Below, one piece after another: positions 1-37,564 of a DNA stretch of 37,564 nt. The stretch spans positions 1 to 37,564 of IMG/VR virus record IMGVR_UViG_3300010430_000223; one strand, 5' to 3'. Source of the stretch: a virus. Under the pieces are notes generated by a model. That model was not told the DNA's origin, did not search any database, and saw only the letters and a list, made by a program, of their open reading frames with translations. The translations under genes were made by a program, and so were the position numbers. Position 1 is the stretch's first letter. Every line of letters begins with the position of its first letter.

Positions 1-92
1 GCATCCATAAGATTTATGAGGTTTTCACAATGCGGGCAATCAACCAATACACTGATATCAAGCCTTGCAGAAACTGTTTTAATATCACTCAC
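1..92 (-). CDS. Small CxxC protein, partial at window edge
   Basis: The gene runs off the left edge. A GTG start at 92-90 follows a strong AGGAG site seven bases upstream, and the start overlaps the stop of the preceding gene by eight bases, so it is the next gene of the leftward operon. The 30 visible residues include a CPHC pair, as in small phage zinc-ribbon proteins. If the window ends are joined, the frame continues without a stop into the partial ORF at 37564-37279. The function is unknown. Confidence 0.6.
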   Translation of the reverse strand, partial: MSDIKTVSARLDISVLVDCPHCENLINLMD

Positions 93-306
93 AATCTTTC
101 TCCTCTAGTTGGGCTAGTAGGGTTTTGGCTAATATCAGAGCGTCATCATCGCTTAATACTATATCGCAATAGTGTTCTCCATTATTAATTCCAACATAAA
201 CCCCAAAAGTAGAACCATCTGAAATATTAATATTGTCATCTCCCGGCTTAGACGCGCATTTAAAATCTAGATTAAACATAGCTGGCATATCCTTATTACT
301 TGTCAT
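85..306 (-). CDS. Hypothetical acidic protein, 73 aa
   Basis: A small acidic protein with no recognised domain. It has an AAGGAG ribosome site just before its ATG and overlaps the upstream gene by 11 bases and the downstream gene by 8, so translation is probably coupled. The C-terminal half (LSDDDALILAKTLLAQLEE) looks like an amphipathic helix. It belongs to the distal end of the leftward early operon. No function can be assigned. Confidence 0.6.
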   Translation of the reverse strand: MTSNKDMPAMFNLDFKCASKPGDDNINISDGSTFGVYVGINNGEHYCDIVLSDDDALILAKTLLAQLEEKDCE

Positions 307-484
307 TTTGCTTCTCCTTTAATAGCTCCTTAGCTTCCTCCACATCAAATAAAGCAGGTTTAGCCATTAAGCCAAAGATAGCCTCTTGACCCCGCTCATT
401 TACCCCTAATTCAATCGCCTGCGTCATATTCTCAATGTGATCAACAGCCCACTGAAGCTGGCTTTTTAGTTCTTCTGTTTTCAC
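296..484 (-). CDS. Hypothetical helical protein, 62 aa
   Basis: It starts at GTG 484 behind an AGAGGTGAG ribosome site. It is highly charged and predicted helical, with no membrane segment or known motif. It is the first gene downstream of the leftward promoter at 520-547, so it probably heads a short transcription unit with the next two small genes. Function unknown. Confidence 0.6.
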   Translation of the reverse strand: MKTEELKSQLQWAVDHIENMTQAIELGVNERGQEAIFGLMAKPALFDVEEAKELLKEKQNDK

Positions 485-506
485 AATCTCACCTCTTTAT
501 TAATTA

Positions 507-544
507 ACCTTTCGATTTAACTATACCCCAATAAACCGAAAGGT
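507..544. repeat. Inverted repeat flanking a promoter (operator candidate)
   Basis: The perfect 8-bp arms ACCTTTCG (507-514) and CGAAAGGT (537-544) flank the -10 box of the leftward promoter, and the right arm overlaps its -35 box. The half-site AAAGGTCAA recurs at the promoter at 4697-4724, which suggests one regulator for both. That is inference from sequence only. Confidence 0.45.
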
Positions 545-547
545 CAA
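520..547 (-). promoter_or_regulatory. Sigma70-type leftward promoter
   Basis: On the minus strand TTGACC and TATAGT are separated by 16 bases. It lies between the endonuclease gene (ends 570) and the small gene starting at 484, with transcription running toward 1. It would let the distal small genes be expressed independently of dnaB transcription. Confidence 0.6.
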
Positions 548-569
548 CACGATTTAGATATAAAGTTAG

Positions 570-611
570 TTAGTTTTGAAAGTTGTATTCTTGTTTAATG
601 TCTTCAACTCT
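570..611 (-). repeat. Diverged copy of dnaB 3' end (endonuclease copy)
   Basis: These 14 codons encode RVEDIKQEYNFQN plus stop. Against 1340-1381 I count 30 of 42 identical bases, and many of the changes are synonymous third-position changes, so the peptide seems to have been kept while the DNA drifted. Confidence 0.75.
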
Positions 612-1241
612 ATCTCTCATCCCAGAAACCAGAGACAAAAGGGCAGCTCCTAGCTTTTTATTGCCGACAGCCTCATCAATAAGTGAATACTCCTCAACTA
701 CACTAATCTTAAACTCAAGGTATTTAATTTCAGCATTGCAAGCACTATCATACCTTCCTAATTTTTTCTGCTTCCCCTTATAGAAGCAGTAAGATATGTA
801 CTTTCCCGACTCTTTTTCATAAGAAACACCCATAGGAAATTCACCGCGTATTGCAGCGCTATCGAGCATTAACGTATTAAAGCATTTACTAACAAACATA
901 CAGTTCTCTGGACTGTAAACCTTGTTTCCAGGCTTAATTAAATCCTTGTCCAGCTGCTTCCCATACCAGTCTTGCTTCTTCATCCATGCTTTGAAATTAG
1001 AGAATGTAAGCCATTCACCGCAAACACTGCACCCAACATACGTAGGCTGCCTCTTTTGTGTTTCTTTGCTATAGCAGCGCTTAATCATTCCGCTCCATGC
1101 GCGATAATACGGACAAGATATAATTTTTCCGCTGCTTCTATCGGTAACCATGTAATCAGCGTCATTTATCCCAACGCCAAATAATGGCTTTCGCATACTT
1201 AATGATTTTTTAGTGACTGCTTTTTCTATAAATGTATTCAT
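570..1241 (-). CDS. HNH/AP2-type homing endonuclease with DnaB-like C-terminal tail
   Basis: Free-standing endonuclease, 223 residues from ATG 1241 (an AGG site lies eight bases upstream; an in-frame GTG at 1250 is also possible). The N-terminal half has the phage HNH pattern: YRAWSGMIKRCY, a CSVCGEW cysteine pair, then LDKDLI and YSPENCMFV. The middle (RGEFPMGVSYEKESGKYISY) fits an AP2-type DNA-binding domain. It sits directly downstream of dnaB on the same strand. Its last 14 codons (RVEDIKQEYNFQN and stop) are a diverged copy of the end of dnaB, which ties the insertion to the dnaB 3' end. It is probably selfish, nicking or cutting dnaB of endonuclease-free relatives; that target is inference. 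Confidence 0.8.
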   Translation of the reverse strand: MNTFIEKAVTKKSLSMRKPLFGVGINDADYMVTDRSSGKIISCPYYRAWSGMIKRCYSKETQKRQPTYVGCSVCGEWLTFSNFKAWMKKQDWYGKQLDKDLIKPGNKVYSPENCMFVSKCFNTLMLDSAAIRGEFPMGVSYEKESGKYISYCFYKGKQKKLGRYDSACNAEIKYLEFKISVVEEYSLIDEAVGNKKLGAALLSLVSGMRDRVEDIKQEYNFQN

Positions 1242-1250
1242 GATACGCAC

Positions 1251-1339
1251 CTGTCTAGTGGTAGTCTTAGGTTAAAGCAGAAGGCACTGACAAGGTGCTT
1301 TTCGGATGGCCGTCCTATCTGCATTTTTATTATAGCACT
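1251..1339 (-). other. Structured spacer between dnaB and the endonuclease gene
   Basis: An 89-base non-coding spacer. Read on the minus strand it contains a GCAC/GTGC hairpin and a GGA/TCC hairpin enclosed by a GCAGA/TCTGC pairing, then AAGACTACC, which faintly recalls a group I intron P7 strand. I could not find the partner strand or complete a group I core, so an intron remnant is only a possibility. It may act as a leader controlling the endonuclease. Confidence 0.3.
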
Positions 1340-1381
1340 CTATCCTTGATAGCTATATTCTTGCTTTATGTCTCTGACTCT
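1340..1381 (-). repeat. dnaB 3' end (parent copy of the duplicated tail)
   Basis: Encodes RVRDIKQEYSYQG plus stop at the end of dnaB. It is matched by the tail of the downstream endonuclease at 570-611. Confidence 0.75.
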
Positions 1382-2650
1382 GAAATATTCCATTTCTGCA
1401 ATTGTTCTTACAGTACCTTGTGCCCCATCTCGGTTTTTGCCGCAAATTATTTCCATGATATTCCTGTCTGGAGTGTCTGGATTAAAAACAATGTCTCGAT
1501 AGCAGAAAATAACGCCATCACAGTCTTTGTAAATCTCACTGGATCCAGCAATATCTGAGGGTATTGGACGCTTATCCTGCCTGTTTTTGTAGTCATTGTT
1601 TAACTGACCAAGGATAATTACAGGTATTCCCATTTCTTTACCGAATGCCCGCAGCTCTTTACTGATCTTGCCAAGCGATGTTGCGCTGGCTCTGTGGTCG
1701 TAATCCAGCAATTGAATGTAATCAACCACAAGCATGGCTTTGCCGTTCTCCTGGTAGCTTTCCTGCGAGCTTATCCAGTTTCTAGCCCTGACCTTTAGCT
1801 GATTAACATTCAAACCTTGTTCATCATCAATGAGAAGCTTTTTGTCTTTTAGCTTATTTAGTCCTGCTGTCATTCTTTTACCGATCTGGCCGTCACCAAT
1901 GGTCTTACTAGGGTCTTTAAAGAATCCGCTTCTAATTGAGCTGGCAGATTGCAGAAATCGTTTTGCAACCTGAGCGGCTGACATTTCAGCAGAGTTAAAA
2001 TAAACAGGTATTTCTGAGAATATCTGAGTCTCAACGAATGACTGTAAAAGCGTTGTTTTACCGGTGCCTGATAGACCGCCAAGGAAGTATAAGCCGCCAC
2101 TCTCAAAGGGCATATATTCATCCAATTCTGCAAAACCAGTCTTATAGACTTCGTTTCGCCCTTCCATTCTCTCTTGAATCTGATCCACAACCTCTTTTAA
2201 AGCGTCATTCAGTGTTGTTTGCGTGTTTCTAATATCAGTGGTGCCTATTGAGTTTAGCGCCTCTCCTAGAGCGTCTAGGATAACCTCTGATTTATCTTTG
2301 TTTTGCTGGCTCTCAATAATCATCTGGCCAATAGCTCGTATTTTTCTCTGTCGGCCAAGTTCAATTACTGACTGAGCGTAAGCCATGACATTCTTGGGAG
2401 TTACACAGGAATCTTGCAGGTCTGAAAGATAAGTTATATCAGCTCCGTGGCTTTCTGTTGATTCTAATTCTTCTGCAATGGTGAAAATATCGCCTCTCTC
2501 ACCAAGCGAAAGAATGGCCTTGAAAATAGACTGGTGCTTCTTGCTGGCAAAATCATCCTCACTCAAAGCCTCTTGAATCTGGAAAACATAAGAAGCGTCA
2601 TAAATTAAAGCGCCTAATACCTGACACTCAGGATTGTTAATCATGTTCAT
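1340..2650 (-). CDS. dnaB: Replicative DNA helicase, DnaB family
   Basis: Hexameric 5'-3' replicative helicase, 436 residues, near the usual DnaB length of about 450. The N-terminal helical domain starts with NNPECQVLGALIYD. The RecA-like core has Walker A GLSGTGKTTLL (about residues 191-201), Walker B AMLVVDYIQLL, and the later motif VIILGQLNNDYKNR. It overlaps the loader gene by one base (TAATG), so the two are probably translationally coupled. An alternative in-frame ATG lies two codons in. The C-terminal peptide is duplicated in the endonuclease gene just downstream. Confidence 0.95.
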   Translation of the reverse strand: MNMINNPECQVLGALIYDASYVFQIQEALSEDDFASKKHQSIFKAILSLGERGDIFTIAEELESTESHGADITYLSDLQDSCVTPKNVMAYAQSVIELGRQRKIRAIGQMIIESQQNKDKSEVILDALGEALNSIGTTDIRNTQTTLNDALKEVVDQIQERMEGRNEVYKTGFAELDEYMPFESGGLYFLGGLSGTGKTTLLQSFVETQIFSEIPVYFNSAEMSAAQVAKRFLQSASSIRSGFFKDPSKTIGDGQIGKRMTAGLNKLKDKKLLIDDEQGLNVNQLKVRARNWISSQESYQENGKAMLVVDYIQLLDYDHRASATSLGKISKELRAFGKEMGIPVIILGQLNNDYKNRQDKRPIPSDIAGSSEIYKDCDGVIFCYRDIVFNPDTPDRNIMEIICGKNRDGAQGTVRTIAEMEYFRVRDIKQEYSYQG

Positions 2651-3003
2651 TATTTTATTTCCTTGGCTACTTCTGCTAAATCTGCCAAAAAGCTGGCTTT
2701 CTGCTCTGGTGTTGCTTCTACTTGCTCAAGTCTTGGGAGTAAGTTATGACACTGTTCTTTTTGCTCAGGCTTGCACCACCTTACAAACTCAGGAACGCTT
2801 GGCGGGAACTGGCCGCCTTCTGTTCGTGCCTTGCGAAAACCCTGCTGAATTGCCTCTGGTGTATTTAAACCAGTTTCAGTTAGCGCCTTAATCATTTGTC
2901 CTTGATACTGAACAATGTCTTCAGGACGCATTGTGGCGCGAAGGCTTGGCCATATTCCAGAAAACTGGTTAATCAGTTCATTAGCGAATAATTCGTTATT
3001 CAT
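2650..3003 (-). CDS. Helicase loader, lambda P-like
   Basis: Likely the phage factor that recruits DnaB to the initiator. The segment FPPSVPEFVRWCKP is typical of the lambda replication protein P family. At 117 residues it is shorter than lambda P (about 233). I take the ATG at 3003 because GGAG lies seven bases upstream; a longer frame reaches 3036. It overlaps the winged-helix gene by 8 bases and dnaB by 1. The order initiator - small HTH - loader - helicase supports the role. Confidence 0.7.
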   Translation of the reverse strand: MNNELFANELINQFSGIWPSLRATMRPEDIVQYQGQMIKALTETGLNTPEAIQQGFRKARTEGGQFPPSVPEFVRWCKPEQKEQCHNLLPRLEQVEATPEQKASFLADLAEVAKEIK

Positions 3004-3253
3004 TGCAATTCTCCAAAACTGGCTGCCATAAAACATTCATTCCATCACGAAAGCCTTTTACAATCCCGCATCTTTCTAGCTTTGCTAGTGTGTATCTGAT
3101 TTGAGGTGATGTGTATTTGTTAGCCAGATTGATTCTTATGTGCCATGTAGGAATAGCTTTAATAAATCCAAAATCTGAACTCAAGAACCGTGAACTATAT
3201 TCGCTTTTCAGTCCATTAAGAATTTCATTATCTCTATCTGTTAAATAATTCAT
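2996..3253 (-). CDS. Small winged-helix DNA-binding protein
   Basis: 85 residues with a winged-helix pattern: TSPQIRYTLAKLERCGIVKG resembles the recognition helix and wing of MarR/ArsR-like or replication-linked HTH proteins. It starts right at the stop of the initiator gene and overlaps the loader gene. It probably acts in replication control or as an initiator accessory; the DNA target is unknown. Confidence 0.6.
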   Translation of the reverse strand: MNYLTDRDNEILNGLKSEYSSRFLSSDFGFIKAIPTWHIRINLANKYTSPQIRYTLAKLERCGIVKGFRDGMNVLWQPVLENCNE

Positions 3254-4050
3254 TAGAAAGCCCTATTTAAAACGTCATTAAGTGATTGTTGTGGTTGATG
3301 TACTGCCACTTGCTGGCCATTAGGACCACTATTTTTAGCAAAGTAATCCACTTCAATCGTGGTCCAGCCAGCATCACATTGTTTACTAATAGCGTAATCA
3401 GGCGCAGTGTTGCCAGTGGTCCGTAAAGTTTCAAGTGTTGCTTCGATTCGCTTTAATGCTCTATCAGAATCACTTGCTCCTTTTCTGGTCCTAAGCTTGG
3501 ACCATTCAAGCAATAGTTCATCATCAATGCAATTCAATGCTGGATAAGCTTCTGAGTTATCACGGACCTTTTTTGCTAATAACTCAGCCTTGGTTAATTT
3601 CTTTTGAGGTGAAACCTCTTCTTTATCTGTTCTATTCTCTTCTGTTCTATTCTCTTCTTGCATGATTAATCCTGATTGAGTCATGATTGAGTCATGATTT
3701 TTATTCATTGCCTCGATGGCCTTTCTCATTTCAGGATTGGAAGTCATTGATTTATTTAGTCTTTTTGCCAACCGCAGGCAGGTTATCAATCCGTCATTAT
3801 TTTGAAAAAGGCCTAAATCAACAAAGCGAGTCATCATTTCAGTTACTTTCTGGGCAGTGCTTCCAGTGTTTCTGGCAATTATTCGAGCGTCATGCTCAAG
3901 ACTAAAAGTAAGGTTTTCAGCATCAACCTTACCAGCTATTAATTCTATGCAATACCAGTAAAGACCGTATCCTTCCAGTCCATAATCAAGCATCACTTCC
4001 TGAAGCTTTGCGTCCATACTTGCATCCGTGTCGTGCTTAAACCATTTCAT
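3253..4050 (-). CDS. Replication initiator, DUF4373/Lin1244-type (lambda O analogue)
   Basis: The N-terminus (MKWFKHDTDASMDAKLQEVM, then YGLEGYGLYWYCIELIAG) matches the DUF4373 N-terminal domain found in phage and plasmid initiators. A charged repetitive linker (EENRTEENRTDKEE) follows, then a C-terminal domain that would contact the loader. Like lambda O, the gene contains tandem direct repeats in its middle (3626-3694), where an origin would be expected. It overlaps KilA-N by one base (TAATG) and ends at the start of the winged-helix gene. The role as initiator is inferred from family and gene order. Confidence 0.75.
   Translation of the reverse strand: MKWFKHDTDASMDAKLQEVMLDYGLEGYGLYWYCIELIAGKVDAENLTFSLEHDARIIARNTGSTAQKVTEMMTRFVDLGLFQNNDGLITCLRLAKRLNKSMTSNPEMRKAIEAMNKNHDSIMTQSGLIMQEENRTEENRTDKEEVSPQKKLTKAELLAKKVRDNSEAYPALNCIDDELLLEWSKLRTRKGASDSDRALKRIEATLETLRTTGNTAPDYAISKQCDAGWTTIEVDYFAKNSGPNGQQVAVHQPQQSLNDVLNRAF
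3626..3700. repeat. Tandem repeats inside the initiator gene (candidate replication origin)
   Basis: Two exact adjacent 15-bp copies of TCTGTTCTATTCTCT (3626-3640 and 3641-3655) are followed by two exact adjacent 11-bp copies of TGATTGAGTCA (3673-3683 and 3684-3694) and a partial third running into an AT-rich stretch. In lambda, iterons within gene O form the origin. The same arrangement here makes this the best origin candidate in the window. Confidence 0.5.
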
Positions 4051-4661
4051 TATTTAACAGCCTTTAAAATAGCAAGCCTTACAGCCTCATCGTTATTATT
4101 TAAAACATCAGCCAGCAAGCCAATATCATTATGAAGTTTACTTCTGAGCTTTAATTGATCCTCAGTTGCTGTATTCCAGTCGGTAACATTGCAGGCCATT
4201 TTTATTTTTCCAGCAACGTCCTGAACGTAGTTATTGAAGCCATACTTATTACCTGCATGGGCATATAAGCAGCCACACATTTTTTTATAACTGTCTCCAG
4301 ATTCATTTCTGTATTTGATTAACTGATCAAACATCCATTCATAAACTTCAACTTTTAGTTTTGGGTTTATTGCTAACGCCATATCAATAAACAGTAGAGG
4401 GTGAACCCATGTGTGCTTACCTCGGCCTCTGGCAGATTTTTTTACCTCACCTTTTCCGAACCTTCCTTCTAGCTCAGCAATAAAGTCTTTAGTTCCTTTT
4501 GTTTGAAACCATGCTGACATATCAAAACCTTGAAGTCCGTTAGCCATTCGCCACATATTGCCAACCCTAACAAGGTCGGTAGCGCTAAACATTTCGGTTT
4601 GATTGTTTTGACTGACTGAACCGCCTAGTAATTCTCGCTGAATTAAAACTGTGCTTTTCAT
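4050..4661 (-). CDS. KilA-N domain protein
   Basis: 203 residues. The KilA-N DNA-binding domain covers most of the N-terminal half: MFSATDLVRVGNMWRMANGL, then GRGKHTWVHPLLFIDMALAI and VEVYEWMFDQLIKYRNESGD. A C-terminal helical tail follows. KilA-N proteins are nucleic-acid-binding phage regulators of poorly defined role. It is the first gene after the promoter at 4697-4724 and leads the replication operon. AAGGAAAG lies just before its ATG. Confidence 0.8.
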   Translation of the reverse strand: MKSTVLIQRELLGGSVSQNNQTEMFSATDLVRVGNMWRMANGLQGFDMSAWFQTKGTKDFIAELEGRFGKGEVKKSARGRGKHTWVHPLLFIDMALAINPKLKVEVYEWMFDQLIKYRNESGDSYKKMCGCLYAHAGNKYGFNNYVQDVAGKIKMACNVTDWNTATEDQLKLRSKLHNDIGLLADVLNNNDEAVRLAILKAVK

Positions 4662-4696
4662 GACTTTCCTTTAATTAATTACCCATAGAAGGCATG

Positions 4697-4724
4697 ATTA
4701 TATAATAACCTTTTAAAAGGTCAA
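4697..4724 (-). promoter_or_regulatory. Strong leftward promoter with palindromic operator
   Basis: The minus strand reads TTGACC, a 16-base spacer, then TATAAT: close to sigma70 consensus. The spacer contains the perfect 14-bp palindrome ACCTTTTAAAAGGT (4708-4721), whose right half overlaps the -35 box. It drives kilA-N and the replication genes. The shared AAAGGTCAA half-site with the promoter at 520-547 suggests common repression. Confidence 0.7.
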
Positions 4725-4794
4725 TTAGTTATTTTGCTTTTTGTGGGTATTTTACTATGTAGCTATTTCTTTCTATTGGTCAAATTTCAGCCAC

Positions 4795-4814
4795 AAAAAA
4801 GCCCAATTAAGGGC
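4795..4814 (-). terminator. Rho-independent terminator, leftward
   Basis: On the minus strand GCCC-TTAATT-GGGC is followed by six T. It ends the operon of small genes running 5738 to 4846, just before the kilA-N promoter. Confidence 0.75.
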
Positions 4815-4845
4815 AGTTAAGCCCCATCAAAGACAGGGCGGGTGG

Positions 4846-5028
4846 TTAGTTATCGTTGTATCTAGCGTAAGCAGTCCACTCACAAAGAACCCCAGCCTTA
4901 ACTTCAACTACATACTGAAGCCAGTAGTGGCCGCTATACTCTGCAAATCCGTTGCGTATAATCCATCGCTTAATAGGAAGCCAAGCAAATCTAACCCTTT
5001 GCTTGTGTAGATCGCTAACTTCATTCAT
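4846..5028 (-). CDS. Hypothetical protein, about 60 aa
   Basis: Small aromatic-rich protein (RWIIRNGFAEYSGHYWLQYV). It starts at ATG 5028 in a TGATG overlap with the upstream stop, or at GTG 5031. It is the last gene before the terminator at 4795-4814. No family recognised. Confidence 0.55.
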   Translation of the reverse strand: MNEVSDLHKQRVRFAWLPIKRWIIRNGFAEYSGHYWLQYVVEVKAGVLCEWTAYARYNDN

Positions 5029-5372
5029 CACTCAGCCACTTTGATCTTGTTGGCTATGTATTCCTCAGCAGTCCATGCAAAGCTACTGAGGCTTGCCTCG
5101 TAGTCCATCACAGCCTCAGCGCGAATGTCTGCTAGGGATTGGGTAGGGGTTGATTCCAGAACACTGACGTACTTGCTAATATCAATAGTACAGGCAAGAT
5201 ACATGCAGGCATCACGCAGGCTTTCGCGTAGCTTGCTATTGTTAGCCCTTAACTCATCGTTTTGGGCTTGTAGGTCAGTTAAGTCTCTATTGATTTTATA
5301 TAGCTGCTCAACTGGCATCACTGAGTATGCTTCACTAATCTTTTCTTGCAACTCTTTTAGCTCGTCTTTCAT
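5028..5372 (-). CDS. Coiled-coil hypothetical protein, 114 aa
   Basis: Starts after a clear AGAGAGGAAG ribosome site. The first half is a heptad-like coiled coil (LKELQEKISEAY, then LTDLQAQNDELRANNSKLRE), typical of phage early accessory proteins. It is linked by overlap to the next gene. Function unknown. Confidence 0.6.
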   Translation of the reverse strand: MKDELKELQEKISEAYSVMPVEQLYKINRDLTDLQAQNDELRANNSKLRESLRDACMYLACTIDISKYVSVLESTPTQSLADIRAEAVMDYEASLSSFAWTAEEYIANKIKVAE

Positions 5373-5382
5373 AGCTTCCTCT

Positions 5383-5565
5383 CTATTTGTCCTGGGTTAA
5401 ACTCTCATTCAATCGCTTGGTTATGCAGCCCGATAGGACTACATCGAATAATTCTGGGTTGGTTTTAAACCAGGTCTTTAGCGTGTTCACTGACTTGTTC
5501 GACAGCTCCGCCATTTCTTGCAGGTCTTTCAATCCGCAAGCCTTAACTTTTTTGGATGGTGTCAT
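5383..5565 (-). CDS. Small HTH-like protein, 60 aa
   Basis: The stretch KDLQEMAELSNKSVNTLKTW reads as a helix-turn-helix, as found in small phage regulators and terminase-like N-termini. It overlaps the upstream gene by ATGA. It probably binds DNA as a small regulator; the target is unknown. Confidence 0.55.
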   Translation of the reverse strand: MTPSKKVKACGLKDLQEMAELSNKSVNTLKTWFKTNPELFDVVLSGCITKRLNESLTQDK

Positions 5566-5738
5566 TTTTCAAACCTCTTTCCTATTGACCTGCTTTTTTT
5601 GATTGCATCAATCTCTTGGTCGAAGGTGTACGGCATATCTTTATTTAATGTCAAGTCGCGTATATACCATTTCTTAACCATTTTTCCGTCCCTGCGAACC
5701 GTAATAAATCTAATGTCGTGATTATAAAAGCAATCCAT
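5562..5738 (-). CDS. Hypothetical basic protein, 58 aa
   Basis: The frame is open from 5765, but GGTAGGAAA sits just before the ATG at 5738, so I place the start there. The residues are basic (ITVRRDGKMVKKWYIRDLTL) and suggest a small beta-rich fold. It is the first gene after the leftward promoter at 5770-5797. Function unknown. Confidence 0.55.
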   Translation of the reverse strand: MDCFYNHDIRFITVRRDGKMVKKWYIRDLTLNKDMPYTFDQEIDAIKKSRSIGKRFEK

Positions 5739-5769
5739 TTTCCTACCCTCTTTGTTAGTTTGCATAATG

Positions 5770-5797
5770 ATAATATCAGTTATTCATCCATTATCAA
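5770..5797 (-). promoter_or_regulatory. Leftward promoter
   Basis: The minus strand has TTGATA and TATTAT separated by 16 bases, upstream of the small-gene operon that ends at the terminator near 4800. Confidence 0.6.
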
Positions 5798-5842
5798 GCC
5801 TTTTTAGATGAAAATAGAAAATAAACCAAAATGAACCAATAG

Positions 5843-5851
5843 TGGTATAAT
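5843..5851 (+). promoter_or_regulatory. Extended -10 promoter for the structured RNA
   Basis: TGGTATAAT is an extended -10 element pointing right, against the surrounding leftward genes. I see no good -35 box. Transcription would start near 5858 and enter the structured non-coding region. Confidence 0.5.
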
Positions 5852-5857
5852 AAAGCT

Positions 5858-6099
5858 TCTCACGTCGGGTATTGGAGAGTAATCTACTACCTGCAAGCTG
5901 CACCCTAAAGCGGCGCTCTAGCTTCGAGATGTGGAAAGTAACGGCACACACTAGGGCTTAGGTGTGCCAGCTTAAATCGTGCCCGGCTCAGTAGGCTAAA
6001 TCTGGGGATAGTCATACAGACTCTAAACTACTGGGAGTTGTCTCAGGCGATTTAAAATAAGCCCGCAAGCCTCTGAATATGCTCAAATTGCGGGCGCTT
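5858..6099 (+). ncRNA. Candidate structured non-coding RNA, about 240 nt
   Basis: The region has no credible ORF, is richer in GC than its neighbours, starts after an extended -10 box and ends at an intrinsic terminator. Helices I can pair by eye are: GTCGGGT (5864-5870) with GCCCGGC (5981-5987), closing a multi-hairpin domain; GGCACAC...GTGTGCC (5943-5968), with an inner CTA/TAG; CTCAGTAG (5987-5994) with CTACTGGG (6028-6035), an 8-bp helix; TCTG/CAGA within it; and GCTGC/GCGGC. The first and third share base 5987. It is not a tRNA, and I could not match it to 6S RNA, tmRNA or a group I intron. Function unknown. Confidence 0.6.
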
Positions 6100-6102
6100 T
6101 CT
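6053..6102. terminator. Bidirectional intrinsic terminator
   Basis: The arms GCCCGCAA (6061-6068) and TTGCGGGC (6088-6095) are followed by a T-rich tract on the plus strand and TTATTTTA on the minus strand. It ends the structured RNA from the left and the 6811-6102 genes from the right. Confidence 0.7.
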
Positions 6103-6353
6103 TACTTCCTTTTATCCCTACTAGAGCTAACCAGTGGCGCTTGATTAGGTTTTAGGTTCCAATCAATAGCTTCATTGCAGTTATAGCAAAGTTGTTTATT
6201 AATACTGCTTAGCTTCATTGTTGATGGGTGCGGGCATGGCTTAGGATGCCTAACCCTTGATCTGCGAATAAACCAGATATAGGCAGAGTAACCCAGTCCT
6301 AGAACCAGGTTAGTTAGGGTTATTATGGTTAGAGTTAGTAATAGGCCGTTCAT
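6102..6353 (-). CDS. Membrane-anchored zinc-ribbon-like protein, 83 aa
   Basis: One N-terminal membrane segment (LLLTLTIITLTNLVLGLGYS) is followed by a basic stretch and a Cys/His cluster (CPHP ... LCYNCNEAIDW) that could bind zinc on the cytoplasmic side. It overlaps the upstream gene by ATGA and ends at the bidirectional terminator. Function unknown. Confidence 0.6.
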   Translation of the reverse strand: MNGLLLTLTIITLTNLVLGLGYSAYIWFIRRSRVRHPKPCPHPSTMKLSSINKQLCYNCNEAIDWNLKPNQAPLVSSSRDKRK

Positions 6354-6811
6354 GTGGTCTTCCTCTTACTGTTAAGCTCCTCTCTAGCCGCCTTCCAGTC
6401 GTTTTTGTGTTTCTTAAATGCAGCAGCAACGGTTTCGCAGTGCAGGCCAAACTTGAATGCTAGATCGTGTTTGGTGCAAGGCAATCCGAACTTGTCGCGG
6501 TATTTGCAGCGACCACGAACGGGCTTAGGCAGCTTCTTAGCAACCTTTCGCCAGTCGTTACCATTATCAGCAAATAATTTTGTTAGCTCTGAGTTTTTCA
6601 GCCCGTATTTATTCGCCATTTCGCTGGGATTTACTATTGAGCCGCATTTATCCCGGTAAACAAGCCGCTTGCTTGATTGTCTAATGCCTTCGATAGTCTC
6701 AGGGCTAACCATTGGCTCCCCGTGATTTAATCGCTTTAGGCACTCAGCTGCTATTGAGTTTTGGCCTGATATTCTTCTGGCGTGATGCCTGGCTAGGTTG
6801 TTAATACTCAT
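6350..6811 (-). CDS. Protein with two tandem HTH-like repeats, 153 aa
   Basis: Two copies of a module of about 45 residues are visible. One begins YRDKCGSIVNPSEMANKYGL and the other YRDKFGLPCTKHDLAFKFGL; both end in a phenylalanine-containing helix and NDW. The pattern (conserved AxKxGL turn, NDWxxA/V helix) resembles the small DNA-binding modules appended to homing endonucleases. No nuclease motif is present, so it is more likely a regulator or a remnant. It overlaps both neighbours. Confidence 0.6.
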   Translation of the reverse strand: MSINNLARHHARRISGQNSIAAECLKRLNHGEPMVSPETIEGIRQSSKRLVYRDKCGSIVNPSEMANKYGLKNSELTKLFADNGNDWRKVAKKLPKPVRGRCKYRDKFGLPCTKHDLAFKFGLHCETVAAAFKKHKNDWKAAREELNSKRKTT

Positions 6812-6969
6812 GCTTCTAGCTCCATATCTCTATCATTCCAGCCTGCCAGCCACCAGTGCTTGAGGTTTAGTTCTGACTCACCGAACGGGCAATTCTGCTT
6901 AGAATCACCCTCTTTATGTGCTAGGCGACCTTCTCTATATGCGTCTTGGGTTTGTTGGCGTGTTGGCAT
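6808..6969 (-). CDS. RMF/CrpP-like small protein, 53 aa
   Basis: The residues AYREGRLAHKEGDS, NCPFGES and HWWLAGWNDRDMEL follow the pattern of ribosome modulation factor and phage CrpP-like relatives (A..EG..A, CP[FY], W..GW). GGAGG lies upstream of ATG 6969. The start overlaps the Cro-like gene stop (TAATG) and the end overlaps the next gene (ATGA). RMF dimerises ribosomes in stationary cells; whether the phage protein touches ribosomes is inference. Confidence 0.65.
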   Translation of the reverse strand: MPTRQQTQDAYREGRLAHKEGDSKQNCPFGESELNLKHWWLAGWNDRDMELEA

Positions 6970-7184
6970 TATTCCACCTCCGCAATGCAGGCAGTAACAA
7001 ACTCAACCTCAGATACACCAAAAGCGCCTGCTAGCTTAGTGATTAAAGCAGTATGGCCGCTAGTTTTCTGGCCAAGGTTTTGAGTGTGAGCAAGCGATTT
7101 ATTGCCTAAACGCTCTTTGATCTCGCGCCATTTAAGACCCTGTTCCTTCTTAAAATGCTGAACGCCTTTACCGATAATAATCAT
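6969..7184 (-). CDS. Cro/CI-like HTH regulator, 71 aa
   Basis: First gene of the leftward arm. Its Cro size and content (FKKEQGLKWREIKERLGN, then HTALITKLAGAFGVSEVEFV) fit an HTH protein of the Cro/C1 superfamily, although the recognition helix is not canonical. It faces the rightward operon across a 91-bp control region with overlapping promoters and inverted repeats, so it is the likely regulator of the early switch. No partner repressor gene is visible, so a lysogeny switch is not shown. Confidence 0.6.
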   Translation of the reverse strand: MIIIGKGVQHFKKEQGLKWREIKERLGNKSLAHTQNLGQKTSGHTALITKLAGAFGVSEVEFVTACIAEVE

Positions 7185-7275
7185 TAAAATATATTCCTAT
7201 TTGTTATTGACGTTAATGAGTATAAGGTATAATCTGTCTACAAATCAATAGGAATTAACAAAGAGGGTTAATTAA
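7185..7275. promoter_or_regulatory. Divergent early control region
   Basis: Rightward promoter: TTGACG (7207-7212) and TATAAT (7228-7233) with a short 15-bp spacer. Leftward promoter: TTGATT (7248-7243) and TTATAC (7225-7220) with a 17-bp spacer. The two overlap, so they should compete. The perfect inverted repeat ATTCCTATT (7193-7201) and AATAGGAAT (7247-7255) flanks both, and its left arm also covers the ribosome site of the Cro-like gene. These are the likely operators. Confidence 0.65.
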
Positions 7276-7578
7276 ATGAATGAGATTTACAAAGTCGATC
7301 AACTGGCTTATGGATGCTCTGACATCGGTGAGCTAACAGATAAGATAGTAGAGCGCGTGAATTTGGGCGATATTGTAGAGGGTGACGGCGTTCGACTTGA
7401 TTCAACAGTTGTCTTGATGGCAATGATTGAAGATGATAGCGACACAGTGAACAAGCTTTTATCAAGCCTTTCGATTCACACGCCATTATCGCGCGAATTT
7501 GCACAGTTAATTGATGAAAAAACAGACGAGCTAGCGGAAGAAGCGTCTCGCAGTTATAAAGGGGAATATGATGTCTAA
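7276..7578 (+). CDS. Hypothetical acidic protein, 100 aa
   Basis: First gene of the rightward early operon, with GAGGG nine bases before ATG. It is strongly acidic and helical, with no recognised domain. It overlaps the annealing-protein gene, so it is co-translated with the recombination genes. An accessory or host-takeover role is possible but not shown. Confidence 0.6.
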   Translation: MNEIYKVDQLAYGCSDIGELTDKIVERVNLGDIVEGDGVRLDSTVVLMAMIEDDSDTVNKLLSSLSIHTPLSREFAQLIDEKTDELAEEASRSYKGEYDV

Positions 7579-8332
7579 TTTAAAACTATGGGATAGCTTT
7601 GGTAAAACTGACCCTAAGTATACAAAATCCGCAAATGTAGACGGCAATCGTCAAACATCATTGAGCGGTAATTACATGGTAAAACTGGCCACTGAGTCAC
7701 TGGGGCCGATAGGTGAAGGCTGGGGTTATAGAATCGTAGAAGAAAGGCTAGATAATACAAAGCCGGTAATGATGAAGGCAGAAGGCGGAAAGCTTGAAAT
7801 ATTAAAAGATGGTGATTCTATCGTGTGGGAGCAAAACCATACGGTATTAATAGAGCTTTGGCATGGCTCCCGAGATAATACTTTTACTCAGTTCGGCCAT
7901 ACAAAATTTCGATACATGAAGGCTGACGGCTCTAAGATGATTATTGATAACGAATGCGCTAAAAAATCGCTAACTGATGCAATGAAAAAATGCCTTTCTT
8001 TAATTGGTGTTTGTGCTGATGTATTTATGGGTGAGTTTGACGATCAGGGTTATCAGCAGGCTGCGCAGTTAGAAAACGAACTTAAAAAGGCCGATGATAA
8101 GGACGCAGAATACTTATCAAAGATTGAACAGTTTAATGCGGCTATTGATGATGCTTTAAATGCTATGGAATTATGCCCTAACATGCCTGCAATGCAGAAC
8201 GTGTATGGCATGGCGGCGCACAAAGTAGACCGTGAAGCGCCCATACTAGGTATTGATCCTGCAACAGCAAAGCAGCCGCTCGATGCCAAATACCACGAAT
8301 TAACAAGCAAGTTTAACCAGGAGGCTAAATAA
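7571..8332 (+). CDS. ERF-type single-strand annealing recombinase
   Basis: Likely single-strand annealing protein for phage recombination. The N-terminal core LATESLGPIGEGWGYRIVEE, the later FGHTKFRYM, and KKSLTDAMKKCLSLIGVCAD with VFMGEFDD fit ERF/Rad52-like phage proteins. The C-terminal 80 residues are helical and variable. AGGGG lies six bases before ATG 7571; another ATG is at 7568. It is followed by Gp157 and SSB, a common recombination-operon order. No exonuclease partner is visible next to it. Confidence 0.7.
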   Translation: MSNLKLWDSFGKTDPKYTKSANVDGNRQTSLSGNYMVKLATESLGPIGEGWGYRIVEERLDNTKPVMMKAEGGKLEILKDGDSIVWEQNHTVLIELWHGSRDNTFTQFGHTKFRYMKADGSKMIIDNECAKKSLTDAMKKCLSLIGVCADVFMGEFDDQGYQQAAQLENELKKADDKDAEYLSKIEQFNAAIDDALNAMELCPNMPAMQNVYGMAAHKVDREAPILGIDPATAKQPLDAKYHELTSKFNQEAK

Positions 8333-8829
8333 TGAAGCTTTACGAATTGACCGAGGCAATGAAAGACCTTGAACAATTGATGGAGTCAGGCATACCAGAA
8401 GATCAGCTGGCTGATACAATAGAGGATATTTCTGGAGACTTTAAAGAAAAGGCCGAGTCTATTTTGTTTGTAATTGCCAATAAGCAAGCTCAAGCAGAAG
8501 CTTACAAGACAGAAGAAAAACGATTAGCAGAAAAGCGCAAGACGGAAGAAAAGCAAATTGAGCGCATTAAAGAATATTTATTATTCAATATGCAAGAGCT
8601 TGATTTTCCAGAAGTTAATAATGGCATACTGTCTGCAAAATTAAGAAAGACAGCGCCTAGCCTATCAGTGGATGATGAGGATTTGATTCCTGTCAGCTAC
8701 AAAAACATTAAAACAACGGTATCAGTTGATAAAAAAGAGCTGCTGAAAGCACTGAAAGAGCTGCCGGAAGGCGAAAGCATTGAAGGCGCTACTCTTGTCA
8801 CTGGTAAAAAATCACTTACGTTTAAATAA
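8332..8829 (+). CDS. Siphovirus Gp157-like protein
   Basis: 165 residues matching Siphovirus Gp157: an N-terminal helix, a long coiled coil (AEAYKTEEKRLAEKRKTEEK), then DFPEVNNGILSAKLRKTAPS and a beta-rich C-terminus ending GKKSLTFK. The family is linked to phage replication and recombination; its biochemical role is not settled. It sits between the annealing protein and SSB, starting one base before the upstream stop ends. Confidence 0.8.
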   Translation: MKLYELTEAMKDLEQLMESGIPEDQLADTIEDISGDFKEKAESILFVIANKQAQAEAYKTEEKRLAEKRKTEEKQIERIKEYLLFNMQELDFPEVNNGILSAKLRKTAPSLSVDDEDLIPVSYKNIKTTVSVDKKELLKALKELPEGESIEGATLVTGKKSLTFK

Positions 8830-8866
8830 CGCGGGCATATAGCTCGCACAACAAAGAGAGAAAGAT

Positions 8867-9382
8867 ATGAATTTATTTAGCTTTACAGGCAATCTAGGAA
8901 AAGATGCTGAGGTAAAACACCTTCCAAGCGGCGCGGCTGTTTGTGAGTTTTCAGTAGCTGTTAAGTCAGGCTATGGTGAGCGCGAGAAAACAAACTGGGT
9001 TCGCTGTGCAATGTTTGGTAAAAAAGCAGAAGGCCAACTTCCAGGTTATTTGCAGAAAGGAACTCAAGTGGCTGTTTCTGGTGAATTAGAGCTGCAAGAG
9101 TGGGAAGGTCAGAACGGTAAGGGCGCGGCTCTATCGGTATCAGTTCAAAATATTGACTTGATAGGCGGCAAGCAACAAGGTCAGCAGCCACAGCAAAACG
9201 GCCAGCAGGCTAATAACTGGCAGCAGCCAGCACCACAGCAGGGAGGATTTCAGCCGCAACAGCCAATGAATCCTAATCAGCCTCCAACTCCGCCACAAGG
9301 TCAGCCAATGGGTGTGAGTCAAGGCGGCCAGCCAATGCCTCAGAATAATTTTGGAAATAACGACCAGAACATTCCCTTCTAA
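8867..9382 (+). CDS. ssb: Single-stranded DNA-binding protein
   Basis: OB-fold SSB, 171 residues. The start MNLFSFTGNLGKDAEVKHLP and the segment TNWVRCAMFGKKAE are typical. A long glutamine- and proline-rich linker leads to the tip NDQNIPF, the usual SSB tail that recruits repair and replication proteins. It completes the recombination set with the ERF-like protein and Gp157. Confidence 0.95.
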   Translation: MNLFSFTGNLGKDAEVKHLPSGAAVCEFSVAVKSGYGEREKTNWVRCAMFGKKAEGQLPGYLQKGTQVAVSGELELQEWEGQNGKGAALSVSVQNIDLIGGKQQGQQPQQNGQQANNWQQPAPQQGGFQPQQPMNPNQPPTPPQGQPMGVSQGGQPMPQNNFGNNDQNIPF

Positions 9383-9392
9383 CCACCAACCA

Positions 9393-9411
9393 AGCGCTCT
9401 ATATGGGCGCT
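9393..9411 (+). other. Small hairpin after ssb
   Basis: AGCGC and GCGCT pair around a nine-base loop in the gap after ssb. There is no T tract, so it is more likely an RNA-stability or processing element than a terminator. Confidence 0.3.
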
Positions 9412-9435
9412 ATAACCTAACAAAGAGAGATGATT

Positions 9436-9621
9436 ATGAATAATGAAACTATTCAACATGCAATATGGGCTGTATTTTTACTGATAGCGATTGGCCTTAT
9501 TGCATCTTGTGCAGAAGGCGTTAGTGACAATACGGCAGAAACTACAGCTAAATATATTGAGAGCGACTGCAAGCGAGGCCCAGTGCTTGGTTCACAAGGA
9601 ACTAAATGGACTTGCGATTAA
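9436..9621 (+). CDS. Small membrane protein or lipoprotein, 61 aa
   Basis: One hydrophobic segment (AIWAVFLLIAIGLIASC) ends in a lipobox-like LIASC, so it may be a lipoprotein or a single-pass inner-membrane protein. The rest is polar with two more cysteines. ATG 9436 fits the GAGAG site better than ATG 9430. Function unknown; superinfection exclusion is one possibility. Confidence 0.55.
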   Translation: MNNETIQHAIWAVFLLIAIGLIASCAEGVSDNTAETTAKYIESDCKRGPVLGSQGTKWTCD

Positions 9622-9657
9622 AGGCTATAACAAGTTAATTAATAAGAGGGTTTAAAG

Positions 9658-9945
9658 ATGAGTGATTTGCATGACAAATTTGAAGCTGTTAATGATGATT
9701 ATGGAAAGTTTGAGCTTGTAAAAAATAAAAGAAGTGACAGGCCAGATTTGCACGCTTTTTTGGTTCTTGATGAGATATTCCCCGCAGCTGGTCGTGATAT
9801 TGTTTCATCTGCGTCTCATGATGTTATTTATCTCGAAGTTGAAGGTGATGATTTGGAAAGGCTTATGGATTCAGAAATTCTCGAGCTGGTACGCTGTGGT
9901 GTGATGTACGACACAGAGAATGATTGCTTATCAATGTTTGTTTAA
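9658..9945 (+). CDS. Hypothetical acidic protein, 95 aa
   Basis: An acidic, apparently alpha/beta protein with AAGAGGG before its ATG. The stretch HAFLVLDEIFPAAGRDIVSS suggests a folded domain, but I recognise no family. It lies in the rightward early operon between small genes. Confidence 0.55.
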   Translation: MSDLHDKFEAVNDDYGKFELVKNKRSDRPDLHAFLVLDEIFPAAGRDIVSSASHDVIYLEVEGDDLERLMDSEILELVRCGVMYDTENDCLSMFV

Positions 9946-9955
9946 CTAATAATCA

Positions 9956-9971
9956 GCGCCTTTCGGGGCGC
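9956..9971 (+). other. Small intergenic hairpin
   Basis: GCGCC and GGCGC pair around a short loop ahead of the next gene. It has no T tract. Confidence 0.3.
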
Positions 9972-9985
9972 AACATAGGTGATAT

Positions 9986-10153
9986 ATGGAAGGATTCGAC
10001 ATAAGAGAGCCTTGGAGAGAGGGTTTTTTATTTATGAAAGAAAAAGAGTATGAGGCGCTAACGCAGGTTATTAGTGAAGAATTGCTAGTTAAGCGAATCT
10101 TAATCGCTGGCAATGTGGCAGATGCGGCAATTAATAAGATGATTAGAGGGTGA
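9986..10153 (+). CDS. Hypothetical protein, 55 aa
   Basis: A short gene with AGGTGA before ATG 9986 and a stop one base before the next ATG. The product begins MEGFDIREPWREGFLF and has a helical middle (EKEYEALTQVISEELLVKRI). The tight spacing to its neighbours supports it as real. Function unknown. Confidence 0.55.
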   Translation: MEGFDIREPWREGFLFMKEKEYEALTQVISEELLVKRILIAGNVADAAINKMIRG

Positions 10154-10154
10154 T

Positions 10155-10355
10155 ATGAGTATTGAGTATTATATTAAGCGAATGAAAGAGCATCAGAAAA
10201 ACGCTCAAGAATACGAGTTGAAAGCTGAGCAAGAAATGAAATCTGACTCAGGCTCAGGAGCACAAGCTTTAGAATATTGTCGACTGGCAGATATGGAAAA
10301 GATAAACGCTACTAATTTTAAGGTTCAGATTGAGTCAATTACGGAGGCGTTATGA
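10155..10355 (+). CDS. Hypothetical helical protein, 66 aa
   Basis: Charged and helical throughout (YYIKRMKEHQKNAQEYELKA). It is packed between the 55-aa gene and the DUF5675 gene, overlapping the latter by four bases. No family recognised. Confidence 0.55.
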   Translation: MSIEYYIKRMKEHQKNAQEYELKAEQEMKSDSGSGAQALEYCRLADMEKINATNFKVQIESITEAL

Positions 10356-10744
10356 GGGTATTAACACTGGCTAGATGTTATCTATCAGATAAAACGGTTG
10401 GTTTGTTGTTTGGTGGCGATGTTTATTTTAAAACACTTGAGCAGCCCTGGAGGGGCAATGCACAGAGAATTAGCTGCATTCCAGAGGGTGTATATTCAGT
10501 TAAGCGAGATAAAGCCGGCAGACACCAGCTTTACGCTGTTCAAGATGTGGGGAACAGAACGTTTATTGAATTTCACGCGGGCAATAAAGTGAGTCATTCA
10601 AAGGGCTGTATTTTGCTGGGTATGAATCACTCATCAAATTATGAACTAGTTGAATCACAAAAAGCCTGCGATGAGATGCTAGAGCTGATGGGTGATGATG
10701 ATTTTATTCTTCATATTCGAGCAGCGACAAAGGACGACTTCTAG
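10352..10744 (+). CDS. DUF5675 family protein
   Basis: 130 residues with the DUF5675 pattern: YFKTLEQPWRGNAQRISCIP, EGVYSVKRD, then FHAGNKVSHSKGCILLG with H and C residues arranged as in this family. DUF5675 proteins are common in phage late regions and are suspected to have a lysis or cell-wall role, but no activity is established. The following membrane proteins suggest a lysis block. No other endolysin is evident, so this is a candidate for that function. Confidence 0.7.
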   Translation: MRVLTLARCYLSDKTVGLLFGGDVYFKTLEQPWRGNAQRISCIPEGVYSVKRDKAGRHQLYAVQDVGNRTFIEFHAGNKVSHSKGCILLGMNHSSNYELVESQKACDEMLELMGDDDFILHIRAATKDDF

Positions 10745-10749
10745 CTAAT

Positions 10750-10777
10750 TTGCACACTAAAGCCCTCATGGTACAAT
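10750..10777 (+). promoter_or_regulatory. Rightward promoter upstream of membrane-protein block
   Basis: TTGCAC and TACAAT lie 16 bases apart, with an extended TGG before the -10 box. Transcription would start near 10784, inside the hairpin loop described next. Confidence 0.55.
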
Positions 10778-10800
10778 GTGAAAAACTACGAGGGCTATTT
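10761..10800 (+). promoter_or_regulatory. Hairpin covering the ribosome site of the next gene
   Basis: AGCCCTC (10761-10767) pairs with GAGGGCT (10790-10796), which is followed by ATTTT. The 3' arm contains the GAGGG ribosome site for ATG 10802. Read-through RNA would hide this site or terminate, while RNA started at the local promoter lacks the 5' arm and leaves the site open. Confidence 0.45.
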
Positions 10801-10801
10801 T

Positions 10802-11035
10802 ATGGCTAATGCAATTCTATTAATCATCCGACCACTATTAGTGTCTATGGCGTTTTCTATTGTAAAGAGTGTTATCAAGCTGGCCTTGGCTGGCGTAGAT
10901 GCTTGGTTAAAACGTAAAGTGGAATCGACTGATAATAAGTATGATGATGAAGCTTATCGCGTGTTTGTCGATAATCGAGAAGGAATTTTGATGGCGCTAG
11001 AGCGTGTCATTGATTTGATCGGAGGGAAAAAGTAA
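10802..11035 (+). CDS. Small membrane protein, 77 aa
   Basis: An N-terminal hydrophobic segment (ANAILLIIRPLLVSMAFSIV) is followed by an amphipathic, charged C-terminus. Its size and position after DUF5675 suggest a holin-like or lysis accessory protein. The frame is open from a GTG at 10778, but ATG 10802 has the better ribosome site. It overlaps the next gene by one base. Confidence 0.55.
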   Translation: MANAILLIIRPLLVSMAFSIVKSVIKLALAGVDAWLKRKVESTDNKYDDEAYRVFVDNREGILMALERVIDLIGGKK

Positions 11036-11163
11036 TGTCCAACAAGATACCTAAGCAGAAGAATAAGAAGCTGGCGGGTGCTGGTGCATTCTACGGGGCA
11101 ACCACAGAAACAAAAAAACTAAAATCAACGGTATACAAGCCTAAGAAGAAAAGGAGCGCGTAA
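11035..11163 (+). CDS. Small basic protein, 42 aa
   Basis: A lysine-rich peptide (begins MSNKIPKQKNKKLAGAGAFY) whose ATG overlaps the upstream TAA and whose stop overlaps the next ATG. The TAATG junctions on both sides argue that it is translated. It may bind nucleic acid or membrane surfaces. Function unknown. Confidence 0.55.
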   Translation: MSNKIPKQKNKKLAGAGAFYGATTETKKLKSTVYKPKKKRSA

Positions 11164-11642
11164 TGATTGATTCATTGGCGACTGCCTTACCTATGCTGAT
11201 AGTTGTTGCGGCTATCGTTAAACGCTCTGAGATGTCTATTTGGCTGGCTATTATCGCTATATTTTCCACTGTTGTCGGCATGAGTGGGGAAAGTGTTGAT
11301 TCTCTAATGGTGTTTTTTGTCGGGGCTAACTTTATTCTAATGCTGGCAGGTTTTGCCAGCTGGCGAATAAGCAGGAATAATCTACCGCTTATTATTGGTA
11401 TTCTCGCCGCTTTTGATGTGGTTCTAACTTTCTCTAATTTGATAGTTTTGTTAAATACGGGCTCTTTGTCATATAATGCAGGATTAATGTCAGGCTTTAT
11501 CGCCTATCTTCAATTAGTGCTAGTTTGTACTCTAAATGACAGCAAGGGAGTGCTAAATGAGTTATTTGATGATGCTAGGGATATTTTTCACAGCGTTTTG
11601 CACTTGGGCGGCGATCATAAGCACGATAAGGGTTATAAATGA
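11163..11642 (+). CDS. Multi-pass membrane protein, 159 aa
   Basis: About four membrane segments: near residues 5-20, 25-42, 48-66 and 75-115 (SIWLAIIAIFSTVVGM; LMVFFVGANFILMLAGFASW; LPLIIGILAAFDVVLTFSNL). The C-terminus is soluble with a His/Asp-rich end. It is placed in the putative lysis block, so a holin or an exclusion protein is possible. It ends in an ATGA overlap with the next gene. Confidence 0.55.
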   Translation: MIDSLATALPMLIVVAAIVKRSEMSIWLAIIAIFSTVVGMSGESVDSLMVFFVGANFILMLAGFASWRISRNNLPLIIGILAAFDVVLTFSNLIVLLNTGSLSYNAGLMSGFIAYLQLVLVCTLNDSKGVLNELFDDARDIFHSVLHLGGDHKHDKGYK

Positions 11643-11845
11643 ATTCCTTGCACACAGGTCACAACGGAACAAACATTCTTCTTTATCTAATGACAACGCT
11701 AGGGACGTTTCTAACTGAGAACTGGTATTTATTCATTATGGTTGTTTTTGGCTTTGCTCATGTTTATGTCGCCTGGCAGCGAAATAATAGGGAAAAAGAA
11801 ATCCACGCATTAAAGATTAAGTCGTTAAGTGATGATTCTTTGTAA
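11639..11845 (+). CDS. Single-pass membrane protein, holin-like, 68 aa
   Basis: One central membrane segment (WYLFIMVVFGFAHVYVAW) is followed by a charged C-terminal tail, as in small class III-like holins. It overlaps the multi-pass gene upstream and the zinc-finger-like gene downstream. The holin role is a guess from size, topology and neighbours. Confidence 0.5.
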   Translation: MNSLHTGHNGTNILLYLMTTLGTFLTENWYLFIMVVFGFAHVYVAWQRNNREKEIHALKIKSLSDDSL

Positions 11846-11942
11846 GCTGGGCTTTCACAAATGGATAAAATCAAAGCGCTATATGGATAGCCCGCTAGCA
11901 TATCAATGCCAGCGGTGCGGCAAACATGACATTAGGATTTAG
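11832..11942 (+). CDS. Very small Cys/His protein, 36 aa
   Basis: The product starts MILCKLGFHKWIKSKRYM and contains YQCQRCGKH. A CxxxFHKW start followed by a CxxCG knuckle is a recurring pattern of tiny phage zinc-binding proteins. It overlaps the preceding gene by 14 bases and the convergent minus-strand gene by 11. Function unknown. Confidence 0.6.
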   Translation: MILCKLGFHKWIKSKRYMDSPLAYQCQRCGKHDIRI

Positions 11943-12210
11943 TCTTTTTAGATTTCTTAGGCTTAATAGGTTTATCCATTGATTTACCGTTCAAAACATC
12001 TTTCTTATAGTTAGCATTCATTTGCTCTTTAGCTGTCATGGAGCGGCATTGGGTATTATCTTCAATAACTTCATAATTCCCACCACCAGCAATAAACGCT
12101 TCCACTTCTAATCTCATTCGCTCAGCTTCACTAATCTTTTTACTAGTCAATGATGGTGGCTTAGGTGCTGGGTTATTGGCTCTAGTTTCTAGTAGTTCAG
12201 AATGATTCAT
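11932..12210 (-). CDS. Hypothetical leftward gene, 92 aa
   Basis: A lone minus-strand gene in the rightward arm, with its own promoter at 12252-12279 and AGAGGAAAATAAA before ATG. The protein is polar, with a proline-rich start and a lysine-rich end (KPIKPKKSKKTK), so it may bind DNA or RNA. It may be a separately expressed (moron-like) gene. Confidence 0.6.
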   Translation of the reverse strand: MNHSELLETRANNPAPKPPSLTSKKISEAERMRLEVEAFIAGGGNYEVIEDNTQCRSMTAKEQMNANYKKDVLNGKSMDKPIKPKKSKKTKS

Positions 12211-12251
12211 TTTATTTTCCTCTTATATGTTGCGTTCTGGTTATATTGGAT

Positions 12252-12279
12252 ATAGTATTCATATTAGAAATTAAGTCAA
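12252..12279 (-). promoter_or_regulatory. Leftward promoter for the lone 92-aa gene
   Basis: TTGACT and TACTAT on the minus strand, 16 bases apart, end 42 bp before the ATG at 12210. Confidence 0.6.
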
Positions 12280-12296
12280 TACAAAGAGGGTATAAA

Positions 12297-12350
12297 ATGA
12301 AAAACTACGTTAAAGAATACAAGGGATATAAAGTGCAAGAGGGTGAGTAG
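12297..12350 (+). CDS. Possible 17-aa peptide or leader ORF
   Basis: A short ORF (MKNYVKEYKGYKVQEGE) with AAGAGGG before its ATG and a stop touching the next ATG. It may be a real micropeptide or a translational leader for the following gene. Confidence 0.35.
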   Translation: MKNYVKEYKGYKVQEGE

Positions 12351-12521
12351 ATGAAAGGCGCAATGTTTATAATGCTCATTTTCCTTTCTGGATTCAATAC
12401 AGGAAATTGGTGGAAAGGCAAAGGCTATGAAAATATGCACTGCCAACCAATAACAACACACAACACACTAGAAGAAGCAAAGGCTCAGGTAGAGCGTTAT
12501 CAAGAGAGGGTTGGTAAATGA
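12351..12521 (+). CDS. Small secreted or membrane protein, 56 aa
   Basis: The N-terminus (MKGAMFIMLIFLSGFNTGNW) is a signal-anchor. A polar helical tail with a single cysteine follows. It overlaps the next gene by ATGA. Function unknown. Confidence 0.5.
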   Translation: MKGAMFIMLIFLSGFNTGNWWKGKGYENMHCQPITTHNTLEEAKAQVERYQERVGK

Positions 12522-12823
12522 TTAAGGCTCATTTATTTGGCGGTCAAGAGCATGGGAGGGTTGTTGAGATAGAGGTTCAACAACCTGAGATTAGATTTTC
12601 TCCAGAAACAAGCATTCTTGATTGGGATAAGATGGAGGGAAGGTTTGTTGGAGAGTTTATTGTGTATGAGTTTGATAAGATGCTAACGGAAGAAGACGCG
12701 GCGTATATTTTAAAAGAGAGGATTAAGGCTTGCAATTGCGGCCATGATAATTGCTCTATGAATAGATCAGGATTTCCTTGTGTTTTTAAATTCAGGCAGT
12801 CACTAGAAAAAGAGGTTAAGTAA
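12518..12823 (+). CDS. Hypothetical protein with Cys cluster, 101 aa
   Basis: The N-terminal half is beta-rich (MIKAHLFGGQEHGRVVEIEV). The C-terminal part contains ACNCGHDNCSMN, a tight Cys/His cluster that could bind zinc. It is linked by overlaps on both sides. No named family recognised. Confidence 0.55.
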   Translation: MIKAHLFGGQEHGRVVEIEVQQPEIRFSPETSILDWDKMEGRFVGEFIVYEFDKMLTEEDAAYILKERIKACNCGHDNCSMNRSGFPCVFKFRQSLEKEVK

Positions 12824-13125
12824 TGGATATTGATAACAGGGAAATTAAGAGGGCAATTATGGCTGGTGAAGATGAGCTAGCAAGACTGCAACTTGAAAAC
12901 GACAGGTTAAAACAGTCTCGTGATGATCTTGTTCGTAGGAATAACAAGCTAATTGATGAGGCGGTAAAGGCCATGGAGAAGTTTGAGATTGAAAAAACGC
13001 GCCGCATTAATGCTATTAAAAAGACAAATGAATACAAGACCGCTGTTAGCGTGTTGACAGCAGAGAGAAGCAAGTGGCTAAGAAAGATTAAGCGACTGGA
13101 AAACAAGGGGAAAGCAAATGGATAA
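12823..13125 (+). CDS. Coiled-coil protein, 100 aa
   Basis: Almost entirely helical and charged, with a heptad-like pattern (AGEDELARLQLENDRLKQSR). It overlaps its upstream neighbour by one base and the next by eight. Probably a structural or regulatory accessory protein of the early operon; unidentified. Confidence 0.55.
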   Translation: MDIDNREIKRAIMAGEDELARLQLENDRLKQSRDDLVRRNNKLIDEAVKAMEKFEIEKTRRINAIKKTNEYKTAVSVLTAERSKWLRKIKRLENKGKANG

Positions 13126-13606
13126 GATAGATTGGTCAAAAGCGCCATCGGATGCTGAGGCTTGTATTGATGGGTGTTTCGCAAAGTGGATCGATGGTGT
13201 TGAATTGGGTTGGTGTGAAGAAGGAGAGGAGTGGGTACTATCTGCACGTCCATGGACATTAGCGCGATATATCGAGAAGAATATCCACGAAGTGGAAATC
13301 CGACCAGATGAATGGAAGGAAGGGGCGGAGAGAATGGAGCAAATAGCGCAGAATGGAAATAATGGGCATTACGCAGAGCTGGAGAATAACAAGTCAAAAT
13401 ATCATCGAGAGATTAAAAAAGGCGTTCTGGTAGATGTGTATGATGTTCTAAGCGCTTTTGAGGTGGTCAATCCAGCTATGCAACACGCACTAAAGAAGAT
13501 GTTAGCACCTGGTAAGCGAGGTGCTAAATCGACTATTCAGGACATGAAAGAAGCAATGCAATCAATTGAGCGAGCTATTGAGCTAGAAAAGGAGAAAAGC
13601 GAATGA
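13118..13606 (+). CDS. Two-domain phage hypothetical, 162 aa
   Basis: The N-terminal part (IDWSKAPSDAEACIDGCFAK, then tryptophan-rich) resembles a small domain seen in many phage proteins. The C-terminal part, starting GVLVDVYDVLSAFEVVNPAM and ending in a helix with SIERAIELE, is another widespread phage module. This modular pairing is common, but its function is not known to me. Confidence 0.6.
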   Translation: MDKIDWSKAPSDAEACIDGCFAKWIDGVELGWCEEGEEWVLSARPWTLARYIEKNIHEVEIRPDEWKEGAERMEQIAQNGNNGHYAELENNKSKYHREIKKGVLVDVYDVLSAFEVVNPAMQHALKKMLAPGKRGAKSTIQDMKEAMQSIERAIELEKEKSE

Positions 13607-13884
13607 AATACTTACTAATACTGTTACTAATGTCAGGCTATGTTAGTGCCGATATAAAAAACGAGATACGACTACAGCAAGAAGTAATCGATCTAAATGA
13701 GTATGTTTACCAGGTGGAAAAACAGAATAATGAACTCATGCAAATAGCATTGCAGCAGGCCGAACAAATCAGCAAGTGGAAAGGTTACGCTGAAATGGTT
13801 GCTGATGAGTGTGGAAAAGGCAATAACTTTGTAGCAGTTGGCGGCAAGGTTTTTAGTTGCGAGTTGGTTAGAGTGATTGAATAG
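13603..13884 (+). CDS. Secreted coiled-coil protein, 93 aa
   Basis: A signal peptide (MKYLLILLLMSGYVSA) is followed by a coiled coil and two cysteines near the end. Export and a periplasmic coiled coil recall Rz-type spanins, but there is no retained membrane anchor or lipobox, so the role is open. It is the last gene before the terminator at 13883-13905. Confidence 0.55.
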   Translation: MKYLLILLLMSGYVSADIKNEIRLQQEVIDLNEYVYQVEKQNNELMQIALQQAEQISKWKGYAEMVADECGKGNNFVAVGGKVFSCELVRVIE

Positions 13885-13905
13885 CCCTTTAATTAGGGCT
13901 TTTTT
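13883..13905 (+). terminator. Rho-independent terminator between early and late blocks
   Basis: AGCCCT-TTAATT-AGGGCT is followed by six T. It overlaps the last codon of the secreted gene and separates the early/lysis block from the packaging genes. Confidence 0.85.
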
Positions 13906-13930
13906 ACGTCTTCAATAAATGTGGTAGAAT
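13903..13930 (+). promoter_or_regulatory. Promoter of the packaging and head operon
   Basis: TTTACG and TAGAAT lie 16 bases apart with an extended TGTGG before the -10 box. The nearly identical block AATGTGGTA is found in the promoter at 24490-24517. The -35 box overlaps the tail of the terminator. Confidence 0.55.
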
Positions 13931-13982
13931 GGGGTTAAATTAATAGTCAGTGTGACAGGGTTGCACTTATGAACGGGGTTCT

Positions 13983-14567
13983 ATGACTAGTAAGCTAACA
14001 GCAAAGCAAGAGCTTTTTTGTCAGGAGTACTTGATTGATCTTAATGCTACCAAGGCGGCAATAAGGGCTGGATATAGCGAAAAGGCAGCAAAACAGATAG
14101 CTACAGAAAACCTATCAAAACCAGTCTTGCATGAATATATTGCAAGATTAAAGCAAGAGAGGGTGAATAAAGTTCAAGTCGATGCGGCTTATGTGCTTAA
14201 TAGGCTAGTTGAAATTGATCAAATGGACTTTTTGGATATTCTTAATGATGACCATTCTATAAAGCCGCCTAGTGAATGGCCAAAGGTCTGGAGAACATAC
14301 CTATCAGCTATTGATATGGCTGAAATATGGGAAGGCTCAGGCGATGAGCGCCAGATGACTGGGATGCTAAAAAAGATCAAATGGCCTGATAAGGTTAAGA
14401 ATCTAGAACTGCTTGGAAAACATGTTGATGTGATGGCGTTTAAAGAGAAGGTTGAGGTTGATGCTACTGTGGTTCAATCTGTTATGCCTGTTCCAACTGC
14501 TGACAGTGTGGAAAGCTGGGAAGAGTCAGCAAAGAAGAATCAGGATTCAATTCTAAGCCGTGACTGA
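13983..14567 (+). CDS. terS: Terminase small subunit
   Basis: Recognises the packaging site and delivers DNA to the large subunit. The N-terminus (KLTAKQELFCQEYLIDLNAT, then AAIRAGYSEKAAKQIA) is the HTH-containing start of the Terminase_2 family. The central part is helical. It lies just upstream of the large subunit, overlapping by eight bases. The leader ending GGGGTTCT is similar to that of the scaffold gene. Confidence 0.9.
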   Translation: MTSKLTAKQELFCQEYLIDLNATKAAIRAGYSEKAAKQIATENLSKPVLHEYIARLKQERVNKVQVDAAYVLNRLVEIDQMDFLDILNDDHSIKPPSEWPKVWRTYLSAIDMAEIWEGSGDERQMTGMLKKIKWPDKVKNLELLGKHVDVMAFKEKVEVDATVVQSVMPVPTADSVESWEESAKKNQDSILSRD

Positions 14568-16113
14568 GTATAAGATAGCTATAGCGCCTCAAAGCGGGTC
14601 ACAGTCTCTTGCATTATCATGTCCTTGTAATGAGATACTTTATGAGGGTACGCGAGGCCCAGGTAAAACAGCGGCTCAGCTTATGCGCTTTCGTAGACTG
14701 GTTGGTGTTGGATACGGGCCGTTTTGGAAGGGTGTTATTTTTGACATAGAGTATAAAAACCTGGGTGACATAATAGCTCAGTCTAAAAAGCTATTCGGCA
14801 GGTTTAATGACGGTGCAAGATTCCTTAGCTCTGCAAGTGAGCTTAAGTGGATTTGGCCGACTGGTGAGGAGTTGTTGTTTAGGTATGAGCAGAAGGCTGA
14901 CGGGTATTGGAATTACCACGGGCAAGAATTTCCTTTTGTTGGTCATAATGAGCTGACAAAGCGCGGTGATTCTGAGTTTTATGAAGCTATGTTTTCTTGT
15001 ATGCGGTCATCATTCCGCCCTGTTGACTACCCAAAGCCTGACGGCTCACTATTACCACCAATTCCTTTGGAGTGTTTCAGCACTACAAACCCTTTTGGCG
15101 TTGGTCACTCGTGGGTTAAGAAGCGATTTATTGATCCGGCTCCTCGTGGGCAGGTAGTAAGAAACTCAACCACCGTAATAAATCCTCAGACTGACGAGGA
15201 GGAAGAAGTTGTGTTGACTCGCGTTGCTATCCACGGATCATGGCGTGAGAATAAGTTTCTAGACCCTCAGTACATTGCCTTCTTAATGGCAATTAAAGAC
15301 CCTAATAAAAAAGCGGCATGGGTTAATGGTGATTGGTCTATTACTTCTGGCGGTCGCTTTGATCACTTGTGGCGCGAGCATGTTCATGTTGTTCAGCCTT
15401 TTGAGATACCATCTAATTGGCATGTTGATCGCTCTCATGACTGGGGCGAATCAAAGCCGTTTAGTAACTTATGGTTTACTGAGTCTGACGGAACAGAGGT
15501 TAAAACTCCTAGCGGGGTTAAATGCTATCCTGCTGGCACTATATTTTGCATAGGTGAGTTTTACGGGTGTGAGCCTGATGAGCACAATACAGGCTTAAAA
15601 ATGAGCGCCACAAGCGTGGCTAGGTTAGTCGCAGATATTGATAAGTCCCTAATGGATAAAGAGCGCGACATTAAAAACCCAAAAGGCGAGATTAATATTT
15701 TACCGGGAATAGTAAAAGGCAAAGTAAAGCCTGGGCCAGCAGATAACGCAATTAACAACAAAGATGATGAGCAAATATCAATAGCGGATAAAATGGCAAA
15801 GCAAGGGGTGAAGTGGATTGAATCTGATAAGTCGCCCGGCTCTCGCATTAACGGGGCTGCTTTGTTGTGCGAATACCTTGAAGCCGCTTTAGAGGGTGCT
15901 GATAGTCAATCAGGAATGCCAGAAAGACCAGCTCTTTATTTCTTCAGCAATGTTCGCGGAATCATTTCTAGGTTCCCGATATTATCAAGGGACAGCAAAA
16001 AACCGGATGACATTGATACAGAGCAGGAAGACCATGATTATGATGCGCTTCGCTATCGAGTGGCTAGAAAGAAAAGGACTTACGCTCCTATCAATGTACG
16101 ATTCGGGGCTTAA
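14560..16113 (+). CDS. terL: Terminase large subunit
   Basis: Packaging motor ATPase and nuclease, 517 residues, the usual size. Walker A is visible in YEGTRGPGKTAAQL (about residues 28-41). The C-terminal nuclease region begins near HVDRSHDWGESKPFSNLW, whose aspartate is a likely metal ligand. The start is GTG 14560, overlapping the small-subunit stop. The lack of a strong ribosome site suggests translational coupling. Confidence 0.95.
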   Translation: MTEYKIAIAPQSGSQSLALSCPCNEILYEGTRGPGKTAAQLMRFRRLVGVGYGPFWKGVIFDIEYKNLGDIIAQSKKLFGRFNDGARFLSSASELKWIWPTGEELLFRYEQKADGYWNYHGQEFPFVGHNELTKRGDSEFYEAMFSCMRSSFRPVDYPKPDGSLLPPIPLECFSTTNPFGVGHSWVKKRFIDPAPRGQVVRNSTTVINPQTDEEEEVVLTRVAIHGSWRENKFLDPQYIAFLMAIKDPNKKAAWVNGDWSITSGGRFDHLWREHVHVVQPFEIPSNWHVDRSHDWGESKPFSNLWFTESDGTEVKTPSGVKCYPAGTIFCIGEFYGCEPDEHNTGLKMSATSVARLVADIDKSLMDKERDIKNPKGEINILPGIVKGKVKPGPADNAINNKDDEQISIADKMAKQGVKWIESDKSPGSRINGAALLCEYLEAALEGADSQSGMPERPALYFFSNVRGIISRFPILSRDSKKPDDIDTEQEDHDYDALRYRVARKKRTYAPINVRFGA

Positions 16114-16151
16114 CGTGCTAACATTACGAAAAACCAATATAGGCTAGATAA

Positions 16152-17531
16152 ATGGCTAATGTAAAATTCATTCATCCAGATTATGCCGCAAAGGTCGATA
16201 ACTGGGTAAAAACAAGGCTGGCATGTAGCGCTAGTGGAATTAAAGATGCCGGCGTAACTTATCTGCCAATGGCATTAGATAAAGATCAGGATAAATATAA
16301 CGCATATAAAAAGCGAGCATTGTATCTTGGTGTAACTGGTCGCACTCGGTCGGCGTTGGTTGGTGCTGCTTTCCGTGTTGAGCCTTCCTTTAGTGAAGAT
16401 TTGCCGACTCAAGCTGAGTTTGTCAGTGATGATTTTGACGGCTCAGGAATGTCGGTTGATCAAGTATCAAAGCGAATAGTAAGCGAGGTTCAAACAACAG
16501 GCCGCCATGGTTTGCTGGTTGATTTTCCTAGCCTGCCAGACGGGGTTAGCCGAGAGGAGGAAGATTCTCTTGGGGCACATCCTTATGTTGCCGCTTACAA
16601 TGCCGAGTCAATTATTAACTGGGAGGAATCCAAAGTTAATGGAAAGACTCAGTTGTCAATGGTTGTGCTAAAGGAAGTTACACAAGAGTCGGTTGGCGGT
16701 GATGAGTTCGAGAAAGAGCAGGTTGTTAGATACCGCTCATTACAGCTGATTGATGGTCTGTATGTTGTTCGCCTATGGGATGAAGGAGGCGAGCAAATAG
16801 GTGGTCCGGTAGAGCCAAGGATAAAAGGCGAGAGGCTTAACTTTATCCCGTTCTATTTCACAGGCTCGGAAGACAATAAGCCTTGCGTTGATGAAATACC
16901 GCTAGAGCCAATTGCCGAGATTAATATAGGGCATTATCGAAACTCAGCAGACTACGAGAAAAACCTTTTCATTCATTCGGGCGGCTTGATTGTCGTATCC
17001 TCCAGTATGGATGGTGCAGAATGGAATGAGGTGAATCCTAGCGGGGTTGTTGTTGGTGCTGATAGCGGCCTAAAACTAAATCAGGGCGATGGTGCAGAGC
17101 TATTGCAGCTAGACCCTGCGCAAGCTGTTGATGAGGCTATGAGGCGCAAGGAGGAGCAGATGATTGCTATCGGCGCACGACTAATTACCAGTGGCGCCAT
17201 TAACGAAACAGCGGAAGCGGCTAGAATATCCGCCAGCTCTGAGACATCAACACTATCAACCATTGTCGGCAACACAGAAGAAACAATAAACAAGGTTTTA
17301 TCTGTAATGGGCTTGGCTTTAGGCGTTGATATGCCGGTGTATAAAATGAATCGAGACTTCTTTGATTCAAGCATGACGGCTCAAGAGTTTATGGCTATTA
17401 ATGTGCTGTATGATTCTGGTCACATTGCCCAGTCAGATTTGCGCGGGATATTGCGAAAGAATGGCGTTGTTGAATCATCCAGGACTGATGCTGACATTGA
17501 TAATGAGCGCTCGCAGGCCAGTATTGTATGA
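16152..17531 (+). CDS. Portal protein, DUF4055 type
   Basis: 459 residues. The start (ADYAAKVDNWVK-like, here HPDYAAKVDNWVKTRLAC) and YKKRALYLGVTGRTRSALVG match the DUF4055 family, which serves as portal in many siphoviruses. It would form the dodecameric DNA gate at the capsid vertex. It overlaps the head morphogenesis gene by four bases (ATGA). Confidence 0.85.
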   Translation: MANVKFIHPDYAAKVDNWVKTRLACSASGIKDAGVTYLPMALDKDQDKYNAYKKRALYLGVTGRTRSALVGAAFRVEPSFSEDLPTQAEFVSDDFDGSGMSVDQVSKRIVSEVQTTGRHGLLVDFPSLPDGVSREEEDSLGAHPYVAAYNAESIINWEESKVNGKTQLSMVVLKEVTQESVGGDEFEKEQVVRYRSLQLIDGLYVVRLWDEGGEQIGGPVEPRIKGERLNFIPFYFTGSEDNKPCVDEIPLEPIAEINIGHYRNSADYEKNLFIHSGGLIVVSSSMDGAEWNEVNPSGVVVGADSGLKLNQGDGAELLQLDPAQAVDEAMRRKEEQMIAIGARLITSGAINETAEAARISASSETSTLSTIVGNTEETINKVLSVMGLALGVDMPVYKMNRDFFDSSMTAQEFMAINVLYDSGHIAQSDLRGILRKNGVVESSRTDADIDNERSQASIV

Positions 17532-18799
17532 GCGCTACCGGCTATCTAATCGACGCAACCACTAGGCACGCTATATTCGTTGAGCGATACGGACACGGGC
17601 GATATAACGACCTAGAGCCTATTCTTAATGATATGCGTGATAAGCTGGTGGCTCGATTGAGCCGCGAGGATTTGACCGACTTTCAGTTTGTGCGGGCTCA
17701 GGCTTTATTGGCTGATGTTGATGATATTCTTGCGGGCAGCTTCCAGCAGTTCGAGCTTGATCTAGGCGGCTACATTGAGGAATTTGCAGAGTATGAGGCG
17801 GGATTTAATTACCGAATGCTGCAAGGCGCTGTAAAGGTTGAGGTTGATATTCCGGCTATTGAGCAGGTCAATGCTGCTCTAAATAATACCAGCATGGTGC
17901 TAACTCAGGACAATGGCGCAGAGCAGCGCTTAACTATCCAGCAAGCTATAGAGCAATTCAGTGCTAAGAAGTCGCAAGAGGTTAGATCTCTAATTCAGCA
18001 GGGCTTAATAGGTGGCGAGACTACCGACGATATAACAAGGCAGGTCATTAATAGTGTTGAGCGAAAGATTAATAAAACCGTCAAGGCTCAAGCTAGGTCA
18101 CTGGTGTCGACTACGATTAGCGCGGCATCGAATCAGGCGCACAATCAAACAGCTAGGGCAAATAGCGATGTATTGCGAGGCGAGCAGATAATAGCGACCT
18201 TAGACAGCCATACAAGTGACATCTGTATAAGTGCTGATAAGACTATCTGGCCTGTTGACGAAGGGCCCTTTCCGCCGCTTCATTGGAATTCTTGCGCCAA
18301 GGATACTAAGGTCAGAACAAACCGAGGGCAGATTTCAATTCAAGATGTGAAAGTTGGCGATTATGCGATTACCCATAACGGCCACTACAAGCGAGTGTAT
18401 GCTGTAATGGCCAAGCCTTTTGATTCTAAAATGTTTGAGTTAGTAGATAATTTCGGTAAAAGGGTTAGGCTTACGGACTCTCACCCGGTACTTACAATCA
18501 ACGGCTGGAAGAAAGTCAGGGATATTAAAGCTGGGGACAAGATTTTTAATTATTCTAAAAAGCTTTTCACCTTTTACCACTGGTTTATCGGCTCTCTTGT
18601 TGAAGAACAAGTCCTGATCAATTCTCACAACAGTAAAACCGAGGCCGCAGAGGAATTCGTCTCTTACAGTGTCGGAAGCTTCTCTACTGGCATGTCCTCT
18701 GCCGTCAAGCTCGATGATGACATTACCACCAACAAGAAAGTCTCCAATGTATTTCTCAAGCCGTGGCTGAAACTCAAAAGAGTTATTGGACTTGGTTAG
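17528..18799 (+). CDS. Head morphogenesis protein (MuF/SPP1 gp7-like), N-part fused to split-intein N domain
   Basis: Residues 1-255 are the first part of a minor capsid protein of the Mu F/SPP1 gp7 type, ending SDICISADKTIWPVDEGPFP then PLHWNS. This family normally continues into a conserved cysteine (PPLHxNCR). Instead the frame enters an intein at Cys256 (18293): block A CAKDTKVRTNRG and block B VRLTDSHPVLTINGW, then AGDKIF. After about 90 intein residues the frame runs for 78 more codons antisense to the endonuclease gene and stops at 18799. About ten in-frame stops follow before the C-part, so the two halves are separate translation products that need trans-splicing. Confidence 0.85.
   Translation: MSATGYLIDATTRHAIFVERYGHGRYNDLEPILNDMRDKLVARLSREDLTDFQFVRAQALLADVDDILAGSFQQFELDLGGYIEEFAEYEAGFNYRMLQGAVKVEVDIPAIEQVNAALNNTSMVLTQDNGAEQRLTIQQAIEQFSAKKSQEVRSLIQQGLIGGETTDDITRQVINSVERKINKTVKAQARSLVSTTISAASNQAHNQTARANSDVLRGEQIIATLDSHTSDICISADKTIWPVDEGPFPPLHWNSCAKDTKVRTNRGQISIQDVKVGDYAITHNGHYKRVYAVMAKPFDSKMFELVDNFGKRVRLTDSHPVLTINGWKKVRDIKAGDKIFNYSKKLFTFYHWFIGSLVEEQVLINSHNSKTEAAEEFVSYSVGSFSTGMSSAVKLDDDITTNKKVSNVFLKPWLKLKRVIGLG
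18293..18562 (+). other. Split intein N-terminal domain (IntN), about 90 aa
   Basis: A HINT-fold N-half with Cys1 as nucleophile, the block A pattern and the block B TxxH (TDSHP) that assists the first N-S shift. Its length of about 90 residues is in the range of natural split-intein N-halves (gp41-1 type, about 88). The catalytic residues needed here are all present. Confidence 0.85.
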
Positions 18800-19186
18800 G
18801 ATGTCTATAAATAGAGACTCATGGAAGGTGGGATTTTTCTTTAATGTATTTTGCAGTGAGTTTAGGATTTTATCCCTGATTGCCGGATTGCGCGCTGGGT
18901 TGTTTTCCTTCATTGCTCGTGAATGCTGCTCGGCCAGTCTCTTGCTTGCCTCTAAGTTATTCATCCGCCAGTGGTCTTTTCCTTTTGGGTGCGGGCAGTG
19001 TTTTTCGTTATCCAAAAGAGACTGGCTTCTGGTTTTTGTCTTTATTCCTAGTTTTACACATCGCTTGCGAATAGTATCATTAGATAACCCATTTTCGCGC
19101 TCTATTAATCTGAGGCTTTTTCCATGAATCCAGTGATCATTTTCAACAAGCTTTATAATTTCTTCATCGGTCGTGTATTTAGTCAC
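18440..19186 (-). CDS. Homing endonuclease, Vsr/DUF559-like, antisense inside the fractured gene
   Basis: 248 residues on the strand opposite the capsid gene. The GTG start at 19186 has GGAGG seven bases upstream. The N-terminus is HTH-like (RLIERENGLSNDTIRKRCVK). A NUMOD3-like segment (MKENNPARNPAIRDKILNSL) follows, then a Vsr-type nuclease core: NPTFHESLFIDIL, RLEKYIGDFLVGG, VIIELDGRGHASR, RDEFLCGLGFTVVRIDQD. E, D and H sit as in the EDxHD/Vsr-related endonucleases described in fractured genes. The last 35 or so residues are antisense to IntN and may be incidental. It could be transcribed with the leftward cassette 20822-19500. Confidence 0.8.
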   Translation of the reverse strand: MTKYTTDEEIIKLVENDHWIHGKSLRLIERENGLSNDTIRKRCVKLGIKTKTRSQSLLDNEKHCPHPKGKDHWRMNNLEASKRLAEQHSRAMKENNPARNPAIRDKILNSLQNTLKKNPTFHESLFIDILTKSNNSFEFQPRLEKYIGDFLVGGNVIIELDGRGHASREASDTVRDEFLCGLGFTVVRIDQDLFFNKRADKPVVKGEKLFRIIKNLVPSFNIPDFLPAVDCKYRVRVRKPNPFTEIIY

Positions 19187-19513
19187 TTCTTTACCTCCAC
19201 AATCATTAGTAGTGCAGAAGCTTATTATGAAGGCTATGTTTATAATTTGTCAATAGAAGATGATGAGACGTACTTGGCAGATGATATGATAGTGCATAAT
19301 TGCCGGTCGCTTAGGGTGATGTTAGTTGAGCCTAAGTATTCAGTACCAGGCTTAGAAGGCACTAGAGCCAGCGAGTCCGGGCCTGTGTCGGCTAATTTAA
19401 GCTATAGAGGTTGGCTAAAACAACAGCCAAAAGAGGTAAGGGAGCGAGTCAATATTAAAAAGACCTACTCCCTTGCAGAGCTTGCGGCATTGGAGCCAGT
19501 TACTTTTCTTTAG
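19124..19513 (+). CDS. Split-intein C domain fused to C-part of the head morphogenesis protein
   Basis: It is in the same frame as the N-part but separated by stops. ATG 19124 has GAGG eight bases upstream, although the first 25 residues are antisense to the endonuclease start and could be spacer; the true start may lie nearer 19199. Block F (EGYVYNLSIEDDETYLADDM) and block G (IVHN then Cys) form IntC, ending at 19300. The C-extein starts with CRSLRVMLVEPKYSV and has 70 residues, giving a spliced product of 325 residues, close to SPP1 gp7 (about 308). Confidence 0.8.
   Translation: MNPVIIFNKLYNFFIGRVFSHFFTSTIISSAEAYYEGYVYNLSIEDDETYLADDMIVHNCRSLRVMLVEPKYSVPGLEGTRASESGPVSANLSYRGWLKQQPKEVRERVNIKKTYSLAELAALEPVTFL
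19199..19300 (+). other. Split intein C-terminal domain (IntC), about 34 aa
   Basis: Blocks F and G are present, with the penultimate His and terminal Asn (HN) directly before Cys+1. About 34 residues is the usual IntC size. It completes a class 1 intein with IntN at 18293-18562. Confidence 0.8.
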
Positions 19514-19703
19514 GGTAGTGGCTTAAATCCGGTAGCGGCTCAAGGCATTTTTTGGGTCGTGTTAGCTTGTCAGATAGGGGTTTTAGCACTTCAAACTTAG
19601 CTAGCGTCATAACCTCATCACCTGACTCAACCCTTTCGCAAACTCCTTGCATTGCGTAAAGCATTAGGTTTAGCTCATCATCCGTAAAAGTAAAAGTGTT
19701 CAT
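19500..19703 (-). CDS. Hypothetical protein, 67 aa (leftward cassette)
   Basis: Last gene of a leftward cassette of five. ATG 19703 follows GGGAGTATAAA and overlaps the upstream gene (ATGA); a longer frame reaches 19724. It begins MNTFTFTDDELNLMLYAMQG and is helical. It overlaps the capsid C-part stop by 14 bases, tail to tail. No family recognised. Confidence 0.6.
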   Translation of the reverse strand: MNTFTFTDDELNLMLYAMQGVCERVESGDEVMTLAKFEVLKPLSDKLTRPKKCLEPLPDLSHYPKEK

Positions 19704-19948
19704 TTTATACTCCCGTAAGTGCATGATTTTATCGATCTATTGAATACAGTCTCATTGGTATCATCCATTGCCATGTGCAAGGACGAATAAAGCGAGTTAA
19801 TATTGTCGAGGCTTCCTGAAAATAAATATCTAACGCCATTACTCATCCATAGGACAATTCGACTATCTAGATCGCTATTAAATCTATCAAAGTTAGATAT
19901 GTATTTTCCATTAAGTGTTATTCCTAAATGCTCAAATACTATTTTCAT
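19700..19948 (-). CDS. Hypothetical protein, 82 aa (leftward cassette)
   Basis: A small protein beginning MKIVFEHLGITLNGKYISNF, with a beta-rich start and a helical end. It is coupled by an ATGA overlap to the next cassette gene. Function unknown. Confidence 0.55.
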   Translation of the reverse strand: MKIVFEHLGITLNGKYISNFDRFNSDLDSRIVLWMSNGVRYLFSGSLDNINSLYSSLHMAMDDTNETVFNRSIKSCTYGSIK

Positions 19949-19963
19949 TGATATATCCTTTGG

Positions 19964-20383
19964 TTAGCTCCACATCTGATTATAAATACTAGGCTGGGAT
20001 TCTATTGCCTCTTTTTGGTGACGCTTTTCTTCTTCTTGCGTTGCTGCAATCGTCAGTTCCTTTATTTTTTTAGCTGCCTCTATTCTTTCATCTAGTTCGT
20101 ATATCCTGTGAAATCCTCTCCCGCCTATGAGCGCAAGAAAAAACGACCCGTCTTTGAAACTAACACTGATTGGTCTTGGGTCGCCATAGTGGTATCCGTC
20201 AAGCCTTTGAATAAACATTATGTCAATGCCTGTTTTGGTTGATTGGATATCTATGGTTCCTAGGTCGTCTTTTAGTTTGTGGATACCAAAGCCCAGGATG
20301 GAGACTGCTTTATCTATAAACGATGTATTAAAAGGAACGTCAGAAATACCCATTATTTCTAGTTGCCTGTCAAGATAACTCAT
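19964..20383 (-). CDS. Hypothetical protein, 139 aa (leftward cassette)
   Basis: The largest cassette gene. Beta-rich body (TGIDIMFIQRLDGYHYGDPR) with a charged helical C-terminus (EEEKRHQKEAIESQP). ATG 20383 overlaps the upstream stop (ATGA). I do not recognise it. Confidence 0.55.
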   Translation of the reverse strand: MSYLDRQLEIMGISDVPFNTSFIDKAVSILGFGIHKLKDDLGTIDIQSTKTGIDIMFIQRLDGYHYGDPRPISVSFKDGSFFLALIGGRGFHRIYELDERIEAAKKIKELTIAATQEEEKRHQKEAIESQPSIYNQMWS

Positions 20384-20529
20384 TCCTCACCCTCCAATAT
20401 AGCCAAAATCTGGCCTTTCTTCTTAATTGCCACAATCAGCCCTTGCTTATCATAAAGAAGCTCACCTTCTCGGATAGCCTCTTTGCGAACATGAAAGGAT
20501 GGCTTGCTTGGCTTTTTATTGTTTTTCAT
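20380..20529 (-). CDS. Small basic protein, 49 aa (leftward cassette)
   Basis: Begins MKNNKKPSKPSFHVRKEAIR and ends in a short beta-rich part (GLIVAIKKKGQILAILEGEE). ATGA overlaps with both neighbours show that it is part of the same translated cassette. The basic start may contact nucleic acid. Confidence 0.55.
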   Translation of the reverse strand: MKNNKKPSKPSFHVRKEAIREGELLYDKQGLIVAIKKKGQILAILEGEE

Positions 20530-20822
20530 CTGCCTTCTTCAATAATTGAAAAGTCAGCAGTTCGGCACATGTTTGTTAGTGACACCAGAAAACCTCCTAA
20601 AATCCTAGAGGCTTCTTTTATTTCAATATCTGTAAATTCATGGCTTTTATCTATCATCACCAGAGATACAAGGTCAGCGTAGGCACACTGTATTTCCATA
20701 CCAAACTGAAGTAGTTCATTTCTGATTGAATCATCTATTAATAGTTTATTAGGCACGATAAACCCCTCTAGTTTTAAATTAAATAGCTCACTATCAAAGC
20801 CTATCACCATGGTGTTTATCAT
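20526..20822 (-). CDS. Hypothetical protein, 98 aa (first gene of leftward cassette)
   Basis: First gene of the leftward cassette, mixed alpha/beta, beginning MINTMVIGFDSELFNLKLEG. The start codon lies within a perfect 12-bp palindrome TTATCATGATAA (20816-20827), a possible autoregulatory site. The ATG at 20810 is an alternative start. I see no convincing leftward promoter in 20823-20933. Function unknown. Confidence 0.55.
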   Translation of the reverse strand: MINTMVIGFDSELFNLKLEGFIVPNKLLIDDSIRNELLQFGMEIQCAYADLVSLVMIDKSHEFTDIEIKEASRILGGFLVSLTNMCRTADFSIIEEGR

Positions 20823-20862
20823 GATAATTTATCTCATGAATACCAATTATTCACCAAAACTA

Positions 20863-20889
20863 TTGACTTGACCCTTTTTTATGTATAAT
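20863..20889 (+). promoter_or_regulatory. Rightward promoter for scaffold and capsid
   Basis: TTGACT and an extended TGTATAAT lie 15 bases apart, and a second overlapping TTGACC is also present. It restores late transcription after the leftward cassette. The leader ends TGGGTTCT just before the scaffold ATG, like that of terS. Confidence 0.55.
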
Positions 20890-20933
20890 GGCCTTAACGG
20901 GGCTGGGCCTCACTATCAAAGAACTGGGTTCTA

Positions 20934-21575
20934 ATGACTGATAAAACGTACACTCAAGAAGAACTGGATGCTCTTATTGCTGAGAAGTTGGCAGCAGAGA
21001 CGGAAGACTTGAAGAAGAAAAACGAAGAACTGCTTACTGAGAAAAAACAAGTTTCTCAACGGGCGGCGGAGCTGGAAGAAGCTCAAAAACTGGCAGAGGT
21101 TGAAGGCTTAAAGCAAAAAGAGGAGTTTAAGACTCTTTATGAGCGCGAGCAAGAGACTGTCAAGGGTTTACGCGAACAGATACTAGCCAAGGAGGAAAAG
21201 GAGCGCAAAGACGCTTTATCCTTGTCAACTGTAGAGCTTGGCGGCTCATTAAGTAGAGACACTGCAAAAGCATCTTTACTGGCCGAGCAAGCGGCAAAAC
21301 ATGCCAGATATATTGACGGCAAGGTGGTTTATGAAATTGGCGGCGTTGAAGTTAGCGCCGATAAAGTAAAAGAACATCTAACTGAGACTTTAGGGTTTTT
21401 GGTTGATGGTAGCGGTAACACTGGAAGCGGGGCTTCTGGTAGCAACAACGGCGGGGCCGTTACTAAAAAGTTCAGCGAGTATAGCGCTGGTGAATTGAAG
21501 GCTATTAAAGATTCAGACCCAGCAAAGTATGAGCAGATCAAATCGACAGCAGAACACCTGCAACGAAAATTTTAA
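20934..21575 (+). CDS. Capsid scaffolding protein
   Basis: 213 residues, mostly coiled coil (LDALIAEKLAAETEDLKKKN), with a Gly/Ser linker and a basic helical C-terminus (KFSEYSAGELKAIKDSDPAK). This composition and its place directly before the major capsid gene are typical of GP20-like scaffolds. I see no protease domain. Confidence 0.8.
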   Translation: MTDKTYTQEELDALIAEKLAAETEDLKKKNEELLTEKKQVSQRAAELEEAQKLAEVEGLKQKEEFKTLYEREQETVKGLREQILAKEEKERKDALSLSTVELGGSLSRDTAKASLLAEQAAKHARYIDGKVVYEIGGVEVSADKVKEHLTETLGFLVDGSGNTGSGASGSNNGGAVTKKFSEYSAGELKAIKDSDPAKYEQIKSTAEHLQRKF

Positions 21576-21591
21576 TCAAGGAGTCTCATAA

Positions 21592-22602
21592 ATGAGCACA
21601 GTACAATTAGCTGACATTATTGATGTCACAATCTTTCAAGATTTGCCACCTGTAAATGACCCGGAAATGACCGCGTTTGTTCAGTCTGGTGTTGTAACTC
21701 GCACGCCTTTATTTGATGCGCTAGCAAGTGCAGCAGGTAAAACTGCCGAGCTTCCATTCTGGAATGACATCGACCCAACTGATGAAGCAAACCTTTCTAG
21801 CGACAATCCTGCAACTATTGCAGCGGCTGACAAGATCACTCAGGGTGAGCAAATCACGCGCAAAGCTTTCTTGAACAAAGGCTTATCAGCGTCCGACCTT
21901 GCTAGTGAGTTGGCAATGGGCCCAGAGGCTATGCAGCACATTCGCAACCGCGTTGATACATACTGGACTCGCCAATGGCAGCGCCGCTTAATCGCATCTG
22001 CTGATGGTGTTCTAGCTGATAACGTGGCTAATGATTCTGGTGACATGGTTCATGATGTTGCCTCAGAAACTATTGCAGGCCAGTCAGCCGCAACTCGCTT
22101 TAGCCGTGGCAACTTCACTGCCGCAGCATTTACCCTTGGCGATGCGTTTGAGAACACTGGCGCTATCGCTGTTCACTCTGCTATCTACAAACAGATGGTA
22201 GATGGTGACGACATTGATTTCATTCCAGACTCTCAAGGCCGCATGACTATCCCAACCTTTATGGGTAAGCGCGTTATTGTTGATGACGGTATGACTGTTA
22301 CACCTGGCGCGACTGATGGTTTCAAATATACCACTGTGTTATTTGGTGAAGGTGCGTTCGGCTGGGGTGAAGGTATGCCTAAAGTTCCAGTTGAGCTGGA
22401 GCGCGAGGCGTCTCAAGGCAATGGTGGCGGTATCGAGACCTTGTGGACTCGTAAGACCAACATTATCCACCCTGCTGGTTTCCAGTCTACTGGCACACCT
22501 GCTGGCGACTCTTTCACGCTTGCTGAGCTTCGCTTGGCTACTTCGTGGTCGCGAGTTGTACCACGTAAGAACGTGCCTCTGGCATTTTTGGTAACCAATT
22601 AG
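21592..22602 (+). CDS. Major capsid protein
   Basis: 336 residues, probably HK97-like fold. The N-arm (MSTVQLADIIDVTIFQDLPP), the GEQITRKAFLNKGLSASDLA segment, and IADIP-like beta strands near FKYTTVLFGEGAFGWGEGMP are typical of coat proteins of this phage group. It follows the scaffold by 16 bases. It is presumably the most abundant virion protein. Confidence 0.85.
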   Translation: MSTVQLADIIDVTIFQDLPPVNDPEMTAFVQSGVVTRTPLFDALASAAGKTAELPFWNDIDPTDEANLSSDNPATIAAADKITQGEQITRKAFLNKGLSASDLASELAMGPEAMQHIRNRVDTYWTRQWQRRLIASADGVLADNVANDSGDMVHDVASETIAGQSAATRFSRGNFTAAAFTLGDAFENTGAIAVHSAIYKQMVDGDDIDFIPDSQGRMTIPTFMGKRVIVDDGMTVTPGATDGFKYTTVLFGEGAFGWGEGMPKVPVELEREASQGNGGGIETLWTRKTNIIHPAGFQSTGTPAGDSFTLAELRLATSWSRVVPRKNVPLAFLVTN

Positions 22603-22634
22603 GGAAGATATTACCATTGTAACTACCTTTCTTT

Positions 22635-22677
22635 TATAATAGAATGCTCCTGAGATTATATCGACGGAGCATTTTTT
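22635..22677 (+). promoter_or_regulatory. Terminator-like hairpin that hides the endonuclease ribosome site, with a promoter box
   Basis: AATGCTCC (22643-22650) pairs with GGAGCATT (22666-22673), followed by a T run and then ATG 22678. The 3' arm holds the only ribosome site (GGAG). TATAAT at 22635-22640 would start RNA near 22646, within the 5' arm, which would weaken the hairpin. It probably ends capsid transcripts and keeps endonuclease translation low. Confidence 0.6.
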
Positions 22678-23472
22678 ATGAGCACTATAAAAGTAGGTGA
22701 CAGGTTCGGCTCGCTAGTTGTGTCCGAGTTAAGTCTTGGTAAAAGACAAAACGGCAAGCCTAAATATATGGCGCTGGCAATCTGTGATTGCGGTGGGTCG
22801 TCATTAGTTGAAAGGCACAACCTTACGGCAGGTAATACAAAGCAGTGCCAGTCGTGCGCCAGACTTTCTAGGGGGGAAGGCAGGCGCACTCATGGTAACT
22901 CAATGTCATTTAAAGACAGAGACCCTATTGGATATAACTGCTATACAAGATGGCAGTCAATGAAGCGTAGATGTAATAATCCAAATGACAAAAGGTTTCC
23001 TGATTATGGCGGTCGAGGTATATCTGTATGCTCTGATTGGCTCGATTCATACGAGTGCTTTCTGTCAGATATGGGGCTGCCTCCATCCAGCAAACATCAA
23101 TTAGATAGGCGTGATAATAACGGAAATTACTGCAAGGAAAATTGCCGCTGGGTTACGCCAATTAATAACGCAAGAAACAAGCGAAACAATCGATTAATAG
23201 AAATAAATGGAGAAACAAAAACTCTTGCTGAATGGTCGGAGATTAGTGGTATTGAATATCACACCTTAAAGGCAAGAATAAATAGGGGCGTCTTACCAGA
23301 AAAAGCCATAAAAAACGGAAGGCTAAAAAGTAAGTATATTTACTCAACGCCTAATGGTGATTTCGATAGTTTGAGTGAAGTTGCCAAGTCGTATACAATG
23401 TCTATAAGCGGGGTTAATGGTAAGTTCAATAATCCTAAATTCAAGGAATGGGTGAAGCATGAAAGAACCTAA
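22678..23472 (+). CDS. HNH homing endonuclease with zinc knuckle and C-terminal DNA-binding modules
   Basis: 264 residues. The N-terminal zinc-binding part has CDCGG and CQSC. The HNH core includes YTRWQSMKRRCNN, YGGRGISVCSDW, and HQLDRRDNNGNYCKENCRWV, ending RNKRNNR. The C-terminus carries two NUMOD-like modules (TLAEWSEISGIEYHTLKARI and DSLSEVAKSYTMSISGVNGK). It sits alone between the capsid gene and the connector genes, as an intergenic homing endonuclease would. The cut site is probably near this junction in related phages; that is inference. Confidence 0.85.
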   Translation: MSTIKVGDRFGSLVVSELSLGKRQNGKPKYMALAICDCGGSSLVERHNLTAGNTKQCQSCARLSRGEGRRTHGNSMSFKDRDPIGYNCYTRWQSMKRRCNNPNDKRFPDYGGRGISVCSDWLDSYECFLSDMGLPPSSKHQLDRRDNNGNYCKENCRWVTPINNARNKRNNRLIEINGETKTLAEWSEISGIEYHTLKARINRGVLPEKAIKNGRLKSKYIYSTPNGDFDSLSEVAKSYTMSISGVNGKFNNPKFKEWVKHERT

Positions 23473-23650
23473 GTTAAATAAAGACGGCTTGCCAATCGGT
23501 GTGCCGGTATCGTTTGAAGTATTGCAGCGAACTCTAAAAAAACACAAAGAGGCGGAAAAAAATGGCAACGACTCAAAAACCAGAGTACGCAAAACCAGAA
23601 AGCCAAGCGTTTCAAGCGTATCTGAAGCAGAAGAAACGAAAGAAGCGTAA
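23459..23650 (+). CDS. Small basic protein after the endonuclease, 63 aa
   Basis: Starts MKEPKLNKDGLPIGVPVSFE and is lysine- and arginine-rich in its second half. The ATG lies inside the endonuclease 3' end (14-base overlap). The last 30 codons overlap another ORF in a different frame, so only the first part may be under selection. Position before head-tail genes suggests a virion or assembly role; unidentified. Confidence 0.5.
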   Translation: MKEPKLNKDGLPIGVPVSFEVLQRTLKKHKEAEKNGNDSKTRVRKTRKPSVSSVSEAEETKEA

Positions 23651-23666
23651 ATCACAAGCTGAATAA
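23562..23666 (+). CDS. Possible overlapping small basic ORF, 34 aa
   Basis: Begins MATTQKPEYAKPESQAFQAY and ends with a run of Lys/Arg. It lies in another frame over the end of the 63-aa gene and stops 13 bases before the next gene. GAGGCGG lies upstream of its ATG. It may be a true overlapping gene. Confidence 0.4.
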   Translation: MATTQKPEYAKPESQAFQAYLKQKKRKKRKSQAE

Positions 23667-23679
23667 CTAGGGCCTTAGC

Positions 23680-24489
23680 ATGTCACATATCCCGCCGTAC
23701 ACAATACAAGACTTTGGCCCTAGTGACCTAATGACCAGTGAGGCAGAAGGCGTTAGGCGGGTTAAGGTTAGCTCAGAGGACTTCATATTAGCCATATCTA
23801 AAGGTGTTGTTCCAGGACATAGAATCCAATACATTCACAGCTACGCTCCAGCAATAGGAACAACGGAGGAATTTATATGGCCTCTAAATGGTCAATATAC
23901 GTTTAACGATACGCCTAGTAATCTATATCTAACAAGTAGTGATGCTGGAGATACTGGCTTTGTTTTCATACGTTGGATTGATGGAAACTATGATGAGCAG
24001 CAAGGCGTATATCAGCTCAATGGCCAGACTCCTGTATTAATAGGGGTAGGTCTTAGGGTTAATCAGTCCTTTACTGCTGGCGTAAGCCAAACTCTTGGTA
24101 ATATTTATGTATCTAATGCCTTAACTCATTCATCTGGCGTTCCAACTCAGGCAACTACTGTCATGATGTATGAGCAGAAGACGCAAACCAGATCAATGGC
24201 TCTATACACTGTCCCAAGAGGACATACCGCATTCGGTCTGAGCGGTTACTTTAGTTCACCTAAAAACCGTGATAATGACTTTTTCTGGAATGTTAGAAGC
24301 CCACTGGGGCTGTTGCCGCCCATTAATACGAATGTGGTTAGCGTATATCAGACTACTACGGAGATTGATTTTAAGTTCACTTCGATTCCAGAAGAAACAG
24401 ATGCTTGGTTCACCGCCAAGACTGAAACAGGCACTGGTCGGGTTAGTATCAGAATACCGGCCATTATTGTTGATAACAATTACCTATAG
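23680..24489 (+). CDS. Putative virion structural protein, 269 aa
   Basis: A beta-rich protein with no membrane segment, between capsid and connector genes. It starts MSHIPPYTIQDFGPSDLMTS and contains IWPLNGQYTFNDTPSNLYLT. Context and composition suggest a capsid decoration or head-fibre-like protein. I recognise no specific family. Confidence 0.6.
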   Translation: MSHIPPYTIQDFGPSDLMTSEAEGVRRVKVSSEDFILAISKGVVPGHRIQYIHSYAPAIGTTEEFIWPLNGQYTFNDTPSNLYLTSSDAGDTGFVFIRWIDGNYDEQQGVYQLNGQTPVLIGVGLRVNQSFTAGVSQTLGNIYVSNALTHSSGVPTQATTVMMYEQKTQTRSMALYTVPRGHTAFGLSGYFSSPKNRDNDFFWNVRSPLGLLPPINTNVVSVYQTTTEIDFKFTSIPEETDAWFTAKTETGTGRVSIRIPAIIVDNNYL

Positions 24490-24517
24490 TTCATAATCTT
24501 GATGAATGTGGTATATT
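24490..24517 (+). promoter_or_regulatory. Promoter of the connector and tail operon
   Basis: TTCATA and TATATT lie 16 bases apart, with TGTGG before the -10 box. The block AATGTGGTA matches the terS promoter at 13903-13930. Confidence 0.5.
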
Positions 24518-24546
24518 CACAATATAAATAACTGAGAGTTCATAAA

Positions 24547-25032
24547 ATGGCGATTGTGGTAGAGGATGGTACAGGTTTAAATCCAGCGGCTAATAGTTAT
24601 GTTAGCGAGGCTGAATTGACCACCTATGCAACTGATAGAGGGGTTACTCTAACTGGTTCTGCTGACCATCTTCTGCTGTTGTCAATGGATACTATCGAGA
24701 CTAGAAGCTACCAAGGCTCTAAAACATCAAGCACTCAGCCGCTACAATGGCCGCGAACTGGTGTCGTAGTTGATGGCAGTTCTATTGCTAGTGACGAAAT
24801 ACCGCAAGACCTTAAAACCGCTCAGATCATAACTGCATTGTCGATTGACTCAGGGGTAAACCCAATGGGGACGACTGAGCCAGCAGTAAAGCGAAAGAAA
24901 GTCGATGTTATTGAGGTTGAATATCAAGACGGCGCAAGCTCTAAGAGTTATGACCCGAAAATAAACGCCTATTTAAAGCCTCTATTAACCTTTCATGGTG
25001 GCTTTTCTAACTTCTCGGTAAATCGCTTATGA
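24547..25032 (+). CDS. DnaT-like / head-tail connector protein
   Basis: 161 residues. The start (MAIVVEDGTGLNPAANSYVS, then EAELTTYATDRG) and QPLQWPRTGVVVDG match a phage family often labelled DnaT-like ssDNA-binding. Its constant place after the capsid gene argues for a neck adaptor instead. It overlaps the next gene by four bases. Confidence 0.7.
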   Translation: MAIVVEDGTGLNPAANSYVSEAELTTYATDRGVTLTGSADHLLLLSMDTIETRSYQGSKTSSTQPLQWPRTGVVVDGSSIASDEIPQDLKTAQIITALSIDSGVNPMGTTEPAVKRKKVDVIEVEYQDGASSKSYDPKINAYLKPLLTFHGGFSNFSVNRL

Positions 25033-25382
25033 GCTTCTATGCTGACATGGCCAAAACCGCTAGCGATATGCTTGCCGAGTTCGGGCAGCCTGTCACTTTC
25101 AACTATGAAACTGGCGGCACTTATGATCCAGTCTTGCAGGTTGAAACAGGCGCAGTAGCTCAGCAAATCATAGTCAATGCCTACCCGTCTAAGTTCATGC
25201 AAAGCGAAGTAAGTGACACTACTCTAAGTTCTGATATTAAGCTTGTCTGCGAAAAGACTAGCGTTAAGCCTGTCGCTGGATGGGAGTGTGTTTTAAATAG
25301 CGCAACCTATCGAGTCATGGACTCAGAGGCTATCGGATTGGCTGGCGATGAAGTTATCTATTATGTGCAGCTTAGGAAATAG
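25029..25382 (+). CDS. Head closure / stopper protein, 117 aa
   Basis: Small beta-barrel-like protein (ASDMLAEFGQPVTFNYETGG, then VIYYVQLRK at the end), the expected pattern of head-tail stoppers. Position between the adaptor and the gp10-like gene supports it. It would seal DNA in the filled head. Confidence 0.65.
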   Translation: MSFYADMAKTASDMLAEFGQPVTFNYETGGTYDPVLQVETGAVAQQIIVNAYPSKFMQSEVSDTTLSSDIKLVCEKTSVKPVAGWECVLNSATYRVMDSEAIGLAGDEVIYYVQLRK

Positions 25383-25384
25383 TA

Positions 25385-25606
25385 ATGGCTATAATTAATC
25401 AGAAAGAAATAAAGAAGATAAATCTATCAGGTGAAACTCTTGATGTTTATGCTTTCGCCAAAGACGGAAAAATGCTGCTTTGTGATTCTGATGGAAATAT
25501 AATCAGAGCAACAAGTACAAGCATAAACTCCGGCCTTGACTCTGCAACTAATGCTGATGCGAATATAATTCTTTCTGGTTTGGCTGAGGTTGATGGTAAT
25601 GGCTAG
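25385..25606 (+). CDS. Hypothetical connector-region protein, 73 aa
   Basis: Beta-rich start (KKINLSGETLDVYAFAKDGK) and a Gly/Ala/Asn-rich end. It lies in the neck gene order and overlaps the next gene. Possibly a minor virion part; no family recognised. Confidence 0.5.
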   Translation: MAIINQKEIKKINLSGETLDVYAFAKDGKMLLCDSDGNIIRATSTSINSGLDSATNADANIILSGLAEVDGNG

Positions 25607-26015
25607 GCAGATTGAGCAAGCGCTAAACCAAAAGTTAAACACCTATGCAGCAGGCAAGGCTATTCCTGTTGAGTGGAATTTTTATAATGACGGCACCGAG
25701 CCAGTTATTAGCGGCTTGCACTTTCGCCAGAATCTACTTCCTGCTGAAACTGTAGTTGTAGGTATTGAAAACACAGGAGCTAATCAGCACCAGGGCGTTT
25801 ATCAAGTTATGGTTTGCGGTAAGATTGGCGAACCTGCTGGGCCTTTGAAAGATGAGGTTGATGCTGTGCTAGCTGAGTTTAAACGAGGTCAGACTGTTAG
25901 TTATGGCGGAGTTACAACAAAAATAGAAAGTATTTATGAGTCACAGCCGTTGTATTCAGAGGCTTATGTGAAAATACCTGTAACCATTAACTATAAATCA
26001 TTCATAGGTAACTAG
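25599..26015 (+). CDS. Tail terminator protein, DUF4128-like
   Basis: About 138 residues from ATG 25599, chosen because GAGG lies at proper spacing (other Mets at 25593 and a TTG at 25590). Segments IPVEWNFYNDGTEPVISG and YQVMVCGKIGEPAG fit the DUF4128/tail-terminator family. It caps the tail tube at the head side. Confidence 0.65.
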   Translation: MARQIEQALNQKLNTYAAGKAIPVEWNFYNDGTEPVISGLHFRQNLLPAETVVVGIENTGANQHQGVYQVMVCGKIGEPAGPLKDEVDAVLAEFKRGQTVSYGGVTTKIESIYESQPLYSEAYVKIPVTINYKSFIGN

Positions 26016-26471
26016 ATGACTATTGTTAGTGCGGAAAAGTTTGGCGAATTAACAAGGCAGTGGGCAAAAAAAACCGGTGAGGATTTGGAGAAAATCACTC
26101 GCGGATTCTGCATAAACTTATCGACCAGTGTCATTATTAAAACGCCTGTCGGTAATCCTGAGTTATGGAGTTCTCCTGCGCCTCATGGATATACCGGCGG
26201 CAGAGCAAGAAATAATTGGTTTCCATCACTTAATAATATCTCAAACAAGACAACCGAAAGAAAGGCTAAGACTGGTCAAGCGGCTGTCAACAGGGTTAAA
26301 GATAGAACATCTGGCTTAAAGGCTGGAGATACTTTTTATTTAACAAACAACCTCCCTTATATTCGCCGTTTAGAGTACGAGGGATGGTCAACTCAAGCGC
26401 CTGCTGGGATGGTTCGCATATCCATTTCAGAGGCGGAACAGTCACTAACTAAAGCAATTAATTCAATATAG
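26016..26471 (+). CDS. HK97 gp10-like neck protein
   Basis: 151 residues. The helical start, TPVGNPELWSSPAPHGYTGG, and LTNNLPYIRRLEYEGWSTQA are typical of gp10-like tail completion proteins. Located between terminator and tube genes, in the usual order. Confidence 0.75.
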   Translation: MTIVSAEKFGELTRQWAKKTGEDLEKITRGFCINLSTSVIIKTPVGNPELWSSPAPHGYTGGRARNNWFPSLNNISNKTTERKAKTGQAAVNRVKDRTSGLKAGDTFYLTNNLPYIRRLEYEGWSTQAPAGMVRISISEAEQSLTKAINSI

Positions 26472-26480
26472 GAAAATAAA

Positions 26481-26930
26481 ATGAGTAACGTATTTACTAG
26501 CTCTGGCACCACTTACGCAATTTCAGCAGGTGAGCCAGCAACATACGATCAAGCTGGATTTGCAGCGCTTACTTTTACCGATGTGGCAGAAGTTACCGAC
26601 ATGGGCGAATATGGCGCAAGCTTTGAGGTTGTTTCTCATAGTCCATTGGCAACACGCCGCACAGTTAAGCGTAAAGGGACGGTGAATGATGGCGCTATGT
26701 CATTGCAGCTTGGTCGCGACCCTTCCGACGCTGGGCAGGCTATCTTGATTGCTGGTGTTGATGGCGCTGGGATTGATGTTGTTCACTCTCACAAAGTTAC
26801 TTTGCCTGATGGCACTATCCAATACTTTACCGGTCAGATTTACAGCTACACGACCAATATCGGCTCATCTAACCAGATTGTTAGCGCTGCCGCTACGGTT
26901 GAGCTTGATAATAAAATTATTGAGGTTTAA
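26481..26930 (+). CDS. Major tail tube protein
   Basis: 149 residues, beta-rich (FTSSGTTYAISAGEPATYDQ; RRTVKRKGTVNDGAMSLQLG), the pattern of lambda gpV-like tube subunits without the extra Ig domain. It lies directly before the chaperone pair, as expected. Confidence 0.8.
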   Translation: MSNVFTSSGTTYAISAGEPATYDQAGFAALTFTDVAEVTDMGEYGASFEVVSHSPLATRRTVKRKGTVNDGAMSLQLGRDPSDAGQAILIAGVDGAGIDVVHSHKVTLPDGTIQYFTGQIYSYTTNIGSSNQIVSAAATVELDNKIIEV

Positions 26931-26933
26931 TTG

Positions 26934-27317
26934 ATGTTTGATTTGTCGCAGCTTGATTATAAAACCTTCTCCGAGCAGGGTGTTGATGTTGAAATCCTGC
27001 ATAGAGAAACTGGTGCAAAAACTGGTATCAAGATTAAAGTTCAAGGCTCTGATAGCATGGTTTACAAGAACGCAATGCTTGATAGTGCTAGGAAATCAAA
27101 ACCAGACCAAAGCGCAGAAGATGCTGAAATGATTGGAGCTAAGATTTTGGCTAAAATCACTTTAGGCTGGGAAGGTTTGGCGGTCGACGGCTCTGAGATT
27201 GACTTTAGTCATGATACTGCGGTTGATATGTATTATCGCTTTCCATGGGTGGCTAATCAGGTTTTAGCGGCAGTTAATGATACTAAGCTTTTTTTAGTGA
27301 ACGCCAACAGCAATTAG
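26934..27317 (+). CDS. Tail assembly chaperone, short form (G analogue)
   Basis: 127 residues from ATG 26934. It ends KLFLVNANSN at a stop shortly after a slippery T TTT TTA. Position between tube and tape measure, plus the frameshift, identify it as the G-type chaperone that coats the tape measure during assembly. Confidence 0.8.
   Translation: MFDLSQLDYKTFSEQGVDVEILHRETGAKTGIKIKVQGSDSMVYKNAMLDSARKSKPDQSAEDAEMIGAKILAKITLGWEGLAVDGSEIDFSHDTAVDMYYRFPWVANQVLAAVNDTKLFLVNANSN
27290..27296 (+). promoter_or_regulatory. Programmed -1 frameshift site
   Basis: The in-frame heptamer T TTT TTA follows the X XXY YYZ rule, within a run of seven T. A -1 shift continues FFSERQQQLEKYASHLGWLN into the downstream ORF without a stop. 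Confidence 0.8.
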
Positions 27318-27721
27318 AGAAATACGCCAGCCATTTAGGCTGGTTAAACTCTACGCCTGAAAATTCTAAGCAGACGAGAATTCAGGCGCTTGGTGCTGGC
27401 TCCCAGTTTGCAAATATGCCGCATTGTGATAATGCTGAGCTTGTTAAAGTGTTTCACGACTTGGGGCTTGCTATTTATTCAGGTGAAGTGATGCCGCTGC
27501 CATTTTCAGAAATATCCTCATTCTCTCAAGCTGCTGGCATTAGGCTTAATTATTCCGAGGTGGTGACACTAAAGAAAATGTCTGAGCAGTTTGTAATCTG
27601 GTTAAACAAAGGCAAAAAACAGTCTTGTGATGCGCCATATTACAAAGACAACAGAACTACCGAGCAGATGCGGGCTGATGTTTCCGCTAAATTTAAGGCG
27701 TTGGCTAGGAAGAACAAATGA
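27296..27721 (+). CDS. Tail assembly chaperone, T extension (made by -1 frameshift)
   Basis: 141 residues in the -1 frame relative to the G part, giving a G-T fusion of about 262. The frame is open through the G stop and its only internal Met (27416) lacks a good ribosome site, so fusion is the likely product. The sequence HLGWLNSTPENSKQTRIQAL resembles siphovirus T-type extensions. It ends in an ATGA overlap with the tape measure. Confidence 0.75.
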   Translation, partial: SERQQQLEKYASHLGWLNSTPENSKQTRIQALGAGSQFANMPHCDNAELVKVFHDLGLAIYSGEVMPLPFSEISSFSQAAGIRLNYSEVVTLKKMSEQFVIWLNKGKKQSCDAPYYKDNRTTEQMRADVSAKFKALARKNK

Positions 27722-29196
27722 CAGATAAATTAAGCCTTGCTTTAGGTGTAGAGACATCTGGAGTAAAGAAAGGCACTGATGAGCTTAATAAGTTTGGCAG
27801 TGCCGCTGATAGTGCCGGTGAGTCTGCTAAAGGCTTTGAAGATAAAGTAAAAAAGTCTGACGGAGCTGCCAGTGGCCTTGGTGGCAAGTCATTGCCTAAA
27901 GTTAATGCTGGTCTAGGTAAGTTTGTTAAGGGGCTAAAGCCAGCCAAGAACGCAACGCAATTACTTGCATTCCAGGCGCAAGATTTGGCCGTCCAGCTAT
28001 CCATGGGTACTAGCTCGCTTGTTGCTTTCGGCCAGCAGGCTCCACAAGCCTTCTCAGCCTTCGGCCCGTCTGGCGCTGTTCTTGGTGCTATTGCTGGTGT
28101 TGGCTTTGCTTTAGCTGGGCCTTTGATGGCGGCTTTTGGCGATACCGAACAGGCCGCTAGCAGCTTTCAACAAAAGATTGACGGAGTAACTGATAGCCTT
28201 AAATCAACAAGGCTAGAGATCAATCTAGGGGCTCAGTCTTTACTTGCTAAGCAAATCAGGGAGGCTGACGAAGCCTACCAAGACCTTGCTACTAATGTAG
28301 GTCAAGAGACACAAGGCTTTTTAGGTGTTGATGTTGCGGCTGTAAAGGCCGGAGCTAAAACTGCTGAACAGGCCATGGATCAGGCTGTGGCTCATGAAAA
28401 TGAGCAATTCAAGCGGCAGGAAGCTTTAAATGAATTAAAGCGCGAAGAAATTGAGTTAAACCTTCAAGCTGGCGAAACATTACAAACAGATGTTCCAGCA
28501 AACGCCTATGATTTTGAAGGTTTCTCAGTATCTGAATTCTTAGCAGATCAAGAGGCGGAGCTCGAGAGGTCTAGAAAGAGGCAGGAGGACGGTCTTGTTC
28601 GGCAGTTGGCGCGAGAGGATGCCTTGTGGCAGGCTCAATCTGAAAAGAATAAGCAAAGAATAAGGCAAGAGGCTGAGTTTAAAAAGCAGATGCAAAGGAA
28701 TGAGCTAGCAGCAACTGCAAACCTATTTGGTAATCTTGCAGAGCTTGCCGCTCAGGGTGGTGAGGAATCATTCACACTATATAAACGCATGGCTCAAGCA
28801 CAAGCTGGTGTTAGTGCTGGCTTGGCAATTCTTAACGCTTTGGCAGCAACCACAGGCAATCCCATATTGAATATGGCGCTTGCTGGAACCATTGGCGTCT
28901 TGGCTGGCGCTCAAATTGCAGCCATTGAACAGCAAACATATAGCGGCGCACGAGCAATGGGTGGGCAAGTATCGGGCGGCAATAGCTATCTAGTTGGTGA
29001 GATGGGGCCAGAAATCATTACAATGGGCGCTCAGGGTGGTTTTGTTACACCTAATCACAAACTAGGCGGTGAAAGTGTTACAATCGTCAATCAGATAGGC
29101 AATAACGTACAGCCTAATGTGCGCGCAGAGGTATTATCTATGCGCGGAGAAATCACCGGCATGGTTATGTCAGCAATGAAGGGCGCTAGACGATGA
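27718..29196 (+). CDS. Tape measure protein (short)
   Basis: 492 residues: an alpha-helical N-terminus, a hydrophobic central region (GAVLGAIAGVGFALAGPLMA), a long charged coiled coil, a second hydrophobic region (GNPILNMALAGTIGVLAGAQ) and a Gly-rich end with GGNSYLVGEMGPEIITMGAQ, typical of phage tape measures. The length implies a short tail, roughly 70-75 nm at about 1.5 angstrom per residue. Confidence 0.85.
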   Translation: MTDKLSLALGVETSGVKKGTDELNKFGSAADSAGESAKGFEDKVKKSDGAASGLGGKSLPKVNAGLGKFVKGLKPAKNATQLLAFQAQDLAVQLSMGTSSLVAFGQQAPQAFSAFGPSGAVLGAIAGVGFALAGPLMAAFGDTEQAASSFQQKIDGVTDSLKSTRLEINLGAQSLLAKQIREADEAYQDLATNVGQETQGFLGVDVAAVKAGAKTAEQAMDQAVAHENEQFKRQEALNELKREEIELNLQAGETLQTDVPANAYDFEGFSVSEFLADQEAELERSRKRQEDGLVRQLAREDALWQAQSEKNKQRIRQEAEFKKQMQRNELAATANLFGNLAELAAQGGEESFTLYKRMAQAQAGVSAGLAILNALAATTGNPILNMALAGTIGVLAGAQIAAIEQQTYSGARAMGGQVSGGNSYLVGEMGPEIITMGAQGGFVTPNHKLGGESVTIVNQIGNNVQPNVRAEVLSMRGEITGMVMSAMKGARR

Positions 29197-29780
29197 CAAT
29201 TGATATAGACGCAAAGCCAGACGCGGCAAAAATGGGTATTGCATACAACGTGCAAACTTTTAACAGCCAGTTGAATGGTGCGCAGCAATTTAAAGAGCTT
29301 CCCGGCTCTCGCTGGGTTGGTGAGCTTACTTGGTCGTCAAGACAGGGCCTCGAGGCTAGAGCGCTATCAGCCCAGCTTCAAAGTTTGCGCGGGCCTATTG
29401 ATGATTTCCGTGTTGTGATGCCTGATAACGAGCGTCTAGGCACTGCTACTGGCTCCGGTGTTGTCAATGGTGCTGATCAAGTCGGCAGTGAAATCACAAC
29501 TGGCGGCTGGGTGGCTAATCAGCCTATTTTGCTAGAAATTGGCGACTATTTCGAGATCAACGGCGAGTTAAAAATGGTCACTGAGCGCGCAGCAAGTGAT
29601 GCAGGCGGAAATGCGACTATAAAATTTCAGCCGCCTATTAGAAAAAGCCCCGCTGATAATTCGCCCGTGGTTACCAGCGACCCAAAAATCACAATGCGAC
29701 TAGTAGCGCCTCTAGCCTCTCACTCGCTATCTGCTCCAATTGTTTACGCCATTTCAATCAGTGCCGAGGAGGTTATTTAA
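29193..29780 (+). CDS. Distal tail / minor tail protein, 195 aa
   Basis: Beta-rich, with NVQTFNSQLNGAQQFKELPG and a tryptophan (RWVGELTWSSRQGL) pattern common to minor tail proteins after the tape measure. It overlaps both neighbours. It probably joins tube and tip. Confidence 0.65.
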   Translation: MTIDIDAKPDAAKMGIAYNVQTFNSQLNGAQQFKELPGSRWVGELTWSSRQGLEARALSAQLQSLRGPIDDFRVVMPDNERLGTATGSGVVNGADQVGSEITTGGWVANQPILLEIGDYFEINGELKMVTERAASDAGGNATIKFQPPIRKSPADNSPVVTSDPKITMRLVAPLASHSLSAPIVYAISISAEEVI

Positions 29781-30355
29781 TGCCTCGCACTATTGATACG
29801 GGAACTATCCGAGCAATGTCTAAGATTGGCTATAAGCCTGTTATTTTGATTGAGATTCTAACGCCATCTTTAGATATTAGGCTAACCAGCAACATGCAAG
29901 ACTTAACGTATAATTTCAATAATTATACAGCTGGTTTAATTGGTGGCATTAGCGCAATTCCTGAAACCATGGATTTGAAAGACTCGCAAATATCAATGAT
30001 TCTTAGCGGCGTTGATCCAGCCATTAAAGCCGCAGTCGTTGCGCCTGACTTCATCAATAGCCCGGTAACTATTCGCGTCCAGTTTTTTAACGATCAATAT
30101 AAGACGGCTGGCGATGGCTTTGTTTATTTCATCGGCTCAGCCGCCAGCCAAAATATAGCAAGCTCTAGCAGTTCTGAGATAACAATAGGATGCAGAAGCA
30201 GGATAGCAAGCTTAGGCAGACCGAGATCAGAGCGATACAGTGACCAAGAGCAGCAAGCAAAACACCCTGGCGACTTAGGTATGCAGTTTGCCTCTGAATT
30301 GGCGAGTCGTGATATTATATGGCCTGCTGCTGAGTGGTTTAAGGAGAATTCATAA
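29780..30355 (+). CDS. Tail assembly protein, 191 aa
   Basis: Starts PRTIDTGTIRAMSKIGYKPV and has beta-rich segments (RVQFFNDQYKTAGDGFVYFI). Its order before the J-like gene fits a tail-tip hub or assembly protein (DUF2163-like position). The exact family is uncertain. Confidence 0.6.
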   Translation: MPRTIDTGTIRAMSKIGYKPVILIEILTPSLDIRLTSNMQDLTYNFNNYTAGLIGGISAIPETMDLKDSQISMILSGVDPAIKAAVVAPDFINSPVTIRVQFFNDQYKTAGDGFVYFIGSAASQNIASSSSSEITIGCRSRIASLGRPRSERYSDQEQQAKHPGDLGMQFASELASRDIIWPAAEWFKENS

Positions 30356-33285
30356 TGGTTATGGGGTTTGTGCGCAAAACTATCGACACGGCGTCTGATA
30401 GGCTTGCTGACATTGAGGATAGTTTAACAAATTCGGCAGATCAGATAGTTGATTCTGCCGGTGATTCTGGCCGAGCGCTTGGCCGCGGTGATTTAGGTGG
30501 AGCAGCTAGCGACCTTCTTTCAATTGGTGCGGAGGTTACAAACCTAGTAACGGGTGGTACGCTAAATGTTGCCTTTGATGCCTTTAAGGACTTTATAACG
30601 CCTGATATTCCCGCGCCAGATTTTCAAGATAGAAAGCAGCAGGTATCAAGCGCTAATGCACCCAGAAGAATGGTTTACGGTCGAGTAATGACTGCGGGCG
30701 TTGCTCGCTATACTGAATCCTCCGGCTCTAACGATAAATTCATTCATATAATCCATATCTTTGCTGCTCACACGTGCGAAGAAGTGGAAGAAATTTATTT
30801 CAATGGTGAGCTGGCATTTATTGGGACTGTTCCACAGGGCAAATTTGCTGGCAAAGCTACAGCTATTATTGAAACAGGAAAGCAAACAACTGCCAACGCG
30901 GCAATCGTTGCTGATACTCCATCTAATTGGGCTAACGACCATAAGCTTTTAGGCCATACTTATGTTTATTTTAAGCTTGAGTATGATACTGATGTATTTC
31001 GCTCAATACCTAAAATAACGGCAGTCGTTAAGGGTAAGGATGACATTTACGACCCTAGAACAGGCATAAGCGGGTGGACTGATAATCAGGCGCTTTGCTC
31101 TCTTGATTACCTGCAAAATGAATACGGATTCAGGGTTCCAGTCGGTGAAATCAACCTAGATAGCTTTTCAAACGGTGCAGACGTTGCTGATGAGCTTGTA
31201 GCCTCTGGCGTTGGAACTACTGAAAAGCGCTACACGGTAAACGGTACAATTTCAGTAGTCGATAATCCCATGTCTCCGCTTGATAATATGATGCAAGCAG
31301 GCATGTCGAGTATTAATTATATTCAGGGGCAGTTTGTTTTTGTTCCCGGTGTTTATGTTGCGCCAACAAGCCAAAGCTCTCTTGGCGACCCGGCAACATT
31401 CGACAGCACCACAGCATTCACATTTGACAGCGATATATGGCCAACCTTCGACCAAAGCTTTTTGCCTAACTATAAATTTACTGACGACGACCTAATAGGT
31501 GGTATTTCTTATACACCTTCTGGTGATGTAGATAGCCGAGTAAATGCTGTTCGCGGATCTTATATTGATCCGGAGCAAAATTTCGAGCCTGTTGATTTTG
31601 TTCAGTTGAATGTTCCAGCTTATGAGACTCAAGATAAAGAAATATTATTTGCTGACACTAAGTTTCAGTTTGTTAATTCTGGAACCAGAGCAAGACGACT
31701 GGCAAAGCTATTTATGGAGCGCTCGCGCTACGGTGTAAGACTGTCTGTTCGGTTTAAGGTTCGCGCTTTAGAATTTGGCGTTGGTGATCGCATAGAATTT
31801 GAATCTGTCAGTGAAGGTTTAACTAATCGCGTATATCGCATTGATGAGATAACGCCAAGCATTGATGGCGCTGATGTTTCTTTATCAGAAGATGCCGCTA
31901 TTGTTTGGGATTGGGAAGAGGGGGACGCGCTAGAGGTTACGCCTCCGCCGGTTTTGAATTTGCCAGACCCTAATACTGTTCTAGCACCGACTGGTCTAGC
32001 TGTTTCTGAGTCTGTTTATATTGGCAACGATCAGAGCTCTTTAAAATCCCGCGTGACTATTGACTGGGATAATAACGATGTCATTCAGCGCTGGGAGGTT
32101 CAAGGCTCTTTTGACTCCGGCCCGTTTGTTGATTTGACTAGCTATGTTTCTACCAACTCATTTATTTTAGATGATGCTCAAATAGGTGACTGGGTATTCA
32201 GGGTTCGAGCTATAAATGGAATAGGCGCAAAATCCGCTTATACTTCTAGTGCTTTTACTACCAACGGGAAAACAACTGTTCCAGCGGCCATATCAGGCTT
32301 TGCGGGGACTAGGAGGCCAAACGGTGTGGAAATAAATTGGAATGAAGCAGCTGATCAAGATATTGCTTATTATGAGGTAAGAAATGGTGCTAGCTGGGCT
32401 GCGGGAACGCCTATTCGCCAACTAACTGGCAATGGCTTCTTGTGGGAGCCAGAAAGCCAGACGGTTAGCACACTATGGGTTAAGGCTTACGACAAGTCAG
32501 GCGGGGAATCTGCAACGGCTACAAGCTTAGTTGTTGGTACCGGCGCAACGGCGGTAACTTCTGATACCGGACCTATTGTAAATAATAAAGTTTCGTTTGC
32601 TGACAATACGAGCGGATACTATCTAGGCGATGAGGAATTCATTGTAGGTGACGCGTCCACATTTCTTAGCTTTAGCCCTACAACACAGTTTGACTTGGTT
32701 ACGCCTGAGCTAACTATTACCGGCGGTGCAGCTAGCTTTAGCGGGACAATATCCACAGCCGACAATAGATTTCAGGTTAAAAATACTGGGGCAACTTCTG
32801 GTAGTATTGTTGTTATTGATGCAACCATAGGTGCAGCCAATAGTCATACAGCAATAAGCGCCACTGCTGACAATGGAACTGGGGCGGCTATAGGCTCAAT
32901 CAATGGCACGGGCGCAATAGTATTGTCATCCTCATCAATTGGCGCAACTGTTACGAGTAATGGTACTAGCACAGAAGGCTTGATAGTTAGTGCAGAGCAA
33001 ACTGGTTCGTCAGCACTAAGGGCAACAGGCAATATATACGGCGGAAGATTTACCGCAACAGCTGGGGCAGCTTCTGGTAATGCTGCTATGATAGCCAACG
33101 CCTCTGGCGGCGCTGCACACATCCAAATGCTAACAGAGCACACTATTTTTCCAGCTGCTCAAGATGGCGCAATAATAATAGGTAATAGCGCAAGTGGGGG
33201 CAATAATATTTATGTGCGAACTAATGGCCAGTGGCACGTTGTGCAATTAACAGGCAACTATAACGACGGAACAGCAATACCATAG
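30355..33285 (+). CDS. Central tail-tip/fibre protein, lambda J-like, 976 aa
   Basis: N-terminal region with helices, then VSSANAPRRMVYGRVMTAGV, which begins the J-type tip core. Two fibronectin III-like domains lie at about residues 540-730 (SRVTIDWDNNDVIQRWEVQG and NGVEINWNEAADQDIAYYEV). The C-terminal 230 residues are Gly/Ala/Ser/Thr-rich beta repeats, a likely fibre shaft and receptor end. The ATG overlaps the upstream stop (TAATG). Confidence 0.8.
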   Translation: MVMGFVRKTIDTASDRLADIEDSLTNSADQIVDSAGDSGRALGRGDLGGAASDLLSIGAEVTNLVTGGTLNVAFDAFKDFITPDIPAPDFQDRKQQVSSANAPRRMVYGRVMTAGVARYTESSGSNDKFIHIIHIFAAHTCEEVEEIYFNGELAFIGTVPQGKFAGKATAIIETGKQTTANAAIVADTPSNWANDHKLLGHTYVYFKLEYDTDVFRSIPKITAVVKGKDDIYDPRTGISGWTDNQALCSLDYLQNEYGFRVPVGEINLDSFSNGADVADELVASGVGTTEKRYTVNGTISVVDNPMSPLDNMMQAGMSSINYIQGQFVFVPGVYVAPTSQSSLGDPATFDSTTAFTFDSDIWPTFDQSFLPNYKFTDDDLIGGISYTPSGDVDSRVNAVRGSYIDPEQNFEPVDFVQLNVPAYETQDKEILFADTKFQFVNSGTRARRLAKLFMERSRYGVRLSVRFKVRALEFGVGDRIEFESVSEGLTNRVYRIDEITPSIDGADVSLSEDAAIVWDWEEGDALEVTPPPVLNLPDPNTVLAPTGLAVSESVYIGNDQSSLKSRVTIDWDNNDVIQRWEVQGSFDSGPFVDLTSYVSTNSFILDDAQIGDWVFRVRAINGIGAKSAYTSSAFTTNGKTTVPAAISGFAGTRRPNGVEINWNEAADQDIAYYEVRNGASWAAGTPIRQLTGNGFLWEPESQTVSTLWVKAYDKSGGESATATSLVVGTGATAVTSDTGPIVNNKVSFADNTSGYYLGDEEFIVGDASTFLSFSPTTQFDLVTPELTITGGAASFSGTISTADNRFQVKNTGATSGSIVVIDATIGAANSHTAISATADNGTGAAIGSINGTGAIVLSSSSIGATVTSNGTSTEGLIVSAEQTGSSALRATGNIYGGRFTATAGAASGNAAMIANASGGAAHIQMLTEHTIFPAAQDGAIIIGNSASGGNNIYVRTNGQWHVVQLTGNYNDGTAIP

Positions 33286-33294
33286 GAATAAAAC

Positions 33295-34026
33295 ATGACA
33301 ATACAAACAATAAACATAGGAACAACGCCTAATGACAATACGGGCGACGATCCAAGAACGGCTGGGCAGAAGTTAAATTCTAATTTCACAACCAGCACAC
33401 ACGCAGCCAGCCGAGACGTAGGCACAGCCTCTGGTAATGTGATGGAAGTTGGGGCGGGTGGTTTGTTAGGCAATGCAATACGCTGGGCAACAAATGACTT
33501 AAACGATATAAATAAAACTGGGTTTTACGATGCTGACGGTGGTGACACCAACCTGCCTAGTGGTGTCGGCGGTACAATAATTCACATTGAGAATTCAGCG
33601 GAAAACTCAGCAACTCAATATTTTGCAACCTTCGATAATAGCGGGCATTTCACACGAACAAAAACCACTGGCGTTGGTTGGGGGCCATGGCAAGAACTCT
33701 ACCACAGCGGCAACCTGAATCCTAATGTGTTTGGGGGTGTGGCTGGCGCGACTCTAGAAGGAAAAGCAGTTTCAGCTACGGTTGCGCTATTCCAGTTTCA
33801 GACAGCCAGCCCAAGCGTACCTGCCTCGGTTGTAGTCAGTGGCGTATTTAATATACTTAATTCGGCACTATCAACTATAACAACCTCTGTATCAGTTACA
33901 TTATCATCTCGTAGCAGTAAAGGTGTTGCAGTATATTCAGTATCAGGATTATCAGGACTTACAGCAGGCGACACTGTTTATCTATCTTGTGACTCCGCTT
34001 CCTCCTTATTGGAGGTTAATTTTTAA
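33295..34026 (+). CDS. Tail fibre / receptor-binding protein, 243 aa
   Basis: Starts with the common fibre N-terminus TINIGTTPNDNTGDDPRTAG and then NSNF. The middle has GVGWGPWQELYHSGNL, a pattern of tail-fibre tips, and the end is Ser/Thr/Val-rich beta. It probably contacts the host receptor. Confidence 0.7.
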   Translation: MTIQTINIGTTPNDNTGDDPRTAGQKLNSNFTTSTHAASRDVGTASGNVMEVGAGGLLGNAIRWATNDLNDINKTGFYDADGGDTNLPSGVGGTIIHIENSAENSATQYFATFDNSGHFTRTKTTGVGWGPWQELYHSGNLNPNVFGGVAGATLEGKAVSATVALFQFQTASPSVPASVVVSGVFNILNSALSTITTSVSVTLSSRSSKGVAVYSVSGLSGLTAGDTVYLSCDSASSLLEVNF

Positions 34027-34349
34027 TGACTATTACATATAACTACGACAAAGACGGGCTAATTAGATTCGTTGAGCAACATTCAGAAGATTCTCAAACT
34101 AACGGTTTTATCCGTGACCCTGATAAAGTCCAAGAGTTACTAGATTCAGGTGTAGAAATAGAGCCTTACGTTGAGCCTGTTAAGACGCTTGAGCAATTAA
34201 AAGCAGAGGTAGTGCAAGAGCTTAAATCATTAGACGCAAGCCCTCGCACGATTACTGAGGCACTTCTAGGTGATCAATGGGCAATTGATGAGATTAAACG
34301 CCTAGAAGCTGAGAAGGTTATTTTGCGGGATAAGCTAAAGAGCTTTTAA
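34026..34349 (+). CDS. Fibre-associated protein, 107 aa
   Basis: Small helical C-terminus (LEQLKAEVVQELKSLDASPR) after a beta start (TITYNYDKDGLIRFVEQHSE). Last gene of the rightward arm and coupled to the fibre gene (TAATG), so a fibre-assembly chaperone role is likely. It overlaps NinG by 15 bases, tail to tail. Confidence 0.6.
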   Translation: MTITYNYDKDGLIRFVEQHSEDSQTNGFIRDPDKVQELLDSGVEIEPYVEPVKTLEQLKAEVVQELKSLDASPRTITEALLGDQWAIDEIKRLEAEKVILRDKLKSF

Positions 34350-34883
34350 TTTATCTTTATAGCGCTTCTCGATAGCTTGGTATTCTTCTATTGAGTAGCG
34401 CTTTATATCGCTATTGCTTTCAAGAGCTTCAACCTTTTCCAACCCTATCTTTTTGATAAGATTTATTCGGTACTCAGTCAAATTCCCTGATAGATGATTA
34501 TTACAAGGCGCGCATTGCTTGTGGCAATTATCTTCGTTAAATCTTAATTGCTTTGCAGCTCCAACAGTTCGATAGTGCCCAGCATGATATTGCCCGCCAT
34601 GGTGTCTCTGGCAGCTTATGCAAGGCTCTTTATCATCACGCTGTCGAATGTAGGCATTAAAAGCCTTTTGAGCCTGAGCAGCCCTAAAAGCCTTATCATT
34701 CTGCTTAACTATTTTCTTGAATTCGGCATTGCGCTTTCTAATCTCTTTTAGCTTCTCCTTGTTACGTTTAGCATTAGACCACTCTATTGCATGATCAATA
34801 TTGCAGAATACGCCAGCGGGAACCCTTACCCATTCCTTGACGTACTTCTTGCAGTGTTTGCATGAGCGCTTAGAGTTAGCCAC
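34335..34883 (-). CDS. ninG: NinG/Rap recombination endonuclease
   Basis: 182 residues matching NinG. The N-terminal zinc cluster is CKHCKKY and the HNH-like core is CISCQRHHGGQYHAGHYRTV, then LRFNEDNCHKQCAPCNNHLS. Lambda NinG (Rap) resolves recombination intermediates. Last gene of the leftward block that would follow dnaB on a circular map, as in the lambda nin region. Confidence 0.9.
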   Translation of the reverse strand: MANSKRSCKHCKKYVKEWVRVPAGVFCNIDHAIEWSNAKRNKEKLKEIRKRNAEFKKIVKQNDKAFRAAQAQKAFNAYIRQRDDKEPCISCQRHHGGQYHAGHYRTVGAAKQLRFNEDNCHKQCAPCNNHLSGNLTEYRINLIKKIGLEKVEALESNSDIKRYSIEEYQAIEKRYKDKLKAL

Positions 34884-35143
34884 TAAACCCCCAAAACCAT
34901 ATCAACACCTTCACGACTACCGGCATTAATCCGCGTAACTCGCTTGGCCGCCAGCTTTTCTTGGCGTAGTTTGGTATTTGACTTGATCAGACTCTTGGCT
35001 GCGCGAACGGCATCACCCTCTAATAATATATGGCCGCCACCTGGAACAGCCCAGCCGCCTTCTTTATCATTAAAAAGTAGAGTAATTCCATCAACCTCAA
35101 TTGACTTGTTGGCTTCTGTTGTACTGATATATTCTGATGACAT
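34883..35143 (-). CDS. Hypothetical protein, 86 aa
   Basis: The frame is open from 35251, but AGAGGAAAATAAA precedes ATG 35143, right after the upstream gene, so I place the start there. The product begins MSSEYISTTEANKSIEVDGI and ends helical. It overlaps ninG by one base. Function unknown. Confidence 0.55.
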   Translation of the reverse strand: MSSEYISTTEANKSIEVDGITLLFNDKEGGWAVPGGGHILLEGDAVRAAKSLIKSNTKLRQEKLAAKRVTRINAGSREGVDMVLGV

Positions 35144-35160
35144 TTTATTTTCCTCTTTAG

Positions 35161-35493
35161 TTATGCGCCATAATTCGATTGCTCTTTTCGTCCATTGGCT
35201 TGCTTGGTACGCCAAATATTTATTCTTTCTTGTGCTATAGTCATTCGCCACCTTAGCTGCTCTGACTTCTCTATGGCTATTCTCAGCGCATCTAGCAGCT
35301 CTACATACTCTTTGTGTGAATAAGCGTATGATTCGCGCTCTTGCCCTGTTTTATGGCCTTCTTTCTCAGCTTGGCCTATTAAAATAGCTTTTTTAGACTT
35401 GCGAAACTCCCGCAAATATTCTGTATCAGCCTTTGCTTTAGAGTATTCATCAACCGAATTGCGCCAGTCGTTTATTAGCTGCTCAATATCCAT
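35161..35493 (-). CDS. Coiled-coil hypothetical protein, 110 aa
   Basis: A charged helical protein (NDWRNSVDEYSKAKADTEYL). GGGG lies eight bases before ATG 35493, and a TTG at 35496 is possible. It is a member of the leftward nin-like block. Function unknown. Confidence 0.55.
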   Translation of the reverse strand: MDIEQLINDWRNSVDEYSKAKADTEYLREFRKSKKAILIGQAEKEGHKTGQERESYAYSHKEYVELLDALRIAIEKSEQLRWRMTIAQERINIWRTKQANGRKEQSNYGA

Positions 35494-35504
35494 CAACTCA
35501 TCCC

Positions 35505-35990
35505 CTAACCCTCTTTTAATATCTCATCTTGCCATGGTGCTGGATTTTCCCAGCAACCAAGCGTGTCAAATAAAGCCTCTAGCTCTTTCTCGCTAATATC
35601 TCGCGCCACCGGTAAAGCTATCCAGCCAAGATTTGATAGCTGATCTTTCGGCACTGTTGCGCTTAACTTATCATGCAAATCTGACACAGTAGAGCTTAAT
35701 TCGTGCTTAAAATACTCACCTGGTACGTTGATTTCTTCGCTTTTAATATAAACCTGCCCTAACTTACTGCGACCCATTGCGGCAATATATATTTGCCATT
35801 TATAGCGAATCTTGCTCATAGCTGCGTCAATACTTGGACCGCAAACTTCAATACGATTCTTGCTAACATTAATCAACTCTAAGCCGTCACCACTGGCCAC
35901 AAAACCAATACCTAAATCTCTTAACGCAGCCTTAGCACTTCTAGCCTTGCTTACGTGCGCGACGTACTGTTTACGCCTCTTCTTTGCCAT
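35505..35990 (-). CDS. Hypothetical protein, 161 aa
   Basis: The N-terminus is very basic (MAKKRRKQYVAHVSKARSAK), followed by an alpha/beta body with conserved-looking GWIALPVARDISEKELEALF. ATG 35990 has AGAGGA at proper spacing. It may bind nucleic acid. No family recognised. Confidence 0.55.
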   Translation of the reverse strand: MAKKRRKQYVAHVSKARSAKAALRDLGIGFVASGDGLELINVSKNRIEVCGPSIDAAMSKIRYKWQIYIAAMGRSKLGQVYIKSEEINVPGEYFKHELSSTVSDLHDKLSATVPKDQLSNLGWIALPVARDISEKELEALFDTLGCWENPAPWQDEILKEG

Positions 35991-36017
35991 TGTCATTCCT
36001 CTTTAATAACACTTCAA

Positions 36018-36046
36018 TGACACAGACCTTCGGCTGTGTATTTCTT
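36018..36046 (+). terminator. Hairpin with plus-strand T tract
   Basis: GACACAG and CTGTGT pair around a short loop, with ATTTCTTTATT after it on the plus strand. Genes here run leftward, so it would act on antisense or read-through RNA, or serve as a stability element. Confidence 0.35.
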
Positions 36047-36048
36047 TA

Positions 36049-36297
36049 TTATACGGCATATAAGCTCTGCTGCCTGTGATACTCAACCACATCACAGATT
36101 TCACACTCTTTTAGTGTACCAGCTCTTTTACCCGTACTTTTTTCGTACCAAACCGTCCCACCTTTACCAACATAAACTTCTTTCTTCTCTGGTAGTTTTA
36201 ATAGGCTCCTCATTAGCCCATTTGAATAAACAAGCTCTACTTCATGCTCGCCCTTCTCGTTGCTCGTGCAACTCATTGTACTTGAATATTTACTCAT
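36049..36297 (-). CDS. Hypothetical protein, 82 aa
   Basis: Starts MSKYSSTMSCTSNEKGEHEV after GGAG, nine bases upstream. The residues KEVYVGKGGTVWYEKSTGKR and a C-terminal CEIC are notable. It follows the structured region at 36335-36560. Function unknown. Confidence 0.55.
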   Translation of the reverse strand: MSKYSSTMSCTSNEKGEHEVELVYSNGLMRSLLKLPEKKEVYVGKGGTVWYEKSTGKRAGTLKECEICDVVEYHRQQSLYAV

Positions 36298-36334
36298 ATT
36301 TTCTCACTCCGTAGCTAGTAGCCGTATAACAACA

Positions 36335-36560
36335 AAATATTATCGGACGCTTCGCGCCGTAAATTTGGGGGTTAAATGCTTATAGGTTGTGATGACTGGC
36401 GGCTATTCTCGAATCAAACGAATCATCATCTTAACTTATTTACCGCTACCTGATTAAAATCAGGGGAAGTTAATCTCAGCCACCACACCTATAAACTTTA
36501 AAGCCCCTTCATGTCTCACGACAGCTAGGGCGGAGCGGAGCATCATGCTTTATACCGCCT
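36335..36560 (-). ncRNA. Candidate structured RNA region, strand uncertain
   Basis: No ORF covers this gap. Paired elements are: TTATAGGT (36380-36387) with ACCTATAA (36487-36494), extended by GTG/CAC past one bulged base; TTAACTT (36431-36437) with AAGTTAA (36467-36473); CCTGAT with ATCAGG inside it; GGCGG with CCGCC (36529-36559) enclosing AGCAT/ATGCT; and CGGACGC with GCGCCG (36344-36359). On the minus strand the last is followed by a T-rich stretch, like a terminator, so I favour that strand. I found no good promoter. Riboswitch, small RNA or DNA-level site are all possible. Confidence 0.45.
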
Positions 36561-36589
36561 GTTATCACCTCCTGCTAGGGTGGGTGTTC

Positions 36590-36889
36590 TTACCAGCTAA
36601 CGCCAAACAAAATCCCGATGCCGTGAATAACTCCAACGGGTGCGATAAAGGCTCCGGCAATAAGCAATAAATACTTAGCTTGGATCAAGCAGTGTATAAC
36701 GTGAGTAATCCAGCCAATAACGCTAAAAATAACTAGCAACGCTATGCCAATCACAAATAAACTATCCTTCATTTGTCTAAACCCTCTTTCATTAATTAAA
36801 CTAAACACAAGCCCAGAAGCAACAACAGACCATAACAATAGATCATAGCCACTAGCGCCGTAAAACAAACCCACTATTAACTGTTCCAT
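36590..36889 (-). CDS. Three-pass membrane protein, 99 aa
   Basis: Three hydrophobic segments (LLLWSVVASGLVFSLI; LFVIGIALLVIFSVIGWITH; LLLIAGAFIAPVGVIHGIGI). AGAGGAAG precedes the ATG. It could be a holin or an exclusion protein, but it is away from the lysis-like block. Function unknown. Confidence 0.6.
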   Translation of the reverse strand: MEQLIVGLFYGASGYDLLLWSVVASGLVFSLINERGFRQMKDSLFVIGIALLVIFSVIGWITHVIHCLIQAKYLLLIAGAFIAPVGVIHGIGILFGVSW

Positions 36890-36952
36890 ATCACTTCCTC
36901 TTGGTTAGTGTGTTTATACTACCTAGCCTTAATATGTTTTGGTAGTGTTAAA

Positions 36953-37279
36953 TTACGCCAATAATTCTGGATTTTGATAGATATCGCCGATTTTTGCACC
37001 TATATCGCCTTCTCCTGCGGCTTCGTAAAGCTCAATAAACGGGAATTCGCAAATATAATCGCCATAGCCAGCAAGCCTAACCACATCGCCAGCGTATAAT
37101 TCAACGCCGTTCTTGTCCTTTAGGCCGGTGAATTGCATTATTGGTTGAACACAATTCCACTCGGAGTCTTCCCCTTCAAAATCAGAGTCGCAAATGTAGC
37201 CAGCATTAGTCAGTCTCATATTAATAACCGACTCCATTCTACTGTCTTCGTCATTCCATAATCTAAATTTAATATCCAT
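36953..37279 (-). CDS. YopX family protein
   Basis: 108 residues from ATG 37279. The YopX signature is clear: MDIKFRLWNDEDSRM at the start, then IMQFTGLKDKNGVELYAGDV, ending IGDIYQNPELL. YopX proteins are common phage early proteins of unknown biochemical role. The ATG overlaps the stop of the upstream partial ORF (TGATG). Confidence 0.85.
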   Translation of the reverse strand: MDIKFRLWNDEDSRMESVINMRLTNAGYICDSDFEGEDSEWNCVQPIMQFTGLKDKNGVELYAGDVVRLAGYGDYICEFPFIELYEAAGEGDIGAKIGDIYQNPELLA

Positions 37280-37564
37280 CACACAACCCCTTCGCTAATT
37301 AACTGCTCATTAATCCAAATCTCACCTTTAGGCGTAAACAATGCTTGAGAATAACCCTGCTCGGTCTGTTTAAGCTCGCCCAAGCCTTTATCTATGAAAG
37401 ACTGAGTGAATGCCCGTCCTCGCTTAACTAGCTTGTCGTGGTTGTTTAACTTGTCAGCAATTTCTCTTACAGACTCAATAACATGATTTTCTGAGTATCC
37501 CGATCTGTTTACATAAAACCAGAAATCATTAGTTCCATTACTTTTAAGTGTGTAAATAGTTCTA
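37279..37564 (-). CDS. Partial ORF at right edge
   Basis: About 94 residues are visible, with no start in the window, including GTNDFWFYVNRSGYSENHVI and FTPKGEIWINEQLISEG at the end. It is helical in the middle. In frame with the partial gene at 92-1 if the ends are joined, giving an ORF of about 125 residues. Function unknown; I do not recognise the domain. Confidence 0.55.
   Translation of the reverse strand, partial: RTIYTLKSNGTNDFWFYVNRSGYSENHVIESVREIADKLNNHDKLVKRGRAFTQSFIDKGLGELKQTEQGYSQALFTPKGEIWINEQLISEGVV

Follow-up and report, generated by a model that had tools for sequence, protein, structure and literature searches.

A phage MuF head-morphogenesis gene in two pieces, probably rejoined by a split intein, with a predicted homing endonuclease on the opposite strand

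How can a phage obtain a whole head-morphogenesis protein from a gene that is read in two pieces? The window, i.e. the whole stretch of viral DNA analysed here (37,564 nucleotides), carries a MuF head-morphogenesis gene at 17528-19513 that is split into an N-extein plus IntN ORF followed by an IntC plus C-extein ORF (Table 1). The account that we favor, with a probability of about 0.82, is that the split MuF gene is restored by split-intein trans-splicing, with an antisense homing nuclease and a mobile intein as its origin. It is built on the anatomy and homology of the locus, on the selection seen in the two halves and in the nuclease strand, on empty alleles and on the recurrence of the arrangement.

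Table 1. Features of the fractured MuF locus (positions in the window)
Feature	Position	Strand	Evidence
N-extein (residues 1-254, end HWN) of the MuF/gp7-like head morphogenesis protein	17528..18289	+	PF04233, PHROG 241
IntN splicing half, 88 codons, Ser1-Cys2..., blocks A and B, TDSH	18290..18553	+	Hint_2/Intein_splicing matches
IntN C-terminal tail, antisense to nuclease domain, ends at TAG 18797-18799	18554..18799	+	stop-free
Fracture zone, 10 in-frame stops between both ORFs	18797..19123	+	ORF/stop reading
Shine-Dalgarno-like GAGG ahead of IntC ATG	19112..19115	+	duplex -5.6 kcal/mol, near best 5% of background
IntC ORF: ATG start, leader, blocks F and G, end HN	19124..19300	+	PF14890 3.8e-5
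C-extein: Cys+1 CRSL..., 70 aa + stop	19301..19513	+	PHROG 241 4.8e-9
Vsr/DUF559 (EDxHD/PD-(D/E)XK-like) putative homing endonuclease, 248 aa, N-terminal HTH, GTG start	18440..19186	-	PF04480 3.6e-11
Nuclease Shine-Dalgarno GGAGGT	19193..19198	-	duplex -10.6 kcal/mol
Promoter-like TTGACA-18-CATAAT upstream of nuclease, within IntC block F codons	19224..19253	-	consensus score

We found the first ORF (17528-18799, +, 423 aa) to be MuF (PF04233, 1.3e-7; PHROG 241 head morphogenesis, 1e-62) with HINT blocks A and B after it, and the second (19124-19513, +, 129 aa) to hold HINT blocks F and G (PF14890) and the MuF C-terminus. The two ORFs share one frame, and the PF14890 match covers 18386-19300 with 10 in-frame stops inside. 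This agrees with the sequence-only reading, which had described two separately translated MuF parts, an IntN (blocks A and B) ending the first, an IntC (blocks F and G, HN then Cys) opening the second and about ten stops between them. The splicing domain has all four blocks, TxxH, HN and Cys+1, and MuF has its PF04233 domain and terminal HxxCR motif. IntN aligns with BIL4 and gp41-1; in the AF2 model of the homologue L019, the halves have a predicted HINT fold whose top match is the gp41-1 split intein, and the IntN tail is predicted to be disordered.

The nuclease ORF (19186-18440, -) sits between the IntN and IntC ORFs and overlaps both. An antisense Vsr/DUF559-like gene with a good ribosome site had been proposed, and the DUF559 match (3.6e-11) and its Shine-Dalgarno sequence bear this out. 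Profile matches include 3HRL (5e-9) and I-Bth0305I (3R3P, 7e-5), and 3R3P is the top Foldseek hit of the AF2 model; the predicted nuclease has the Vsr-like fold and an acidic active site, with E123, D149 and E159 invariant in A5. The antisense similarity is not a mere mirror of intein-strand conservation, since substitutions peak at nuclease third positions and the Pfam and PDB matches fall on the nuclease strand; within the overlap, substitutions shift to the first codon position of the intein strand, which is the third of the nuclease. Searching viral contigs with the single nuclease sequence gave no match, and relatives were reached by alignment-based searches; no nuclease of the window type was found in genome contigs.

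The relatives include intact, continuous and fractured forms of the gene. Nine close relatives (L002-L010), unbroken homologues of the kind that the sequence-only reading had suggested looking for, have an intact 320-aa MuF gene, i.e. an empty site, and are 68-87% identical to the N-extein; the C-extein is 96-97% identical to the L002/L003 C-terminus (dN 0.02-0.03 versus dS 0.54-0.58). Four further fractured loci (L017, L018, L083 and L084), with intact halves, come from other metagenomes, making five separate contigs with the window. In each, a conserved gene is cut by intein halves on separate ORFs with an endonuclease gene in between. This arrangement is well above chance, given three mutually independent Pfam matches and its recurrence at four further loci, and the suggested likeness to 'fractured genes' with split inteins holds. 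The commonest form is a Vsr-like nuclease antisense within an uninterrupted MuF intein, in the exact codon register (>100 phage records and ~60 metagenomic loci), including the cultured Vibrio phages 1.266.O, 1.082.O and 1.265.O and Salmonella/E. coli Guernseyvirinae. In the feature tables that we read, every record annotates one long head protein only. The antisense nuclease had been read as filling the gap of the broken gene; it is present in the window, but it alone does not fracture the gene, since most relatives keep the intein frame unbroken through it. One relative, L022, with a frameshifted MuF gene and a stop in the nuclease, was discarded as decayed.

The intein had been read as starting at Cys1. 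We found instead that residue 1 is Ser (18290-18292), one residue ahead of that Cys. The empty alleles read H-x-x-CRS at the site, where homologous inteins have HxN|A-C/I/L...; the profile match to BIL4 (2LWY) pairs Ala of the query with the chain's Ala ahead of FVAGT, which we take to be the mutated Cys1 of BIL4. Because the intein starts at Ser, the expected spliced product is 254 + 70 = 324 aa and not the 325 residues predicted earlier. Trans-splicing through Cys as residue 1, which would leave an extra Ser (HWNS|CRSL, 325 aa), would suit the Cys found at that place (position 2) in most members of the subfamily. It is nonetheless improbable, given that L084 has Ile and L085 has Leu in place of this Cys with the preceding Ala/Ser retained, that block A spacing to Thr6 agrees with Ser1, and that the empty alleles and the BIL4 alignment place the boundary ahead of Ser. 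Other subfamily members that we read have Ala1. The window intein belongs to an Ala1-like subfamily; it may use class 2 chemistry, with direct attack by Cys+1, and with Ser1, class 1 chemistry may also be available to it. A class 3 intein, marked by a Cys in block F (WCT), was rejected, as block F is VYNLSIEDDETY, without Cys.

Alternatively, the intein could be decaying, with the gene broken and splicing lost, leaving either a defective phage or one for which the N-part is enough by itself. The middle-zone stops (10 in the window) do accumulate at about the neutral rate, with 44 seen versus 36 expected in the 110-codon zone of the fractured loci, and true decay occurs in the family (L022). 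Yet elsewhere in these loci there are 0 stops, neither in the IntN tail nor in IntC; IntC has a start codon and a Shine-Dalgarno sequence, and the form is found on five separate contigs. In both halves, as in the C-extein, dN<<dS or an excess of third-position changes is seen, including between the sister fractured loci L018 and L083 (IntN dN 0.22/dS 1.83; IntC dN 0.05/dS 0.69) and between the window and L017 (IntN dN 0.33/dS 1.47; IntC dN 0.19/dS 1.96). Both intein halves are thus under purifying selection, which makes decay unlikely. Hence, trans-splicing is the best explanation.

The pattern of stops also indicates how the two strands coexist. In 41 contiguous loci, 254 nuclease TTA, CTA and TCA codons were expected and 0 were seen, and by this avoidance the intein frame stays open; the counts come from related loci, hence are not independent. 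Chance openness of the antisense frame is possible for single GC-rich loci (0.2-2 stops expected) and is rejected for AT-rich ones such as L028 (21 expected, 0 seen). The constraint is lost only in the fractured lineage and only in the middle zone. The IntN tail is stop-free in 5/5 fractured loci (0 versus 30.3 expected), and we count this openness against trans-splicing as the best explanation.

An intron in the gap that rejoins the halves as RNA, making trans-splicing unneeded, is very unlikely. Vsr-type nucleases do occur in group I introns (I-Bth0305I), but Rfam scans at gathering and relaxed thresholds gave no match at the site, so a group I/II intron was rejected; moreover, the nuclease ORF occupies the whole gap, and even after in-frame removal of the gap the protein would contain intein residues. 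A sequencing or assembly artefact, conceivable for a single metagenomic contig, is practically dismissed: there are ten stops, the overlapping gene is intact, and the same form recurs at four independent loci in other metagenomes.

The IntC ATG is the antisense of a nuclease His codon, CAT. It lies at the homologous place in the window, L017, L018 and L083, and the same four have a near-consensus nuclease promoter (11/12 in the window and L017, 12/12 in L018 and L083, 8-10/12 in contiguous loci). The His/ATG correlation (4/5 fractured, 0/5 contiguous loci) is partly phylogenetic. The predicted nuclease probably has a promoter of its own, lying within IntC, from which it is expressed. Against trans-splicing we count the weak IntC ribosome sites of L018 and L083 (about -2.5 kcal/mol) and the weak ribosome sites of L084, which is without a consensus promoter.

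From these observations we infer splicing in trans, nuclease cutting, homing and an evolutionary order in which the continuous form came before the split one. A mobile intein whose opposite strand encodes a Vsr/EDxHD-type homing endonuclease would have entered a phage MuF gene at its conserved HxN|C(R) codons as one continuous intein, the layout of most relatives, with nothing in its middle but a disordered linker that is the nuclease gene read in reverse. In the window lineage, codon avoidance would have lapsed and stops filled the middle zone, with the ATG opposite the nuclease His codon starting a separate IntC-C-extein ORF. The two pieces probably rejoin as protein: they would associate via their HINT halves and trans-splice HWN to CRSL. 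The nuclease would cut intein-free MuF alleles, leading to homing. It also seems quite likely that phage MuF inteins are a large class with a homing endonuclease overprinted on the opposite strand, that the host protein is kept by avoiding three nuclease codons, and that one Ala1/Ser1-type lineage escaped by splitting. If so, mobile continuous inteins would be able to give rise directly to natural split ones. The series empty, continuous and split at one site lets the origin of split inteins be asked. For protein ligation, the split forms offer candidate natural split inteins whose start type (Ala1/Ser1) is unusual, and with the cultured Vibrio and Guernseyvirinae phages the continuous form can already be tested.

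In 2009, Dassa and colleagues reportedly described fractured genes, 26 loci in all, in which split inteins occur together with Vsr-related endonucleases. Those loci are reported to share with the window a conserved phage gene split by intein halves, a Vsr/EDxHD-type endonuclease gene between them and endonuclease-associated control elements. The genes there are reported to encode DNA-metabolism enzymes, whereas the window has MuF, a nuclease that is antisense and overlaps both halves, and many relatives in unbroken inteins. I-Bth0305I, an EDxHD-type homing endonuclease from a group I intron in a phage, shares the nuclease fold, conserved Glu positions and multi-domain layout; the window nuclease differs in its host element (an intein, on the opposite strand) and its DNA-binding part. 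The gp41-1 split intein (6QAZ/6RIZ) and BIL4 have the same HINT fold and blocks but start with Cys1. Class 2 inteins, which start with Ala1 and include Mja KlbA (2JMZ; profile match), resemble the window subfamily in lacking Cys1, having a Cys+1 nucleophile and keeping TxxH and HN; the subfamily differs in being split or bearing an antisense nuclease, with Ser1 in the window.

The sequence-only reading knew of no fractured gene of this kind in head morphogenesis, nor of one whose antisense endonuclease overlaps both intein halves. Inteins as such are already known in phage MuF genes, from Escherichia phage Snoke and Salmonella phage LSPA1 (PMC6776784); the split form with its antisense nuclease stands. 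The Snoke/LSPA1 intein has the same insertion site (HPN|CRST) and, as we found here, a Vsr-like ORF on its opposite strand, likewise in that codon register; unlike the window, it is a single continuous ORF with Cys1, and its authors did not note an endonuclease (PMC6776784). Literature searches found no antisense endonuclease in inteins, the nuclease orientation in Dassa et al. 2009 lying outside this comparison. The relatives would represent a previously unremarked kind of mobile intein, its nuclease dual-coded on the opposite strand with the splicing element; standard annotation overlooks such a nuclease and would call these inteins nuclease-free. Between L012 and L013, the intein region is 98-100% identical and the MuF flanks mostly 65-92%, a contrast that points to recent transfer.

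The three ORFs of the sequence-only reading are present in the window at the coordinates it gave. Both intein ORFs lie in the same frame, and the profile of the intein splicing domain matches across the two, passing over 10 in-frame stops, in line with the roughly ten stops claimed between the halves. We found no catalogued RNA structures in the region of the window's split MuF gene.

Features of the window and of related loci compared with it (L handles)
Feature	Coordinates	Strand
First ORF: MuF-type head morphogenesis protein, then intein blocks A and B	17528-18799	+
Second ORF: DUF559 protein	19186-18440	-
Third ORF: intein blocks F and G, then MuF C-terminus	19124-19513	+
Ser, most likely intein residue 1	18290-18292	
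Stop-free tail of the IntN (first) ORF	18554-18796	+
ORFs of 74, 82, 139 and 98 aa between MuF and scaffold gene	19500-20822	-
HNH endonuclease, 264 aa, immediately 3' of major capsid gene	22678-23472	+
L012/L013, intein plus nuclease	about 3800 to 4800	
L084, HEN	4001-4744	
L022, HEN	1141-1860	

Genes fractured by split inteins, with endonucleases related to Vsr, were reportedly described in 2009, a report that PMC12350094 cites. The window's split intein and Vsr-like nuclease resemble these known fractured genes, and the antisense layout behind them is unexpectedly widespread. By tblastn, the antisense ORF matches three cultured Vibrio phages, with 97% or more of the query aligned at 46-51% identity. 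In these phages it sits within a single unbroken CDS, about 700 aa long, whose annotation is 'hint domain' or 'coil containing' protein. More distant antisense ORFs of the same kind occur in Vibrio phage 1.197.A and in E. coli phage Snoke, whose MuF gene intein was reported with the endonuclease unmentioned (PMC6776784). Wider searches yielded 103 phage records with such a nuclease; the viral loci numbered 56 + 3, later 3 more, and the bacterial contigs 7. The feature tables examined hold a single CDS for the gene (labeled head morphogenesis, MuF, minor capsid, capsid maturation protease or hypothetical), and the antisense nuclease is never annotated there. A free-standing antisense homing endonuclease gene is known in T4 segD (PMC2988022); our literature search, of incomplete coverage, found no description of one antisense inside an intein. 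MuF inteins with the antisense nuclease and zero intein-strand stops were seen in L086-L092 (contigs of Actinobacteria, Firmicutes, Gemmatimonadales, Phaeospirillum, Rubellimicrobium, Solirubrobacterales and Scytonema).

Because the antisense nuclease is read in exact codon register with the intein, every stop on the intein strand would have to come from a TTA, CTA or TCA codon of the nuclease. We found none of these codons in the nucleases of 41 continuous-intein loci (one unbroken intein frame) versus 254 expected from local codon usage. The combined probability is not to be taken literally, since the loci are related, but single AT-rich loci suffice (21 expected in L028, 16 in L073 and 15 in L012, none seen). 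Between related phages, most substitutions in the flanks are at intein-strand third positions, and most of those in the overlap are at intein-strand first positions, equivalent to third positions of the nuclease; for L077-L079, counts by position were 24/20/90 before, 76/18/55 inside and 4/4/29 after it. Because overlap substitutions shift to nuclease third positions, the comparison indicates that the nuclease is the protein under selection there and that on the intein strand only the open frame is maintained. In an AF2 model of continuous homologue L019, the HINT halves are confident (best fold matches gp41-1 and BIL4) and the 212-residue linker has pLDDT 22-39.

An AF2 model of the window's nuclease (pLDDT 84) is nearest in Foldseek to the catalytic domain of I-Bth0305I (E 5e-3, probability 1.0), the type enzyme of the EDxHD family (PMC3943268), and profile matches include 3HRL (5e-9) and 3R3P (7e-5). 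E123, D149 and E159 of this putative nuclease are unvarying in seven relatives. In the window, L017 and L018, a promoter-like TTGACA-18-[CT]ATAAT starts on the nuclease strand 67 bases upstream of the start codon; in L083 it starts about 70 bases upstream of the first ATG (consensus scores of 11, 11, 12 and 12 of 12, in that order). The continuous loci and L084 score 8-10. The element, which lies within IntC block F codons TTG TCA ATA, may drive nuclease expression, though agreement with the consensus does not prove function.

The window's nuclease subfamily includes four other fractured loci, with the intein halves on separate ORFs (L017, L018, L083 and L084), and five continuous ones (L012, L013, L014, L019 and L085). 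Stops in the 110-codon middle zone number 10, 5, 11, 13 and 5 in the window, L017, L018, L083 and L084 versus 8.0, 7.1, 8.6, 7.8 and 4.6 expected; the stop frequency there is neutral. The continuous subfamily loci have 0 in this zone versus 35.5 expected, and the IntN tail (the next 117-122 codons) of the five fractured loci has 0 versus 30.3. In the window's tail the HINT half has already ended and the linker is predicted to be disordered. In the window, L017, L018 and L083, the IntC ATG lies antisense to a CAT codon for the His that immediately precedes GKSLR; the five continuous loci encode Asn, Asn, Leu, Leu and Ser at this position. In L084 the IntC ATG is displaced by a few codons to a later position, the ribosome sites of both IntC and the nuclease are weak, and a consensus promoter is absent; this locus may be decaying or using other starts. 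For sister loci L018 and L083, dN is far below dS in both intein halves, and hence both have remained useful since the split, if it was shared. The tree is compatible with a single origin of fracturing but does not establish it, and it is the breadth of the continuous form, rather than a rooted tree, that suggests a direction from continuous to split. The halves would act by protein splicing.

The sequence-only reading proposed a look for intact homologues, and nine IMG/VR relatives do carry an intact MuF gene (320 aa, 68-87% identical) with H-x-x-C-R-S at the site. The window reads HWN-S-C-AKDT ... VHN-CRS at its junctions. Among about 45 inteins of this site, Snoke-type inteins have Cys immediately after HxN (C L L G D T); in the window's subfamily, Ala (Ser in the window) precedes Cys (A C L K G T), and two members lack that Cys (L084, AIAQGG; L085, ALRKGT). 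When profiles are aligned to BIL4 (2LWY), the subfamily Ala falls opposite the chain's Ala preceding FVAGT, a residue that we take to be a mutated Cys1. Because of the empty-site HxxCRS, the subfamily Ala/Ser, the Cys-less members and this alignment, intein residue 1 is most likely Ser and not the Cys first assigned; splicing would then most likely restore HWNCRSL in a protein of 324 aa instead of 325. With Ser1, splicing may be class 1 or proceed by direct Cys+1 attack.

Empty (intein-free) alleles occur beside filled ones among the window's relatives, and K1ind2 versus Snoke is a further such pair (PMC6776784). L012 and L013 are 97-100% identical across intein and nuclease versus mostly 65-92% in the MuF flanks on both sides; this looks like the trace of a recent transfer of the element, and homing by the antisense nuclease is the process we infer. 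The window's HNH ORF (PHROG 3377/374, E about 1e-56) is a second putative homing endonuclease of the head gene cluster. The three minus-strand ORFs searched between MuF and scaffold gene gave no PHROG match. L022 has decayed, with a frameshifted MuF gene and a stop in the nuclease.
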